DNA of 64,000 bases. Origin: an uncultured Armatimonadota bacterium. Lineage in GTDB: Bacteria; Armatimonadota; Fimbriimonadia; Fimbriimonadales; Fimbriimonadaceae. Within the stretch, counting starts at the first letter, position 1. The number at the start of each line of letters is the position of its first letter. Under the pieces are notes generated by a model, which did no database searches, had not been told where the DNA came from, and worked only from the letters and a program-made list of their open reading frames with translations. A program made the translations under genes and the position numbers. This document shows positions 1 to 64,000 of the stretch, in pieces. The stretch lies in the NCBI GenBank assembly GCA_903833215.1, contig CAILEM010000129.1, positions 1 to 64,000 on the forward strand, given 5' to 3'.

Positions 1-1
1 C

Positions 2-103
2 ACCGAAGACACTGACCATGAAGATGTCAGACCCAACAACGAAGAGAAAAGATCTGTGTCACGCACGCAAGAAGATTACGCGAACCCACACGATTCTTCA
101 TAG
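2..103 (+). CDS. Possible C-terminal end of a gene cut by the window edge
   Basis: The frame starting at base 2 is open from the window edge to a TAG at 101-103 and encodes 33 hydrophilic, acidic residues (begins TEDTDHEDVRPNNEEK). It has no start codon in the window and no recognisable domain. It could be the tail of a longer upstream protein or a chance open frame; the biased, charged composition slightly favours a real protein end. Confidence 0.3.
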   Translation, partial: TEDTDHEDVRPNNEEKRSVSRTQEDYANPHDSS

Positions 104-161
104 ACCCGGAAATAATGCGTCTTCCTGACATTCTGGTTGATGTACTTAAGGGTTGAGGATC

Positions 162-779
162 ATGATGAATCGACGATGGATAGCCCCTGCTACGAGTGTT
201 TTACTGTTAGTAGGGGCGAGTTCACTTTCCAAGCCTCAGGTTGTGAACGCAACTCGAACCCCGTCGAGTGTGGCGCTGCAGGCTCTTACTTGTTTGGGAA
301 AATCTGATCCGAAGGGAATCAGATTGCTTCTATCGGATCGCGAGGTCGCTCAGACGGGTCTTGGCTATTCAGCCGTGACTGCCATTCTGAAAGGCCCGTA
401 TTCGAGAGCTACCCAAGGATTTCAGCCTGAAGGCCCTCCTAAGATCGAGGATTTGGATGTCGATCAGGTCGCGGTTGAACGATCCTATCGCACTCCCGAC
501 GGGCGGCACCATTCCCTTGTCTTTGTTGTGACCGGCGACGGAAAAGTGATCAGACTCACTCCGTTGTCGACACAGCTGTTTGTGGCGCTGGGGAATTCGG
601 AACAAGCACCAGGTGAAAACCACTTTACGGCATGGCGACGCATGTTAAAGAAGAATCGCGCGTTCTTTGAGTCGGTCGGCTGGAAAGGAATCCTTTCCGA
701 TACCTCCAGCGAGAAGTACCGGAACTGGGCAGACTTAGATCAGTTCTTTGCATCTGAAGAGCTCAAATTAAAAAGCTGA
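162..779 (+). CDS. Secreted protein of unknown function
   Basis: A protein of about 205 residues with a short basic N-terminus (MMNRRW) and a hydrophobic stretch (APATSVLLLVGASSL), so probably exported or membrane-anchored. I chose the ATG at 162 over the TTG at 153 because a purine-rich AGGGTTGAGG lies a normal distance upstream. The rest is soluble and mixed alpha/beta in composition, with no family I recognise. The gene stands alone and ends at a strong bidirectional hairpin shared with the convergent next gene. Confidence 0.65.
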   Translation: MMNRRWIAPATSVLLLVGASSLSKPQVVNATRTPSSVALQALTCLGKSDPKGIRLLLSDREVAQTGLGYSAVTAILKGPYSRATQGFQPEGPPKIEDLDVDQVAVERSYRTPDGRHHSLVFVVTGDGKVIRLTPLSTQLFVALGNSEQAPGENHFTAWRRMLKKNRAFFESVGWKGILSDTSSEKYRNWADLDQFFASEELKLKS

Positions 780-794
780 GTACATGTCCAGTGC

Positions 795-847
795 AAAAAT
801 AGCGAACTGCTTAGACTAAGAAGGTCCAAAGCAGTTCGCTATTTTTT
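795..847. terminator. Bidirectional intrinsic terminator
   Basis: AAAAATAGCGAACTGC at 795-810 pairs with GCAGTTCGCTATTTTTT at 831-847. This gives a long perfect stem with an A-run on one side and a T-run on the other. It lies between two convergent genes and can terminate transcription from both. Confidence 0.9.
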
Positions 848-865
848 GACTCGTTGGCTGATTGT

Positions 866-1492
866 CTAGTTGCGAGTAATCGTGATCAACCCAATGTTTT
901 GGTAGGTACCTGGACCCACGTCGTTCGCCATGGTGAGCTTCTTCGTAAGGCCGAGTCGCATCACACCACCGGTAGCTTTGGGGCCGAAGTTAGGGCCACT
1001 TGGCTGAAACACACTGTTAAGTTCTGAGATGGCAACCAAGCCGCTATCGAATAGCAGGGCTGAAGTCTTGTCGTTGTAAATCTGGACTTGACCCTGAAGG
1101 GTAACCGACTGAGCGCCTGTCTTGGTTCCTGAAGTTTTGGCCGGGTTGGCAAACTTGGAGAACTGAAGGGAAAGGTTGTCTGTGTGATAGAACTTAAGGG
1201 TATTCAGTTCCGAATCCGAGCCAACGCCCCATCCACTCACTGTCCAGTTTGCACTTAGGCTACCGGTGATATACAGATAGCTGTTGACGGACACATTGGT
1301 CTTCGCCACGAGAGTAACGGTGCCTGCCTTCGAAAAATCGCCATTTACTGCGTCTGAGGCGAAGTACTTAAAGGTTCGAGAATTTTGCGGCTTTGAGCCA
1401 TTTCCCCCGCCTTCTCCTCCGCCGTCGTCGGCAAGCGCCATCGTTGCGACGCTCGCTGTTAGGATGATTGCCAGAATGTTTTTGAGTTTCAT
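866..1492 (-). CDS. Secreted protein of unknown function
   Basis: About 208 residues. It starts with a clear Sec signal peptide (MKLKNILAIILTASVATMALA, cleavage after ALA), followed by a Gly/Asp-rich linker and a Thr/Ser/Asn-rich body that looks like a beta-sandwich. I chose the ATG at 1492, not the TTG at 1504, because GGAAGGA sits just upstream. The end (GTYQNIGLITITRN) resembles the last strand of spore-coat-U/pilin-like beta proteins, but this is only an impression. The product is likely periplasmic or extracellular. It is convergent with the preceding gene. Confidence 0.7.
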   Translation of the reverse strand: MKLKNILAIILTASVATMALADDGGGEGGGNGSKPQNSRTFKYFASDAVNGDFSKAGTVTLVAKTNVSVNSYLYITGSLSANWTVSGWGVGSDSELNTLKFYHTDNLSLQFSKFANPAKTSGTKTGAQSVTLQGQVQIYNDKTSALLFDSGLVAISELNSVFQPSGPNFGPKATGGVMRLGLTKKLTMANDVGPGTYQNIGLITITRN

Positions 1493-1663
1493 TTTTCCTT
1501 CCAAACCGCTTTTCTCTCGGCTTGCTTAATGATTAGATTGTAGATGTCTCTTCAAATCAACTCAATTCACGATTACAGTGGAACCCGAACCAGTGCCTCA
1601 TATCTTGGGCATGTACTTAGGGTAACGCAAAAGCGGCACCTTGTTTCAGGTGGCGGTCTTTGT

Positions 1664-2422
1664 CTAGAACTCCAAAGCCGCACGGTGGAAGGCGATAGCC
1701 TGCTGAACATGCTCGTCCCAGTAACCCCACTCGTGGCTGCCAGGAAACTCTTGATACGAGTGCTCGAAGCCAATCTCACCCAAGAAACGGTGGAAATCTC
1801 GATTGTCCTGCAAAAGGAAGTCTTCGGTTCCGCAGTCGATGCTGAGGTGAGGACGATCTCCCGGGGCAATGCTGCTGGCGACGGCGCATAGGTCATCAGG
1901 CCCGCCTGTAGGGTTGTCCCCAACAATGCGACGCCACTCTGCCTCAAGTTCGGGCGGCATCGGGCGCCTGTCCTTCCCTTCATCAAAGCTCATGTGGCCG
2001 AACAGCAGCGCACCGGAGTGAGAGTGACCGGATCGAAATCTTTGGGGGTACTTCAGCGCGAGCTTCGCTGCCCCGTAGCCTCCCATCGACAACCCAGTGG
2101 CACACCAAGGGAGCTTCGTAGGAAAGTAGGCTTCAATGAGCTTGGGTAGTTCTACAGCAACCGCCGTCTCGTAGGCAGACCCTTGCTTTGCGTCGGAATA
2201 AAAGCCTCGGCCGCCATTTGGCATGACGACGATGAGCGGCAATCCGTCAACGTATCGCTCGATACTTGTGCGGCGGCACCAGATGCTGTGATCGTCTGAC
2301 AACCCATGCAACAAGAACATCACATGATACGGACCGGCGACGTCTGGGTTTGGAAGAATGACGTTAGCAGCCGTTTGAAACCCTAGTGCTGCCGAGAAGT
2401 ACTGCAACTCAAGAAATGGCAT
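1664..2422 (-). CDS. Alpha/beta-hydrolase esterase (esterase D / CE1-like)
   Basis: A 252-residue esterase-D/S-formylglutathione-hydrolase-like protein. Visible features are the oxyanion region LLHGLSDDHSIW (residues 37-48), the nucleophile elbow GLSMGGYG with Ser112, a probable Asp201 (CGTEDFLL) and His230 (GSHEWGYWD). Together these form an intact Ser-Asp-His triad. There is no signal peptide, so it should be cytoplasmic. Relatives hydrolyse small acyl esters, acetyl-xylan or feruloyl esters, and the substrate cannot be read from sequence. It lies 35 bp downstream of the PLP decarboxylase gene and is probably co-transcribed with it. Confidence 0.85.
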   Translation of the reverse strand: MPFLELQYFSAALGFQTAANVILPNPDVAGPYHVMFLLHGLSDDHSIWCRRTSIERYVDGLPLIVVMPNGGRGFYSDAKQGSAYETAVAVELPKLIEAYFPTKLPWCATGLSMGGYGAAKLALKYPQRFRSGHSHSGALLFGHMSFDEGKDRRPMPPELEAEWRRIVGDNPTGGPDDLCAVASSIAPGDRPHLSIDCGTEDFLLQDNRDFHRFLGEIGFEHSYQEFPGSHEWGYWDEHVQQAIAFHRAALEF

Positions 2423-2457
2423 GTGATCCTATTTTAGGCTCAATTCCCGTGTGAAAA

Positions 2458-4335
2458 TCACTCCGTTTTGAATGCCATCTCCGCTGCCTGATACACAGCT
2501 TCGGCCAATTCACTAATGAAATAACGCCCGTGCCGTTTTGCCTCGCCATACCAAGGGTTCATTACAACCGAGCGAAGAAGGAAGACACCTTCCTGATCAT
2601 ATTCTTCGGGTTGGACGCCAAGCCTTTCTATGAACGACGCAACCGTTGCGTAGGAATACTGCCTTGGACTTAAGCTAGTTCTGCTTAGGAAGAATGGCTG
2701 TTCGGTGACATGCTTGCCGCTATCTTTCGCGAGGCTGAATTGGTCGTAGATGATTCGATTGAGTCTATTCAGTTCTCTCAAAGGCAAATCAGTCTTGTAT
2801 CGGAAGCTGAAGCACAAAATGTTCGATCCAGGCGCACAGATGGGTACGGCTTGGACATCGTGGCGGCCGGTGATCTCGGGCAGTTGCTCAAGAACCGCGT
2901 GAAGTTCACAGGCATTTCGGATGCTGTCTTGGATGAGCAATCCGTGACCGCTCTTGTCCAAAGGGATGAGCGTATGACTGAGCCAGACCGCGGCGGCGGC
3001 AGCGCCCGGTTTGCTTCCTTCGAGGACGTAAACGCCCACGCTTTCTGACTCTCGTTCGGTCCTGACGTCTCCGGGGCTTTCTTCAATATAAGGAGCGTCT
3101 TGTCTCGCCAAGGGCTTAACAATATCGGACCGAAAACACACGGCTCCGGCCGGATAAGGGATGAAGCCCAACTTGTGAGGATCCACCGTTACGGAATCAC
3201 ACTGGCCCAGCGCATCAAGCGCATCGCATGAGTCTCCTTCTGGGAGCCTTAGCTTGACCTCACAAATCTTGTTTCCAATCTTTACGGTCTCTTGGGATGG
3301 TCCCAGCCCGATTCTGTCTGGAATCGTGACCGTCTTAAGGTAGCCACCGTAAGCGGCGTCAGCATGTAGCCAGAAGCTGTGGACCTGCTCCTCACGAAGA
3401 CGAACGATCTTGTCGATCGGATCAATCGCACCCTCTTCAGTGGTGCCCACGATTGGGATGACAGCAATAACGTGGTCTCCCTTTCGGTTGATGACGTGGA
3501 GTTGTTCCTGGAGGTCGTCAACATCCATCCTGAATTCGCTATCCACACGGATCGTTACGAGGGACCTGCGTCCGAGTCCAAGGACGTCCAACGCCTTTTT
3601 TATCGAATAGTGCTGCGTCTCCGGCGCGATGATGATCGCGTTGGAGTCTAACTTCTTCAGTACCGTGCCTATGCCTCGTTCCACAACATTGTGCTCCGAG
3701 TCGATATAGGCCCGAATCACCACTGATGCGGGGGCTTCATCGAAAACATCTGCGAAAGCTTGTAGGGCGAGTTGTGGACAGCAACCGAAAGGTGGAGCCC
3801 CGGCGGCCAAACCGAGTCGACGTCGCATATCGGCAACAACGAGAGGTAGATACTTGACGGTCCGGGCCATCCACAAAGCCTCGATGTTGGCCAAGGTTCC
3901 GCCACTGCAAAGATGTGCCCAAGACTGGTCTCCAAAGCCCACCATTTTCGAGATCATGCGTGCTGACTCGAGTTCCAGCCGAACGGTGACCGCCGCCGAT
4001 TCGGACGTCACATTGTTCGGGTTGTAAAGCATTGCGGCAAAGTAGCCAGCGATAGCCGGCATCGTTTGTTCAGCCACCATGTGAGCGGCATACCTTGGGC
4101 TTTGAAATGGGCAGTCTGCTTTTAGCTTTGCCAAAAGTTCAAACAGGCGATCATCGAAGCGATCTTGGAATTTTTCACCCGCTCGGCGACCCTCCGCATC
4201 GAGAACGAGTCCGTCCTCGGGGAAGTAGTTTCTCCTCCACGCGTAGTAGTCCTGAAGGATCTTCGTGACAGATCCGGTGAACCAATCGCCGTTTTCGCCT
4301 TTCGGACCCGCAAACCATGCAGAAGACTCACTCAT
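2458..4335 (-). CDS. PLP-dependent decarboxylase, tyrosine-decarboxylase-like (group II)
   Basis: A 625-residue group II pyridoxal-phosphate decarboxylase. The PLP-binding lysine is Lys388 in VDPHKLGFIPYPAG. HADAAYGGYL (PLP ring Asp) and the N-terminal AAHMVAEQTMPAIAGYFAAM and CSGGTLANIEALWMAR segments are present. The length of about 620 residues and the N-terminal layout match the tyrosine decarboxylase (TyrDC/MfnA-like) branch rather than the shorter GadB. The likely reaction is decarboxylation of an aromatic amino acid to an amine; the exact substrate is inferred. No amine/amino-acid antiporter gene is adjacent, unlike in typical acid-resistance TyrDC loci. Confidence 0.85.
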   Translation of the reverse strand: MSESSAWFAGPKGENGDWFTGSVTKILQDYYAWRRNYFPEDGLVLDAEGRRAGEKFQDRFDDRLFELLAKLKADCPFQSPRYAAHMVAEQTMPAIAGYFAAMLYNPNNVTSESAAVTVRLELESARMISKMVGFGDQSWAHLCSGGTLANIEALWMARTVKYLPLVVADMRRRLGLAAGAPPFGCCPQLALQAFADVFDEAPASVVIRAYIDSEHNVVERGIGTVLKKLDSNAIIIAPETQHYSIKKALDVLGLGRRSLVTIRVDSEFRMDVDDLQEQLHVINRKGDHVIAVIPIVGTTEEGAIDPIDKIVRLREEQVHSFWLHADAAYGGYLKTVTIPDRIGLGPSQETVKIGNKICEVKLRLPEGDSCDALDALGQCDSVTVDPHKLGFIPYPAGAVCFRSDIVKPLARQDAPYIEESPGDVRTERESESVGVYVLEGSKPGAAAAAVWLSHTLIPLDKSGHGLLIQDSIRNACELHAVLEQLPEITGRHDVQAVPICAPGSNILCFSFRYKTDLPLRELNRLNRIIYDQFSLAKDSGKHVTEQPFFLSRTSLSPRQYSYATVASFIERLGVQPEEYDQEGVFLLRSVVMNPWYGEAKRHGRYFISELAEAVYQAAEMAFKTE

Positions 4336-4423
4336 ACTCGCTCCGAACCGTCACTATTGACGCTTTAGACAGGGTTGATTTTGAGTTTGTGCGCATTTGT
4401 GGAGCGACAAATGGCGGAATCCA

Positions 4424-5386
4424 CTACGACTTTGGTCGTTGAAGAGGTTTAGGGCCGGTTCCGTACGGTGGAGCATCGACAAGTCGGATGTTCTTGATCT
4501 TCGGTGGATTCGTGGGACGATCCTCCTTTCCGACCGGTACAGCAGCGATTTTGAGGATTGGATCTGCACCTTTAACCGCTTGACCGAAGGCCGCATATTT
4601 CCCATCAAGGTGCTTGGTGCCTTCTCGACTGAGACCGACAAAAATCTGACATCCGTTCGTATTGGGGTCGGTGGACCTCGCAATGGAGATCACGCCAAAG
4701 TCGTGGTGCAATGTGCTGTCCTCGAGTGGATAACTGAATCCTGCTCCTCCACTCCCGGTGCCGGTTGGGTCGCCCCCCTGAATGACGAAGGGCGTGCCGT
4801 CCTTACGCTTGGCAACGACTCGGTGAAAGATCGTGTCGCGGTAGAGGCCAGCCTTTGCGAGTTCCATGATTGTCCACGCCGTGTTCGGGGCCGCATCAGG
4901 GCGAAGCTGGAATTCAATCGAACCCATTGAAGTGTCCAACACGAGGTGTTTGTCGACGTAGGCTCGAATGCCGTTGTACATGGAGCCATCCTCGTCTGTA
5001 ATGAATTCGACCGTCTTTCCATCCGCCTTCAGACGTGAGATTTGTGGATTCAGCATGGGTTGCAGAACCACCGCCGCACCGACTTTTTCGTCACCCACAA
5101 CGAGTTGGGCGTACATAAGGTGTGGCTTCTTGTTGGACCATAGACTTGGAAAAACCTCGGCAAGGTCATGGTCACCGGCGGTTATCGATGCCTTGCTCAT
5201 CACATCGGCGGTCACGGGCTCGAGGAGCTGAAGTGTTGCCTCGCCGCGATGTCCGCCGGGAACATGAACGTTGACCCAAAGAGGACGACCAATACCGTTG
5301 TAAGCGAATTCGGGCTTCAGCTGTGCGACCGCGGAAGACGAGACCACGGCAGCTAGACCAATAATAAGGGTGCGAGACACTTTCAC
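4424..5386 (-). CDS. Exported cyclophilin-type peptidyl-prolyl isomerase
   Basis: 320 residues with a Sec signal peptide (MKVSRTLIIGLAAVVSSSAVAQ). An N-terminal domain of about 115 residues of unknown type precedes a cyclophilin domain at roughly 145-310. The family signature is clear: IFHRVVAKRKDGTPFVIQGG, DPTGTGSGGAGF, then GVISIARSTDPNTNGCQIFVGL. It should catalyse proline cis/trans isomerisation in the periplasm. It is divergent from the M42 peptidase gene, and the 57-bp gap must hold both promoters. Confidence 0.9.
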   Translation of the reverse strand: MKVSRTLIIGLAAVVSSSAVAQLKPEFAYNGIGRPLWVNVHVPGGHRGEATLQLLEPVTADVMSKASITAGDHDLAEVFPSLWSNKKPHLMYAQLVVGDEKVGAAVVLQPMLNPQISRLKADGKTVEFITDEDGSMYNGIRAYVDKHLVLDTSMGSIEFQLRPDAAPNTAWTIMELAKAGLYRDTIFHRVVAKRKDGTPFVIQGGDPTGTGSGGAGFSYPLEDSTLHHDFGVISIARSTDPNTNGCQIFVGLSREGTKHLDGKYAAFGQAVKGADPILKIAAVPVGKEDRPTNPPKIKNIRLVDAPPYGTGPKPLQRPKS

Positions 5387-5443
5387 TGCACCATCTTAAC
5401 GATGTTGCCCTTCGAAGCCAAGCATCTGATACGCTAGAGCGAA

Positions 5444-6463
5444 ATGCGATCCTTGGAACTCCTCCGAAACTTGACCGCGATCCCCGCCCCTCCTGGAAAA
5501 GAGGAAGCACTAGCCGCAGAAATGACTCGCCTCGTCAATGAGATCGGGCACGGGGCTATCATTGACCCCAAGGGCAACGTGCTGGTGCAATTGGGGAGGT
5601 CCAAACCCCGAATTGTGGTTACCGCCCACATGGAGGAGATCGCGCTCATCGTTCGTCGAGTGTTGCCGGACGGGACTCTGACTGTAACCAGCCTTGGTGG
5701 TCTGTACCCTTGGAAGTTGGGAGAGGGCCCGGTAGAGATTCTTACATCGAGTGATCCCATTCTGGGAGTCCTTGGTTTTGGCTCGATTCACACCAACGAT
5801 CCTGCCTCAAGGGCACAAAAAGCCAAAGAAAAGCCGCTTGATTGGTCGTCGGCGAGTGTCTTTACAGGTTTGGATGCCTCTGAGTTGGCCCTTCTGGGAG
5901 TTCGACCCGGTTCACGCGTGGTCGTCGCCACCTCCCGTCGGTCCATCGTCGAATTGGGTGACCATGTCGCTGGCTACTTCCTAGACGATAGGGCAGACCT
6001 CGTGTCTTGGCTCTTGGCACTTGAGCGGTTAGGGGATCAGGACGGGGTGGTGTTCGCTGCCACTAGCGCTGAAGAGGTTGGTGGGGAAGGCGCACAATAC
6101 CTTTTGCACCATCTCCAACCTGAGATATGCATCGCCCTCGAATTGGGGCCGGTTGTGCCAGATGCTCCGTCCGAATTGACTTCGGCTCCGTCCCTTTGGG
6201 TGAACGATGGATATTCAGCACCGGCGGCAAACGATCTTGACTTGGTTGCCAAGGTGGCGGCAGAGATCGGAATGCCGCTGCAATTCCAGGCGTTTTCCAG
6301 AGGGGGCAGCGATGCGTCGTGCTCGGCATCACGCGGCCTTTGTGCCCGTCCGTTCACGCTTGGCTTGCCTATGGAAAACAGCCATGGCTTTGAAATCATG
6401 CATCGTGACGCAATGGACCGGCTGGCAGACCTAACGGTAGCGCTAGTTGAACGTTTGGCGTGA
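5444..6463 (+). CDS. M42-family metallopeptidase
   Basis: 339 residues resembling M42 (glutamyl aminopeptidase/TET) enzymes, which are cytoplasmic co-catalytic dinuclear-metal aminopeptidases. Motifs in order: AIPAPPGKEE at the N-terminus, TAHMEEIALIV (usually HMDEIG), FLDDRADLVSW (DDR metal ligand), TSAEEVGGEGA (catalytic Glu-Glu), IALELGPVVPD (usually a DVT Asp), GGSDAS, and a late His in ENSHGFE. Two aspartates normally found at the active site are glutamates here. The gene ends 6 bp before the alcohol dehydrogenase start, so the two are probably co-transcribed. Confidence 0.85.
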   Translation: MRSLELLRNLTAIPAPPGKEEALAAEMTRLVNEIGHGAIIDPKGNVLVQLGRSKPRIVVTAHMEEIALIVRRVLPDGTLTVTSLGGLYPWKLGEGPVEILTSSDPILGVLGFGSIHTNDPASRAQKAKEKPLDWSSASVFTGLDASELALLGVRPGSRVVVATSRRSIVELGDHVAGYFLDDRADLVSWLLALERLGDQDGVVFAATSAEEVGGEGAQYLLHHLQPEICIALELGPVVPDAPSELTSAPSLWVNDGYSAPAANDLDLVAKVAAEIGMPLQFQAFSRGGSDASCSASRGLCARPFTLGLPMENSHGFEIMHRDAMDRLADLTVALVERLA

Positions 6464-6469
6464 TATCCT

Positions 6470-7576
6470 ATGCGGATGGCCTACGAAGGACGAGCGGCGA
6501 TGTTGCTGGAGCCCGGTGCTCCTGTTGTGATTGAAGAGATCGTGATCGATCCCCCAGGTCCCGGTGAGGTCCTTATTCGGCTTGCCGCGAGCGGCGTCTG
6601 CCACACCGACCTGCACGTCAAGAACATGAAGGGAATGGGCATGTCGTTCCCAATCCTTCTTGGTCACGAGGGAGCGGGTTATGTCGAGGCTGTCGGCGAG
6701 GGAGTCACTACCCTCGTTCCTGGCGACCCCGTTGTCATTGCCTACCGCGCTCCATGCGGAGACTGCCCAGCATGTCTTCGTGGCGATCCCCGTCGCTGTT
6801 GGATGGCCCTGCGTGCCAAGCAGCGAATCCACAGAAAGAACGGTGGCGACCTTTTGACCCAGGTCTTACGATGCGGCACGTTCTCAACCCACACCGTCGT
6901 TCATCACAAGGCTGCGATTAAGATGCCCAAGGAGATGCCGCTGGATAAGGCATGTCTTTTGGCGTGCGGCGTTGTTACTGGTGTTGGAGCAACTTTGAAC
7001 ACCGCCCCCGTTTGGGCTGGCGCCCGCGTTGCGGTCATCGGGTGCGGCGGTGTTGGCCTCAGCGTGATCCAAGGGGCGCGAATCGCCCACGCAAAGCAGA
7101 TTATCGCCGTCGATCTCTCGCCAACGAAACTTGAGTGGGCTAAAAAATTTGGAGCGACCGATGTCGTCAATGCGGCGGAAGTGGATGCCGTGGCCAAAGT
7201 TCGCGAACTGAGTGGGGAAGGCGTTGATTTCGCCTACGAAGCGGTTGGGTTGCCGAAGTGCATCGACCAAGCAGTACGCATGTTGGCGTACGCGGGCACC
7301 GCCACCCACATCGGACTTCCCGAATCAAACGCATCTGTGACACTCGATTTGGGCGACATGGATACCGGTTTCTACTGGAATAAGGCCAAGCTGTGCGTCT
7401 GCCACTGCGGCGATGCGTTGCCCTCGAACGACTTCCCACTTTTGGCTCAGCTTTACCTTCAAGGCAAGTTGGATCTCGATGGAATGGTCACCAAAACCAT
7501 TGGACTTGAGGATGTGGAAGAAGCGTTTGAGATGATGGAAACGGGCGATGTGATCCGATCGGTCATCCTTTTCTAG
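6470..7576 (+). CDS. Zinc-type alcohol dehydrogenase (class III-like MDR)
   Basis: A 368-residue medium-chain dehydrogenase. Catalytic zinc ligands are Cys44 (GVCHTD) and His66-Glu67 (GHEGAG), with the third cysteine in LLACGVVTG. The four structural-zinc cysteines are Cys96, 99, 102 and 110. The Rossmann motif VIGCGGVGLSVIQGA binds NAD(P). Layout is closest to S-(hydroxymethyl)mycothiol/glutathione or aryl-alcohol dehydrogenases; the true substrate is not determinable. It oxidises an alcohol in the cytoplasm. It follows the M42 gene by 6 bp. Confidence 0.88.
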   Translation: MRMAYEGRAAMLLEPGAPVVIEEIVIDPPGPGEVLIRLAASGVCHTDLHVKNMKGMGMSFPILLGHEGAGYVEAVGEGVTTLVPGDPVVIAYRAPCGDCPACLRGDPRRCWMALRAKQRIHRKNGGDLLTQVLRCGTFSTHTVVHHKAAIKMPKEMPLDKACLLACGVVTGVGATLNTAPVWAGARVAVIGCGGVGLSVIQGARIAHAKQIIAVDLSPTKLEWAKKFGATDVVNAAEVDAVAKVRELSGEGVDFAYEAVGLPKCIDQAVRMLAYAGTATHIGLPESNASVTLDLGDMDTGFYWNKAKLCVCHCGDALPSNDFPLLAQLYLQGKLDLDGMVTKTIGLEDVEEAFEMMETGDVIRSVILF

Positions 7577-7612
7577 CGATTCAAACCGCAAGAAAAATAT
7601 TCTCAGGGCCCT

Positions 7613-7680
7613 TTGAAAATACGTATTCTTGTGCTACTATTGACTCCTGAATACGAATTCACTGAATACGTATTCTCAGA
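7613..7680 (+). promoter_or_regulatory. Promoter with three palindromic LacI-family operators
   Basis: Three palindromes precede the repressor gene: AATACGTATT (7618-7627), GAATACGAATTC (7649-7660) and GAATACGTATTC (7664-7675). Candidate core promoters overlap them: TTGAAA at 7613 with TACTAT at 7635 (16-bp spacer), or TTGACT at 7640 with TGAATA at 7663 (17-bp spacer). Operators that overlap or immediately follow the promoter of a lacI-type gene imply autorepression of the downstream operon. The assignment to the adjacent regulator is inferred from position and symmetry. Confidence 0.75.
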
Positions 7681-7691
7681 GTTAGACGCCA

Positions 7692-8714
7692 ATGAGGGTG
7701 ACCCAACTTGATATCGCAAGGTTTGCGAAGGTTTCACAGGCAACTGTGTCAAGAGTCCTGTCAGGAGATGACAGGGTTGAGCCTGCTATTCGCGGTCGAG
7801 TCCTCGATGTCATTCGCCTTCACAACTACCAGCCAGACGTCCGGGCGCGCTCTTTAAGGCTCCGCCGAACCGGTTTGATCGGGCTGGTACTGAAGCGTCC
7901 CCATGGCGGGTTGTCCGATGATCCATTCTTCGCCGCGCTCACCGCGGGCATCATGGATTTTCTTTGCGGCAAGCCCTATCACCTCTGTGTCGACGTCGTC
8001 ACCGACGAGGCTTCTCAAGAGGGTATCTACGACGAAATGCTTCGGACCCGTCGCGTAGACGGTCTGATTTTGGTCGAGCCTGAGGCGATTGACGATCGGA
8101 TCAATCTTCTCCAGCGAGACAAATTCCCGTTCGTCCTTATCGGTAACCCCAAGAGCGACAATATCTGCTCGGTCGATAACGACAACGTGCACGCAGGCGA
8201 AATCGCTACGAAGCACCTCATTGAGAACGGCTATCGCCGCATCGGATTCCTCGGTGGTCCTGCCCATATCACGGTGAGTGATGACCGCATCGAGGGCTAT
8301 CGCCGCGCAGTCGTAGCCGCTGGACTTGAGCCGATAATTTGTCATTCTAAGTTTGGTTTCGAACCAGCACGCCGGTCGGCTGTCGATCTACTGGCTACCA
8401 AACGCCCCGAAGCCATCGTCGTTCTCGACGATTTCATGGCTTGCGGTGCCATCCTGGCCGCACGTCAACTGAATTATCGGCTCCCAGGTGACCTTGGTCT
8501 TGTCGCATTTAACGACTCAAGTCTCTGCAATCTGCTTGACGGCGGTCTGACCTCGGTCAGCCTTGGCATCGAGCGAATTGTTCAAGCGGCGGTATGTAAG
8601 CTGCTTGAAGTCATCGAGCAGGACGGCGATGTCGAAGAGCCCGTTCGACAGATTGTTCCCTGCGAACTTAAGGTGCGTGGCTCATCCGAGCGCGCCAAGG
8701 TGGGTGCTCGATGA
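7692..8714 (+). CDS. LacI-family transcriptional regulator
   Basis: 340 residues. The N-terminal helix-turn-helix (TQLDIARFAKVSQATVSRVL, residues 4-23) and hinge helix are followed by a periplasmic-binding-protein-like effector domain (about 60-335), including GLIGLVLKRP, DGLILVEPEAI, GYRRIGFLGG and GDLGLVAFNDSSLC. It most likely represses the downstream GH13/pilin genes until a starch-derived sugar binds. The stop overlaps the next start (ATGA at 8711-8714), which indicates translational coupling with the glycosidase. Confidence 0.92.
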   Translation: MRVTQLDIARFAKVSQATVSRVLSGDDRVEPAIRGRVLDVIRLHNYQPDVRARSLRLRRTGLIGLVLKRPHGGLSDDPFFAALTAGIMDFLCGKPYHLCVDVVTDEASQEGIYDEMLRTRRVDGLILVEPEAIDDRINLLQRDKFPFVLIGNPKSDNICSVDNDNVHAGEIATKHLIENGYRRIGFLGGPAHITVSDDRIEGYRRAVVAAGLEPIICHSKFGFEPARRSAVDLLATKRPEAIVVLDDFMACGAILAARQLNYRLPGDLGLVAFNDSSLCNLLDGGLTSVSLGIERIVQAAVCKLLEVIEQDGDVEEPVRQIVPCELKVRGSSERAKVGAR

Positions 8715-10894
8715 TCGCCGCATCTGTCTTCATCGCAATGCTGCAAGTCGACGATGTCGACCACCTGTTCGTATTCCATGCGACCGAGAAGTTAAATCGC
8801 GTGAGTGTTGCTGGCAGCTTCAATGGATGGAACAAGGATGCTGACGTCCTGGCTGTATCTAGCGATGGTATGACCTGGACCAAACATTTGAGACTGCGAC
8901 CAGGCAGCTACACCTACAAGTTCGTCCTCAATGACGTCAAGTGGGTTGTTGACCCGAGAGCACTTAAGAACGTAGATGATGGCGGTGGGAATACGAATTC
9001 ACAGCTACTCATCGCTCCTTCGGCCTTTATCAAACTTGGCAGAAAGAGTGACGGAGTTATCACATCAAGCGCCTTGCGGCACATCGCAGAAGTCCCCTTC
9101 TTGAACTACGATCGCGGGAAGTTGACGCTGACATTGCAGACTCGCGCAAATGATATCGCCAACTTGAAAGTTGTTGTTTCAGGCGTCGGCACTCTCCCGA
9201 TGCGGCTCTTGGGTGGAGATGATTTCTATCAGCGCTATGCCGCCAGTGTTGTCTGGAACAGAAACGAAGATCTGAAGTATTCGTTCGTGCTTGATGATGG
9301 GAAAGGCGCTCAGCGTTTTGGTCCTAAGGGCCTCACGCCAACCAAAGATAAGGCCAACAGCTACACGGTCAGCGCCAAGACGTTTAAGCCGTTTGAAGTA
9401 CCGAGTTGGGTTGAGCATTCGGTCATCTACCAAATCTTTCCCGATCGCTTCGCGAACGGAGACAAGCGCAATGATCCCAAAGGGGTTCTGCCTTGGGATG
9501 GCAAACCGACGTATTTCAACTATTTTGGTGGCGATATCGCTGGTGTGGAACAGCACCTGAGCTACCTCAAGGGCCTCGGCATCTCAGCCGTGTATTTCAA
9601 TCCGGTATTTCAGGGGCCATCCAACCACCGTTACGAAACCTCGGACTATTTCCAGATTGATCCGACGTTTGGCACAAACCAGGAATTTTTCCGCCTCACA
9701 CACGATCTTAAACAGCAGGGGATTCGGACGGTTATTGACGGGGTGTTCAACCACACCGCAACGACTTTTCCCGCATTCGCAGACGTGGTGAAAAATGGTG
9801 CGGCTTCCAAATACACCCACTGGTACTCGTTCAAATCGTTCCCGGTGAAGATTGAGAGGAATCCGAATTACGCCGCTTGGCTCAACTTTGCCTCGATGCC
9901 GAAGCTCAACTACGGAAATCCCGAGGTGGAGAAATACATGCTCGGAGTTCCCCAGTTCTGGCAGACCAAAGCCGACGTTGCTGGTTGGAGACTCGATGCC
10001 GCTAATGAAGTGACGTCTGATTACTGGCGAGCCTTCCGAACCAAAGTCAAGTCAATCAATCGGGATGCGTGGATCTTGGGCGAAGTCTGGGGCGATGCGT
10101 CGCAGTGGCTCAAAGGGGACCAATGGGACTCCGCCATGAACTATCCCTTCCGAGCCGCTGTTGTAGGGTTTGTTGGCAAGAACGGAACAGCCAAAGCTTC
10201 CGACTTGATGACTAGTCTGATGCGAAATTACACGAGCTACGCACCTCAGGTTTCCAGAAACATGATGAACCTGATTGGCAGCCACGATACTCCGCGAATC
10301 CTGACCGAATGCGGCGGTGACCGAAGTTTGGCGAAACTCGCTGCCATTCTCCAATTCACATGGGTCGGCACCCCAAGTGTCTACTACGGAGACGAACTCG
10401 GAATGGAAGGCTCTCGTGACCCCGATAACCGACGTGGGATGACTTGGTCGGCTGTCTCACCACAAAACGACTTCCTCAGCCTCTATAAGAAGCTGATTAA
10501 GACACGCAACGAAAATCCTGCGCTGCAGTCGGGAGACCCTGTCTCGCTGCTTGCGGACGACAAGAAGCGTGTAGTTTCTTTCGCCAGAGTGCTTGATAGC
10601 ACGGCGGACGTCATCGCGATCAATCGCAGTGACCTCTCACAAAACATCGACTTAAACCTGAGCACTGTAGCCGGGCTTCCTAAAACCGCAGCTACAGTCG
10701 ATTTCACCAACGCTTTGACCGGGTCGGTTCATACCGCTCACCAAAGCATTCTTCATTTGCAGCTTTCCCCTCGGTCTGCTGCTGTCCTAATCCCCCGTTT
10801 GGGATCCTCGCCACATCTCGGCCATCGTAGGCGCGAATTATCTAGCGCTAATCTGGCAACGTCACTAGCATCCGCTCACAAGGAGCCAAAATGA
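8711..10894 (+). CDS. GH13 neopullulanase/cyclomaltodextrinase-like glycosidase
   Basis: 727 residues. An N-terminal CBM48-like starch-binding domain (about 15-100, VAGSFNGW) is followed by a second beta domain (about 115-205) typical of neopullulanases, then a GH13 barrel from about 235 ([15 protein letters not shown]). Catalytic residues are intact: nucleophile Asp429 (GWRLDAANE), acid/base Glu458 (ILGEVWG) and Asp526 (GSHDTPR). It should cleave alpha-glucans or maltodextrins. The N-terminus is hydrophobic but lacks a basic n-region, so export is uncertain. The last 30 residues (after SAAVLIPR) look non-family and run into the next gene, consistent with a lost stop codon. The end overlaps the prepilin start by ATGA. 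Confidence 0.92.
8989..9000. promoter_or_regulatory. Intragenic copy of the LacI-family operator
   Basis: GAATACGAATTC inside the glycosidase coding region (codons for GNTNS) is identical over 12 bp to the operator at 7649-7660. It sits about 1.33 kb downstream. It could serve as an auxiliary operator for DNA looping or as a transcription roadblock; coincidence is possible because the sequence is coding. Confidence 0.45.
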
Positions 10895-11841
10895 AACGTC
10901 AAAGAAGACTGGGCTTTACGCTCATCGAACTACTCGTCGTCATCGCAATCATCGCGATTCTTGCCGCTATCCTCTTCCCAGTTTTTGCTCAGGCCAAAGC
11001 TGCAGCCAAGAAGACCTCCTGCCTTAGCAACGTCAAGCAGCAGGCTCTCGGTGCGATTATGTATGCAGGGGATGCCGATGATTCCCTTCCCGACGTGCCT
11101 GTTTACAACGACCAGGCTGAGACATACGTTTTCGCAGCTAAGGTTAGCCCTTACATCAAGAGCACAGCTCTCTGGAAGGATGCAGCTAACTCCTATCAGG
11201 TTGGCGCTGTTCAGCACGCAGCTGTTGATGAGTCCCAGGTCATTTGGGGCGGCGTTTGGATGAAAGCTCCAGATGATCCCTGCGTTGGACTCCAGAAGTC
11301 CATCTATGAGACATCGGGCTACAACTATAGCTTCCCATCAAGCCAGTACTACAAGGACGTCTACCCACCGACAGACTACATGATCAATTTTGATCTGTGG
11401 GGATACAAGTCGGGCGGCTGTCCAACCGGTGGCGGAACGGGCGGTTACTCGCACCCTGGTCCTAACATGACCAGCGGTACCAACGGTGGCGATGGCCTCA
11501 ACGGTATCGGCAGCGGCAGTATGACCTGGACGAGCGTTTCCAAGGTCGTTCTTCTCATCGACATGCCAACCGACAAGACAACTTGGTTCGGTCCAAGCCT
11601 TGGCGGCGTTGTTTGGGGTAACTCCTTCACGGGCGAGCACGGCAACACCGGCAACGCAGCGTTCTTCGATGGCCACGCAAAGAGCATGGCTACCGCAGCA
11701 TTCCACCCACAGGGTACGTCGGACAACGACAGCCACTGGAAGTGCGACTTCTGCAACAACACGCAGTACGCTCCTGCAAACCAGGTTGGCCAGCTCTGGA
11801 CATTCTGGGGAACCAACTACGCAGATCCAAGCCACCAGTAG
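10891..11841 (+). CDS. Type II/IV prepilin-like protein with H-X9-DG domain
   Basis: 316 residues. A class III prepilin leader (MKRQRRLG, cleavage before FTLIEL) and the hydrophobic helix [18 protein letters not shown] lead into FPVFAQAK and TSCLSNVKQ. These are features of the DUF1559-like pseudopilins abundant in Armatimonadota and Planctomycetota. Near the C-terminus [14 protein letters not shown] carries the H-X9-DG motif. The mature protein would be processed by a prepilin peptidase and presented at the cell surface or in a pseudopilus. A strong AAGGAG lies 5 bp before the ATG, which overlaps the glycosidase stop. Co-expression with that enzyme suggests a role in starch contact or secretion, but this is inference. 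Confidence 0.9.
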
Positions 11842-11860
11842 TAGCTTGATATGCGAAGTG

Positions 11861-11884
11861 CCTGACCATCGAAAGATGGTCGGG
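11861..11884 (+). other. GNRA-capped hairpin between prepilin and lipoprotein genes
   Basis: CCTGACCATC (11861-11870) pairs with GATGGTCGGG (11875-11884) around a GAAA tetraloop. No T-run follows, so it is unlikely to be a full terminator. It may stabilise the prepilin mRNA 3' end or reduce read-through into the lipoprotein gene. Confidence 0.6.
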
Positions 11885-11896
11885 TACACTATGTAA

Positions 11897-12190
11897 ATGA
11901 GATCGCTTCAGGAGGTGAATATCATTTTTAAGAAATCCGTTTTCATCTTAGGTGCATGCTTCGCAGCATGGATGGTCGCCGGATGCAACATAGGCCAAAC
12001 ACCGCCAGGCGGTTCTGACGCAGAAGTCAAAGCCTTCTTCGACAAGCAACCTCTTGACGTTCGAGCCAAGCAGACCATGAGTTCTCCCGCTCCCTTGGAG
12101 CAAAAGATTGCCCGCATCAAAGAGATGTACAAGAAAGACGGCAAGGAAGTCCCTGCAGAGTATCTCCAGGGCGGCGCAACCGCTCACTAA
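11897..12190 (+). CDS. Small lipoprotein of unknown function
   Basis: A small protein with a basic n-region (FKKS), hydrophobic core and lipobox AGC, so it should be lipidated and membrane-anchored. The mature part (about 75 residues) is charged and helical with no recognised domain. The first ATG (11897) has no ribosome site. A perfect AGGAGG at 11910-11915 instead points to the in-frame ATT at 11924, 8 nt away, which would give a textbook lipoprotein signal (FKKSVFILGACFAAWMVAGC). GTG 11915 and ATC 11921 are other options. It lies 55 bp after the prepilin gene, probably in the same transcript, and ends at a strong terminator. Confidence 0.75.
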   Translation: MRSLQEVNIIFKKSVFILGACFAAWMVAGCNIGQTPPGGSDAEVKAFFDKQPLDVRAKQTMSSPAPLEQKIARIKEMYKKDGKEVPAEYLQGGATAH

Positions 12191-12248
12191 GGCCTTGCGC
12201 TCTGGAAAATCAAATTACGTCGACTCGAAGCCAATTTGGAGCCGACAC

Positions 12249-12290
12249 GACTCGTGAGCCACTCATTAGGGTGATTCACGAGTCTTTTTT
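12249..12290 (+). terminator. Intrinsic terminator
   Basis: GACTCGTGA (12249-12257) pairs with TCACGAGTC (12276-12284), followed by six T residues (12285-12290). It closes the LacI/GH13/prepilin/lipoprotein transcript, just before the convergent sulfotransferase gene. Confidence 0.9.
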
Positions 12291-12294
12291 CTTG

Positions 12295-13563
12295 TTAGGC
12301 TTCACGTATCTGCCGAGAGAGCTCTTGAAACGTCATCCCCGCAATCAGATTATTGGTCTCAATTAACACCTCAAACTCGAGCTCAAATGGTCCTTTTGCG
12401 ATGGGCGCATCTACTGCGAGCTGCTCGTAGCCATGGAATACCCAAACGCGGTGCATCTTATCGAGCTCTTCGATCTGACCGTGGGAGCCTTGGCTCAATT
12501 TTGCTGGGATGGTTTCCCCATTCGCATGCCAAACCGCTTTGCGAATCCAAAATACGGCGGGCAACGGGAAGAGGAGGACGGACACCCTGCTTCCAGGAAG
12601 GGCTTTGCATTCGCCGCGAAGAACCTGCCAACTGCGAGTGGGTCGGTAGGTGGCTTCATTGACGAGTCTCTGGCCAGCCCGCTCCCAGGAAATGCCGAAG
12701 CTGGCTTCCGGAACGGAAGGACGGGCCAGCATATCGTGCCACTCGAGCCATTCTGACCATAGGCTCTCGATGCTTTCGTCAAGCCCTCCCGAATTGAGGG
12801 AATCAGGTTCATTAGCTGCCGCGAGGCATAGCTCGTAGGTTCTCCTGATCAAGGACGTGTGCGCAACGAGATCGCTAGCCGTGCTTTCTCCATGTGACAA
12901 GTGGGGCTTTACCCAGTCCGCGACTCCTTGCCAGTCGTCGGCTGAAGCCACGATTCCCAACTGATCTGCGATACGATTAAAACAGGTCGTCGGATCTTGC
13001 AGGAACTGCTCATAGATCACCACTGTTCGTCGAAGTCCCTTACTGTCGCGCAATGCCGCCAGCGTACTGAGCAGCCAAGCTCCCAGAGTCTGTGGCTCAG
13101 GCGTGCCCTGTCGCTTGAACTGGGATCTCGCGACATCGAGCGGGTTTCGAACGCAAAGCACCACAACCGGCTCAAGCTCTGCTCGAGAAAAGACCTCGCG
13201 AACGAACGGGAGCAAGGTGGAAGCCTGGGGGTCTTTCCATCCCCACAAATCCCTTCCAGAGAACGTCTTGGAGAGAGAATTGAACGTGCCCTTGATGTTA
13301 GCCTCGGTCATCGGGCGTTCAAGCCAGTCTGTAGGCATCGGATCTACATCGAGCGCGGTCAGGTTGAGTGACAGCTGAAACCGGCGATGGGCGGCATTCA
13401 GTACTCGATGCTCGTAGTAGCCTCCCTGATTGTGTTCATCGCCCGCATAGAGTTCTTCGGGCTTCCCGAAATACACTCCGAGCTTCGCCAAGGCACCCGC
13501 GACGCTCGATGTGCCGCTACGGCACATCCCCACGATGACAATAGATCGACCTTGCAGCGCCAT
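12295..13563 (-). CDS. Sulfotransferase-family protein
   Basis: 422 residues. The N-terminal P-loop-like PAPS 5'-phosphosulfate motif is GMCRSGTSSVAGAL (residues 12-25), and the 3'-phosphate region is VLCVRNPLDVARSQF (about 135-149). The fold is that of PAPS-dependent or related nucleotide-binding sulfotransferases; the C-terminal third (about 290-422) is an unassigned beta-rich extension. It probably transfers sulfate to a sugar, lipid or other small acceptor in the cytoplasm. The acceptor is unknown, and no PAPS synthesis genes are nearby. It is divergent from the following amylase gene. Confidence 0.8.
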   Translation of the reverse strand: MALQGRSIVIVGMCRSGTSSVAGALAKLGVYFGKPEELYAGDEHNQGGYYEHRVLNAAHRRFQLSLNLTALDVDPMPTDWLERPMTEANIKGTFNSLSKTFSGRDLWGWKDPQASTLLPFVREVFSRAELEPVVVLCVRNPLDVARSQFKRQGTPEPQTLGAWLLSTLAALRDSKGLRRTVVIYEQFLQDPTTCFNRIADQLGIVASADDWQGVADWVKPHLSHGESTASDLVAHTSLIRRTYELCLAAANEPDSLNSGGLDESIESLWSEWLEWHDMLARPSVPEASFGISWERAGQRLVNEATYRPTRSWQVLRGECKALPGSRVSVLLFPLPAVFWIRKAVWHANGETIPAKLSQGSHGQIEELDKMHRVWVFHGYEQLAVDAPIAKGPFELEFEVLIETNNLIAGMTFQELSRQIREA

Positions 13564-13650
13564 GACTTGTCGTTGATTATGAATGGCAATCAGTAGATCC
13601 GTTTTGGAGTCTCACACAACTCCTTTCGAAGGCGTAAACTGGCCAAAGCG

Positions 13651-15240
13651 ATGAACAAACTCGTGCGATGGACGCCTGTTTTCTGCATACTCGGAATTGC
13701 CGTGAGCACACGATCCCAGGATGCAAAGCTATTCATGACGGACGCTGATCGTGCCGTCGCCAAAGTGATAAAGGCGCGCTCTTCCGATTGGCGAAATGGC
13801 GCCATCGTCTACCACGTCTTTGTGGACCGATTTGCTCCTTCGGACCATCTTGCTGACAAGCAGAAGTATTACGCTGCCCCTCGCACGCTGCAACCATGGA
13901 CCCAGGTGCCGACAGGTGGTCACCCCGTTCCTGAGGCAGGTGTTTATAGCCATGAACTCGCGTTCTGGGGTGGAGACCTGAAGAGCGTGCAGGCGAAGTT
14001 GGATTACCTCCACGACCTTGGTGCCGATGTCGTTTATCTGAATCCGATTCCGCCGTCGGTCACTAACCATCGGTACGATGCGTTTGACTATGCAGAGGTC
14101 GCCCCTGAGTACGGTACTCGGCAGGATGTTGCCGACCTCGCGAATGGATTGCACGCCAAGGGTATGAAGTTGATGCTGGACGGGGCGTTTAACCACATGA
14201 GCAAGAACTCGCCACGGTTCAAGTCTGCAATTGCCGACCCGAAGAGCCCTTTCCGCGATTGGTTTTTCATAGACAAGAAGTATCCCAACGGATATCGATC
14301 GTGGGTCAATATTCGCAACTTGCCCGAGTTGAAAATTGAGAATGCGGAAGTGCAGAAATACCTGTGGGCAAGTCCCGACTCAGTGGTGCAGAAGTATCTC
14401 AAGGAAGGCGTCGATGGTTGGCGCTTAGATACTGCATACGAACTTGGCACTCGATATTTGGGTGAATTAACCCAAGCCGCTCATCATGCGAAGCCGGGAA
14501 GCGTCGTCGTGGGAGAGGTTTGGAACTACCCAGCCGGTTGGTTCCCGGCGATGGACGGAGTGATGAACTTTCACATCCGTCAAATCCTGCTGGACACTCT
14601 TTCCGGCCGTCTGTCACCTCTAATGGGAAATCGTCTTTTGGAGCGCATGGTTGCCGACTCAGGGTTGGATCATTTGCTCAAGTCCTGGATCATCTTGGAC
14701 AACCACGACACTGACCGCCTGAAGTCAATGTTGCCTGACGATAAGCAGCGACACCTCGCCCAGGTTTTACAGTTCACTTTGCCGGGTTGCCCTCTTATCT
14801 ATTACGGTGCTGAGGTCGGCATGGAGGGGCGAGGTGACCCCGGCAGCCGAGGTCCGATGCGGTGGGACATGGTCACCGAATCGAATCCTGATTACGCCTG
14901 GATGAAGAAACTTGTCGCCCTGCGGAAATCCCATCTCGCCCTGCGGGTAGGAGATTTCTCGTCGCTGGAATCTGAGCACTTGCTGGCTTTTTCCCGAACC
15001 ACAGAGAAAGCGCTAGACACCGTCATCGTGCTCGCCAACCCGACCAATGACACCGTCAAAGAAGCGATTTCCTGCCGAGACGGAAGAATCATGAACGGCG
15101 GCCGCCTAAAGGACCTGCTCGATGGGTCCACAACCCAATGTTTCTCGGGCTTCATCCACGTCCAACTCCCACCCCACAGCGCAAGAGTCTACGAAGTCAT
15201 CAGCTCCCCCGGTTACACGCCATACAAGCGAATTTACTAA
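13651..15240 (+). CDS. Exported GH13 alpha-amylase-family enzyme
   Basis: 529 residues with a probable signal peptide (MNKLVRWTPVFCILGIAVSTRSQ). The GH13 barrel begins near residue 50 (GAIVYHVFVDRFAPSD). Conserved regions: LMLDGAFNH; nucleophile Asp260 (GWRLDTAYE); acid/base Glu289 (VVGEVWNYP); Asp353 (LDNHDTDR). There is no CBM48. It should hydrolyse or transglycosylate alpha-glucans outside the cytoplasm, complementing the GH13 enzyme at 8711-10894. No operator like those of the LacI unit is visible upstream. Confidence 0.92.
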   Translation: MNKLVRWTPVFCILGIAVSTRSQDAKLFMTDADRAVAKVIKARSSDWRNGAIVYHVFVDRFAPSDHLADKQKYYAAPRTLQPWTQVPTGGHPVPEAGVYSHELAFWGGDLKSVQAKLDYLHDLGADVVYLNPIPPSVTNHRYDAFDYAEVAPEYGTRQDVADLANGLHAKGMKLMLDGAFNHMSKNSPRFKSAIADPKSPFRDWFFIDKKYPNGYRSWVNIRNLPELKIENAEVQKYLWASPDSVVQKYLKEGVDGWRLDTAYELGTRYLGELTQAAHHAKPGSVVVGEVWNYPAGWFPAMDGVMNFHIRQILLDTLSGRLSPLMGNRLLERMVADSGLDHLLKSWIILDNHDTDRLKSMLPDDKQRHLAQVLQFTLPGCPLIYYGAEVGMEGRGDPGSRGPMRWDMVTESNPDYAWMKKLVALRKSHLALRVGDFSSLESEHLLAFSRTTEKALDTVIVLANPTNDTVKEAISCRDGRIMNGGRLKDLLDGSTTQCFSGFIHVQLPPHSARVYEVISSPGYTPYKRIY

Positions 15241-15295
15241 CGTTCTCAAAAGCCAAATATCTCGGGCGTTGGAGGAGAAATCCTAGATGGATGTA

Positions 15296-15376
15296 AAGGT
15301 TCCTTCTCTCCTCGCAGGGGAGAAGGTCAGGATGAGGGGTCGGCCATCCTAACGGTCCCGACGCAGGCGGGACAAC
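15296..15376 (+). repeat. Dispersed hairpin repeat R1, copy a
   Basis: The unit contains GGTTCCTTCTC, a hairpin (CCTTCTC / GAGAAGG), GTCAGGATGAGGGG and a second hairpin (GGTCCCG / CGGGAC). The same arrangement occurs at 18024-18116 and inverted at 26093-26182. It lies in the 338-bp gap after the amylase gene. The remainder of that gap (15377-15578) holds only the msrB leader as far as I can see. Confidence 0.8.
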
Positions 15377-15578
15377 CTTGCTTCGAGCAATGGGAAGTCA
15401 AAGCCCATCACGGTATCACCTCGAACTAAACGACTTTTGCCCCATCCGGCAACTCAAAACCCGATCAAACCTCTCTCATACACTAAAACTTCCTGATCAT
15501 TGAACTTTCCTGGGACTACGCTTCTTTACGTATGTGCAGATCGCATATCCATGCGAGCTGCGAGCAAGGGAAACCAAC

Positions 15579-16064
15579 ATGAAGAAAACACTCAATATCC
15601 TAGGAACACTTTTGGCCGTGGTGGCTGCCACCGCCATGTCGATGGCGCAATCGAAGCCGATGACGACTATCAAGAAGGTTGTGAAGTCGGACGCCGAGTG
15701 GAAGAGGGTGCTGACTCCCGAACAGTACGACATCCTACGAAAGGAAGGCACCGAACGGGCATTCTCGGGAGCGTATTGGAACAACCACGCCGCCGGTGAC
15801 TATCTGTGCGCCGGTTGTGGCTTGAAACTATTCAGTTCCACCGCCAAATTCGAGTCTCACACCGGCTGGCCGAGCTTCTTCCAACCCATGGCAAAGAACG
15901 TCCTTGAGGACATCAAAGACAAATCCTTCGGCATGGATCGCACCGAAGTTCGCTGTGCTCGATGCAGTGGACACTTGGGCCACGTGTTCGATGACGGCCC
16001 CGCGCCAACCGGATTGCGATACTGCATCAACTCTCCCGCCTTGAAGTTTGTGCCCAAGAAGTAG
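15579..16064 (+). CDS. msrB: Exported peptide-methionine (R)-S-oxide reductase
   Basis: 161 residues from the ATG at 15579 (AAGGG upstream; the longer frame from 15534 lacks a site). A signal peptide ([24 protein letters not shown]) precedes a full MsrB domain: two zinc CxxC pairs (CAGC, CARC), [18 protein letters not shown] and the resolving/catalytic [11 protein letters not shown]. It reduces methionine-R-sulfoxide in proteins. Export implies repair of envelope proteins, which needs an extracytoplasmic electron donor; the double-thioredoxin protein at 28141-29121 is one candidate. Confidence 0.93.
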
Positions 16065-16142
16065 GGTTCATGGCTCGGCCTGTCAAAGAGGCAGGCCGGG
16101 CCGACCCTTGCCAGACAAGGCCGTTTCTGGTACAACGCTCCA

Positions 16143-16853
16143 ATGCGCGGGACCTTGCTGAACACGGCGACTGTTGCAGCAGGTTCCACCGTCGGACTCC
16201 TTGTCGGAAAGGCAATTCCGGGTACCTACCAAACCGTCGCCCTCCACGGACTTGGTCTTGTCACTTGCGGCATCGGCATGAAGATGTTCTTGCAAGGCAA
16301 GAATCCCCTCATTCCGGCGCTTGCTATCGCGGGTGGAGGCGTCCTTGGTCTCGCACTCGGAATTCACCAAGGCATTGAGCTTGTCGCCGAGTGGTGCAAG
16401 GCTCACCTCGGCCAGTCCGGAGCCAACCACTTTTCAGAGGGCCTCGTCACCTCCTTCGTGCTCTTCTGTATCGGACCGATGACATTGTTGGGCTGCATTC
16501 AAGATGCCTTAGAGAAGAAGATTGAGCTGCTTAGTCTCAAATCGACCCTGGATGGAATTGCCTCGATCTTTCTCGCTGCTCTCTACGGGGCAGGTGTGTT
16601 GGTCACCGCTGGTCTAGTTCTGATATTCCAAGGCACACTTACGCTATCAGCCAAGGTACTTCGTCCGGTGGCTGAGAACGAACGTATGCTCAGCGAAACG
16701 ACGGCGGTGGGTGGGGCCATCATGATGGCCACTGGATTAGGCTTGCTCGAGATCGCCAACCTCAAGCCTGCGAATTATCTCCCCGCGATTTTGATTGCCC
16801 CCATAGCAGTTGCGGTTGAGCAGAGATATTCTAAGCTGAAGGGTACAGCTTAA
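16143..16853 (+). CDS. DUF554 membrane protein
   Basis: 236 residues with about six to seven hydrophobic helices and the family features near the start (GTLLNTATVAAGSTVGLLVG) and middle (LVTSFVLFCIGPMTLLGCIQDAL), matching the DUF554 (YdfK/YqgA) family. The function of the family is unsettled; it is an inner-membrane protein, possibly a transporter. The stop overlaps the MscS start (TAATG), so they form a two-gene operon. Confidence 0.88.
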   Translation: MRGTLLNTATVAAGSTVGLLVGKAIPGTYQTVALHGLGLVTCGIGMKMFLQGKNPLIPALAIAGGGVLGLALGIHQGIELVAEWCKAHLGQSGANHFSEGLVTSFVLFCIGPMTLLGCIQDALEKKIELLSLKSTLDGIASIFLAALYGAGVLVTAGLVLIFQGTLTLSAKVLRPVAENERMLSETTAVGGAIMMATGLGLLEIANLKPANYLPAILIAPIAVAVEQRYSKLKGTA

Positions 16854-17968
16854 TGAACGACTTCTTTACCAATGGCGAAACACCCGATTGGGTGAGCACC
16901 CTGCCCGAGCAGTTTCACCGCGCTTTCCTGGGTGTGCAAGTCTGGCAATGGATAGGGCTTGCGCTTTTGGTCGTCATTGCACGCCTGTCGATGGTCATTG
17001 GCAAGCAGATTGCGATCCGCGTCATGCGGGCGCGAGATAAGTATCTCCCAGGCGAAATATCCCCCGAGACCCATATGGCGACCCGAAGGGCGGCGGGTTT
17101 GATCACCGGCGTTCTCGTCTGCTACCCACTCACCGGCCCTTTGAACTTGCCGCCAAAACTTGATCGCGGTGTCACCATCGTTCTCGAAGGGATGACCATC
17201 CTTGCGTTTTCCATGCTGGCATACGCCATCTGGGACAACGTCTGCGACACCATGGCGAGCCGGGCTGCAACCGTCTCCACTCGGGCTGAACGTCTCCTCG
17301 TGCCGCTGACCCGGAAATTCGTCCGAGCGATGATTGTGCTGGTCGCGTTTTTCATCGCGCTAAGCACGCTCTTCAACGTCAATGTTGCCGCCGTCATTGC
17401 CAGCCTAGGAATTGGCGGTGTGGTCGTCGCCCTTGCTGCCAAAGACTCGCTTGAGAACATCATCGGCTCGGTGACGATTCTTTTCGACATGCCGTTCGCG
17501 ATTGGCGATTGGGTGAAACTCGATAAAGTCGAAGGCGTCGTCGAGGAAATCAATCTTCGGTCGACACGTATTCGGACCTTCGAAGACACCGTGATCACGC
17601 TGCCAAACGCAAACCTGATCCGGGCCGCCGTAGAGAATGTGAGTGCCCGACGCTACCGCCGACAGAAGATCAATCTGCGGGTCGCCTACGATACTCCTCC
17701 CGACAAGGTGAGTGCAATGTGCACCGATATCAGGGCGTTCTTGATGGCGGAAGAGCGAGTCGACAGCGAGCGCGTCATCGTCGACCTCTCCGAAATGGAC
17801 GATGTTGCTTTGACCGTGTTAGTCCAGTGCCATTTCGAAGCCGAGACACAAGCCGTAGAACTAGAAATCCGCCACAAACTCCTCGCCGAAATCGCTCGAC
17901 TTCGAACCAAACACGGTGTCCTCTACTATCCCGCCGGAGTAGGACGATTGCCGAATCCGACCAGCTAG
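16853..17968 (+). CDS. MscS-family mechanosensitive channel
   Basis: 371 residues. Four hydrophobic helices in the first half end in the pore-lining TM3 (VAAVIASLGIGGVVVALAA). The MscS beta domain follows (NIIGSVTILFDMPFAIGDWV, then TRIRTFEDTVITLPNANL), then a cytoplasmic alpha/beta end. Such channels open under membrane tension to release osmolytes on hypo-osmotic shock. The start overlaps the DUF554 stop. Confidence 0.92.
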   Translation: MNDFFTNGETPDWVSTLPEQFHRAFLGVQVWQWIGLALLVVIARLSMVIGKQIAIRVMRARDKYLPGEISPETHMATRRAAGLITGVLVCYPLTGPLNLPPKLDRGVTIVLEGMTILAFSMLAYAIWDNVCDTMASRAATVSTRAERLLVPLTRKFVRAMIVLVAFFIALSTLFNVNVAAVIASLGIGGVVVALAAKDSLENIIGSVTILFDMPFAIGDWVKLDKVEGVVEEINLRSTRIRTFEDTVITLPNANLIRAAVENVSARRYRRQKINLRVAYDTPPDKVSAMCTDIRAFLMAEERVDSERVIVDLSEMDDVALTVLVQCHFEAETQAVELEIRHKLLAEIARLRTKHGVLYYPAGVGRLPNPTS

Positions 17969-18023
17969 AGATTTACATGTCGGATGTCGAAAGAGCCCTT
18001 GAGCGCAACAGCGATGACGTGGT

Positions 18024-18116
18024 CAAGGTTCCTTCTACCCTGCCTCATGGGAGAAGGTCAGGATGAGGGGTCAACCGTCCCATCGGTTCCGACGAAGTCG
18101 GAGCAAACCGATCGCA
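18024..18116 (+). repeat. Dispersed hairpin repeat R1, copy b
   Basis: This copy has the R1 layout (GGTTCCTTCTACCC, GGGAGAAGG, GTCAGGATGAGGGG) and the second hairpin as TTCCGAC / GTCGGAG. Relative to copy a, one stem pair is exchanged C-G to T-A. The copy directly precedes repeat R2 copy A in the 765-bp gap between the MscS and S9 peptidase genes. Confidence 0.8.
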
Positions 18117-18154
18117 TGCGGCCACCGAAGCAATGCCCAAGCCGCGTATATTTG

Positions 18155-18575
18155 GACTATTGACGTTGAGCCAGGGTCGATGGGCGGCGCCCATCGACAT
18201 GATGGATCGCCCTTACAGGGCTCTGGAATTTCATCGTCGCCAATACCAGGCCTCCGGCCTTCGCTATTATAGAACGCACCCTTGGTGCTCTCGGACGGAT
18301 CGGAAGATCGCATTCCACAGCAACCAGAAAAGGAACACCCGCAGGGTTCCGGAAAGGGAAAGTCCAACTCGTCTCTCCTCAACGTCCATAACCGTCGCCG
18401 TTCGCTCGTCGCTGGGCAGTCAGCGCGCCACTGTTTGAGGCCGAAGGGCCGAGTTAGGCGCGCGCCCAGCGATGACGAACGAAAGAGCGACGGTTCGGGA
18501 CGTAGAGGAGAGACAGCACCCAGCGGTGCAAGCGTTGAGACCAGCTATCGATCAGAGCAGAATCGATGATCAAGA
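18155..18575 (+). repeat. Structured dispersed repeat R2, copy A (complete)
   Basis: This is the longest copy. The 5' module is a string of small hairpins: GTCGATGGGC/GCCCATCGAC (18176-18198), GCCC-TTACA-GGGC (18209-18221), AGGCC-TCC-GGCCT and GCACC-CTT-GGTGC. A 144-nt hairpin module spans 18371-18514: outer arms GTCTCTCCTC / GAGGAGAGAC, then CGTTCG/CGAACG, and GCTGGGC/GCCCAGC inside. The 3' module begins CACCCAGCGGTG. The middle and 3' parts recur inverted at 25540-25790, and the 5' and 3' parts at 30490-30700. Short open frames here are not genes. 18576-18734 shows nothing beyond the leader of the next gene. Confidence 0.88.
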
Positions 18576-18734
18576 AGCGAGCAGTTCGGAGAATAAGCGA
18601 ACCCTTGGCACTGACTTCCACCAAGGAATTCAATCACCCCCAGGACGGATAAGCGTGGTAAGGGAAATCCCAGCCCTCAGATTTCCAAACCCAATACCTT
18701 CCCGCGCGAGCGCCCTTAGCGTATCATCCCCTTT

Positions 18735-20918
18735 ATGCAGTTTCGCCTAGTGCCTCTCGTTCTGCTTGTTTCCTGTAGCGCGGGAGCGCTAGCACAAGAC
18801 ACACTGCAAACGATGCCCCGTTACGATCGGTACGAGAAGCTTCGGCGTGAAATTGCAGCCTCGGTCAAGCGCGGCGCGGTCACCGCGCGTTGGGCTGACG
18901 ATGGTCAGTCCTTTTTTTATGACTTCGATGGGAAGAACTACAAGTTCGAGATCGCGTCTGGAAAGGCCGTAGAGACCACAGAAACCGGTCCCGCGGTTGT
19001 TGCGCTCCCCGGACGTCGCGGAGGGCAGAGAGGCAACCGTGGCGGTGGTGCGCCAGAAAGGGGGCGCCAGTTCTCGACCGCATTGAGCGAAGACGGAAAG
19101 CTAAAGGCCGTCACCCGCGATCGAAACGTCTTCGTGAGCAACGTCGACGGAAAGGGCGAAGTTGCCGTAACCACGGAGGGCAGCGTCGTCAACCGAATCA
19201 AGTTCGGAATAGCCAGCTGGGTCTACGGCGAAGAACTAGGTGTCCGCGAAGCGATGTGGTGGTCACCCGATTCCACGAAGTTGGCATTCTACAAATTCGA
19301 TGAGTCGAAGGTGAAAGACTACTTCCTTCAGTACGAGCAGACCAAGGTGCAGGACACTCTCGATACTGAAGCCTATCCAAAAGCAGGCGCACCGAATCCC
19401 GTCGTCACACTTTACGTCTACGACGTCGCCAGCAAACAAACCTTAACCGTCGATACCCACTTCGGAAAGCCGGAACTCGGGGAGTACGTATTCGAAGTCC
19501 GCTGGGCACCGGACGGAAAACACGTTCTGTTCAACCGCACCGACCGCAAGCAAAAGACCTTGCAGCTTTGTTCTGCCGATTCCACAACCGGCGAGTGCCG
19601 TGTGATTGTCGAAGAGTCACAACCTCAAAGCTGGGCCGAGAACCACCCGACGATGCAGTTCCTAGAAGACAAGAACCGATTTATTTGGGGCACTGAGCGG
19701 AACGGCTTCAAAAACTACGACCTTTACGACCTCAGTGGAAAGCGAATCAATTCGATTACCGAAAACAAATTCGATTCTCAGGGCATCGTAACCGTCGATG
19801 AGAAAGCGGGCGTGATGTTCTATCTTTGCCGAAGCGGCAACGGTCCTTATCTCCAGCAGCTAAACCGAGTGAATCTCGACGGAACCGGAAATGTCCGCCT
19901 CACCGACCCCGACCTGAGCCACACGATCTCCTTGGCACCTGACGGAAAGCACTTTGTCGATGTCGCCCAAACGGTGGAGATTCCTCCCATCAGCACGCTA
20001 TGTGACGCCGAAGGAAAGAAGGTTGCCGAACTTGCCAAGAGCGATCTGTCGAAGTTCGATAAGTTGCGCCTTCAAAAGACCAAGCGGATTACCTTTACTG
20101 CTGCCGATGGCAAAACAACTTGCTACGGCACCCTTCAGTTTCCATCCGACTTCAACCCCCACAAGAAGTACCCCGTCGTTGTCGGAGTTTACGGTGGTCC
20201 CGAATCAAGTGGCGGAGCCGAATCGTTCCAAACTCCGAACCCAATTACCGAACTTGGATTCCTATGTGCCTCTTTCGATGGACGCGGGACAGGCGGTAGA
20301 GGCAAAGCCTTCCGCGACGCTGTATACGGCAAACTCGGTGTCGTCGAGATCGACGATCAAGCCGCTGGCGCGAAGTCCCTCACCGAGCTACCTTACGTCA
20401 ACGGCCGCATCGGCATCTACGGCACCTCCTACGGCGGCTATGCATCCCTCATGTGTCTCCTGCGCCACCCCGAAGTCTTCAGCGTCTCCTGCTCCAGTTC
20501 CAGCGTCACCGACTGGCTGAACTACGACTCGATCTACACCGAGCGCTTCAATGGCCTTCCCGATGCCGCAGAGAACCAAGCTGGCTACGACGCAGGCAAA
20601 GCCGTGAAGTACGCGCAGAACCTCAAGGGCAAACTGATGCTGTACTACGGCACCGCCGACAACAACGTCCACCCAAGCAACACCCTTCAGTTGGTTCAAG
20701 CGCTCGAAGCAGCCGGAAAGCACTACGACCTCCAAGTCGGCCCCGATCGTGGCCACACCCAAATGAACACCACACGAATGTGGGAGTATTTCGTGACCTA
20801 CCTCATTTTGGACACCCATCCAGATCGATTGAAGCTGGTGTGGAATCGTCGATCTCGCCAAAAAGCAGCCTTGTCAACGAACTCGGCAAATGCTATGGAA
20901 GCGAAATCCGACCAGTGA
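18735..20918 (+). CDS. Exported S9 peptidase, dipeptidyl-peptidase IV-like
   Basis: 727 residues. A signal peptide (MQFRLVPLVLLVSCSAGALAQ) precedes an eight-bladed-propeller-like domain (about 60-470) and an alpha/beta-hydrolase domain. The triad is Ser565 (GTSYGGYASL), Asp642 (YGTADNNVH) and His674 (DRGHTQM). The DPP-IV region WVYGEELGVREAMWWSPDS carries the substrate-amine glutamates, with the first usual Glu changed to Gly. It probably removes N-terminal dipeptides (X-Pro) from peptides in the periplasm. The 3' end overlaps the convergent next gene by 26 bp. Confidence 0.92.
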   Translation: MQFRLVPLVLLVSCSAGALAQDTLQTMPRYDRYEKLRREIAASVKRGAVTARWADDGQSFFYDFDGKNYKFEIASGKAVETTETGPAVVALPGRRGGQRGNRGGGAPERGRQFSTALSEDGKLKAVTRDRNVFVSNVDGKGEVAVTTEGSVVNRIKFGIASWVYGEELGVREAMWWSPDSTKLAFYKFDESKVKDYFLQYEQTKVQDTLDTEAYPKAGAPNPVVTLYVYDVASKQTLTVDTHFGKPELGEYVFEVRWAPDGKHVLFNRTDRKQKTLQLCSADSTTGECRVIVEESQPQSWAENHPTMQFLEDKNRFIWGTERNGFKNYDLYDLSGKRINSITENKFDSQGIVTVDEKAGVMFYLCRSGNGPYLQQLNRVNLDGTGNVRLTDPDLSHTISLAPDGKHFVDVAQTVEIPPISTLCDAEGKKVAELAKSDLSKFDKLRLQKTKRITFTAADGKTTCYGTLQFPSDFNPHKKYPVVVGVYGGPESSGGAESFQTPNPITELGFLCASFDGRGTGGRGKAFRDAVYGKLGVVEIDDQAAGAKSLTELPYVNGRIGIYGTSYGGYASLMCLLRHPEVFSVSCSSSSVTDWLNYDSIYTERFNGLPDAAENQAGYDAGKAVKYAQNLKGKLMLYYGTADNNVHPSNTLQLVQALEAAGKHYDLQVGPDRGHTQMNTTRMWEYFVTYLILDTHPDRLKLVWNRRSRQKAALSTNSANAMEAKSDQ

Positions 20919-21270
20919 ACAGTAGCTGGAGGATGAAGTAGAGGGCAATAAGGGTCGGAATGGCTGCCAAGACATAAACCATAAAGTGAACGCATGGCTC
21001 TTCTTGAATCGACTCTTGTTGTTCCTCTCTTAGCTTTTCGAAATGATCGTCCGTAATGACGTAGTCAATGAGCTCTTCTTCGGCCTCTTTGGTGTGGCCA
21101 GTGAACGCAAGGTCGCGAATCTCCTCCTGAATCTCAGGATTCATGTGAGATAGCGTCGGCTCGATCTCGTCTTCAAGCTTTGCGACGGGCTTTTTAAGTT
21201 CTGGTCGTTTCTTGCCAAATCCGGGCACGAATAGGTGCTTGACCGGTTTCAATCTAGAATCGGACTTCAC
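20893..21270 (-). CDS. Small C-tail-anchored protein of unknown function
   Basis: 125 residues. The first 90 are charged and helical (basic start, then acidic EEELIDYVITDDHFEKLREEQQ), followed by one C-terminal transmembrane helix (FMVYVLAAIPTLIALYFILQLLF). The start is GTG at 21270 with GGAGG six bases upstream, which makes it a credible gene. The topology suggests a cytoplasmic domain tethered to the membrane. No family recognised. Confidence 0.75.
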   Translation of the reverse strand: MKSDSRLKPVKHLFVPGFGKKRPELKKPVAKLEDEIEPTLSHMNPEIQEEIRDLAFTGHTKEAEEELIDYVITDDHFEKLREEQQESIQEEPCVHFMVYVLAAIPTLIALYFILQLLFTGRISLP

Positions 21271-21360
21271 AGTTTTCCTCCGCGTAAGGAGGCCCGCAAC
21301 TGACCGCAGGTCCGTATTTTGCAGACCTACACACTAAGACGGCTTAGGCGATTGGATGTT

Positions 21361-22749
21361 CTATGCGATGTGGTGAAAGCCTTCGGTTTCCCAAAGATTG
21401 CGAGCGTGGGCGAGCTGCGCGTCCATCGCAACGGGGCCAGGGCCTCCGAGCGATTCTCGGCGTTTGACGCTGCCTTCCGGCTGTAGCACTGCCAACGCCT
21501 CGACGGGAACCTCCGGCGCGATTTCGGCAAGAGTTTCGGGTGTGAGCTCCTCAAGCGTGCATCCAAGGGTATTGCAGCCGATAACCAACTTGCCAACGAT
21601 CTCGTGAGCCTGTCGGAACGGGACCCCGGTCGTGGCGAGGAAGTCAGCAAGATCGGTTGCGGTAGAGAAATCACCACGGACGCTGGTGGCCATCCGCTCG
21701 ATTTGCCAATCGGCAGTGTCGAGCATGAGGTAGATCAGCTTGAGCGAATCTTTAACCTTTCGCAGCGAATCGAACAGCGGCGGCTTATCTTCCTGGGTGT
21801 CGCGGTTGTAGCCGAGGGGCAAGCCTTTCATCGTCGTCGCGAGGGTGGTCCAGTTCGCCAAGGTTCTACCCGTTCGCCCCCGGATGAGCTCGGCCATGTC
21901 CGGGTTCCGCTTCTGAGGCATGATCGACGACCCCGTCGTCACCGAGTCGCTGAGTTTCACGAAGCCAAACTCCCGACCGCTGAACAGCACTAGTTCCTGA
22001 GAAATGCGGCTGAGATCAATCATGATCAGCCCGCAAAGGTGCAGGGCGTCCAGGATGTACGATCGATCCGACGTAGCGTCTAAGGCATTTGGAATCGGAG
22101 CGATGAATCCGAGCTCATCGGCAGTGGCTTTTCGGTCGATTGGGAAGCTGGTTCCCGCCAATGCTGCCGAACCAAGTGGGCAGTAATTCGCCAATTCGAA
22201 CAATCGCTCCGCACGCCAGCCATTTCGCTGGAGCCCCCAGAAGTGCGCCATCAGGTGGAAACCCAGCGTAATCGGTTGCGCGCGCTGCTGGTGGGTGTAC
22301 CCAGGCATAAGAGAAGATTTATAAAGTTCGCCTTTCTCCAGAAGCAGACCCTGCAATTTCTTGATCAAATCGAAAACGATCAGCAATTCGTTATGCAGAT
22401 AGAGCCGGGTGTCGGTCGCGACCTGGTCATTGCGCGATCGCGCAGTGTGAAGTTTGCCAGCGACGTCTCCGAGCAATTCGTGTAGCCGAAGCTCAATCGC
22501 GGTGTGAACATCCTCGACATCCAGGTGCAAGAACTCTGGACCCTCTTCGTGGATCTTCTCCAGGCCATCGATGAGGAGCTTGGCTTCCTCAGGCGTGATA
22601 ATGCCCTGCGCACCCAACATGCGTGCGTGTGCCACGGATCCAATGATGTCTTCTTGCCAGAAGTTCAAATCCGTCTCAATCGATTGACCGAATCGATCCA
22701 CGAGTTCAGCCGTTGTTTCGCTGAACGCTCCGCCCCATAGCTTCTTCAT
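21361..22749 (-). CDS. argH: Argininosuccinate lyase
   Basis: 462 residues from the ATG at 22749 (MKKLWGGAF); the TTG 21 bp upstream is not needed. It carries the fumarase/aspartase superfamily signature GSSIMPQKRNPDMAEL and family segments ARSRNDQVATDTRLYL and MPGYTHQQRAQPITLGFH. It splits argininosuccinate into arginine and fumarate, the last step of arginine synthesis, in the cytoplasm. No other arg gene is in the window. Divergent from the GH31 gene. Confidence 0.96.
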   Translation of the reverse strand: MKKLWGGAFSETTAELVDRFGQSIETDLNFWQEDIIGSVAHARMLGAQGIITPEEAKLLIDGLEKIHEEGPEFLHLDVEDVHTAIELRLHELLGDVAGKLHTARSRNDQVATDTRLYLHNELLIVFDLIKKLQGLLLEKGELYKSSLMPGYTHQQRAQPITLGFHLMAHFWGLQRNGWRAERLFELANYCPLGSAALAGTSFPIDRKATADELGFIAPIPNALDATSDRSYILDALHLCGLIMIDLSRISQELVLFSGREFGFVKLSDSVTTGSSIMPQKRNPDMAELIRGRTGRTLANWTTLATTMKGLPLGYNRDTQEDKPPLFDSLRKVKDSLKLIYLMLDTADWQIERMATSVRGDFSTATDLADFLATTGVPFRQAHEIVGKLVIGCNTLGCTLEELTPETLAEIAPEVPVEALAVLQPEGSVKRRESLGGPGPVAMDAQLAHARNLWETEGFHHIA

Positions 22750-22832
22750 TACCGGGGCTATCTTATCCAATGTAACGTGTTATTCGTTCACTCAATGCAG
22801 GAATTGTTGGCGACGGGCCAAGATGATAGTGT

Positions 22833-25451
22833 ATGAGCATTTTCCTTTTGCTCGCTTTGGTTCCTTCGATGGGGCCACCAACTCCCTTTACCTTCGTGGA
22901 GGGCAAAGTCAGAATTCAAGTTCTATCTCCCAATTTGGTACGGCTGGAGCAAGCTGGCCCAAGAGGATTTGAAGATCGCCCCACCTTCACCGTCGTCAAC
23001 CGGAATATCCAGAAAACGCGGGTCATCGTTCACGATCTAGAAGGTCGAGTCGCGATCGAAACAGACGGATTTCGAGTGATCGCCGTGCGTGGAGCGAAAT
23101 CGCTGAAAGACGTTGCCGTTCTTGATCCTCTCAACGAGCTTTTGTATCATTCCGAGGGCACTTTGCCCAAAAACAAGGCGCTACCCGCTCCTGGAGCTAT
23201 GCCAGCGGTTTGGACCTTAGCAGATAGCCCGCGATTGGTGCCTCCTGCCTGGGGCGCAACCCCGGCCCCAAAAAACGTCGATCCAGCTCTGGCTGCCAAG
23301 TCGGGATGGGATGACCGGAATGATGCGCCGGATGTTTATGTGTTTGTCTCCGGTAGAGGCGGATACCGTCAGTTACGAAGCGAATTCCTCGCCCTCACCG
23401 GACCCATCCCGAAACCACCGCTTTATGCGCTTGGGTTTATCGACAGCCGCTATTTCCCATATACCGCGCAGCAGGCTCTTGATTCTATCGACACCTATCG
23501 CAAGAAGGGTATTCCCCTCGATGCTTTTGTTGTCGACACCGACTGGAGAGTAAATGGCTCGGCGGGATACGACGTCGAAACCAAGGATTTTCCCGACATG
23601 CCTCGGTTCATTCGTGAAGCTCACGACCGGCATGTCCACTTAATGTTCAACGATCATCCCGATCCCAAGGCGAAGACCGCGACTGACCCCCAAGAACTGG
23701 ATTTCCGTTGGAAGGGTCTCACCAAGCTCCTCGATTGGGGTGCCGATATCTGGTGGTATGACCGCAACTGGTCGACAAGCCTCCAAGAGCCGATGCCCGG
23801 AATCCGTAAGGAGATGTGGGGACAGCGTCTGTATCACGACATTACTGAGCGTAATCGCCCCACCCACCGGCCTTGGATCATGACCAACGCCCAGGGAATC
23901 GACAATGGTATTGCCCATTACTCAGCTGACCCAGCCGGGCACCGATATCCGATGTGGTGGACGGGGGATACCGGCAGCACCTTCGACTTTCTCAAGCGCG
24001 GGGTTGAGAATGGAGTTGATCGCGGGATATTAGACCTCCAGCCATACACCCACGAGGACTTAGGTGGTCACACCGGCCCAACGCCTAGCCCCGAGTTATA
24101 CGTACGGTTCCTTCAATACGGTTGTCTTTCCCCCATCACTCGTGTGCATTGCACGTTGGGGCAAGATCGCCATCCTTGGGCATTTGGTTTTGAGGCTGAA
24201 AAGATCGTCACCGACTACATTAAGCTTCGCTACCGCTTGATGCCGATGCTGTATTCGGCAGCCCAGCGCGTGACCGAAGATGGCACTCCAATTCTACGAC
24301 GTTGTGATTACTACTGGCCAGAGGAGCCCGAATCTGCCAAGAATGACCAATATCTTCTCGGGGACGACATCCTCGTCGCGCCGATCATCGCAAGCGTAGC
24401 CGGCGATGTAAAGCCGATCCCGGGTGACATGCTTCGCACGTCGCAAGGAGAACCCGGACTCCATGCGGAGTATTTCGACAACGCCAAGCTAGATGGGCAG
24501 CCAAAGATTGTGCGCGACGATGCGAAAATTGACTTTGATTGGAGTGGCTCCAGCCCAGGCGCGGGAATCGCCCAAGAGAATTTCTCAGCTCGTTGGACGG
24601 GAATGATTGGCCCGGTCAAAGACGGCGGAAAATACAAACTCGTGACGAAGAACGACGATGGCATTCGCGTCTATATCGACGAAAAGTTGGTCATCGACGA
24701 TTGGAAGCCTGAAGACAGCGTCTCCTGCGAAGCCACCGTGACCTTCCAGGCCGGTTCCACGCACAAGCTTCGCGTCGAGTATATGCAGCTGACAGGTGGA
24801 GCGATATGTCGGCTCGGTTGGGTTCCTCCAACCGTGGCGCAGGACAATCTTTCTCACCGAAGTGTCTGGATTCCACCCGGTCGTTGGCACGATGTTTGGA
24901 CGGGAAAGAGCATCGATGGACCCAAGACGATTCAGGTCGGCGCAGATCTGAATCAAACGCCCATGTGGGTGGCTCATGGAGGCATCGTGCTCACCGGTCC
25001 TGAACAGCAGTACGTGGGTGAAAAGATTTCTGGTCCGATGACGGTCGATGCATACGTTGGTGGAACGATTGTGACTCGGCGAGAGTTGGTCGAAGACGAC
25101 GGAATCTCGACGGCATACATCAAAGGCGCCGTAGCGCGAACCATGACCGGGCTCGTCGGTACGGATACCACCGCGATGCTTTGGCTAGGAGGCACCAAAG
25201 GAACTTACAAGGGCATTGTCGATGAGCGGAACTGGATTGTTCGCCTCCATCTTCCAAAGGGCGTCTCAGCGGCAGTTGTCCTGCTAAACGACAAGCCGGT
25301 CAAGTTTGCCAGTGAAAAGCATCAACCCGTTTTGATGCCGTTCATGCCAGGGGCGGCACCTGAGGAAGGAGAAGTGATTACGGTCAAGCTGCCTACGGTA
25401 TCGATCCGTGAGCAGCAAGTGGTTAAGGTGTTGTTTAAGGCGGCTGAGTAG
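22833..25451 (+). CDS. Exported GH31 alpha-glycosidase with PA14 domain
   Basis: 872 residues with a short hydrophobic N-terminus (MSIFLLLALVPSM), probably a signal peptide. The GH31 N-terminal beta domain (about 20-180) precedes a barrel with the nucleophile Asp310 in ADIWWYDRNW and the second acid in MWWTGDTGSTF. A PA14 carbohydrate-binding domain is inserted at about 540-665 (GLHAEYFDN, DDGIRVYIDEKLVIDDW), followed by the C-terminal beta domains. It probably acts on alpha-glucosides or alpha-xylosides outside the cytoplasm; the exact linkage is not readable. Confidence 0.9.
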   Translation: MSIFLLLALVPSMGPPTPFTFVEGKVRIQVLSPNLVRLEQAGPRGFEDRPTFTVVNRNIQKTRVIVHDLEGRVAIETDGFRVIAVRGAKSLKDVAVLDPLNELLYHSEGTLPKNKALPAPGAMPAVWTLADSPRLVPPAWGATPAPKNVDPALAAKSGWDDRNDAPDVYVFVSGRGGYRQLRSEFLALTGPIPKPPLYALGFIDSRYFPYTAQQALDSIDTYRKKGIPLDAFVVDTDWRVNGSAGYDVETKDFPDMPRFIREAHDRHVHLMFNDHPDPKAKTATDPQELDFRWKGLTKLLDWGADIWWYDRNWSTSLQEPMPGIRKEMWGQRLYHDITERNRPTHRPWIMTNAQGIDNGIAHYSADPAGHRYPMWWTGDTGSTFDFLKRGVENGVDRGILDLQPYTHEDLGGHTGPTPSPELYVRFLQYGCLSPITRVHCTLGQDRHPWAFGFEAEKIVTDYIKLRYRLMPMLYSAAQRVTEDGTPILRRCDYYWPEEPESAKNDQYLLGDDILVAPIIASVAGDVKPIPGDMLRTSQGEPGLHAEYFDNAKLDGQPKIVRDDAKIDFDWSGSSPGAGIAQENFSARWTGMIGPVKDGGKYKLVTKNDDGIRVYIDEKLVIDDWKPEDSVSCEATVTFQAGSTHKLRVEYMQLTGGAICRLGWVPPTVAQDNLSHRSVWIPPGRWHDVWTGKSIDGPKTIQVGADLNQTPMWVAHGGIVLTGPEQQYVGEKISGPMTVDAYVGGTIVTRRELVEDDGISTAYIKGAVARTMTGLVGTDTTAMLWLGGTKGTYKGIVDERNWIVRLHLPKGVSAAVVLLNDKPVKFASEKHQPVLMPFMPGAAPEEGEVITVKLPTVSIREQQVVKVLFKAAE

Positions 25452-25457
25452 AGCCAC

Positions 25458-25480
25458 GGTGCCCGGGATTCTCGGGCACC
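25458..25480 (+). terminator. Weak terminator-like hairpin after GH31
   Basis: GGTGCCCG (25458-25465) pairs with CGGGCACC (25473-25480) just after the GH31 stop. There is no T-run, so it is either a weak or factor-assisted terminator or an mRNA 3'-end stabiliser. Confidence 0.5.
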
Positions 25481-25539
25481 AATAGGCATTCGGTTCCTTC
25501 CTTCGGCTGGCCGCCGAGCGTCTGTTGCTCGATCCTCCG

Positions 25540-25790
25540 TCAGGTTCTGATCTATGGCTGGTTCAGGCGCTCACACCGCTGGGTGCTGTCTCTCCTCCAC
25601 GTCCCGAACCGTCGCTTAATCGTTCGTCATCGATGGACGCGCGCCAAACTCGGCCCTTCGGCCTCGAACAGTGGCGCGCTGACTGTCCATCGACGAGCGA
25701 TCGGCGACGATTATGGACGTTGAGGAGAGACGAGTTGGATTTTCCCTTTCCGGACCCTGCGGGTGACATCGGTCGTTGCGGTGAATCCCG
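25540..25790 (-). repeat. Structured dispersed repeat R2, copy B (inverted)
   Basis: The reverse complement matches R2 copy A from its ACCCGCAGGG segment to the 3' module, but lacks the 5' small-hairpin module. The big hairpin is 25588-25731, the same 144-nt length as in copy A. Its inner stem is GATGGAC (25632-25638) / GTCCATC (25685-25691) where copy A has GCTGGGC/GCCCAGC. It lies in the convergent gap between GH31 and the NTF2-like gene. Confidence 0.88.
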
Positions 25791-25800
25791 AGGTCCTTAG

Positions 25801-26092
25801 AATCAAGATGTACCGAGGGGGTACCCAAGAATATTGAAGGCGTTGCCTAATCCGGCCCAACGATCGGATAAATGCAGAAACACTGTAATTTTCAGGGTAG
25901 GTTCCTGTCCCTTTTTCAAAAGGGTGGAGAACAGGAGAGGGTTACGGCATCGAGGTGCCTTTGGCTCGTTTGTCTCTGGAACTCACGAACTTTGTCTGAT
26001 TTCGGTGTATTGACCATGGAGCGAAGGGGGATTCTGAAAATAGCTCAGCGGAAGTTCGCAGGGGGAGTTCAGGCGATGATTCAAAGGCCGAA
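25801..26092. other. Gene-free stretch with a degenerate R1-like hairpin
   Basis: No credible gene is visible. A GTTCCTGTCC ... GGTGGAGAACAGG inverted arrangement around 25901-25945 resembles a decayed R1 unit. Open frames here lack ribosome sites and coding character. Confidence 0.5.
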
Positions 26093-26182
26093 TGCGATTC
26101 GGTTTGTCCCGCCTGCGTCGGGACCGTTTGTGGCAGATTCCCCATCCTGACCTGCCCTTTTTTGGCATAGGAGAAGGAACCC
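26093..26182 (-). repeat. Dispersed hairpin repeat R1, copy c (inverted)
   Basis: The reverse complement reads GGTTCCTTCTCC, a degraded first hairpin, GTCAGGATGGGG, then CGGTCCCGACGCAGGCGGGA and CAAACCGA. The second hairpin is identical to copy a, and the flank resembles copy b (AAACCGATCGCAT versus AAACCGAATCGCAT). It lies between convergent genes. Confidence 0.75.
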
Positions 26183-26264
26183 GAATCGCAATTTTGCCTC
26201 GTGAAACCAAGAGCCCGCGGGGTCAATCGGCTCACTGAGCGAAGTGACTGCGCCGACTGTGTCT

Positions 26265-26687
26265 TTACTTCAGATACTCGATCTTGTCGATCTTCGAGTC
26301 GGAAGTGACCCACTTTCCGCTTCGTTTATTAACGAGGCTCGTGATCGTCGTTCGGTTGTTCTTGAACGCTGGGCCCGAAACTTTCTTTGTAAGCAGCACC
26401 ATCTCGACTTGAGCCGTTGTTCCTTTGATGGGACCAACTTTTAGGCGTTCGATCGTTGCTTTCAGCTTGTATACGCTGAAGAGCTTTCGCATCATGGTCT
26501 CGGTTTGAGAATAAGCCGGGATTGTAGTATCAATCGTTGACATGTACGCGGCAATGTTTCCGGTACCCATAGCAGACGCCTGCTTTTGGAACATCGCCTT
26601 GATCGCTTTTTGATCAGACTGAGCCTGTGCCATGCCTGCACAGAGACAGGTGATGGCAATAAGCCCAAGCTTTGTAGATCGAACCAT
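26265..26687 (-). CDS. Exported NTF2/SnoaL-like protein
   Basis: 140 residues from the ATG at 26687. A signal peptide (MVRSTKLGLIAITCLCAGMAQAQ) precedes a domain of about 115 residues with the cone-shaped NTF2-like pattern (AIKAMFQKQASAMGTGNIAAYM, ending GKWVTSDSKIDKIEYLK). No catalytic residues can be assigned. The start overlaps the stop of the ErpA-like gene by one base (TAATG), so it is translated from the same message. A link to Fe-S metabolism is not evident. Confidence 0.75.
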   Translation of the reverse strand: MVRSTKLGLIAITCLCAGMAQAQSDQKAIKAMFQKQASAMGTGNIAAYMSTIDTTIPAYSQTETMMRKLFSVYKLKATIERLKVGPIKGTTAQVEMVLLTKKVSGPAFKNNRTTITSLVNKRSGKWVTSDSKIDKIEYLK

Positions 26688-27118
26688 TAGCGGCAACCGC
26701 AGCTGCCGCAGCCGCCGCCGGCTCTAGTGTCCAATCCTTCCATCGCTTCGTCGTCGGTAGAGAACGACGAACCGCATCCGCAGGACTTAACCGCCTTCGG
26801 ATTGTCGATCTTGAAGCCGCCGCCGAGAACATCTTCGACATAGTCGACAACCGCGCCAACCATGTACCGCAAGCTCAGCTCGTCAACGTAGATCTTGATG
26901 CCCTTGTCAGACATCACGCGATCGCCTTCTTCTGGCTCGTTTTCGTCAAGCGCCATTCCGTAGCTCAGTCCCGAACAGCCGCCTCCGGCGACCCAAACTC
27001 GCAATGCTGCGTTGGATTTATCATTGTCAACCAGCATTCCCTGGAGCTCGCTTGCTGCGCGCTCCGTCAAACTGACGTCCGAAATAACCGACTGCTCTTG
27101 TACTTCCTGCAAAGCCAT
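26687..27118 (-). CDS. erpA: A-type iron-sulfur carrier (ErpA/IscA-like) with Cys-rich tail
   Basis: 143 residues. The A-type carrier domain (about 12-120) keeps all three cluster ligands: Cys48 (GGGCSGLSYG), Cys113 and Cys115 (SCGCGSSF). It accepts Fe-S clusters from scaffold complexes and passes them to apo-enzymes in the cytoplasm. Unusually, it continues about 25 residues beyond the normal end into GGGCGSCGCR, adding Cys137, 140 and 142. The symbol is by similarity; IscA or SufA naming is equally possible. A second carrier gene is at 53681-54055. Confidence 0.88.
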   Translation of the reverse strand: MALQEVQEQSVISDVSLTERAASELQGMLVDNDKSNAALRVWVAGGGCSGLSYGMALDENEPEEGDRVMSDKGIKIYVDELSLRYMVGAVVDYVEDVLGGGFKIDNPKAVKSCGCGSSFSTDDEAMEGLDTRAGGGCGSCGCR

Positions 27119-27282
27119 ACCTATATCTTACGCGAGATGAGCCGAAATCAATGCACCGATCGTTGGATGCTCATACCTCCCGCAAGTTCGACTGAATCTG
27201 ATTCGAAAAACTCAATCTCACCCTCAAAAAGGGACTATTCGCCTAGAGGGGTCGAACAAAACTTAGGTCACAGTAGTCCATC

Positions 27283-28056
27283 GTGACTATGACCCTTGGA
27301 ATTTGCGATTGGGGAATAGGCGGACTCGGGTTATACGAGCTCTTGAAGCACTCAAAACCGGGTGTGGATGTCACCTACATTGGCGACCAGGGTTCGATAC
27401 CCTACAATTTGCTTTCCAAAAATGAACTTGCTGAGCGCGTGGAGCAGGTCCTCTGGACTTTTCGTCGCCTCGGCGTCGATCGTGTTGTCTTCGCCTGCGA
27501 CGAGGCGAGTACCGCGCTTGGGGATGTATCGGTTCCTGGGGTGGTTGCAACTGGCGTCATCGGACCGACGTTACGATCCATGCGTAATCGCCCGTTAAGG
27601 GAAGTTGGGGTCATCGGAGGGCGTAGAACCGTTCTATCGGGTGCCTACGGCAGAGCCCTGCGCAAGATGCACTTCAGCGTTGTGCAGCGAGTCTCGGTTG
27701 ACCTTTCCATCGCAATCGAGCAAGGGTGGTCCAACGAACCCAAGACACACGAACTGCTTGTTGGCGTCCTCGAGCCATTGGCAAAAGTGGACTGCTTGTT
27801 GCTCGCATGTACTCACTACCGGCTCGTTATTCCGACGATTCGAGAAATCATGCCAAAAGTCGACATCGTCGATCCCGTTGAAGTGACGGTGGCTGAGCTA
27901 TTAAAAACACTGCCGGAAAGCGACTCCAGTGGGCGGCAAGACCACTTCTATACAACCGGGGATCCACAGGCGATGCGTAGCCGTGCTGCGGAAACTTACG
28001 GCTTGGACATAAAAGTTGAGCCAGTGACGGTATTTCGACCTGGCCTCGCGGCGTAG
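27283..28056 (+). CDS. Divergent glutamate/aspartate racemase-family protein
   Basis: 257 residues from GTG 27283 (an ATG two codons later is possible). The MurI fold and both catalytic cysteines are present: Cys72 (FACDEAST) and Cys176 (ACTHYRLV), with Asp9. But residues that hold glutamate in MurI differ: DSG is DWG (Trp10), PYG is PYN (Asn42), and CNT is CDE (Asp73, Glu74). It is probably a cofactor-independent racemase or related lyase for another substrate, so I withhold the murI symbol. It is divergent from the erpA-like gene. Confidence 0.75.
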   Translation: MTMTLGICDWGIGGLGLYELLKHSKPGVDVTYIGDQGSIPYNLLSKNELAERVEQVLWTFRRLGVDRVVFACDEASTALGDVSVPGVVATGVIGPTLRSMRNRPLREVGVIGGRRTVLSGAYGRALRKMHFSVVQRVSVDLSIAIEQGWSNEPKTHELLVGVLEPLAKVDCLLLACTHYRLVIPTIREIMPKVDIVDPVEVTVAELLKTLPESDSSGRQDHFYTTGDPQAMRSRAAETYGLDIKVEPVTVFRPGLAA

Positions 28057-28140
28057 AAAGTTTCAACCACAAACAGCTTGTGCTGCTAAAATACCGGTTG
28101 ATCTCCTCCGGTGGGGTTCGATTCGTCTTTCCATACCCTC

Positions 28141-29121
28141 ATGAAAATCCTAACTCGATCAGCCGTGTTGGCTTCGTTTGCCTTTTTGGTGCTGTCCGCT
28201 GTGCAGGCTGCTGGCGATGGCTGGCTGACCTCCTACCCCAAGGCGCTCAAAGAGTCGCAGAAAACGGGCAAACCGATTCTCGCCGATTTTACGGGGAGTG
28301 ATTGGTGTGGATTCTGCATCAAGCTTCACCAAGAGGTTTTCGATAAGCCAGAGTTCAAAAAGTGGGCGGCCAAGAATGTGGTTTTGCTTGAGGTGGATTT
28401 CCCAAGAAGAACTCCTCAGCCTGCCGAGATTCGGCAACAGAATGCAGAACTTCAGCGAAAATTTTCCTATATTGAAGGCTATCCAACGATCCTGTTCCTC
28501 GATTCTAAGGGTGCTGCATTCGGCATGTATCACTACGAGCCAGGTGGCCCAGTTCATTGGACGACCATGGCCGAGCGACTCCTGAAGAAGAAGACCACGG
28601 GTTCTCGAGCGTTGCGGTTTGCGCCGAAATCCGATGGCTATCCGCCGGTGATTACGAAGAATCTCTACGCAACGAATGACTACCGCGGCAAAGCGGCCCC
28701 TAAGTTTGTCGTCGAAAAATGGCTTGCAGGGAAGGCACCTGTGACCAAGGGCAAAGTGGTTCTGATTGACTTCTGGGCAACTTGGTGCCCACCGTGCCGA
28801 GCGTTAATCCCCGAGATGAACGAGTGGCAGAAAAAGTTTGGGGACGATTTGGTAGTGATTGGGGTCACAAACGAAAAACCTGCCGTGATTCAGAAATTCA
28901 TGAAGGATAACAAGATGGCCTATAACGTAGCCATCGACGAGAAGGAAGCGATGATGCATGAGATTGATATCGCCGGTATTCCCCATGTTCTCGTCATCAC
29001 CCCCGACAATATCGTTCGCTGGCAAGGCTTTCCTCAGGGCGAAGAAGAGCAACTCACTGAGAAGGTTTTGAAGCAGATCATCGACACGAGCAAGAAGCTC
29101 TCCAAGGTCGCCCAGCGTTAG
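28141..29121 (+). CDS. Exported double-thioredoxin-domain protein
   Basis: 326 residues from the ATG at 28141 (MKILTRSAVLASFAFLVLSAVQAA signal peptide). Domain 1 (about 30-150) carries WCGFC and resembles DUF255/thioredoxin-7-type modules. Domain 2 (about 185-320) carries FWATWCPPC, IPEMNEW and GIPHVLVI, the TlpA/ResA pattern with the cis-proline. It likely reduces or isomerises disulfides in the periplasm, and could supply electrons to the exported MsrB. It is followed 15 bp later by the fucosidase gene. Confidence 0.88.
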   Translation: MKILTRSAVLASFAFLVLSAVQAAGDGWLTSYPKALKESQKTGKPILADFTGSDWCGFCIKLHQEVFDKPEFKKWAAKNVVLLEVDFPRRTPQPAEIRQQNAELQRKFSYIEGYPTILFLDSKGAAFGMYHYEPGGPVHWTTMAERLLKKKTTGSRALRFAPKSDGYPPVITKNLYATNDYRGKAAPKFVVEKWLAGKAPVTKGKVVLIDFWATWCPPCRALIPEMNEWQKKFGDDLVVIGVTNEKPAVIQKFMKDNKMAYNVAIDEKEAMMHEIDIAGIPHVLVITPDNIVRWQGFPQGEEEQLTEKVLKQIIDTSKKLSKVAQR

Positions 29122-29136
29122 GCTCAAAGAATTCGT

Positions 29137-30414
29137 TTGTTGACATTTCTCCTTCCAATCGTTTTTTTGACCACCCAGAGCTCGGGGCCAGTGCGCTCCA
29201 AGACGCTCCCGCCGCTTTCCGAAAAGCAAATGCTGTGGTGGAGAGACGCCAAATTTGGCATGTTCATCCATTGGGGGCTGTACGCAATTCCTGCGAAGGG
29301 AGAGTGGTACATGAACAACGAGCATGTTCCCGTCGACCAGTATCGGCATCTGAGTGAGCAGTTCAATCCTCAGCGCTTCGATGCCGCCCAATGGGTGCGC
29401 ATCGCCAAAGATGGCGGCATGAACTACATGGTGCTGACAGCGCGGCATCACGATGGATTTGCACTCTGGGATAGTGCCAGCAGTGTTGACAACTTCACCA
29501 GCTCGTTGACGGCCTCTAGGCGTGACTTAGTGAAGGAATACGTTGAGGCCTGCCGTAAAGCAAAGATGCGTACGGGTCTCTATTATTCGCTCATGGATTG
29601 GCGTATTCCTGGTTACTACAAGCCGCACGACCTCCCAGACAGTGCCGACCAACTCAAAAATCAATGCTATGGCCAGGTCTCCGAATTGACCAAGAATTAC
29701 GGGAAGATCGACGTGCTTTGGTACGACGGAGGTTGGCTGAACATGCAGGGAAGCGATGCCGATGCAGCTTGGCTCTGGGACCCCGTCCGGCTAAACAAGC
29801 TCGTTCGAAAGGCGAACCCGAATACAGTCATTAACCCGAGATCCGGTTGGGAGGGAGACTTCGACTGTGACGAGGGTGGGGCCGCCGTGACGGGTCCGAT
29901 CAAGCCTCGCCCTTGGGAGAAGTGCCTGAACCTCAACAAGACGACTTGGGGATATAACCGCACTCAGAACCTAATGAGCTTTGACGAGATCGTAACCATG
30001 CTTGTCGACACCGTGGTGCGAAATGGGAACATGTTGCTGAACGTGGGCCCTGATGCCGATGGTGTCATTCCTTCCGCCCATGCCGAGCGATTGCGTGAAG
30101 TCGGTCAGTGGCTGAAGAAGTACGGTCAGAGCATCTACGGCACTCGCGGCGGCCCGTTGGAGCCAGTGGAAAAACAATACGGCACAACGCAGAAGGGTAC
30201 GTCGATCTATATTCACGCCTTCAATTGCGCCAGCGGCCAAACCCTCGGACTTCCCCCCATCGACAAACAGATCCGAAAAGTGACGGTTCTTACCGGTGGG
30301 AAGGCGCAAATCCAACAGTCCAAATACGCCACCATCATCCACCTCTCCGACCTAACCCCCGATGGCCCCGATACCATCATCCGGTTGGATTGGGGCAAGG
30401 TGAAAGGGCGTTAG
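29137..30414 (+). CDS. Exported alpha-L-fucosidase (GH29)
   Basis: 425 residues from a TTG start with a hydrophobic N-terminus (LTFLLPIVFLTTQSSG). GH29 landmarks: FGMFIHWGLYAIPAKGEWY, the histidine pair in TARHHDGFALWDS, and nucleophile Asp197 in VLWYDGGW. A C-terminal beta domain follows (about 345-425). It releases L-fucose from glycans outside the cytoplasm. An L-fucose isomerase gene at 60083-61897 could process the product. Only 15 bp separate it from the thioredoxin gene. Confidence 0.92.
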   Translation: MLTFLLPIVFLTTQSSGPVRSKTLPPLSEKQMLWWRDAKFGMFIHWGLYAIPAKGEWYMNNEHVPVDQYRHLSEQFNPQRFDAAQWVRIAKDGGMNYMVLTARHHDGFALWDSASSVDNFTSSLTASRRDLVKEYVEACRKAKMRTGLYYSLMDWRIPGYYKPHDLPDSADQLKNQCYGQVSELTKNYGKIDVLWYDGGWLNMQGSDADAAWLWDPVRLNKLVRKANPNTVINPRSGWEGDFDCDEGGAAVTGPIKPRPWEKCLNLNKTTWGYNRTQNLMSFDEIVTMLVDTVVRNGNMLLNVGPDADGVIPSAHAERLREVGQWLKKYGQSIYGTRGGPLEPVEKQYGTTQKGTSIYIHAFNCASGQTLGLPPIDKQIRKVTVLTGGKAQIQQSKYATIIHLSDLTPDGPDTIIRLDWGKVKGR

Positions 30415-30489
30415 GGTTGTACCGCCGGTGAAGATCACATCCTTCAGGTCGAAAAGATCGAAATAGGGGGTTTGGACTCTTGACCTGAA

Positions 30490-30700
30490 ACATAGTTCGC
30501 TGGGCGGGTGCCCAACGACATTATGGATCGCGCTTACAGCGCTCTCGTGTTGGTGGCTGCGGATACCAGGCCTGCGGCCTTCGCTATTATGGAACGCACC
30601 GTTGGTGCTTTCGGATGGAAACGCGTCGTGTTGTGACGAGCGACACCACAAGCACCCAGCGGTGTGAGCGTCTGAACCAGACATCGGAGAGATCAGCCGT
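30490..30700 (+). repeat. Structured dispersed repeat R2, copy C (middle deleted)
   Basis: This copy carries the 5' small-hairpin module: GCGC-TTACA-GCGC at 30530-30542, AGGCC-TGC-GGCCT, GCACC-GTT-GGTGC, and an imperfect TCGCTGGGC / GCCCAACGA. The 3' module (CACCCAGCGGTGTGAGCG) follows, but the 144-nt hairpin found in copies A and B is missing. It fills the 335-bp convergent gap between the fucosidase and the PPC-like gene. Confidence 0.85.
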
Positions 30701-30749
30701 TGGAGCAAGCAACGGCCGTTCGGAGGATGAACTCGGGTCACCGAGGGAG

Positions 30750-32528
30750 CTAGCGATCAATCTCCGGCGGCACGTGCAGCTCGAACCTAAACCGCCTGGT
30801 CCCAGGCGCACCTCGCAACCACAGGCGGTAGTGACCCGCATGCGACGGTGTGAAGTATTGAAGCTCGACTTTGTCGAAGATGATCTGCTGACTGTTTAGA
30901 AAATGCCCTTCGTCGTCGAGCAAGTCAGCTCGAAGATAGTGCGAGGGCTGATCCGTCATCAGCTGATACCGCTTACCGCTTTCGAGGATCACCGAAAAGA
31001 GCCCAAAGTTCTCTCCGTCCAGCTTCATCGTCTGGGAGGTAGCCAGCTTGTAGTCGGACGGCGCGAGTGCTTCACGCCGCATCTTGAATTCGCCAGCACC
31101 GCCGTTGCCGTCGCAGGTCAATCGGACCAAGAACGTCCCCTCGTCGGGGAAATAGAGATCGTCTGTCGCGATATGAGTCACTCGATTTTCAAGCGAGTTG
31201 ACGAGTTCACCGTTCAGTTGGAAGATGTCGAGCCTGGGTAAAAAGTGGCTTGCGCTTGCGAACACACGCATCAGTTCTGAACGCGTTGATTTGATCAAGA
31301 AGAGGCGGGAATCGCCGATGTTAATCGACCCGCTGAACTCCTTCCCAGCAACCCACTCCGGAACATTCTCTGAGTTCGTGAGAGTGATCTGCTGCGGTGC
31401 ACTTCCGACCATCCGTAACGCGATGCGCACCGTTCCTTTGCCGTGAAAGACTCGTACGATATCCGCCTCGGAATCGACGTTGCCTTTGAACCACGTCCAG
31501 GATCGTGTGTTGCCATAGCTTAGGTCGCTTCCGGTGATTCGAGAGGTAGCGCCTGCCGGACCACTCATTTGGTATTGGGTGTCTGTACCTTTCAGGGTGG
31601 TGTGAACAATCTGTTGGTCTACCACTGGAAAGTCGAAAACGACGAGGTCATCTCGCGTCATGTTGACCGACTTCTCTTCCTTGGTTGACATCGTTACGAC
31701 CGATAATTCCCGGATGTCGGTGTGATAATCCTTGCTTGGCTGAGTGTCGAATTCGATATAAAAATCGCCATCCGACAGAGCCTGGAACACGGTCATTAGC
31801 GTGGGGGCTGGAACGGCGAGGAAGTCATTCACGCCAACGCCAGTTGGCCCCGTAATGCTCAACATGCCAAGGCCGCGTCGGAAGGTTGAACCAACGGCTT
31901 CAGCGATTCGAAGATCGTAAATCTTGTCCTTTTTGGCTTGGAGCCGCATTACAATCCGACTATTTGCTTCCGATTCTGATGGGTGCTGGTTAACGATGTT
32001 TGTGGACCCTACCGCCATCTCGAGGGCATGAAATCGGCGTATCTTCACCGTGAACTTGCCACCTGACACGGAGTGAAAACTCAAGACTTTGAGGACGTAG
32101 GCACCGGACTCAGTGAAGCGGAAGGTGACGAAGGGAGACTGGTCGCCTTCTGCCCGATCGTCGTTTTTAGTCAGGGTTTTGCCTTTCGAATCTTCGATGG
32201 CGAGCGCGGGATCGAACGCGTCGCTCGTCGCTGCCGCCATCAGGGTTTCGCCTGCTTCCATGTTGAGCTTGAACTCAACCTTGTCACCTGGCGTGAGGAT
32301 TGCTGTGCGTGTCTCCCATATCGACTGGGAGTTGTCGTCCTCTGGTCGGCGCGTCATAGAGTCCATCTCACCCGCAGTCGGAAAGTTGCCTCCCCCTTGC
32401 CCACCGGACATTCGGCCGCCACCCATGCCGCCGCCCTGACCGTATCCACCGGCACTCCTTTGAGCGAATGAAAATGTGAAGAGGCTGGCGAGAAGAAGAA
32501 TCAGTGGCAAACGACCAAGCGAACCCAT
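30750..32528 (-). CDS. Secreted protein with PPC-like domains
   Basis: 592 residues from the ATG at 32528. A signal peptide (MGSLGRLPLILLLASLFTFSFAQ) precedes a Gly/Met-rich linker and beta-sandwich modules of the bacterial pre-peptidase C-terminal type (first at about 75-160: GDKVEFKLNMEAGETLMAAA, FRFTESGAYVLKV; another near 490-590). No protease or other catalytic domain is visible, so it may be a structural or binding surface protein. It is followed 20 bp downstream of the FKBP gene and is probably co-transcribed. Confidence 0.75.
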   Translation of the reverse strand: MGSLGRLPLILLLASLFTFSFAQRSAGGYGQGGGMGGGRMSGGQGGGNFPTAGEMDSMTRRPEDDNSQSIWETRTAILTPGDKVEFKLNMEAGETLMAAATSDAFDPALAIEDSKGKTLTKNDDRAEGDQSPFVTFRFTESGAYVLKVLSFHSVSGGKFTVKIRRFHALEMAVGSTNIVNQHPSESEANSRIVMRLQAKKDKIYDLRIAEAVGSTFRRGLGMLSITGPTGVGVNDFLAVPAPTLMTVFQALSDGDFYIEFDTQPSKDYHTDIRELSVVTMSTKEEKSVNMTRDDLVVFDFPVVDQQIVHTTLKGTDTQYQMSGPAGATSRITGSDLSYGNTRSWTWFKGNVDSEADIVRVFHGKGTVRIALRMVGSAPQQITLTNSENVPEWVAGKEFSGSINIGDSRLFLIKSTRSELMRVFASASHFLPRLDIFQLNGELVNSLENRVTHIATDDLYFPDEGTFLVRLTCDGNGGAGEFKMRREALAPSDYKLATSQTMKLDGENFGLFSVILESGKRYQLMTDQPSHYLRADLLDDEGHFLNSQQIIFDKVELQYFTPSHAGHYRLWLRGAPGTRRFRFELHVPPEIDR

Positions 32529-32566
32529 GCAACTAGGACGTCCCACAGGATTCCAGGTTACGGGGG

Positions 32567-34147
32567 CTATTTACCGGCCAAGGTGCCAGGAGGTGCAGGC
32601 TTTGGCATGACTGAATCGAGTCGGACTTCCAGAACTTTGGGGCCGTAATGGAACCAAGTCTGATCTTGCCCAAAGACATCGGGAGAATTCACCAAGAGGA
32701 GCCGTTCGCCGCCAACCTTCATCCCGAGGATGGCTCTTTTCAGCAAGCTACCCGTGAACAAAACGATCTGACGGTTCCCAGTAAATTCGGGAATGTTCAT
32801 CTGATGCCCATCCAGTCGATACACCTTGCAGTTGACGTTCACAGTATCTCCCGGAGTGACCTGGGGTCCTGTTCCGACCTTCCTCTCCTTCACGAGGAGG
32901 ATTCTCTCTCCACCGGCCCCAAAGCGACCCTCGGTTGCGATGTGCAAAAGCCGGACTTTGTAGGTGAGATCCGCTCCGGGAGGCACCACATCAGCCCCAG
33001 CATCGCCATACGCCTGTGCTGCTGGGATTTCGATGGTACGAACCCCTCCTGCCTTCATTCCGATGAGCCCGAGCGAAAGCCCATCGATAACCTGATTGCT
33101 GCCAACTTGAAATATGGGAGGATTTTCCGGTTTGTTCAGGTTCGAGAAGATCGTCACGCCGGTCGAAATTGTGATTTCGTATTGGAGGACGACGCGGTCA
33201 CCAGGTTTCACTACTCGGTCTTTCCGGTCGAAATCGCCACCCTTGCCAATGCGAATATCGTTGGTAGCAACCGACTTCAGCCGAGGGGTAAAGGTCATCG
33301 CCGGGACAGATTGCGGTTTAGCAACTGAAACATAAAGTTTGGCCGCGTTGGATACCCATTCAATCGGTGAATTCACCAATGCTGCCGCGGCCTGGGCGAC
33401 GGACGAATCGCTTGAAACAGACCAGTAGTGAACGCTATCCGTAATCGGCTCGTGGGGAACGTCGACGATATCAGCGCTAAGCAGACTATGTCGCCCCGCA
33501 AGCCATATCAGCGACTGCAATTGCAGGAGGGGATTCGATCCGCTCAAGGCATCAAGGAGTTCCGCTTTGGTGTACGCGGGCGGCTTGGGTCCACAGGCGA
33601 AACTCGGGTTGTCGTACGAATTTTGAAGGAGGGTTCCGTCTTTCTCACCGTAGTGAATGAGAAGTGGCTTGTATCCAACGAATCCAAAGTCGACCTGAAT
33701 GGGCCTGCCGACCGCCGGGCTCATCGTTGCCTCGATGACATAACTTGAAACTCCCGGGATGCTGGTCAAAGCACACTTTCGGAAGTACATTCGTTGACCG
33801 GCTGGAAAAGCCGTCGAAGAGATCGGAGTCGAGTTAAGGTCAAACCAATAGAAGCCAGCGAAGCTCTCGCCATCGGTAGATCCCGGACTCGTGGGCTGAA
33901 ATACGACAACTTCGGATCGAATCCGCCACACGTAGTAGCTGCCCTGACATGCCGTGAATTGCTTGCTCTCTGGGAAAGAAGCGACGATCAGCTTGTGTAA
34001 GGGTTGCCAGTCGGCATTACTATGGAGGAGGGCGTGCCCTTGGAGCCGTTCAATCAGATTGGAATCAAGCTGCCCAAAAGCAGGTTGAGCCAGTAGCCCC
34101 AAAAGTGACGCGACCGTCAATAAGCAGAAAATCCATCGTAGCCGCAC
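32567..34147 (-). CDS. Exported protein with tandem FKBP-type PPIase domains
   Basis: 526 residues. A signal peptide (MRLRWIFCLLTVASLLGLLAQPAFGQ) precedes an unassigned domain of about 270 residues. Two FKBP-like domains follow. The first (about 300-405) keeps family landmarks (GDRVVLQYEITISTGVTIFS, QVIDGLSLGLIGMKAGGVRT, IPAAQAYGDAGADVVPPGAD). The second (about 415-515) is degenerate and may be non-catalytic. It is a periplasmic foldase or chaperone candidate, alongside the cyclophilin at 4424-5386. Confidence 0.85.
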   Translation of the reverse strand: MRLRWIFCLLTVASLLGLLAQPAFGQLDSNLIERLQGHALLHSNADWQPLHKLIVASFPESKQFTACQGSYYVWRIRSEVVVFQPTSPGSTDGESFAGFYWFDLNSTPISSTAFPAGQRMYFRKCALTSIPGVSSYVIEATMSPAVGRPIQVDFGFVGYKPLLIHYGEKDGTLLQNSYDNPSFACGPKPPAYTKAELLDALSGSNPLLQLQSLIWLAGRHSLLSADIVDVPHEPITDSVHYWSVSSDSSVAQAAAALVNSPIEWVSNAAKLYVSVAKPQSVPAMTFTPRLKSVATNDIRIGKGGDFDRKDRVVKPGDRVVLQYEITISTGVTIFSNLNKPENPPIFQVGSNQVIDGLSLGLIGMKAGGVRTIEIPAAQAYGDAGADVVPPGADLTYKVRLLHIATEGRFGAGGERILLVKERKVGTGPQVTPGDTVNVNCKVYRLDGHQMNIPEFTGNRQIVLFTGSLLKRAILGMKVGGERLLLVNSPDVFGQDQTWFHYGPKVLEVRLDSVMPKPAPPGTLAGK

Positions 34148-34198
34148 CGTAATACAGTCTACAACGTCAGATCTACCTCTAAGAGTTCACTCTGCGAA

Positions 34199-35296
34199 TC
34201 AAAACAAAGCTTCGCAGTGTTCCATACGCGGTCCATTTTCATCACACACCGCGTAAGAGGCTCCTCCGTTGAGCGTAACTCCAGCATGGCGCCCCTTTGA
34301 ATCGAGGGCGTAAAACTGTAAACCAAAGTTCGGGTGTCCCGCAGGAGTTAACAAGCGCTTCTCAATCGTATTCTTCGCCACGCGCTTGAGGGCACTGATG
34401 CCAGCGTCTTTGGGATGAAGCCCGCGTCGCATCTCTTCGACGATGAGGAAAGAGCACAAGCCGTAGAGGTTGGCTTCACCTCGGCCTGTCGAACCAGCTG
34501 CTCCGACTTCTTGATCGACATAGAGTCCGGCCCCGAGAATGGGCGAGTCACCAACGCGACCTGGGATCTTGAAGGCAAGTCCACTCGTCGTTGTAACTCC
34601 GCAAATCTCACCCTTCGCATTGATGCCGTCGCAGTTGATGGTGCCGTAGACGTGCATCGGATCCATCCAGCCTTCCCGAGCCATGTCGAGTGCAACTTGG
34701 AGACCAGCGTCATCACGCTTTTTGGGGTCGAGATAATGTTCAGGGTCGGTCCGTCGCTTCCATTCCAACCACGCTCTGCGCGATTTTTCAGTGAGAAGGT
34801 CGGGCTCAATGGTGTGACCCATGTTTCGTGCAAAATCCTGAGCACCCTTTCCGACAAGAAGGTGATGATCGGTTTTCAGTGCAACATCGCGTGCGACTCT
34901 GGAAGGTGTTCGGACGCCCTCCAGACCGGCGACCCCGCCCGCCCATTTCCGGGGGCCGTGCATGCAGCAAGAGTCCAGTTGAACAATTCCATCGGCATTG
35001 GGAAGACCGCCGTAGCCGACCGACATTTCGTCGGGGTCCAGCTCAAGGATGTTGACGCCCTCAATGAGGCTATCCAAAACGTCCGTTCCCGACATCATGA
35101 GGCGGTATGCCTTCTGGACGCATGTCTCGGTTCCGCCGTTTTTGAAGGAGTTACCGTTGGACGAGGAGATCACAACCGGCTTGACCGCCGACTTGATCAT
35201 GAATTCCGGAAACGCACTTGCTAAGGGCACCAAAGCCGCCCCTGCGGTTCCGGACAGCAGGGTACGGCGAGTCAATCCACCAGACATGGCAGCCAT
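34199..35296 (-). CDS. Exported Ntn-hydrolase, glycosylasparaginase/isoaspartyl peptidase-like
   Basis: 365 residues. A Tat-like leader (LTRRTLLSGTAGAALVPLASA) is followed by the glycosylasparaginase fold. The autocleavage nucleophile is probably Thr219 (HVYGTINCDG), and the substrate-binding block VGDSPILGAGLYVD with GAAGSTGRGE is present. The precursor would self-cleave before Thr219 into alpha and beta chains. It hydrolyses Asn-GlcNAc or beta-aspartyl bonds, probably in the periplasm after folding in the cytoplasm. A second in-frame ATG lies at 35287. Confidence 0.88.
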   Translation of the reverse strand: MAAMSGGLTRRTLLSGTAGAALVPLASAFPEFMIKSAVKPVVISSSNGNSFKNGGTETCVQKAYRLMMSGTDVLDSLIEGVNILELDPDEMSVGYGGLPNADGIVQLDSCCMHGPRKWAGGVAGLEGVRTPSRVARDVALKTDHHLLVGKGAQDFARNMGHTIEPDLLTEKSRRAWLEWKRRTDPEHYLDPKKRDDAGLQVALDMAREGWMDPMHVYGTINCDGINAKGEICGVTTTSGLAFKIPGRVGDSPILGAGLYVDQEVGAAGSTGRGEANLYGLCSFLIVEEMRRGLHPKDAGISALKRVAKNTIEKRLLTPAGHPNFGLQFYALDSKGRHAGVTLNGGASYAVCDENGPRMEHCEALF

Positions 35297-35321
35297 TGTA
35301 CGATGAACAGCGTCGTTTGGG

Positions 35322-36068
35322 TTACTTGTTTCCGGCGGCGAGTTCGTTGCCGACGAGGTAGTAATAGCTTTCTTCGACGGCTTCCATCATGTCGGTGGCG
35401 CAGAAGTCCAATTCCAATATCATCCAGTTTGGATCGGCGACAGGCATCGCGTCGGCCAGATCGACCTTGCCTGCGCCCGCTGCGGTCATCGGCTCATCGC
35501 GCACCATTGGCCCGTCCTTAACGTGCATCAGCTTAATGCGATCCTTGAACTTGGTAGCCATCGCCGTCGCCGTCTGAGCACCAAAATTCGTGCACCAGTA
35601 CAAATCCAACTCCAGCGTGAGGTCGGGGCACTCGTCGATGAGCCATTCCATTGCCAGGCGCCCGTCGACCATTTCGAATTCCCAGAAATGGTTGTGCATG
35701 CTGTAGGAAAGGCCCGCAGCACGGATGGTGGGTGCGACTGAGTTGATGAGCTCTGCCGTCTGCTTGATCGCATCGACGGTGGCGAATTCCTTGGTTCCGT
35801 AGCCGTTCACGGTATCCACAACCCCAAGTTCATGGGCTTCGTCGATGAACTGATTGACAGTTGCTGGAGTTTGGTTTGGCCCGAAATAGGAAGTCGGCTG
35901 CATCCCCATGTCTTCAACGACTTTTCGGAATTCGCGGTGGGTCATGCCAAAGCCATGGCCCTCAACCCCTTTGTATCCGATGTCGGCGAGCTTCTGAAGG
36001 ATGGCGATGTGATTGCCGTTCTGCATTGCATCGCGAAGTGTATAGAGTTGAATTCCGAGTGGTTTCAT
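35322..36068 (-). CDS. Sugar phosphate isomerase/epimerase-family TIM barrel
   Basis: 248 residues of the xylose-isomerase-like AP-endonuclease 2 superfamily (KPLGIQLYTLRDAM, IGYKGVEGHGFG, LELDLYWCTNFG, KLMHVKDGPM). Metal-binding Glu/Asp/His residues sit on the expected strands. It probably interconverts a keto-sugar or inositol derivative in the cytoplasm. It belongs with the aldo/keto reductase and Gfo/Idh/MocA genes upstream, giving a small sugar-conversion cluster. Confidence 0.83.
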   Translation of the reverse strand: MKPLGIQLYTLRDAMQNGNHIAILQKLADIGYKGVEGHGFGMTHREFRKVVEDMGMQPTSYFGPNQTPATVNQFIDEAHELGVVDTVNGYGTKEFATVDAIKQTAELINSVAPTIRAAGLSYSMHNHFWEFEMVDGRLAMEWLIDECPDLTLELDLYWCTNFGAQTATAMATKFKDRIKLMHVKDGPMVRDEPMTAAGAGKVDLADAMPVADPNWMILELDFCATDMMEAVEESYYYLVGNELAAGNK

Positions 36069-36082
36069 CTTTGATCCTGGGT

Positions 36083-36106
36083 GAGGGCTTGATCGTTCAA
36101 GCCCTC
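36083..36106. other. Hairpin between aldo/keto reductase and isomerase genes
   Basis: GAGGGCTTG (36083-36091) pairs perfectly with CAAGCCCTC (36098-36106) around ATCGTT. No T-run follows on the minus strand. It may trim or partly terminate the message between the two genes. Confidence 0.6.
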
Positions 36107-36144
36107 GGGAGTAGGGGTGCTAGGGACGTAAGTGCCGCTTTCGG

Positions 36145-37059
36145 TTACGCTCCGTTCTCAAGATAGTTCAGTTCTTCAGGAGTCAGCACGATGTCGACGG
36201 CGGCAAGATTCTGCTCGACTTGCTCTACGGTGTTGGGCCCAATAAGTCCCCACACGTTGAGCGGCTGATTCAGTGTCCAAGCCAAAGCGATCTGCGGAGT
36301 GGTCACGCCGTGCTTCTCAGCAATCTCATCGGCGCGCTCTAGGCGTGCGAAGTTCGTTTCGTTGTGATAGACGCGCTTAATGTCATCGCTTTGGAAACGA
36401 GCGAAGAAACCGCCGCCACCGGATGACCATGCGAAAAGTGGGAACCCAGTTTTCGCATGCCAGTCCCGGCCTTCTCGTCCAATTTGGAGTGCATCCCACC
36501 ACATCGGCTCATTTGCTAATGCGAGTGAGAGATTCGGGCTGCTTACAGAAAAGCCCTGGAGACCGTGCTTCTCGGCGTATTCGTTTGCTTCGGCAATCCG
36601 CCAGTGATGCCAGTTGGAACCACCGAATGCTTTAATTCGACCCGCAGCGAGGTGCTCATTGAGCCATTCGACAACGTCACCGGCGGGAACTCGAATATCG
36701 TCTCGATGAAGGACGTAGAAGTCGGAATACTCCACGCCTTGTCGCTCTAAATTGCCTCGAAGGTCATGGTCGACCGCTTCTTTTGTAACACGTCGGCCTT
36801 CGTCGTTATTTGAGAAGTGGTGGTTACCCTTATCGAATCGAATGAGGGCGTCCTGCCCGTGTTTCTCGTAATAGGCTTTCATAACTGCCGAGAACCCCGG
36901 CCCGTATATGTAGCTGTTGTCAATGATGTTTCCGCCGCCTGCTCGATATGCGTCAAGTAGTTCAAAAGCCTTGACGAGGTCGTTTTGAGGAAGGGGGATC
37001 ACCCCCATAACCACTTTGGAAATCTCTTTTTCGAAGTAAGGGACCTTTCCGTATTTCAT
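36145..37059 (-). CDS. Aldo/keto reductase
   Basis: 304 residues with an AKR barrel: the tyrosine/lysine/histidine catalytic positions fall in DNSYIYGPGFSAVM, IRFDKGNHH and YVLHRDD, and the NADPH site near TPQIALAWTLNQP and GLIGPNTVEQVEQNL. It reduces sugar aldehydes or ketones with NADPH. The gene overlaps the upstream dehydrogenase stop by ATGA (37056-37059), so the pair is translationally coupled. Confidence 0.88.
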   Translation of the reverse strand: MKYGKVPYFEKEISKVVMGVIPLPQNDLVKAFELLDAYRAGGGNIIDNSYIYGPGFSAVMKAYYEKHGQDALIRFDKGNHHFSNNDEGRRVTKEAVDHDLRGNLERQGVEYSDFYVLHRDDIRVPAGDVVEWLNEHLAAGRIKAFGGSNWHHWRIAEANEYAEKHGLQGFSVSSPNLSLALANEPMWWDALQIGREGRDWHAKTGFPLFAWSSGGGGFFARFQSDDIKRVYHNETNFARLERADEIAEKHGVTTPQIALAWTLNQPLNVWGLIGPNTVEQVEQNLAAVDIVLTPEELNYLENGA

Positions 37060-38048
37060 GCCTTCATCTCCGCATCAAATTCAAGTCCTGCGCTTGCTCG
37101 GAGCATGTCCAAAGTGCGCATGTTGTTGATAGTGTCTTCAAGGGTCATGTATGGACATTCTTTGCTGTCAATGAACTGAGCGACGGCGTCTGCTTCGTAC
37201 CCATAGAGTTCATCGTTGGAACAGTTCAGCTCGAACGACTCGGGGTCCTTTCCGCGAGCGTAGACGATCAGTTTTCCTTCGCTTGCCTTCCAAGGATTCT
37301 CAATGTGAATCATGCCCTCGGTTCCGTAGATCCAAGCGCCATTCTTCATGCCGATGTGAACGCCGGTTCCGAAGCTAGCCGTGAATTCACCTGGGAACTT
37401 CATACAGCCCGAGCCAAACTCATCGTAGCCCTTGGGACCGATGTATGCCGAGTAGTGAGCGCTTTCCGGCTCGGTGCCTGCGACCAATCGGGTGAGGGAC
37501 ACGCAGTAGGTTCCGACATCCATGAGTCCGCCACCACCCAGGGCACCCTCCGTTCGGAAGTTCTCCCAGGTCTTGCCTGCCTGGAATGCAAATTCAGAGT
37601 TAACGACCTTCACGTCGCCGATCACCTTCGCAGCGAGAAGCTCTTGCAGCTTAAGCGTCTGCGGATGGCATCGATACATAAATGCTTCCATGAAGAACAC
37701 GTTGTGCTTGCGAACTTCCGCCAGCGCTCGTTCGGCTTCAAGGGCGTTCAGCGTAAAGGGCTTCTCGCATAGGATAGCCTTGCCCGCTTCGGCACACTTG
37801 ATCGTCCACTCATAGTGCATGTGGTGAGGCAGAGCGATATAAACCGCTTCAACCTCTGGATCGGAAAGAACTTCATCGTAAGATCCGTACGGCTTTCCTC
37901 CGTACTGATCTGTAAACTTTTGCGCGCTCTCAATAGTTCGAGAACCCACCGCGGTGAGCGTCCCGGTCTTTGAAACCTTAACTCCGCCTGCGAATTGACG
38001 AGCGATGCCGCCCGTAGCCAATATTCCCCAATTCAGCTTATCTGCCAT
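37056..38048 (-). CDS. Gfo/Idh/MocA-family oxidoreductase
   Basis: 330 residues. The N-terminal Rossmann domain (LNWGILATGGIARQFAGGV) and catalytic EKPFTLNALEAE with Lys are followed by the C-terminal beta-sheet dimerisation domain (GGGGLMDVGTYCVSL). Closest in layout to dihydrodiol/D-xylose dehydrogenases. It oxidises or reduces a sugar or cyclitol with NAD(P). First gene of a three-gene unit that ends with the isomerase at 35322. Confidence 0.9.
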   Translation of the reverse strand: MADKLNWGILATGGIARQFAGGVKVSKTGTLTAVGSRTIESAQKFTDQYGGKPYGSYDEVLSDPEVEAVYIALPHHMHYEWTIKCAEAGKAILCEKPFTLNALEAERALAEVRKHNVFFMEAFMYRCHPQTLKLQELLAAKVIGDVKVVNSEFAFQAGKTWENFRTEGALGGGGLMDVGTYCVSLTRLVAGTEPESAHYSAYIGPKGYDEFGSGCMKFPGEFTASFGTGVHIGMKNGAWIYGTEGMIHIENPWKASEGKLIVYARGKDPESFELNCSNDELYGYEADAVAQFIDSKECPYMTLEDTINNMRTLDMLRASAGLEFDAEMKA

Positions 38049-38090
38049 AGCTGCAGGGGAGCTTACACCGAATGGACCTCAGATATTCCC

Positions 38091-40904
38091 TCACTGTTCA
38101 CGCTTTCTCTTCGCTTCCAAAAGTCGGCTCGCTGCCGACCCACTTTCGGCTGGTGATTGAGGCTTTGGTTGGCTCGTGGGAGCCTGATCGGAAGCGGCGT
38201 GGATGACTTTGGCGGGCGCTTCACGGGGTGCATCCTGTTGGGCTCGTTGCTTGGCCTGTTGCAGACGTCCAACGACGACTTGCTGCGCCACCGGCTGGGT
38301 GCCACGTCTGCTGAGGAGTCTCGCCTTGGCTTTGGCAAAGATTTCGGCGAGTGGTAGAGCCAGACGACGCACTCCGATATCCAATGGAAGCATGAGCGCG
38401 GCAATGAGTAGAAGCAGTGGCCACAATTCTGAGATGGAGGCACCCGGCGTCGTGACAGCCCGAAGAGCCTCAAGCGGCTTCGAAATCGCGGCACCGGAGG
38501 TGATCTTGCTAAGGCGTGCCAACAGCGGTCGATTCGCGCGGTATGAGCTGTATTCGGGTGGATACGGAACCGAGAAGCCGGTCGACGATATTCGCTTGCC
38601 ACCTGCCGAATCTGGCTCGGCAACCGAGACGATATAGGTACCAATTTCGCCGGCCTCAAACGACCCGGAGTATGTTCCCGGTGCCTGCTGCTCCAGCACA
38701 ACTTCACGGAAGGAACCGTTTGGCGTCGACACGCGAATCGTGGCATCGTTGCTGGTCATGGGGTTTCCAAGGCGATCGAGAGCCTTCAACTCGATCTTGC
38801 CTGCCCCACCCTCTTGATGGACCTTTACTTGGTAGTTGTTCGAGGTTGCTCGGCGACTGATCGCTCGTGCTGCTTGGGACCAAAATGCACCGAATCCAGA
38901 CCAGTTGGCCCACTTAACCGCCCATCGAGGTTGGGCATCCGACATGAACGCCAGTGAGGTGCCCAACCCGTACTGCCAAGTGGACAGCAAGGGATCATCC
39001 TTTCCAGTCCGCATACTTACCCGGCTCAAAGGACGGGTGTCGGCAAGACAATAGGCGAGTAAGGGGGGAACCCCAGAGTTCTCAATTCCCCGGAGAATCT
39101 CTTCGCCGAGGACCATCTTGGGAATGAACGCACCTTCTTCAATTGCAGATCGCGCGATCAGCGCAGTGTCCTGAGTAGTGATCGCCGGCAATTTACTAGC
39201 CTTGTCGGCGAGATAGAACCTGCCTCCGCCGACGGCAGCAAGGTGCTTCAAGAACTGAACGTCCTTTCCGTCACCAATCGCAACCACCGTCGTCGTGATC
39301 TTGTTCATCCGCATACGGGCCGCGATCTCAAGGCTGCCCTCTTGGGTGTCAACGTCGTTGCCGTCCGCCATCAAGATGAAGTGGCGAACCTGCGTTTTTT
39401 CGGCATCGAGGACCTCTTCTCCCTTGAGCATCGAGGGTTGGGCATAGATTCCTCCACCTCCCACATAGAGCTTCTCGATTTGGGAGATGATCGCCCCTTT
39501 GTTCGTCAGTTGCTGCATTGGGGCAACGAATTCGATGCCGTCGGTGCTACCTGCCACCCCAACTCGATCCATTGGCGACATCATCTTGACAGTATCTTCG
39601 GCAGCCTTGGCAGCAAGTCGAATCTTCATGACGCCGTCCTCTTCCATTCCCATCGACCCTGAGGCGTCAACCATGATAGCGATCGAGACGCTAGGGAAGG
39701 ACTTGCGCTGTCGTATGTTGAGGTCGACAGGCAGTGCCTCGGCAATAGGTGTTGCGTAGTATCCGCCGGGGAGGAAGGAGTTTTCGCCTCCGATCATCGC
39801 CAAACCTATTCCGCTATCCCGCACTGCGCTTTGAAATAGCTTCATTTGCGCAGGCATAAAGCTGTCCGCATTGATATCGTTGAGAATCAGTCCGTCATAG
39901 ATCTGAAGGTCTTCTGCACGTGAAGGGATGGAATTGGGGCCGATGACATCGACTTGAAGTCCATTCTTCTTTAGGGCGTCGGCAAGCGCGCTCTTCGCCG
40001 GGTTTTGCTGGAGTACGAGCAGCCGAGGTTTGCCACGCACAGCAACGAATCCGAGCCCGATGTTGTTCCTAGGGTCCTGATCATGGTCGGCTCGAAGCGT
40101 TGCTCGATAGCGATGAAAGCCAGTGTCGGCAAGTTTTTCGGTTAGGACAACGGAGCTTCGACCTGAGATTAGTTTGACCGGAATTCGTTTGACTAGGATT
40201 CCATCACGATCTACATCCACGATGCCGCTTTGCTCCGTCGAGGCATCAATAAGAACACGGACATCGAAGGGTTGGTCTGCACGGATCTCAGACGGAAGTT
40301 CGACTCCCGCGACAGATGCTTCACCCGTACGATCTTCCAAGCCTAAGGCAACATGGTCGATGGGTATGCCGTCGGAAGATGCAACTTGAGCGGCTTCCAT
40401 GGCATCGCCGTTGGTCTCGTTCCCATCCGAAAGTAAAACGATTCGCCGGCCCTTGCCTTCGGGGAAGGTTGCGCTCGCCAAACGAACGGCACCTGCCAAA
40501 TCGGATGCCGAGCCATCCACCTTAGACAAGATGCGCCCCATGTCCCTGCGTCCACCGGGAGCAGTGTCGATCACGGCATCCTTGCCGAAAGCGATGACCC
40601 CTGCCGAGTCGTCTTGACCCAAGCTATGGATAGCATCCGCCACAAATTTCTCTGCCTTGGTTCGGTCTTTGTCGCTGATCGAATCCGAGCGATCAAGAAG
40701 GAACATGGTGCAAGTGCCTTTGTTGGGTCGTCGCGCTTCCGGTCCCGCTAGCGCAGCGATCAATGCCGACGCCAGTAGGAACCTAAGGACAAAGCTGAGT
40801 CGCTTTCTTGCCCGCGCCATGCCATGGACCTGGCGGAAGCTAAGGATGAGCCCGGCAACGAGGGGCACCAAAAGCAATAGATAGAGCGGATTCGTGAACC
40901 TCAA
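38091..40904 (-). CDS. Large membrane protein with two VWA domains and a GATase-like domain
   Basis: 937 residues from TTG 40904, which has GAGGA upstream and overlaps the preceding stop as TTGA; the longer frame to 40952 would lie inside the neighbour. Order: two N-terminal TM helices; a VWA domain with MIDAS LLDRSDSIS; a class-I glutamine-amidotransferase-like segment (KPRLLVLQQNPAKSAL, LAMIGGENSFLPGGYY) without an obvious catalytic Cys; a second VWA with IMVDASGSMG; a beta domain; a C-terminal TM (LWPLLLLIAALMLPLDIGV). Last gene of a nine-gene operon, probably an envelope complex component that binds metal-dependent ligands. Confidence 0.85.
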   Translation of the reverse strand: MRFTNPLYLLLLVPLVAGLILSFRQVHGMARARKRLSFVLRFLLASALIAALAGPEARRPNKGTCTMFLLDRSDSISDKDRTKAEKFVADAIHSLGQDDSAGVIAFGKDAVIDTAPGGRRDMGRILSKVDGSASDLAGAVRLASATFPEGKGRRIVLLSDGNETNGDAMEAAQVASSDGIPIDHVALGLEDRTGEASVAGVELPSEIRADQPFDVRVLIDASTEQSGIVDVDRDGILVKRIPVKLISGRSSVVLTEKLADTGFHRYRATLRADHDQDPRNNIGLGFVAVRGKPRLLVLQQNPAKSALADALKKNGLQVDVIGPNSIPSRAEDLQIYDGLILNDINADSFMPAQMKLFQSAVRDSGIGLAMIGGENSFLPGGYYATPIAEALPVDLNIRQRKSFPSVSIAIMVDASGSMGMEEDGVMKIRLAAKAAEDTVKMMSPMDRVGVAGSTDGIEFVAPMQQLTNKGAIISQIEKLYVGGGGIYAQPSMLKGEEVLDAEKTQVRHFILMADGNDVDTQEGSLEIAARMRMNKITTTVVAIGDGKDVQFLKHLAAVGGGRFYLADKASKLPAITTQDTALIARSAIEEGAFIPKMVLGEEILRGIENSGVPPLLAYCLADTRPLSRVSMRTGKDDPLLSTWQYGLGTSLAFMSDAQPRWAVKWANWSGFGAFWSQAARAISRRATSNNYQVKVHQEGGAGKIELKALDRLGNPMTSNDATIRVSTPNGSFREVVLEQQAPGTYSGSFEAGEIGTYIVSVAEPDSAGGKRISSTGFSVPYPPEYSSYRANRPLLARLSKITSGAAISKPLEALRAVTTPGASISELWPLLLLIAALMLPLDIGVRRLALPLAEIFAKAKARLLSRRGTQPVAQQVVVGRLQQAKQRAQQDAPREAPAKVIHAASDQAPTSQPKPQSPAESGSAASRLLEAKRKREQ

Positions 40905-42724
40905 CTCTTCCTCGCAAAGAGCCACCATTCGGCAGCGAGGACAAGCAGGCACAGCAGGATAAGCGGTCGCCAGAAATCGGCAAATCGTGACGGAGATTGG
41001 CTGGCTTTCACTTCGCCGCCGCCAAGATCGAGGTTCTTCTCGGGTCGGATTGTCGAGGCCCGATCACTTCGAAGGCTCGCATAGATCTTCTGGGTCTTTC
41101 CCTTCACATCAAGTAAATAGACCCCGACCCGTCGTGTTTCGCGAATCGTCAATGCCGATCCAGTGGGTTTGAGTACGGTAGTATCGCCGTCCGGACTCGT
41201 GAGCTTAGCCTCCTCGGTAATGGGGAGGCTAAAGGGTTGGCCAACCTTTACGGAGAGGGTCTGGCTGGACGACCCACCGGTCAGAAAATCGAGAGAGTTC
41301 GCAACAAAGATAGGGAATCCAACCTGAAGGGGAAAGTCCGAGTTCAACGGTTCGAAGGCCACGTAGACTTGCCGTTTGCCCTGATCCTGAGATGTTACGA
41401 CCAGCGGCCCTGCAGAGGATTGCGCGACGACTTCGCCAGAAGCTTTTGGGCGTACGACCTGCTGTTTGTCGACGAAGGTTGCCCCAATGTCCACGTTGTC
41501 AAGCAGGACCTTCTTCTCTGCGGACACAAACTTTGGCTTGGCCGCGCTTCCGGATGCGGTGACGGGTGAGGACGTTCCGGCTGCACCAAAGCAGAGCACC
41601 CCGCGAGCCTTGACCGGTTGCTCAGGAATACCGTCGAAGACCACGATATCGTAAGCGCCGGTACCACGCCCTGCCATTTCGCTGGCGGGAACATCCGGCG
41701 ATTTGTCGAGGGTGACTCTTGGATCAAGCGACAGGGCTCGCTCGAGGAATAGGTCGCCTTTCGTGACGAGGAGGACGTGGAGGGCTGAATTGGGATCCGC
41801 GATGGCGACCGCGTAGTTATCGCTTTTCAGAAAGTCAGGGGAATCCAGCTTGGCTTCAAATATACGAGCGCCCGCCGGAGCCGATATCGTCCGTCCCCAC
41901 TGGGTGTTCGGCCCAATATTAGGTGTCTTGAGGGAGTCAATCACCTTGCCATCGGCATACAAACTCAGCGTTCCGCCAAATGGCTTGGACCCATGATTCT
42001 TGATCCCGCAGAAGAGCTGTCGTCCTTTTGGTGTCTCCGCGGCGCCGAGCGCGGAAACCGATAGATTGTCATCGGATGTGCCGATTGACCGGTAGACGAC
42101 GGCTGCTTTGCCTCGAGAGAAGTTGGTAATGTGCTCGAAATCACCATCCGAAAGTAGTACGATGCGTGCGCCATCTATGCCACCTACCAGTGCAGCGGCC
42201 AGCCGCATCGCATCGCCGACCGCGCCTTCGGCGTCCGATGGCTGTAACTGGTCGAGGGCCGCCGCTTCGCGGGCAGGATCGTTGCTCAAAGATGAGATGA
42301 CGCGAGGTGTCGGCCCTGCTTCGATGATAGCGATTCGATCTGTGGCTTTCGCGCCGCGAATCCCTTCCAGTGCCAATCGCTTTGCCTCGGCAAACCGGGA
42401 TGGCTGGACGTCCGTCGCGGACATACTGGCCGACGCGTCGATGACGAACACCGTCACTTCACCGGCCAACCCCTTCTGCTGCGTCTGGGGCTTCGCCAAG
42501 GCAATCACTGCAAGCAGCAAGGCAAGGAGCTGAAGGAAAAGCAGCCAAGTGGGACGGAGCTTCTGAAACAAGGCATTGGCGCGAATTTCCTCGACTCGTT
42601 CGGGCCAAAGGAAGGTTGCTGGCACCCGCATGTCCCGCCGTTTCATCTTGAGGATGTACAACACCAAGATCAATCCAACCAGTGGTAGGAGAATCGAGAG
42701 CACACCGGGGTTTTGAAGCGTCAT
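40901..42724 (-). CDS. BatA-type VWA membrane protein
   Basis: 607 residues from ATG 42724 (ATGA overlap with the DUF58 stop). The N-terminal BatA region (LQNPGVLSILLPLVGLILVLYILKMK, cut here at the helix) and a second helix precede a VWA domain with an intact MIDAS (FVIDASASMS, later LLSDGDFEH). A long beta-rich extracytoplasmic part and a final TM (PLILLCLLVLAAEWWLF) follow. BatA/VWA proteins work with MoxR ATPases and DUF58 proteins in envelope stress or protein maturation. Confidence 0.88.
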   Translation of the reverse strand: MTLQNPGVLSILLPLVGLILVLYILKMKRRDMRVPATFLWPERVEEIRANALFQKLRPTWLLFLQLLALLLAVIALAKPQTQQKGLAGEVTVFVIDASASMSATDVQPSRFAEAKRLALEGIRGAKATDRIAIIEAGPTPRVISSLSNDPAREAAALDQLQPSDAEGAVGDAMRLAAALVGGIDGARIVLLSDGDFEHITNFSRGKAAVVYRSIGTSDDNLSVSALGAAETPKGRQLFCGIKNHGSKPFGGTLSLYADGKVIDSLKTPNIGPNTQWGRTISAPAGARIFEAKLDSPDFLKSDNYAVAIADPNSALHVLLVTKGDLFLERALSLDPRVTLDKSPDVPASEMAGRGTGAYDIVVFDGIPEQPVKARGVLCFGAAGTSSPVTASGSAAKPKFVSAEKKVLLDNVDIGATFVDKQQVVRPKASGEVVAQSSAGPLVVTSQDQGKRQVYVAFEPLNSDFPLQVGFPIFVANSLDFLTGGSSSQTLSVKVGQPFSLPITEEAKLTSPDGDTTVLKPTGSALTIRETRRVGVYLLDVKGKTQKIYASLRSDRASTIRPEKNLDLGGGEVKASQSPSRFADFWRPLILLCLLVLAAEWWLFARKS

Positions 42725-43602
42725 TTGACCCAACCCTCACGCTTGAGCACGTGTTGTAGCACTTCATCGATTGCCTGATCCGGGCGCACAAGCGCATAAC
42801 GGCCGCCAATGCGACGAACCACGTCGACGATGGACTGGTTGTGCTCCTGGAGCCGGCGTCGGTATTCCTTGAGAACGTAGCTGTTAGCGGTAACTTCGGT
42901 CGCACGACCGGTCTCGGCATCCAGGAGGCGGAGGTCGCCCTCGATATCCGGGTCAATTTCAACATCGCTCAAGATCTGGAGAAAAAGCACTTCATGACCA
43001 CGACCTCCGAGAATTCGGAGAGCCGACGCAATATCGGGGTCGAGCCCGTCGCTGACGATCAACACAACCCCAGCCCGGGCACTTTGGGCAGCGAATGCCC
43101 TCAGCGAGGCGGTAAGTCCAACACTTGAAGACTCCAAGTCGCGTGATTGAGTAACCCAGGCGACGACTCGGGGATAGTTCGCTCGACCGCGCATGGTGAT
43201 AGGATTTGCTTCCTTTCGACCAAGAATCCTGGGAACGACGGCATCTCCACCGTTCAGAGCAACATACGCCATGGCGCAGCAAAACTTGGATGCCGCACTG
43301 TACTTGGTAGGTTCGCCAAAACCCATGCTGGCCGACGAATCCAACAGCACATACAGGGCGAGATCTTCCTCGTCTCGATAGGTTCGCATCACTGGCGCAT
43401 CGAGACGGGCCAAGACGTTCCAATCTAGATGGCGAAGGTCATCCCCCTCGGCGTACTCCCGGTAGTCGTCAAACTCGATGCTGACGCCTTTCTTTTTCGT
43501 CAGCCGTTCGCCACGAACCTTTCCGCCGAAAGACTTTCGGGGATTCAGGCGCAAGCCATCGAGAAGTCGAAACTCTCGAGGTTCGAGAAGCATCACGCTC
43601 AT
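42721..43602 (-). CDS. DUF58 protein (VWA-like, MoxR partner)
   Basis: 293 residues with the DUF58 landmarks FDDYREYAEGDDLRHLDWN and a VWA-like domain with MIDAS LLDSSASMG. It is cytoplasmic or membrane-peripheral. DUF58 genes nearly always follow moxR, and here the start lies 2 bp after the MoxR stop. The partnership suggests an adaptor between the AAA+ ATPase and the membrane VWA proteins. Confidence 0.93.
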   Translation of the reverse strand: MSVMLLEPREFRLLDGLRLNPRKSFGGKVRGERLTKKKGVSIEFDDYREYAEGDDLRHLDWNVLARLDAPVMRTYRDEEDLALYVLLDSSASMGFGEPTKYSAASKFCCAMAYVALNGGDAVVPRILGRKEANPITMRGRANYPRVVAWVTQSRDLESSSVGLTASLRAFAAQSARAGVVLIVSDGLDPDIASALRILGGRGHEVLFLQILSDVEIDPDIEGDLRLLDAETGRATEVTANSYVLKEYRRRLQEHNQSIVDVVRRIGGRYALVRPDQAIDEVLQHVLKREGWVK

Positions 43603-43604
43603 GC

Positions 43605-44597
43605 TCAGACCTTGATAGGATCCCGGTCCTTGGTATCGACAAACCCAATGATTTCGTCAAGCACCTTGTCTGCCGTCATACCGTCGGCTTCGGCTTCAAA
43701 GTTGAGCAGAATGCGATGCCGAAGCACAGGTTTGAGTGCCCGCTTGAGGTCTTCTTTCGACACGTTGAACCGTCCAGCGAGCAGGGCGTGAACCTTGCCC
43801 GCAGTAATCAGCGACTGGGCACCACGGGGAGATGAGCCATAGCGACAATAGCGTTGAGCCGTCGGAGACGAACCCTCGCCTTCTGGGTGGGTGGCGACGA
43901 TCATCGACAAACCATAGTCAAGGACGGGGTGAGCAATAGGGACTTCTCTGACGATGGCGCGCATGCGAATGACGTCTTCGCGCGAGGCAACCGTCTCAAG
44001 GTCCTGTTCGACTGTTCCTGTTGTGCGGGCTACCACTTCGGCAAGCTCTGCTTTAGATGGATAGGGAACGATTAGCTTGTAGAAGAAGCGGTCGAGTTGT
44101 GCCTCAGGTAGTGGGTAGGTGCCTTCCTGCTCAATCGGATTTTGGGTGGCCATCACCAGGAATGGCTCATCAAGCGGATGTCGCTTTCCGCCGACGGTGA
44201 CCGACCGCTCTTGCATCGCCTCTAGCATCGCCGATTGGGTTTTGGGTGTTGCACGGTTGATCTCATCGGCGAGCACGATGTTTGCGAAGATGGGGCCTCG
44301 TCGAAACTCCGACAAACGGCCTTCGCCGAGAACGTTGGTGCCCGTCACGTCGGCTGGCATCATGTCCGGCGTGAACTGGATACGGCTGAACTGAAGCGAA
44401 AGAGCTTTGGAAAGCGATCGAACGAGCAAGGTTTTTCCGAGGCCAGGCATGCCTTCGAGGAGCACGTTTCCGCTTGCGGCCAAGCCGACGAGTACTCCTT
44501 CCACGATGTCGTGTTGACCGACGATAGTCTTTTGGACTTCCGAGCGAACACGCTCAAAAGTCTCACAGAACCAAGTTGCATCCGGTTGTTCAGGCAT
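43605..44597 (-). CDS. MoxR-family AAA+ ATPase
   Basis: 330 residues. Walker A GMPGLGKTLLVRSL, Walker B IVLADEINRA, sensor MATQNPIEQEGTYPLPEAQLDRF, and a C-terminal lid (RYGSSPRGAQSLITAGK). MoxR ATPases are cytoplasmic remodelling machines that act with VWA-containing partners. It is the sixth gene of the operon, 5 bp after the coiled-coil protein. Confidence 0.95.
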   Translation of the reverse strand: MPEQPDATWFCETFERVRSEVQKTIVGQHDIVEGVLVGLAASGNVLLEGMPGLGKTLLVRSLSKALSLQFSRIQFTPDMMPADVTGTNVLGEGRLSEFRRGPIFANIVLADEINRATPKTQSAMLEAMQERSVTVGGKRHPLDEPFLVMATQNPIEQEGTYPLPEAQLDRFFYKLIVPYPSKAELAEVVARTTGTVEQDLETVASREDVIRMRAIVREVPIAHPVLDYGLSMIVATHPEGEGSSPTAQRYCRYGSSPRGAQSLITAGKVHALLAGRFNVSKEDLKRALKPVLRHRILLNFEAEADGMTADKVLDEIIGFVDTKDRDPIKV

Positions 44598-44602
44598 GAT
44601 TT

Positions 44603-46312
44603 TTAGTGTCGATTCGCGCCGGTTAGGCTGTCGAAATACTCTTTGACTCGTTTTTGGTGTTCTTTCGGAATCTGCTGCCGATTGAGGGCGGACTCCGCCT
44701 TCTTCTGATAACTGGGAAGCACTTCCTTGTAAGGAACTGAGCTGCGGTTCCCGACGAGACTCGGCGCCTTGATTTCAACGTAAGGCATGGGACCTGAAGC
44801 TGGGCGCTGCTCGCCTGAGATCACGTCCGTTGTGGTGGTGCCTCGACTTGCTTCGGGTTTGTCGAGTTTATGAATTTGGCCATTATCGCCGTGCCAAATG
44901 TCTTCCGTAGGTGAGCCAGGGCCCGCCGGGGCAGGCATGAGACCTGGCAGCCCATTGATTCCGAGACCTGCGCCATTACACCTTCCTAAACGCTTGGCCC
45001 TCTTCATTGCTTCGAGGAGGGCTTCAAGGTACTCCTTCATCGCTTTAGGATCTTTGAGTTGGGCAGCAAGCTTCTCAAGCTGTTCCTTGAGTCGCTTTCG
45101 TTCCTCGTCTGTGAGCTTCGGGTGTCCCGATTTCGAAGCTTCCTTTGCGTCTTGGGCGAGCTTTTTCTCAATCTCCATCAACTCTTTGAAAAGCGGGTCC
45201 TGCATCATCTTTTGAAACACAGCTTTCGCCTCTTTCGAAAGGTCCAGAGCTTTTTGGAGGTCTGAATTCTGTTTGATGAGCTTGTTCAGTTCGGCGATCT
45301 GCTTTTCTAGTTCCTTCTTCTTCGCCTCAAGCTCGCTTCGTTCTTTTGCAGAGAGGTTGGGATTGGAAAGCTTCTTGTTGATCTCATCAAGCTGTCGCTG
45401 TAGGGACTGAAGCTGACTGTCGAGATTCTTTCTTTCCTGCTTGGCTCGGTCCATCATTTCTTGGCGTTGCCCATCCGACATCTGCGCCATTTGTGGACTC
45501 ATGTTTTCGAGACCGGCCTTTTCCAACTCACCTTTCATGAGTTGGTCCCGCGCCGTCTCCGCTTGAGCCATGCTTTGCTCGGAACTCTTTGCCGCCTCCT
45601 TCATAAGTTCGTCTGCTTTCTGTGCAAGCTCGTTTGACTTCTGAAGCGCTTCTTCTTTATTGAGATGGGCTTTCTCAAGATCACGGTCGAACCGGCGCAT
45701 TTCGTCGGCGAGCTTCTTTTCGGCAGCACTCATTTCTTGCTGAGCATCGGGCGTTTCGAAGTTTTCCTTGGTAACACGCTTGATGTTCTCTGCTTGCCTC
45801 TTGAGTTCAGCACGGTCTTTTTTCGCTTCCTCACTGAGCGCTACGGGAGTGTTTCCGAGCACGAAGATTGCGGCAGCGAGTGCACCGAAGCCGAGTGCTC
45901 CCGCATGCCAGCGGCTGAGACGGATTGGATAAATTCGCTTGGGAAGAATGGATGCAAGTTGCTCCTGGGCATCTAGCCGGAGTGCGCTGTCAAAGGACTC
46001 AGCGGAAGCGCTTCGTTCATTGGCAGTCGTTAAGCGGTCGTTCAGGCCGGCTCGGCGATCAATACTCTCGGCGAGCTGTTCAGCAGGAATTTTTCTGACC
46101 AGCCCAATCAGCCCACCAACGATCGCTGCGGCTGCCGTCAGCATGACCATCCACGCCCATTCGGTGTAAACCACCGATCGCCAGTCGAGCACCGACCAAA
46201 CGCTAGAAATGACGGCACCCAAAAAGGCACCCACTGCTAATCCACGCCACGCGCGAACGAGCCTCACTCGTTTTTCGAAGCTCTTAAGCTGCTTGGTAAG
46301 GTCGCTCATCAT
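44603..46312 (-). CDS. Long coiled-coil membrane protein in the MoxR operon
   Basis: 569 residues. Two TM helices near the N-terminus (about 25-70), a cytoplasmic-looking linker with RRAGLNDRLTTANE, and a third TM at about 140-160. A very long charged coiled coil (about 165-435, rich in Glu, Lys, Gln, Leu) is followed by a Gly/Pro-rich hinge and a C-terminal tail with VEIKAPSLVGNRSSVPYKEV and RVKEYFDSL. The architecture resembles DUF4175-type proteins next to MoxR genes. It may be a spacer or scaffold across the envelope. The start overlaps the upstream permease gene by 29 bp. Confidence 0.82.
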   Translation of the reverse strand: MMSDLTKQLKSFEKRVRLVRAWRGLAVGAFLGAVISSVWSVLDWRSVVYTEWAWMVMLTAAAAIVGGLIGLVRKIPAEQLAESIDRRAGLNDRLTTANERSASAESFDSALRLDAQEQLASILPKRIYPIRLSRWHAGALGFGALAAAIFVLGNTPVALSEEAKKDRAELKRQAENIKRVTKENFETPDAQQEMSAAEKKLADEMRRFDRDLEKAHLNKEEALQKSNELAQKADELMKEAAKSSEQSMAQAETARDQLMKGELEKAGLENMSPQMAQMSDGQRQEMMDRAKQERKNLDSQLQSLQRQLDEINKKLSNPNLSAKERSELEAKKKELEKQIAELNKLIKQNSDLQKALDLSKEAKAVFQKMMQDPLFKELMEIEKKLAQDAKEASKSGHPKLTDEERKRLKEQLEKLAAQLKDPKAMKEYLEALLEAMKRAKRLGRCNGAGLGINGLPGLMPAPAGPGSPTEDIWHGDNGQIHKLDKPEASRGTTTTDVISGEQRPASGPMPYVEIKAPSLVGNRSSVPYKEVLPSYQKKAESALNRQQIPKEHQKRVKEYFDSLTGANRH

Positions 46313-47909
46313 AGTTCCTCATCGATTTCAACTTTGTACGAGTTCTCGATTCCCCGATCGCAGTGATCACGACAGCAAGGCCGAAAAGAATCGCGCTGAA
46401 CAAGATTGCCTTCGGAATAGGCTCAGCCCTCCGTCCCGTAATAGGCTCCAGGATGTAAAGATCCCACAGACTCATCTTGTTAATATCGAGATCGATGCCC
46501 GCGACCGCTAATAGGAATGGATAGGGCATCACAACCAGAAACATAAACCCGGAGAATACGAGTACTCGGCTCGTCTTCAGGTTGTTCACCAGCGATGAGA
46601 CCAAGCGTGCCAGCGACCAGAAGAAGAACCAGAGGGTGAACGAGTAGATCGCAAAGATCCAAAAGTCAAAGCTCACTCCAATTCTCATGTGATACCAACC
46701 GCCGAATGCAAAGCCTCCGAAGAGGCACAGCAACATCGACAAGAGAAATGGAAACCCTCCAGCAGGAGTGCCATCCAGTAAGTGACGGATAGAGAAGACT
46801 CCATTTGGCATATAGCGCCGCTCTCGATCAAATCCGAAGCAGCCAACAAACGGCATAAAGAGGAAGATTGGCATCGCAACCCAACTCACCATGATTCCGC
46901 AAATAGCAGACCCAGTCACTGAGCCAATTCCTGATGAGCTAAAGGAAGTCGGGGCAATGTGGCAAAGGTATTCCCAGGCCATCCAACCGGCTATCCCCGA
47001 TAGAGTTGCAGTGTAGAGCAAAGCGTGAATCCGCAATCCGACGACTTCTTTCCCACCACTTGGGCTGAGCAACGCTCCCGCGCCGAGCAGACAAATCTTT
47101 ACGATCAGCAGCGAAACAACCGCCATGATCAGCCAGTTCGGAACTTGATGACCGCCCAGAGTCATGTAAGTTCGAGCTGCCTCACCTACCGTCCATGGAC
47201 TAAGGGCGACGAAACATGGAGCCTCACTTCCGGCTCCACCCCCACGACCATATCGAAGCGTCGCAAGGGCGGTTGACGAGGCAGCGTATGCGCCAATGTT
47301 GTAAAGCAGGGAAGCGGCATAGCTCCAGATGATCGCTCCGACTGGCTTGGGTGACACCGCGGACATCAAAAGAGCAAACGCAGTCAGGATCAGGCCCTGA
47401 AGCGAAAGCAGGATGTAGGCAACCAGAACGTCGGCCCAAGATGCTCCACCAAGGACCACCGAAGCTGCTGTCACGGGTAAAGACAGCACGAGCAGCATCC
47501 ATGTGTAACGGAAACTGCTGATCATCTTCCCGACCAGGTAGTACTTCGGCGTTACCGGTGCTGAGAACACAAGGTCAATGGATTGCCTTTGGCGTTCCGC
47601 CACGATGGACGTCGCGGTGAGGCCGGGGGCGACAATGCAAACCGTGAGCCCCAGCAACCCCATCGTCGTTTCGTAGAACTGCTTGAGGTGTGACTGAGCA
47701 TCGACGATCGTAACGCCTGACATGCCGGACATGCCCGACGTGGAGGAGTAAACGATCAAGGCGACCCCAATCAGCACGAAGAGATACAACCCGAACAATA
47801 AAACGGAGCGATTGCCGCGCAGTTGAACTCTGAAGTCGCGCATGGCGGTAGCGTTCCCGATGTAAACATCGCGATTTGCCACCATCCACGCCCCAATGGC
47901 TGAGGCCAT
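46284..47909 (-). CDS. ABC-2 type permease subunit
   Basis: 541 residues with about 12 hydrophobic helices, including the ABC-2 exporter hallmark TATSIVAERQRQSIDLVFSA after the first two helices. It would pair with the ATPase gene immediately upstream (TGATG, one-base overlap) and the second permease at 48831. The exported substrate is unknown. Confidence 0.88.
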   Translation of the reverse strand: MASAIGAWMVANRDVYIGNATAMRDFRVQLRGNRSVLLFGLYLFVLIGVALIVYSSTSGMSGMSGVTIVDAQSHLKQFYETTMGLLGLTVCIVAPGLTATSIVAERQRQSIDLVFSAPVTPKYYLVGKMISSFRYTWMLLVLSLPVTAASVVLGGASWADVLVAYILLSLQGLILTAFALLMSAVSPKPVGAIIWSYAASLLYNIGAYAASSTALATLRYGRGGGAGSEAPCFVALSPWTVGEAARTYMTLGGHQVPNWLIMAVVSLLIVKICLLGAGALLSPSGGKEVVGLRIHALLYTATLSGIAGWMAWEYLCHIAPTSFSSSGIGSVTGSAICGIMVSWVAMPIFLFMPFVGCFGFDRERRYMPNGVFSIRHLLDGTPAGGFPFLLSMLLCLFGGFAFGGWYHMRIGVSFDFWIFAIYSFTLWFFFWSLARLVSSLVNNLKTSRVLVFSGFMFLVVMPYPFLLAVAGIDLDINKMSLWDLYILEPITGRRAEPIPKAILFSAILFGLAVVITAIGESRTRTKLKSMRNYDERPYQAA

Positions 47910-48838
47910 CAGTTCAATGCTCCTGTCGTCAACTTGAGGAATACATCTTCGAGATCAGCGGAGTCCTCGCGGAATGTCGCGACGCGCATTCCCTTACCGA
48001 CCAGCTTGGCCAAAAAGTCCGCTTGAGCTTCAAGGTCACCTGAGAACTCCACTCGAAGATCGCCTTCACCAACTGCTACTGCACTCAATACGTTGGGCAT
48101 ATCCGCAATGGGACCCACAAAATCGGCTGCCGCGCCGAGAACCTGAACCGCCAACACGCGGTGGGGCTGCATTTCGGTAACGATTTTGCTTACCGGGCCA
48201 AACGCCAGTAATTCGCCGCGCTCAATGATCCCAACTGTGTTACAGAAGTCGGCAAGCTCGGGAAGAATGTGTGATGATACGATCACGATCTTGCCCATTC
48301 GACCGAGTTCCGCAATGAGCTCCTTGAGTTCTGCTCTGGCCCGAGGATCGAGGCCAGACGCCGGTTCGTCAAGAAGGAGAAGTGTAGGGTCGTGGACAAG
48401 GCATCGCGCCAAACATAGGCGCTGTTGCATTCCACGAGACAGCGACTGGACGAAAGCATCCTTCTTGATTGTCAGGTTTGTGAGCTCGAGGACGCTATCG
48501 ATAACCTCTCCACGCTGCTTCGTTGGCACTCGGTAGATTGCCGCGAAGAAGTCCAGATACTCCCAAACCTTGACGTCGTCATACAGCCCAAAGAAGTCCG
48601 GCATATAACCGATCATGCGGCGGACTTCCATCGTGTCACGTCGAATGTCGGCCCCGTTCAAGATTGCCGTGCCTGCCGTCGGCTCCAGCAACGTAGCGAT
48701 CATGCGAATCGTTGTTGTTTTTCCTGCACCATTCGAGCCGATAAAGCCGAAGATGTCCCCTGGATGCAAGTTGAACGATATCCCTTGCACAGCGGTAAGG
48801 CCAGCGTATTCTTTGCGGAGGTTTTTGACTTCAAGCAT
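47909..48838 (-). CDS. ABC transporter ATP-binding subunit
   Basis: 309 residues. Walker A GSNGAGKTTTIRM, signature SLSRGMQQRLCLA, Walker B LLLLDEPASGLDPRA, and the switch His in VSSHILPE. It is of the DrrA/NatA/GldA subclass that powers ABC-2 exporters. It overlaps the upstream permease by 8 bp and the downstream one by 1 bp, so the three form a permease-ATPase-permease exporter. Confidence 0.95.
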   Translation of the reverse strand: MLEVKNLRKEYAGLTAVQGISFNLHPGDIFGFIGSNGAGKTTTIRMIATLLEPTAGTAILNGADIRRDTMEVRRMIGYMPDFFGLYDDVKVWEYLDFFAAIYRVPTKQRGEVIDSVLELTNLTIKKDAFVQSLSRGMQQRLCLARCLVHDPTLLLLDEPASGLDPRARAELKELIAELGRMGKIVIVSSHILPELADFCNTVGIIERGELLAFGPVSKIVTEMQPHRVLAVQVLGAAADFVGPIADMPNVLSAVAVGEGDLRVEFSGDLEAQADFLAKLVGKGMRVATFREDSADLEDVFLKLTTGALN

Positions 48839-49712
48839 CTTTGTGACCCTGTGGGAGGAATTTCACTTCGTTTTCGGCGAAATTGAGCGTATTGGAAGCC
48901 CACGCCAAGAGAACGATCGTGAGCCCAAGATAGGTGAGTGTTTGCGGCCAGCCCCACCAAGGAGCCGGTACATTCGAAGGGAAGTCGGGTTGCGACGTGC
49001 CGGGGCCAACGGTCCCGGCTCCATTTCTACTAATAGCGTCATCACGGTCGCCGATCCGAGACAACACGACGAAAGGATGAAGGAAAAACGCTGCGTCCGT
49101 GGCGGGGCCGGACTGCCCCAATCCGACTAGCGCGGGAAATACGATTAGGATTGTAACCAGCGATCCAAGGGTTGCCCCTAGTGCCATCAGGCTTCGCTTC
49201 ACACGCGCGCTGAACAAAATCGTCAGGGCGCAAACGCACATCAGAAAGGTCACCGAAACGAGGTCGGCAACCAGGACGCTTTGCCAATGAGATCGATCGT
49301 ACGAAGTTGCGGCAATCTCGATCGGAACTTGGAACAAGATAACGGCGACACCCAGTGCTGCCATCGCACCCATGAATTTTCCGACAACGATTTGCGGCTT
49401 AGTAATCGGCGCCACAAGCAAAAGATCCCAACTCCGCCTCTCTCTCTCGCCCGAAATGGAGCCGTAAAGGAGCATGGGGGCAAGGACAGTAAGGAAAGCC
49501 GTCTGTGCGAAGATCATCACAATCGGGGAGATCGAAGTCCGGTTTTGAATGACGACCAGCAACAGAGTGGCATAGCAAATGATGCACAGCAGCACGACGA
49601 CGCCGTTCATCGAACTGGTCGCACTGGCTGACGTGTATCGCCGACGAAATCGCGTGATTTCGATGAGCATTGGGTTCTGAATAACCAGATCAAGCCATTT
49701 TTCCTTAATCAC
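48831..49712 (-). CDS. ABC-2 type permease subunit
   Basis: 293 residues from GTG 49712. AAAGGAGG six bases upstream and a GTGA overlap with the preceding stop fix this start; the ATG at 49730 lies within the ribosome site region. Six or more TM helices and the ABC-2 motif YGSISGERERRSWDLLLVAP are visible. It is the second permease of the exporter encoded with 46284-48838. Confidence 0.9.
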   Translation of the reverse strand: MIKEKWLDLVIQNPMLIEITRFRRRYTSASATSSMNGVVVLLCIICYATLLLVVIQNRTSISPIVMIFAQTAFLTVLAPMLLYGSISGERERRSWDLLLVAPITKPQIVVGKFMGAMAALGVAVILFQVPIEIAATSYDRSHWQSVLVADLVSVTFLMCVCALTILFSARVKRSLMALGATLGSLVTILIVFPALVGLGQSGPATDAAFFLHPFVVLSRIGDRDDAISRNGAGTVGPGTSQPDFPSNVPAPWWGWPQTLTYLGLTIVLLAWASNTLNFAENEVKFLPQGHKDA

Positions 49713-51730
49713 GGCTGACCTCCTTTCCATGCAGAGAAAATGGCGATGTTGGTGGCACTTCTCGAAGGAATCGGTTGACCGATTTGCGGACCCGGATGAA
49801 ACTCATTCATGGTTCCAACAAGGGCAACACGGGGTTTGTTGAGTGTGAAAGTGCGTATGTCTGTCACGGGATACGTTTCGTCCTTTGCGTTCGACTTGAA
49901 CTCAACTTGCACTGAAACATGCTTTCCTGGTGGGAGGTTTCCCAATACGATAAGCTCGCCTCCGACCGCGAGTTGGGCTCCACCGATCGTGTAAGGACTT
50001 GAATTCGTAATGTCGCACCTTGCGGATTTCTTTCCCTCAGACTCCAGGACGACGTGAATCCACGAGGAAATGGGAATCCGCTGCTTGTAGCTAATCTTTC
50101 GAAAGGCCAAGTTATTCGCGGGGAGATTCGTCACCAGAATTTCCCCAGTGTCCACTGGCTCCAAGTCCTTTGTATCTTCGTTCGGCACTGAGTACCCACG
50201 ATACGCCTGCTGCTCATTGGGTATCGATCCTAGTGAATCGATATTGGACAGGTGGAGATCGTAGGAACCTGCCCTCGGAATGAACATTTGAGTTGTCCCA
50301 ATGAACCAACCCTCTGAATCTCCTTCTTGGGCGAAGACGAGGCCATTTGTTACGGTGGACATCTTTCCGCTGTATAGAGAACCAGCAGATGTGAATAGGA
50401 TTGCGGCAAAAGCGAGGCTGATGATCGGCGCGGTGAACCAAGCAAGCTCACCGCGTTTCAACTTCTTAAGCAAAAGAAAGTTCACCGGCACAACCACCAC
50501 GAAGTAAGCCAACAGAATCGTCATGATCCGCTCGGTTGGTGGCAAAACCATGCTGAAGGGGTCGTCTTCAATCGGAGTTGGTTTGGCGCTGGCAAGAGGT
50601 GGAGGAACAGTGCCTGCAGTGGGCACGAAAGCAGTGCCCGTCCACATCCGATCTCCCCCTACTTGGCCGTTGTATTGGCTGAGGTAGCTTGCCGCCAAAA
50701 TCGTCGAATTCTGCTTGAGAATCCGAGTGAGCAATTTTTGACGTCCTTCCCAACTCCTGATCGGCGCCTCGAAAGGATTGAATGAAATGAAGATCGTCTT
50801 GCCGAGCCCGTGGGGGGCGTCAGCCCACACGAGGCAGTTGTCAGCAAACTCGCCGCGACCACCGAATACAGGAGCGCCAGTCGTAACACTCGCCCGGGGC
50901 ATCGGTGAACCGTCAACCAACAAGAAGCCTTCGGTGGACTTATTGGCAGAAGTATTTGGGTTTTCCCGTATGAAGTTTTCTCTGGAAGATTCGCCACCAA
51001 GTTGGGTGAGGTGAAGATGTGCTGCAGGGATCAGGCTGGCCCACCTTGTATCTGCAAGTACCGGTGATGAGACTCCCCCGATGAACACGATCGTCCCACC
51101 TTGAAGGCACCACAACTTTAGGGCCGCGACCTGTTCGTTTGAAAGCCTCTCAGATCCGGAGCCAAGGATCACTTTGCCGATGTCGGTATAGCCCACTGCT
51201 CGAGCAGGAGCCATTTCTGGTTTCGCATAGGCGTCCGTTAATCCGCTGCCATTGTCCGCTTCAGGATCGGGAGGCATGCCTGGATTGATCTGAATTTTCT
51301 GGGCAGTAGGCTTTCTCCTGATAAATCCGAGATCTCCAGACGTGTCGGATATGAGAAGTACGGGAATCCCATCCGGGTTGGAACCGCCACCGTTGTATTC
51401 CTTATCAACCTTTCCCTGATCTGTTTCCAGTGAGAAATGAAGGGTTCCGAACAGGAACGCCGGATAGGTGATGATCCGCTTCTTGGCCCCTCGTGGAAGT
51501 TCAACGGGGTAGTCCGTACGGTTTCCATCGGCAGAGACGACAAGGACTCCACGGGCATCGGGTCCAAGGTTTTGGATGTCGGCAACGATGGGGTTCACAC
51601 TGCGGCCAGTGAAATTGCCTTCAAAACTTGATTGAAGTTCGAGTTTTAGCGTCTCGCTTGCAAGTGCGGAAGCGCCGAGCGTCCAGACAAGCGTAGCCAC
51701 CCATAAGTTTCGTATTGTCTGAATTGCCAT
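49709..51730 (-). CDS. Membrane protein opening the ABC/MoxR/VWA operon
   Basis: 673 residues from ATG 51730, giving a signal peptide ending ASALA; a longer frame to 51772 is less likely. An extracytoplasmic beta domain (about 25-130) precedes a GATase-like alpha/beta segment (VLLISDTSGDLGF, LKLWCLQGGTIVFIGG). Two TM helices sit near 430-485 (MTILLAYFVVVVPVNFLLL), and a beta-rich C-terminal part follows. It is comparable in layout to GldG-type accessory proteins of gliding ABC exporters, but homology is not established. First gene of the nine-gene operon. Confidence 0.78.
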   Translation of the reverse strand: MAIQTIRNLWVATLVWTLGASALASETLKLELQSSFEGNFTGRSVNPIVADIQNLGPDARGVLVVSADGNRTDYPVELPRGAKKRIITYPAFLFGTLHFSLETDQGKVDKEYNGGGSNPDGIPVLLISDTSGDLGFIRRKPTAQKIQINPGMPPDPEADNGSGLTDAYAKPEMAPARAVGYTDIGKVILGSGSERLSNEQVAALKLWCLQGGTIVFIGGVSSPVLADTRWASLIPAAHLHLTQLGGESSRENFIRENPNTSANKSTEGFLLVDGSPMPRASVTTGAPVFGGRGEFADNCLVWADAPHGLGKTIFISFNPFEAPIRSWEGRQKLLTRILKQNSTILAASYLSQYNGQVGGDRMWTGTAFVPTAGTVPPPLASAKPTPIEDDPFSMVLPPTERIMTILLAYFVVVVPVNFLLLKKLKRGELAWFTAPIISLAFAAILFTSAGSLYSGKMSTVTNGLVFAQEGDSEGWFIGTTQMFIPRAGSYDLHLSNIDSLGSIPNEQQAYRGYSVPNEDTKDLEPVDTGEILVTNLPANNLAFRKISYKQRIPISSWIHVVLESEGKKSARCDITNSSPYTIGGAQLAVGGELIVLGNLPPGKHVSVQVEFKSNAKDETYPVTDIRTFTLNKPRVALVGTMNEFHPGPQIGQPIPSRSATNIAIFSAWKGGQP

Positions 51731-51881
51731 CGACTCGTCTCTTGCCTTCTCGGACGTTGTGAGATGCCTCAAACGTTTGCCAAAGTTTTACAACGACGAA
51801 CGCTATTACGATTCAGTTTACGCCGGGAAATCAAAAATGGTGATGCCACCTTTCTGGGACAGGTGGCATCGAGGGCTGGAG

Positions 51882-53498
51882 CTATGGATTTGCGGTGATT
51901 CGAACGTTCTTGAGTCCCCACGCCATCTGCGATAACGTGCCGGTGAGATTGCCCGCGAACACGATTGTGACGGTACTCCCGGTATGTGCCAAGGTGCAGG
52001 TGAGGTGATACGAGGAGTCGTTGTAGAGGATAGCCGGGTCGCTTGTGTACCCCAGCGTATTCTGCTCATAACTTCCCGTAGCTGGAGCGTTGGTTCCGCT
52101 CAACGGGTAACTCTGCGTGTCGCCAAGGATATTTGAGAACGACTGGTTGAAAGCACTTGTGCCTCCAATGGAAACGCCCAAGGTGCTACTGTTTGAAATT
52201 CCAGCCCATGCGCCGATGACGTAAAGGTCGAAACTTACGGTCAGTGAGCTATGTGTCGTTAGACTGGCCAGCACCAACTGTGCAGTATTCGCGCCGCTCA
52301 TTCGGCCCAGGAACTTCACCCCATTTGGCGTTGCTTCATTTGTCGAAGGAGTCCACACGCCCGGAACGCCACTGTTGAAGTCGTAGAAGTAAGTCGAAGG
52401 CGAAACGACCGTGACCGTTGAAGTACCCGTCCGTGAGGGGTCTGCAGAACTGGTAGCAGTAACGGTGACTGTTCCCGCCGTTGCGGGTGCGGTGAACAGA
52501 CCGGTTGAACTTATGGATCCGCTCGATGTCGTCCAGGTAACCGCTGAAGTAGTGGCACCTGTGACATTCGATGCGAATTGCTGGGTTTGACCGATCACCA
52601 CGGTAACTGGCGTTGGGGTGACAAACACATTGATCGAATTGACTATCACGGGTACGGTCGTAGCGCTAGATGGATGCCCTACGCTCGTGGCTGTTACAGA
52701 ATAGGTTCCACCCGTCTCTCCAGCATGGAACAACCCAGTTGCGGTGATCGTGCCGCCAGTTGCAGACCATGTAACTCGCTGATCGACGAGATTCGAAATC
52801 GACGCGGAGAACTGGACCATTTGATTGGTGCCTAGCGTTGGCGTTATCGGTGTGACCTGAACCGCGATCGTACTCACCGAAACGGTCACCTTTGCGAAGG
52901 CAGTTGCGTCCGCAACGCTGGTTGCTTTCACTGTGCAAGTGGATGCCACATTGGGTGCCGTAAAGAGTCCATTTGAATCGATGGACCCAAGGGTTGTCGA
53001 CCAAGTGACGGCTGGGTTGGTCGACCCGCTAACCGTGGCACTAAATTGGACCTTGCCACCCGGAGTGATGGATGCGGTGGTCGGGCTAATCGCTACCGTG
53101 ACAACGCTTGAGGCGGTCACCGTAATCTGTGCCACAGCCTTTACTGAGGGATTGGAAACACTTGTTGCGGTGACGGTAGCCGTGCCAGCAACGGCTGGTG
53201 CCGTGTAATTTCCAGACTGGTCGATAGAACCGCCTTGACATGTCCAAGTCACGTCCGAGTTCGTCGAGCCGGAAACGGTTGCGATAAACGTCTTCAGTCC
53301 GCGAGCAGCAAGGGTTGTTGAGGAAGGTGTGATTTGAACAGTGACCTCCGTCGAGTTCGTTCCGCCGCTTCCACCGCACCCCAAGAGAATCCCAATCATG
53401 AGAAGTAGGGCGAGGCCAACGCTCAGCCAGCGGCCAGTGACACGGTCGGTTGCCTCAGCCAGGGATGGCTTGTAGCGGTCTATTTTCTGTTTTATCAT
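51882..53498 (-). CDS. Lipoprotein with four bacterial Ig-like repeats
   Basis: 538 residues. A basic N-terminus and hydrophobic segment end in the lipobox LLGCGG. Four tandem Ig-like (Big_2-type) repeats of about 80-85 residues follow (each with VTWxxxxGxIxxxGxFTAP and VTATS). A C-terminal domain of about 160 residues (YFYDFNSGVPGVWTP on) looks like a carbohydrate-binding or lamin-like beta-sandwich. It is probably a surface-exposed adhesin or glycan-binding protein. The 182-bp gap upstream shows no recognised element. Confidence 0.85.
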   Translation of the reverse strand: MIKQKIDRYKPSLAEATDRVTGRWLSVGLALLLMIGILLGCGGSGGTNSTEVTVQITPSSTTLAARGLKTFIATVSGSTNSDVTWTCQGGSIDQSGNYTAPAVAGTATVTATSVSNPSVKAVAQITVTASSVVTVAISPTTASITPGGKVQFSATVSGSTNPAVTWSTTLGSIDSNGLFTAPNVASTCTVKATSVADATAFAKVTVSVSTIAVQVTPITPTLGTNQMVQFSASISNLVDQRVTWSATGGTITATGLFHAGETGGTYSVTATSVGHPSSATTVPVIVNSINVFVTPTPVTVVIGQTQQFASNVTGATTSAVTWTTSSGSISSTGLFTAPATAGTVTVTATSSADPSRTGTSTVTVVSPSTYFYDFNSGVPGVWTPSTNEATPNGVKFLGRMSGANTAQLVLASLTTHSSLTVSFDLYVIGAWAGISNSSTLGVSIGGTSAFNQSFSNILGDTQSYPLSGTNAPATGSYEQNTLGYTSDPAILYNDSSYHLTCTLAHTGSTVTIVFAGNLTGTLSQMAWGLKNVRITANP

Positions 53499-53680
53499 GG
53501 GAATCCCACCTCGGAGCTGTTAGGCAACGTTGGACAGACGACCCGAGGGCCGGTCATGTTCGCAATTGGCTGAGGTTGATCCACTCTGATCACCCGCAAG
53601 GGACGAGCTAGATTCGCGTACGCTTGAATCTACGACCCTAGGGTGGAAGAGGGAAATGAGGATTCCGTGAGAATTGGCTA

Positions 53681-54055
53681 CTACACAGCTTTTGGCATAA
53701 AGCTAGTGCCACATCCGCAGCTCTTTCCTGCATTCGGATTGTCGAACTTAAATCCGCCACCGATGAGGTTGCCCGTGTAGTCGAAAACACTTCCGCGAAG
53801 GTAGACCGCTGATTTTGCATCGCAGACGACATGGACGCCTTCGAATTCGTGCTCGATATCGATCGTCTTCTTCGTGGTGTCGAGCTTCATGACGTACTCT
53901 AGCCCACTGCATCCGCCCCCTTTGACACCAAGACGAAGGAACACATCTTGCCTCCCATCTTTGGCGATGAGTCGCTTGACTTGGTTAATGGCCTTGTCAG
54001 TGATTGAAATTGGAAACGTTTCGTGTTCGTAAGTCTTCGTGCTTTCCATGATCAT
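53681..54055 (-). CDS. sufA: A-type Fe-S carrier of the SUF operon
   Basis: 124 residues with the three ligands Cys49 (KGGGCSGLEY), Cys113 and Cys115 (SCGCGTSF). It carries Fe-S clusters from the SUF scaffold to target proteins. The ATG overlaps the Rrf2 stop (ATGA). Last gene of the SUF operon; unlike the carrier at 26687-27118 it has no extra cysteine tail. Confidence 0.9.
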   Translation of the reverse strand: MIMESTKTYEHETFPISITDKAINQVKRLIAKDGRQDVFLRLGVKGGGCSGLEYVMKLDTTKKTIDIEHEFEGVHVVCDAKSAVYLRGSVFDYTGNLIGGGFKFDNPNAGKSCGCGTSFMPKAV

Positions 54056-54528
54056 GAACGAGCGGTTTGGAGCCTTCTTGGCTCACTGAAAATCTGAACG
54101 TTGGTGGTGGGTGTGGCCTGCTTCATAAGGTCGGCCAGGGTGATTTTGTAGACCACGTCATCGACGGCCGTCTGAACAATCTGCCAAACCGACCGAACAC
54201 TGCAGTCGATCGCGTGTGTGCAGATGGTGTGATGGCCTGAGTGTTTTCCGCAGAATGCCTCGTCGTAGAGTCGCCCCCCCAATGCATTCAAAACGTCTCC
54301 AAGGATGATTTTGTCAGCAGGATTTGCGAGCGTATATCCGCCAGTTTGCCCTCGAGTGCTCTTGATGAAGCCACCCTTCCTAAGGATCATCATGAGCTTC
54401 GCCACGTGGGGTTGGGTCAAACCTTCCAGTTTGCTGATTTCAGGAATGGTCATGCTCTGCTCGGATGTCAGGCGAGCAATCTGAAGGAGACATCTCAGTC
54501 CGTATTCTTCTTGGGCTGAGAATTTCAA
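54052..54528 (-). CDS. Rrf2-family regulator (IscR/SufR-like)
   Basis: 158 residues from TTG 54528, chosen because AAGGAG lies exactly 6 nt upstream; the longer frame to 54615 overlaps sufT. A winged helix (MTIPEISKLEGLTQPHVAKL, wing GQTGGYTLA) precedes three cysteines at 93, 103 and 109, spaced as possible Fe-S ligands. It likely senses cluster status and represses its own suf operon through the palindrome at 59466-59481. Confidence 0.9.
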   Translation of the reverse strand: MKFSAQEEYGLRCLLQIARLTSEQSMTIPEISKLEGLTQPHVAKLMMILRKGGFIKSTRGQTGGYTLANPADKIILGDVLNALGGRLYDEAFCGKHSGHHTICTHAIDCSVRSVWQIVQTAVDDVVYKITLADLMKQATPTTNVQIFSEPRRLQTARS

Positions 54529-54607
54529 ATGAGACTCCTTTTGGCGAGGGTGAGCAGTTTGTTCATGGTTCGGGTCAATTCGTGCCTTGCGATGAGGGCG
54601 TGATCCA

Positions 54608-54973
54608 TTAATCAATACCTAGCATGAGCTTTACGTCTTCGCTCATCCGGTCAATGGTAAATGGAGGATCCCAAGTCAGTTCCACGCTAACATCGCCAAT
54701 GCCAGGAGTTCCACGTACGGCACTCTCTACCTCGCCGGGTAAAGAGCCGGCAACAGGGCAGGCTGGAGACGTGAGAGTCATCATTACGTTGACGTTCTTG
54801 TCGTCGTCTACCTGGATATCGTAGATGAGCCCCAAGTCGTACACATTCACCGGAATCTCAGGATCAAACACCAAACGGATTTGTTCGATGACTTCAGCCT
54901 CGAATAGAGATCTCTGAATGCTTGTAAGGCGCTGGGTAGGTGCATCAGACACGATTTCGATAGGCTTAGGCAT
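54608..54973 (-). CDS. sufT: SufT-type (DUF59/MIP18) Fe-S maturation protein
   Basis: 121 residues from ATG 54973 (AGAGG upstream). The DUF59 domain shows FDPEIPVNVYDLGLIYDI and LTSPACPVAGSLPGEV with the conserved cysteine. SufT-like proteins help mature Fe-S enzymes. It lies between sufU and the regulator gene. Confidence 0.9.
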   Translation of the reverse strand: MPKPIEIVSDAPTQRLTSIQRSLFEAEVIEQIRLVFDPEIPVNVYDLGLIYDIQVDDDKNVNVMMTLTSPACPVAGSLPGEVESAVRGTPGIGDVSVELTWDPPFTIDRMSEDVKLMLGID

Positions 54974-55024
54974 GTCGAACACCTCTGGATTCTTTGAGCT
55001 TTATGATCAGTAGAGAGACGAACT

Positions 55025-55477
55025 TCATTCAGTGCTCACCCTGTCTTCTTCACCTTGGAGTGCAGCTTTTAAGGTGTGCCAAGGAAGCGTTGCGCACTTA
55101 ATTCGAACTGGATATTCTCGTACACCGCCAAATACCTCCAGGTCACCGAGTTCCGGATGCTCGACCGCTTCACCGGTTTCGGTGACCATCGACTGGAATT
55201 CTCGAAAAACGGCTTCAACCTCGGCGAGGGTCTTTCCCTTGATGGCCTCCGTCATTAGCGAAGCACTCGCAGTGGAAATGGCACAGCCAGAGCCTTCAAA
55301 CCGGACCTCTTCGACGCGGTCTCCCGCCGTCTGTAAGTAGACCTTGATGTTATCTCCGCATAGCGGATTGTGTCCTTCGGCAAATCCTGTGGGTTCCTCT
55401 ATCTTTCCACGGTTGCGCGGGTGTCGATTGTGATCAAGGATCACCTCTTGATATAGCTCTCTTAGTTCTACGCTCAT
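55025..55477 (-). CDS. sufU: SufU Fe-S assembly protein
   Basis: 150 residues with Cys40-x-Asp42 (NPLCGD), Cys65 (GSGCAISTAS) and Cys128 (CATLPWH), the zinc-binding set of SufU. It accepts persulfide sulfur from SufS. The start overlaps the sufS stop by four bases (ATGA type). Confidence 0.93.
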   Translation of the reverse strand: MSVELRELYQEVILDHNRHPRNRGKIEEPTGFAEGHNPLCGDNIKVYLQTAGDRVEEVRFEGSGCAISTASASLMTEAIKGKTLAEVEAVFREFQSMVTETGEAVEHPELGDLEVFGGVREYPVRIKCATLPWHTLKAALQGEEDRVSTE

Positions 55478-56766
55478 CCGAACAACTCCTTAACGCGCTT
55501 GATGCCAGCCACAAGGTCGTCAATGTCTTCAAAAGTGTTATAAAGCCCGATCGACGCTCGCGTTGTTGCCGGTATTCCGAGTCGCGTCATCACGGGCATG
55601 CAGCAGTGGTGTCCCGTCCGGACCGCAATGCCTTGGTTATCGAGTACGGTGCCTACGTCGTGGGGGTGTGCACAATCCAAAGTGAAAGCTAGAATTCCTG
55701 CTTTGTGTGCTGCCGTTCCAGTTAGTTTGAGACCTGAAATATCCGAGATGGCTGCCGTTCCGTACGCCAGCAGTTCAGCCTCTCGCTCTTCGATCCACCC
55801 AAAGCAAGCATCCAGGTTTTGTGACAGGCTCCCTTCAGAATCGCCAAGCAGTTGCTGACCCAAAGTCGCCAGATACTCAACAGAGGCACCGAGCCCGATA
55901 ACCCCCGCGATGTTCGGCGTACCTGCCTCAAATTTATACGGCAACTCGGCATAAGTTGTCTTCTCAAAGCTGACGGTGTAGATCATGTCACCGCCACCTT
56001 GGTAGGGTGGCATGGCTTCGAGTAGCTGCTGCTTTCCGTAGAGGACGCCTATGCCGGTGGGCGCGTACATCTTGTGGCAGCTTACGACGTAGAAGTCGGC
56101 ATCGAGTGCCTGAACATCGATGCGCATATGCGGTGCTGCTTGAGCCCCGTCTACCAGAACCTTTGCGCCCGCCTTATGAGCGAGTTGGATCATCTCCTTG
56201 ACTGGATTGATCGTTCCTAGTGAGTTGCTGACGTGAACGATTCCGACCAGTTTGGTTTTGTCAGAGAGGAGCTTCTCATAGACGTCGAGCTCGATCTCTC
56301 CTGCGTCAGTCATCGGTATCACCTTGATAACCGCACCGACTTGGTCGGCCAGGAGTTGCCAAGGAACGATATTGCTGTGATGCTCCATCGTTGAAATGAG
56401 AATCTCATCGCCCGCTTGAATATTGGTGCGGCCCCATGTCTGTGCGACAAGATTGATGCTTGCCGTACAGCCAGCGGTAAAAATGACCTCTTTCGAACTG
56501 GAAGCGTTGAGAAAGACACGCATGGTTTCTCTCGCCGCATCGAATTGCTGAGTGGCTTTTTGACTTAGGTGGTGAACGCCGCGATGGACATTGGCGTTGG
56601 TCTGCTTCCAATAAGTATCCATCGCGTCGATCACGTACAACGGCTTTTGGGACGAAGCGCCGTTATCCAGATAGACCAACTGATGGCCGTTCACAAGCGT
56701 TTGCAGGATCGGAAAGTCGGCACGAATAGCGTCGATATCAAGCGACTTTCGGGTTAGGACGTTCAT
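55474..56766 (-). CDS. sufS: Cysteine desulfurase SufS
   Basis: 430 residues. PLP lysine in SCHKMYAPTGIG, PLP-binding VDGAQAAPHM, and TMEHHSN. The catalytic loop is VRTGHHCCMPVM, with two adjacent cysteines where family members usually have one Cys followed by Ala. It takes sulfur from cysteine and passes it to SufU. Confidence 0.95.
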   Translation of the reverse strand: MNVLTRKSLDIDAIRADFPILQTLVNGHQLVYLDNGASSQKPLYVIDAMDTYWKQTNANVHRGVHHLSQKATQQFDAARETMRVFLNASSSKEVIFTAGCTASINLVAQTWGRTNIQAGDEILISTMEHHSNIVPWQLLADQVGAVIKVIPMTDAGEIELDVYEKLLSDKTKLVGIVHVSNSLGTINPVKEMIQLAHKAGAKVLVDGAQAAPHMRIDVQALDADFYVVSCHKMYAPTGIGVLYGKQQLLEAMPPYQGGGDMIYTVSFEKTTYAELPYKFEAGTPNIAGVIGLGASVEYLATLGQQLLGDSEGSLSQNLDACFGWIEEREAELLAYGTAAISDISGLKLTGTAAHKAGILAFTLDCAHPHDVGTVLDNQGIAVRTGHHCCMPVMTRLGIPATTRASIGLYNTFEDIDDLVAGIKRVKELFG

Positions 56767-56790
56767 TTCAGTTCACGTTTCGTGCGGCAA

Positions 56791-57249
56791 TCACTTTGCG
56801 CACCATTCGAATAGCACCTGCCACTCTTGGCGTTGGTGAGCAACGAGAGCCAGTGGATTTTGCTTATGGGCTTTCTCGACTTGGTCTACGAAGTCCGATG
56901 GGTTCATACCGGCGAAGCCCGAAAATGTCCCGGCCTTTCGGAACCAGTATTTGCTGTTCCAGAAGTCGCCTTCTCGCCGATGCATGATGCCGTGCCACAA
57001 GCTGCCAGCCTGAGATTCGATGCTTTGACTGATGTTGTGTGAACGAGTGAGATCGTCAACGTACAACCAGAGCCCAGCTTGCAGTGGCAAATTCTTGAGG
57101 AGGAGCGGATCTTTGCACAAGGTCGACACCAACTCCACCAAGGCGGGATCGGGGACCGCCGAAGGGACAAGATCGGGCATGGCGCTATCCAGGGGCAGCG
57201 CCTCAAATAAAGGCGCTAGCAGACTGGAAAGCGGCTGAGTCAGATTCAT
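56791..57249 (-). CDS. Conserved protein of unknown function inside the suf operon
   Basis: 152 residues, soluble. A strongly patterned core is visible: [20 protein letters not shown], then [20 protein letters not shown] and WFRKAGTF. Clustered His, Asp, Glu and Trp residues (about 60-115) look like an active or metal site. I recall similar hypothetical proteins in other bacteria but no assigned role. It lies 4 bp after sufD and 24 bp before sufS. Confidence 0.82.
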
Positions 57250-57252
57250 CGA

Positions 57253-58614
57253 CTACGTCTCTACGAATTCAGGCAATTCCTGGGTAGTGCTCAGCTTCTC
57301 GAAAAGCACTTTCTCAAGGATTTCTCGAACACCCGGAATCGTAATCTTCAACAGCACTTCTGCCGCGAAAGCATAGACAAGTAAAGCTTCAGCTTCAGCC
57401 TTGGGGATGCCTCTGCTCTGCAGATAGAACACCGATTCTTCACGAAGTTGGCCCACCGTTGCCCCGTGCGTACACTTCACATCATCCGCAAAGATCTCAA
57501 GCTGGGGTTTGGTGTTGATCGTCGCCGTTCGGGAGAGCAGCAACGCTTGATTGGTCTGCTTGGCATCGGTCTTTTGGGCGTCCTCATAAACGAAGATCTT
57601 GCCATTGAAGACACCGATTGCGTGCCCTCCAAGAATGGCCTTGTACACCTCGAACGAGTTGCAGTTTGGCTTGGCATGATCGATTCGCGTGTGGTTATCG
57701 ATCGCCTGGTGTCCGAGCCCGACCGACGTGCCGTTCAGCCACGTCTCAGTGTGTTCGCCGTCGAGCCACACATTGACGTCGTTCCGAGCGATCTTTCCAC
57801 CGAAGTTGATGTTATTAGATGTGTAAATCGAATTTTCAGCCTGGTTTACGCTGATGTTTGCGATATGAACCGAATCAGCCTGCTCCTGCTGGAACTTTGT
57901 ATGCTCGAGGATGGCGTTGGGTCCGACTGAAACTTCGGTTACGGCGTTCGTGAAGTACACACCATCGAGCCCAAGATAAGTTTCGAGGACCTTGGCATCG
58001 CTGTTTTCCTCTAGAACGATCAGCGTTCGGGGATGACTTACAAGCGGACCATGATTCGCGCTGGTGAGGAACAAAAGGTGAATGGGGCGTTCCAGAGATA
58101 CGCCTTCGGGGATGTAAATGAATGCGCCTTCACTCAGATAGGCTGTATTCAGATGGACAAATCGCTCATCGTTGCTGGTTCCAAGTTTGTTCTTGAGGCT
58201 AGCGATTTCACCGATATGCTGAACGATCTTGTCTTCGTAAACAGCTAAACCATCCTTGATGCTACCGATGAACACACCGGCCGGAAGGATGTGCGCACTG
58301 CTGAGTTCTGGAGCATGTTCGCCGTTTACAAACGTGACAGTGATTGCGTCGACCTGACCAACGATTGTCTGCTCAACTTGGAAGCGGTCGATCGTCGCCC
58401 CGTATGCAGGCTTAAAATGACCCTCTTCGAGTGCTCGAAGAGACAAATACTTGAACTCCTCATCTTTGGTCGTCGGAATTCCGAACTCGCTGAAATTTCG
58501 GAAGGCGCGATCTCGCAGAACTTGGAAGCTGTCAGGGCCGTACGTCGCCAGCAAGCCCTTCATGAGCTCGAAATTCTCAACAAGGCTATGATTGCCGGAT
58601 TTTAAGTCGATCAT
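57253..58614 (-). CDS. sufD: SufD scaffold subunit
   Basis: 453 residues from ATG 58614, which is 8 bp after the sufC stop; a longer frame would overlap sufC. The right-handed beta-helix core and DDVKCTHGATVGQL near the C-terminus identify SufD rather than SufB. It forms the Fe-S assembly scaffold with SufB and SufC. SufB is not encoded in the window. Confidence 0.92.
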   Translation of the reverse strand: MIDLKSGNHSLVENFELMKGLLATYGPDSFQVLRDRAFRNFSEFGIPTTKDEEFKYLSLRALEEGHFKPAYGATIDRFQVEQTIVGQVDAITVTFVNGEHAPELSSAHILPAGVFIGSIKDGLAVYEDKIVQHIGEIASLKNKLGTSNDERFVHLNTAYLSEGAFIYIPEGVSLERPIHLLFLTSANHGPLVSHPRTLIVLEENSDAKVLETYLGLDGVYFTNAVTEVSVGPNAILEHTKFQQEQADSVHIANISVNQAENSIYTSNNINFGGKIARNDVNVWLDGEHTETWLNGTSVGLGHQAIDNHTRIDHAKPNCNSFEVYKAILGGHAIGVFNGKIFVYEDAQKTDAKQTNQALLLSRTATINTKPQLEIFADDVKCTHGATVGQLREESVFYLQSRGIPKAEAEALLVYAFAAEVLLKITIPGVREILEKVLFEKLSTTQELPEFVET

Positions 58615-58621
58615 ATTTGCC

Positions 58622-59380
58622 TTAGGCCTTCGCCGCGAGCTCCTCTTCGATGAATCCGTAGCCCCTTTCCTCAAGCTCAAGGGCGAGTTCTTTGCCGCCA
58701 CTCTTCACAATCCGGCCATCCATGAGGATATGGACGAAGTCGGGAACGATGTAATTGAGTAGGCGCTGATAGTGGGTAACAACCACGATGGCCCGATCCG
58801 TGGATCGAAGCGTGTTGACACCGTTTGCGACAGTCTTGAGCGCATCAATGTCGAGTCCGGAATCGGTTTCATCCAGAATCGCGAGAGTTGGTTCGAGAAC
58901 CGCCATCTGGAAGATCTCATTCCTCTTCTTCTCACCACCGGAGAAACCTTCGTTCACCGACCGAGAAAGGAGGGAATTATCCATCTCCATCAATTGCACT
59001 TTGCTTTTGATGTGCTTCATGAACTCTGTCATGGACAATTCAGGCTCACCGCGGTTCTTACGGACGTTGTTAAGGGCCGCACGGAGGAAGTAGGTGTTGG
59101 TAACGCCTGGAATTTCAACCGGATATTGGAAAGCGAGGAATACGCCGGCCGCCGCCCGCTCTTCGGGTGCTAAGTCCAGCAGATCCTTACCGTTGATTTC
59201 AACCGAGCCTTCCGTGACTTCGTAGCCGCTCTTTCCAGCGATAACGGAGGCAAGCGTCGACTTTCCGGAGCCGTTTGGTCCCATGATCGCGTGGACCTCT
59301 CCCGCGTTCACCGAAAGGTTGATCCCGCGAAGAATTTCCTTATCTTCGACTCTGGCGTGTAAGTTCTTAATCTCTAGCAT
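58622..59380 (-). CDS. sufC: SufC ATPase
   Basis: 252 residues from ATG 59380 ([12 protein letters not shown]). Walker [14 protein letters not shown], signature [13 protein letters not shown], Walker [16 protein letters not shown], all typical of SufC. It powers Fe-S assembly on SufB/SufD. First gene of the operon. The frame extends to 59521 but covers the promoter. Confidence 0.95.
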
Positions 59381-59450
59381 AGCGATGGCGTGAATCATGA
59401 GGTGGGACGCAACAGGCATCATTGCACGCGTCCAAACCAGTTCTACGTAG

Positions 59451-59481
59451 ATTTTAGCTTGAAAGTTGACTCCAAAGTCAA
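59451..59481 (-). promoter_or_regulatory. suf promoter with candidate Rrf2 operator
   Basis: A perfect inverted repeat TTGACTCCAAAGTCAA spans 59466-59481. On the minus strand its first arm is a -35 TTGACT (59481-59476), with TAAAAT (59456-59451) as a possible -10 and a long 19-bp spacer. Binding of the operon's Rrf2 regulator here would block transcription. The symmetry resembles IscR-type sites with a 4-bp centre. Confidence 0.6.
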
Positions 59482-59536
59482 GATTCAATCGCGTCGCACA
59501 TTTGCGACATCGCATCATCAATTAGCAGTGAGTTCG

Positions 59537-59992
59537 CTAGGTCAGCCTTCGTAGCAAGACGATTTGTCCGACGTGGTAAGCCGAGTGAAGAGCTGCACGA
59601 ACAAGGAGGCTCTCAACGGTGTCGCCAAATTGCGTTGGCTTCTCAAATACCGAAACATCCTGTGCCAGCTCTTGGAGTTGTTTGTATCCATCGAAAAAGC
59701 GGTCTCGAGTTGAGACCCATTTGTCAGCAGCGATCACGATGAAATCCGAGTCGTCTCCGGAGAACGGTTCGCAATGGATGTCCGCGATCTGCTTAAGCCA
59801 CCTGTCTTGCCAAAACCAAGTGTGAAAAACAATCGTGGCAATCGAATAGGCACACTGATTGGGAACCGTTGTCGCTTGTTGGGGCCCAAGGTCCATCAAG
59901 GCTTCGGATAGCGAGTCAAAGTCTTTGCCTTCAGCAATTTGGTTCAGTGCCTCTGCTACAGTAATCACATCATTACCATACCAGGGAGCCAA
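59537..59992 (-). CDS. DinB-like protein
   Basis: 151 residues of the DinB/YfiT four-helix-bundle type, with metal-ligand histidines in FHTWFWQDRWL and the terminal HSAYHVGQI. Family members include thiol transferases and stress proteins; no substrate is readable. Start codon is uncertain: TTG at 59992 abuts an AAGGAG, and GTG at 59968 is an alternative. Confidence 0.82.
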   Translation of the reverse strand: MAPWYGNDVITVAEALNQIAEGKDFDSLSEALMDLGPQQATTVPNQCAYSIATIVFHTWFWQDRWLKQIADIHCEPFSGDDSDFIVIAADKWVSTRDRFFDGYKQLQELAQDVSVFEKPTQFGDTVESLLVRAALHSAYHVGQIVLLRRLT

Positions 59993-60082
59993 CTCCTTGG
60001 AAGTTCAACCCCATCCTGACAATTTTGGCTCTCATGAATCGCATATGGGGAGGCATTAAAGTCCTTTCACTAGGGGTAATGT

Positions 60083-61897
60083 TTGTTCGTGGCACAACTC
60101 GACTCGCTTCGCACGAACGAACCTGTAAACCGCCTTCGAGGCAGCCTTCCTAAGGTAGGAATTCGACCCACGATCGATGGACGATATGGGGGCGTCCGTG
60201 AGTCTCTCGAAGGATTTACGATGGAGATGGCTCAGGCAACCGCTGAACTTATTACCAGCAGCCTTAAGCACGCTTGTGGACTTCCAGTCGAGTGCGTTAT
60301 CGCTGACACCTGTATCGGTGGATTTGCCGAAGCTGCAGCCTGCGCAGAGAAATTCGCAAGGGAAGGCGTCGGGGTTTCCCTAACCGTTACTCCCTGCTGG
60401 TGCTACGGAAGCGAGACCATGGACATGGACCCGTTGATTCCAAAGGCCATCTGGGGATTTAACGGCACCGACCGCCCAGGAGCTGTCTATCTGGCGGCAA
60501 CGCTTGCCGGTCATTCGCAGAAGGGTCTTCCATGCTTCGGCATCTACGGACGCGACGTTCAAGATCTTGGAGATACGACGATTCCGAAGGATGTCCGCGA
60601 GAAGATCCTGAGATTTGCCAGAGCTGGAATTGCAACAGCGACGATGAAGGGCAATGCGTATCTCGCGATGGGCGGCGTCAGCATGGGTATCGCTGGCTCC
60701 ATCGTGGATCAAGACTTCTTCCAGAGCTACCTTGGCATGCGAGTCGAATCCATCGACATGACCGAATTTGTGGGTCGCATGAACAAGGGTATTTACGATC
60801 ACGCGGAATACGAGAAGGCGCTTGCCTGGGTTAAGGCGAACTGTCCTGAAGGTGTGGATTACAACCCGACGCCCCGAACCCGAGAGCAAAAAGATCAGGA
60901 CTGGGAAACTAGCATCAAGATGGCGCTCATCGCTCGAGACCTGATGATCGGCAACCCCAAACTCGAAGAGATGGGTTTCCACGAGCAAGCTCGGGGTCGA
61001 AATGCGATTGCTGGTGGATTCCAAGGACAGCGACAATGGACGGACCATTTTCCCAACGGGGACTTCCTCGAAGCGATTCTTTGCAGCAGCTTCGACTGGA
61101 ATGGCATTCGCGAGCCGTTCGTCGTTGCCACAGAGAACGATGCGATGAATGGCGCTTCCATGCTCATCGGGCATCTGCTCACCGGAACGGCCCAGCTCTT
61201 TAGCGACGTTCGAACGTACTGGTCAGCTGATGCGGTCAAGCGAGTGACGGGTAGAGAACTTACGGGGCCTGGCGAGAATGGATTCCTTCACCTTATTAAC
61301 TCAGGCCCATCAGCATTGGACTGGACGGGTGAACAGTCGATCGATGGTTTGCCTGCCTGTAAGCCGTATTGGGATATCACTGCCGAAGAAGCGGGTCGAT
61401 GCCTCGACGAGACCCTTTGGTGTGCCAGCGACCTTGGGTATTTCCCAGCCGGGGGATGGTCTTCCGACTTCACGACAAGTGGTGGAATGCCATGCACGAT
61501 GTTCCGAATCAATCTGGTGAAGGGGCTCGGACCCGTCATGCAAATTGCGGAGGGAACGACGATCGCCTTACCACAAGATATGCACGATGCTCTCGACCAG
61601 CGGACGAGCCCAGCATGGCCGACGACGTGGTTTGTTCCTCGAACGACGGGCAGTGGAGCTTTCCGCGATGTTTACACGGTGATGGCCCACTGGGGAGCGA
61701 ACCATGGAGCGATCTGCTACGGTCATATCGGAGCGGAACTGATTACGTTGGCTTCAATGCTGCGAATCCCCGTGGACATGCACAATATCTCGGAAGAGGA
61801 TCTTTACCGGCCTTCGAGTTGGCACCGTTTTGGTGGTCTTGAGCCGCAGGCGGCGGATTATCGGGCTTGTGCTGCCTACGGCCCACTCTACGGTTAA
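60083..61897 (+). CDS. fucI: L-fucose isomerase
   Basis: 604 residues, slightly above the usual 590. Family segments: [36 protein letters not shown], the metal-ligand region [10 protein letters not shown], and [18 protein letters not shown] near the C-terminus. It converts L-fucose to L-fuculose (and often D-arabinose to ribulose) in the cytoplasm, using a divalent metal. TTG 60083 has AGGGG six bases upstream; GTG 60089 is possible. No fuculokinase or aldolase gene is adjacent. Confidence 0.94.
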
Positions 61898-61904
61898 GTA
61901 GCGG

Positions 61905-62378
61905 TCAATCGTGAAGGCTCCAAGCATCATGGGCATTGTCCATGAGCTTGTCGAGTTCTTCATCCGCCTTTCGCAGACGCGCGCAGACCACGCGCGTTAG
62001 GTTTGCCAGGATAAAGAACCCAAGTTCTTTGTCCTGGCACATGAGCTGCCGAAGTTCCGTGGCACCAAAGCGAATTGCGTAGACGTGACCGCAGGCGAGG
62101 ACATTGGCCGCACGGGGACCCGCATCAAGAAATGCAAGCTCGCCTACTACCGAACCAGGCCCAGCATCATAGAATTTGTCGCCGTCATCGGTGAGGATGT
62201 TGACGTGACCTTCGAGGATCACATAGAGGTCGGAATCCGGAGCCCGATGACGGATGATTTCCTGACCATTCTGGAAGTACACCGGCTTGGCCAACGGGAG
62301 CAACTCCTCAAAGTGATTGGGGCGAAGCTTGTAGGCGAGACAACTTTGGGCGAGTGCTGTGTGATCCTGAGGTGTCAT
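61905..62378 (-). CDS. Cyclic-nucleotide-binding-domain protein without DNA-binding domain
   Basis: 157 residues from ATG 62378. A CNMP-type beta-barrel (about 20-130) with PDSDLYVILEGHVNIL and GSVVGELAFLDAGPRAANV (phosphate-binding cassette, with Arg present) is followed by one helix and a short end. There is no helix-turn-helix, so it is not a normal Crp regulator. The ATG directly abuts a perfect hairpin; a TTG inside the hairpin (62405) is an alternative start. Confidence 0.85.
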   Translation of the reverse strand: MTPQDHTALAQSCLAYKLRPNHFEELLPLAKPVYFQNGQEIIRHRAPDSDLYVILEGHVNILTDDGDKFYDAGPGSVVGELAFLDAGPRAANVLACGHVYAIRFGATELRQLMCQDKELGFFILANLTRVVCARLRKADEELDKLMDNAHDAWSLHD

Positions 62379-62417
62379 TGGTAAAACCGCTTTGTGGGAA
62401 TGCAAGCGGTTTTACCA
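62379..62417. promoter_or_regulatory. Perfect 14-bp inverted repeat touching a start codon
   Basis: TGGTAAAACCGCTT (62379-62392) and AAGCGGTTTTACCA (62404-62417) flank an 11-nt spacer. On the minus strand the stem ends right before the ATG of the cyclic-nucleotide-binding protein, in place of any ribosome site. It could be an RNA hairpin controlling translation or a DNA operator. Confidence 0.75.
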
Positions 62418-62431
62418 CGTCAGACGACGTT

Positions 62432-62662
62432 CTATGCTTTTTGTTGGCGACCAACGACAACGAATCGATCCATCAGCGGTGCTGATTTGCTAATGAAGAA
62501 CGTCGGCTCGTAGCCAAGGACTTGCATCTCTTTCGCGTAGCGCAGATCGGCGTGGTCAAGCATAACTTCTCCAAACCCTTCCATGATCACCGGGCCCTTC
62601 GCGGGCGGTTTACCAAGTTCGGTAAACGTGACTTGGAAGATGTTTTCGCGAATCTGCTTCAT
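62432..62662 (-). CDS. Small protein of unknown function
   Basis: 76 residues, soluble (begins MKQIRENIFQVTFTELG). It ends 15 bp before the hairpin and starts 30 bp after the GH1 gene, in the same direction. No domain recognised. Coding character (no rare-codon runs, compact ATG start) supports a real gene. Confidence 0.65.
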   Translation of the reverse strand: MKQIRENIFQVTFTELGKPPAKGPVIMEGFGEVMLDHADLRYAKEMQVLGYEPTFFISKSAPLMDRFVVVGRQQKA

Positions 62663-62692
62663 AGATAAATTATGCTCGGTTGATGTGTCGAA

Positions 62693-64000
62693 TCAGACGA
62701 TGCCGTTGGCGGCGATGACATCTCGATACCAATATGCACTGTCCTTTGGCGTTCTTACCTGGGTTTGGTAGTCGACGTGAACAATTCCAAACCGGAATTT
62801 GTATCCTTCATACCACTCAAAGTTGTCCATGAACGACCACTGGAAGTAGCCCTCGACTTCGACCCCATCGTCCGCCGCTCGCTCAAAAGCTGCGAGATAA
62901 CGAGATAAGTAGTCGATTCGCTGAGGGTCATGGACCTTTCCATCGCGTGCGACCCAGTCGGATAATCCCATCCCGTTTTCGGTGACGACGATCGGCTTCC
63001 CATATCTTTCGTAGAAGAATTTTGGGCCCCAGTAAAGGGCATCGGGTGTTACCGCCCAATGGTAAATCGTTCGCCCTGTGCCCAGATCGTGGGAGACCTC
63101 AATCGGATTGCCGGTTACTGGATCGGCTTTGATAATGTCGCCGGTGTAGATATTCGCACCGAAGAAGTCGAGAGGCTGGCAAATCGTTTCCATGTCCCCG
63201 GCTCGTGGGACTGGTGCATCCGATCCAAACAACTCCACCTCTTGCTGTGGATATGTGCCGAAGAACACGGGGTCATTCCACCATGTGTTGCTCCAGACCG
63301 TTTTCGAAGTCGTCGTGAACGTGGCTTCTCGGGCAGCATCGATATCGGCTGGTGAATTTGTAGCTGGAATCTTAGGCGCGCCGACCGGTGCCCAACCGAC
63401 TCGGGTTGGCTTGGAGCATCCCGCACGGATGACCTGGACCGCTTTGCCATGTGCGAGCATTGCGTGGTGACCCGCAAGCAGGACCTCTTTGAAATTCAAT
63501 TTGTCGCCGGGAGCATGAACGCCGCTGTGTTGCCCGAGGCCGATAAAGCACTGGGGCTCGTTCAGCGTCATCCAACTGGCAACTCGATCAGACAGCTTAT
63601 CAACGACGATCTTCGCGTAGTCGGCGAACCAATCTGCAGAGTCACGATTCATCCATCCGCCCTTAAGATACAGTTCGTAGGGGAGGTCCCAATGGAATAG
63701 CGTGACGTGAGGCTGAATGCCGCTCTCCAAGAGCTCGTCGATCAATTTGTCATAGAAGGCGAGGCCCTCTGCGTTGACTTTCCCGACGCCATCCGGAATA
63801 ACTCGGGGCCAAGCGATGGACATTCGGTAGTTGGGAATACCCAACTCTTTCATCAAAGCCACGTCTTCTTTGTAGCGATTGTAGTGGTCGCAAGCGACAT
63901 CACCGTTGGAACGGTCGCTAATTGCGCCGGGGCGCTCGCAAAACATGTCCCAGACACTACGTCCACCACCGACTTTATATGGGGCTCCTTCGATTTGATA
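62693..64000 (-). CDS. GH1 beta-glucosidase, N-terminus beyond window
   Basis: The frame stays open to the window edge: upstream of the internal Met at 63946 it reads YQIEGAPYKVGGGRSVWD, the normal GH1 N-terminal region, so the true start lies outside. Acid/base Glu in WMTLNEPQCF; nucleophile Glu in PIVVTENGMGLSD; C-terminal FQWSFMDNFEWYEGYKFRFG binds the sugar. It hydrolyses beta-glucosides such as cellobiose in the cytoplasm. Confidence 0.95.
   Translation of the reverse strand, partial: YQIEGAPYKVGGGRSVWDMFCERPGAISDRSNGDVACDHYNRYKEDVALMKELGIPNYRMSIAWPRVIPDGVGKVNAEGLAFYDKLIDELLESGIQPHVTLFHWDLPYELYLKGGWMNRDSADWFADYAKIVVDKLSDRVASWMTLNEPQCFIGLGQHSGVHAPGDKLNFKEVLLAGHHAMLAHGKAVQVIRAGCSKPTRVGWAPVGAPKIPATNSPADIDAAREATFTTTSKTVWSNTWWNDPVFFGTYPQQEVELFGSDAPVPRAGDMETICQPLDFFGANIYTGDIIKADPVTGNPIEVSHDLGTGRTIYHWAVTPDALYWGPKFFYERYGKPIVVTENGMGLSDWVARDGKVHDPQRIDYLSRYLAAFERAADDGVEVEGYFQWSFMDNFEWYEGYKFRFGIVHVDYQTQVRTPKDSAYWYRDVIAANGIV

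Follow-up and report, generated by a model that had tools for sequence, protein, structure and literature searches.

A 144-nt hairpin, present twice and in opposite orientations within the 64,000-nt stretch of DNA analyzed here (the window), belongs to a family that has ~43 copies, full or partial, in the 6.2 Mb Armatimonadota genome from which the window comes (G000). Its conserved tip, CTGTTTGAG-n-CGNAG-n-CGAGTT, is also found at the apex of long hairpins from many phyla, whose stems are unrelated. Since one fold is kept despite changes in the arms, and since the tip is common to so many phyla, the hairpin is probably a spreading DNA element that is recognized when folded and single-stranded (ss). 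More specifically, we consider it somewhat likely that a non-autonomous interspersed repeat has the 144-nt sequence as its core and is active as the CTGTTTGAG strand folded to an ssDNA hairpin. The element can be filed under the interspersed palindromic repeats, a known kind, of which it would be a new form. The two copies in the window and their tips are as follows:

18371-18514, + strand: copy A of the 144-nt hairpin (position check, BLAST, folding, copy alignment)
18431-18455, + strand: tip of copy A, CTGTTTGAG-GCCGAAGGGC-CGAGTT, in which an internal loop CTGTTTGA/GAGTT encloses a short stem and a GAAG loop
25588-25731, - strand: copy B, inverted, with two compensated base pairs relative to copy A (position check, BLAST)
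25647-25671, - strand: tip of copy B, with one loop change (CTGTTCGAG)

Both copies are 144 nt long and lie exactly where an initial annotation, made from the sequence alone, had placed them. Copy A folds as a single hairpin (RNA fold -100.3 kcal/mol vs -53.7 +/- 4.2 for shuffles, z = -11.0; z = -10.4 for DNA folding). As had been described, the outer arms, GTCTCTCCTC/GAGGAGAGAC, are the same in A and B, and the inner stem, GCTGGGC/GCCCAGC in A and GATGGAC/GTCCATC in B, is changed on both arms at two base pairs. The remaining differences are one-sided (e.g., C-G to T-G) or located in loops. The neighbors of copy A are genes for a mechanosensitive channel, on one side, and a DPP IV-type peptidase, on the other; copy B follows a gene for a glycosyl hydrolase of family 31.

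The initial annotation had taken these paired changes to imply selection on the structure. Two copies by themselves do not imply it, because copying of one arm onto the other could yield such changes. However, the claim gains support from the covariation check that the annotation had proposed, which was run on 36 aligned genome copies, a non-independent sample in that all come from one genome, and gave covariation well above that of shuffles. Over 54 pairs, 95.7% of the cells are paired (vs 90.7 +/- 0.3% after shuffling), and two-sided changes affect 14 of the 54 pairs and 97 cells (vs 9.8 pairs and 31.3 cells), a pair or cell count attained in none of 500 shuffles. When the partner columns are slid by 1-3 positions, pairing falls from 96% to 28-47%. 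Subfamilies differ by entire stem blocks. Little change is seen in CTGT, GA, and AGTT, in the AT/CG mismatch, and in most of the bulge that precedes the tip stem. This constancy of unpaired loop letters while the stems vary, together with the covariation in the genome and across phyla (below), supports selection on the hairpin fold.

The estimate of ~43 copies comes from BLAST and a covariance model, whose raw match lists include self-complementary and fragment matches besides the true copies. Several copies lie close to contig ends (C6, C58, C137, and C147); thus, the assembly probably breaks at the repeat, and the copy numbers given here are minimum values.

A pattern for the whole hairpin, searched in 85,000 species, gave no match because the stems are lineage-specific, and the covariance model, run on 60 relatives, found one congener only, with two weak matches. 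The congener G004 has two hairpins that share this tip but differ in their stems. The tip pattern, CTGTTTGAGN{2,5}CGAAGN{2,5}CGAGTT, gave at least 120 matches, where ~12 are estimated by chance; those listed include Zoogloea, Marinobacterium, Desulfobacterales, Bacteroidales, Lachnospiraceae, Eggerthellaceae, Acidobacteria, Nitrospirae, and others. Tip-bearing genomes contain up to 31 matches each, vs 0-3 for the reversed pattern. Most of 81 instances sit on long predicted hairpins. In the simplest register at least 8 of the 10 tip-adjacent positions are paired in 38 of 77 instances, and a second group appears to be paired in a shifted register. Among 17 cross-phylum sequences of equal tip length, all 10 stem pairs vary two-sidedly and 97.5% of the cells pair; the rows were picked for pairing, which inflates the latter figure but cannot create the variety of pair types.

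The distribution of the tip is patchy. Among the matches listed from 291 Armatimonadota, clear palindromic tips occur in G000 and G004 only, and ~6 of 93 other genomes of Zoogloea's class contain clear palindromic cases. Zoogloea, Azonexus, and Lachnospiraceae contain inverted pairs, some made of unlike units, at distances of 234-426 bp. In one Marinobacterium genome, the outer stems of four loci (L131, L147, L159, and L189) are wholly unlike, with GCCGAGCATTGCAG, the tip, and GAAACGC.CAGGG nearly constant. Two Azonexus loci (L250 and L251) contain a composite of nested hairpins in inverted pairs, including TACTTTCTTTTGCTTCGCCAAAAGAAAGTA; short pieces of this element match records from Pasteurella, Variovorax, and Ilyobacter, and an SAH riboswitch is found at positions 89-156 of L250.

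From Armatimonadota to Zoogloea and Lachnospiraceae, one constant tip sits on freely varying stems, which implies that it has a common reader. Tentatively, the tip (CTGTTTGA - CGNAG mini-hairpin - GAGTT, on a freely varying stem of ~10 bp) may represent a multi-phylum class of folded ssDNA sites, all read by one widespread DNA-processing enzyme, which is possible but not what we would most expect. If so, it would join REP/RAYT and attC/IntI as another system of this sort. No shared neighbor gene emerged from 80 cross-phylum loci and the G000 copies, other than ORFs inside the repeat and small scattered clusters. Viral contigs had no match to the tip, the plasmid search matched five records, each by a short piece outside the tip only, and a literature search for the tip sequence yielded nothing relevant. 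With the tip named, palindromes scattered between genes can be searched for as one family, and the protein that would recognize it and the spread of the repeats as ssDNA become testable.

If a sequence folds on one strand only, G-T mispairs on that strand should outlast A-C mispairs. In the source genome, G-T mispairs occur in 24 pair columns and A-C in 9 (74 vs 11 cells; column sign test, p = 0.014). The counts are 8 vs 0 cells in Lachnospiraceae, 7 vs 4 in Gastranaerophilales (not significant), and 25 vs 12 across phyla, where the 8-bp mispair test is not significant. Since G-T exceeds A-C in every set, the CTGTTTGAG strand would be the folded strand. The loop bears on the nucleic acid involved, for GCGAAGC is an extraordinarily stable DNA mini-hairpin (PMC4686876). 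A GNA loop is present in 29 of the 39 triloops closed by C-G, in genomes that were found with the CGAAG pattern; a scan that set no condition on the loop gave GNA in 18 of 19. Exceptional stability in DNA extends to other GNA loops as well. The initial annotation had left the choice between a structured RNA and a hairpin mobilized as ssDNA; the GNA loops and the lack of a sense/antisense preference lead us to lean toward ssDNA as the working form. This falls short of proof, as RNA, too, can have GNA loops and tolerate G-T pairs.

A structured non-coding RNA, small or mRNA-borne, that is selected for its fold and has gained copies through duplication or by riding on REPs would account for the very stable fold, the covariation, the constant internal-loop letters with their tandem GA, and the tolerance of G-T (G-U) on one strand. 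Nevertheless, we regard it as unlikely: relative to co-directional genes the G000 copies are oriented 9 to 6, which gives no transcript orientation; there is one weak promoter-like match only; the hairpin has no family match in Rfam 15 at either gathering or permissive thresholds; the copies are many and dispersed; and the loops are GNA rather than GNRA or UNCG. A bidirectional transcription terminator, or a stabilizer of mRNA 3' ends, between converging genes would fit the neighbors of the G000 copies, which form 15 converging and 2 diverging pairs. This function seems very improbable, however, as a search for a U-tract terminator found none, termination requires neither a tip that is constant across phyla nor such long stems, and REPs achieve the same placement by avoiding promoters.

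Paired changes could also arise with no selection at all, if template switching or conversion within the long palindrome made one arm a copy of the other. Arm correction is established for quasi-palindromes, and the subfamilies do change stem blocks as wholes. Yet the mismatched loops (AT/CG, the CAGTCA bulge, and CTGTTTGA/GAGTT) are left uncorrected in nearly all copies and across phyla, and the excess of G-T over A-C requires a strand-specific fold, so that we hold this explanation to be improbable, and more so than a structured RNA.

For the favored reading, a spreading element that folds as ssDNA, the following mechanism may be envisaged. A putative protein would read the tip, that is, the CGNAG mini-hairpin, the constant internal loop CTGTTTGA/GAGTT, and the ~10 bp of stem below. 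As the stems would need to pair only, paired changes and swaps of blocks could let their sequence drift. The element would spread into the spaces between genes, for the most part converging ones, and may do so when replication forks leave the DNA single-stranded. In G000, it often lies beside REP modules of the RAYT type.

The repeat exceeds the hairpin, so that the coordinates first reported cover its core only: similarity extends over ~440 bp, from 18150 to 18592 of the window, in the order REP module, spacer, left adapter, hairpin, right adapter. The parts around copies A and B, and a related element, are as follows:

18150-18310, + strand: REP module of the RAYT type, with several short palindromes; also found at sites with no hairpin and flanking a Y1_Tnp gene
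18336-18370, + strand: left adapter, constant, CACCCGCAGGGTTCCGGAAAGGGAAAGTCCAACTC
18515-18600, + strand: right adapter, AGCACCCAGCGGTGnnAGCG, with a less conserved, purine-rich tail; similarity fades past ~85 nt
25546-25587, - strand: right adapter of copy B
25732-25765, - strand: left adapter of copy B
30471-30680, + strand: related element without the 144-nt hairpin, consisting of a REP module (30471-30619), ~30 nt of other sequence, and a right adapter from 30651

Judged by eye, CACC(C)GC in the left adapter can pair with GCGGTG in the right adapter. The foot of the hairpin reads CAACTC-GTCTC on the left and GAGAC-AGCACC on the right in nearly all copies, and about half of the G000 copies checked have one TTCCGGAA site in the left adapter. 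Tandem repeat units lie ~252-255 bp apart at L030 and L038. At four loci (L117, in G000:C25, and L110, L033, and L108), the hairpin slot holds a different palindrome (CCTCCTTCGCAGAGCTACGGCGGA...) or has it grafted onto the arms, as if stem modules could be exchanged.

A REP module often precedes the hairpin copies in G000. The module is recognized as a repeat of the RAYT type by its presence on either side of a Y1_Tnp gene (G000:C50:84293). The initial annotation had suggested looking for a REP-associated tyrosine transposase, and the genome indeed contains seven Y1_Tnp genes, including this flanked one, around which the hairpin itself was not found. A dependence of the hairpin on RAYT is weakened by the distribution of both. 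Y1_Tnp genes of the RAYT type are present in 19 of 22 tip-bearing genomes; the three that lack them, one of which has 31 tip matches, are metagenome-assembled and may be incomplete. With that genome, necessity of RAYT for the hairpin becomes doubtful. Nor is RAYT sufficient, since such genes are found in 17 of 20 members of the genus, only two of which carry the hairpin. Y1_Tnp as a general mobilizer was therefore rejected as inconsistent with its presence and absence across tip-bearing genomes and congeners. For the hairpin element, neither an empty site, nor a target duplication, nor movement was seen.

The element is best read as comparable, as folded ssDNA, to REPs and to the attC sites of integrons. 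The REP/BIME/REPIN sequences associated with RAYT (TnpA-REP) are dispersed, many-copy intergenic palindromes with mismatch loops in their stems, thought to act as folded ssDNA; they are 20-50 nt long and have a GTAG or CGTC tag at the foot (PMC2817692, PMC3116915, PMC3733652, PMC8266576), and they form inverted dimers (PMC3733652). The present hairpin likewise has many dispersed intergenic copies, mismatch loops in the stem, and inverted pairs, and it adjoins a REP module of the RAYT type. In contrast, it is 144 nt long, outside the length range of a REP, it has neither GTAG nor CGTC at its foot, its conserved part is the tip rather than the foot, and RAYT does not suffice for its presence. 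Integron attC sites are folded ssDNA sites that are recognized by structure and whose paired stems are free to vary, as here. Their hallmarks are the core sites RYYYAAC/GTTRRRY, a cassette array, and the IntI integrase; neither gene cassettes nor a cassette array was seen with the present hairpin.

A kindred motif is MRSC-65-2, which according to the text of its description has a single long stem with strong covariation, occurs in many phyla at dozens of copies per genome, and is suspected to be selfish and possibly to act as DNA (PMC11109978). The hairpin resembles it, as so described, in its single long covarying stem, its many phyla, and its many copies. The comparison is with that text, which does not mention the present tip. 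The hallmark reported there, a conserved repeat UYCCGG (PMC11109978), occurs 0.54 vs 0.48 times per 285 nt around the cross-phylum tips and is thus not enriched, and a link to MRSC-65-2 through this hallmark, as there reported, was rejected.

The Acido-Lenti-1 RNA (RF01687) has a likeness to the flanking REP module only, outside the hairpin: positions 18247-18289 score 18.5 bits, below the gathering threshold of 37. This weak similarity suggests that the Acido-Lenti-1 family may be related to RAYT repeats. A further short repeat, with 83-84% identity, is present at three intergenic places in the window, 15315-15370, 18046-18101, and 26086-26126.
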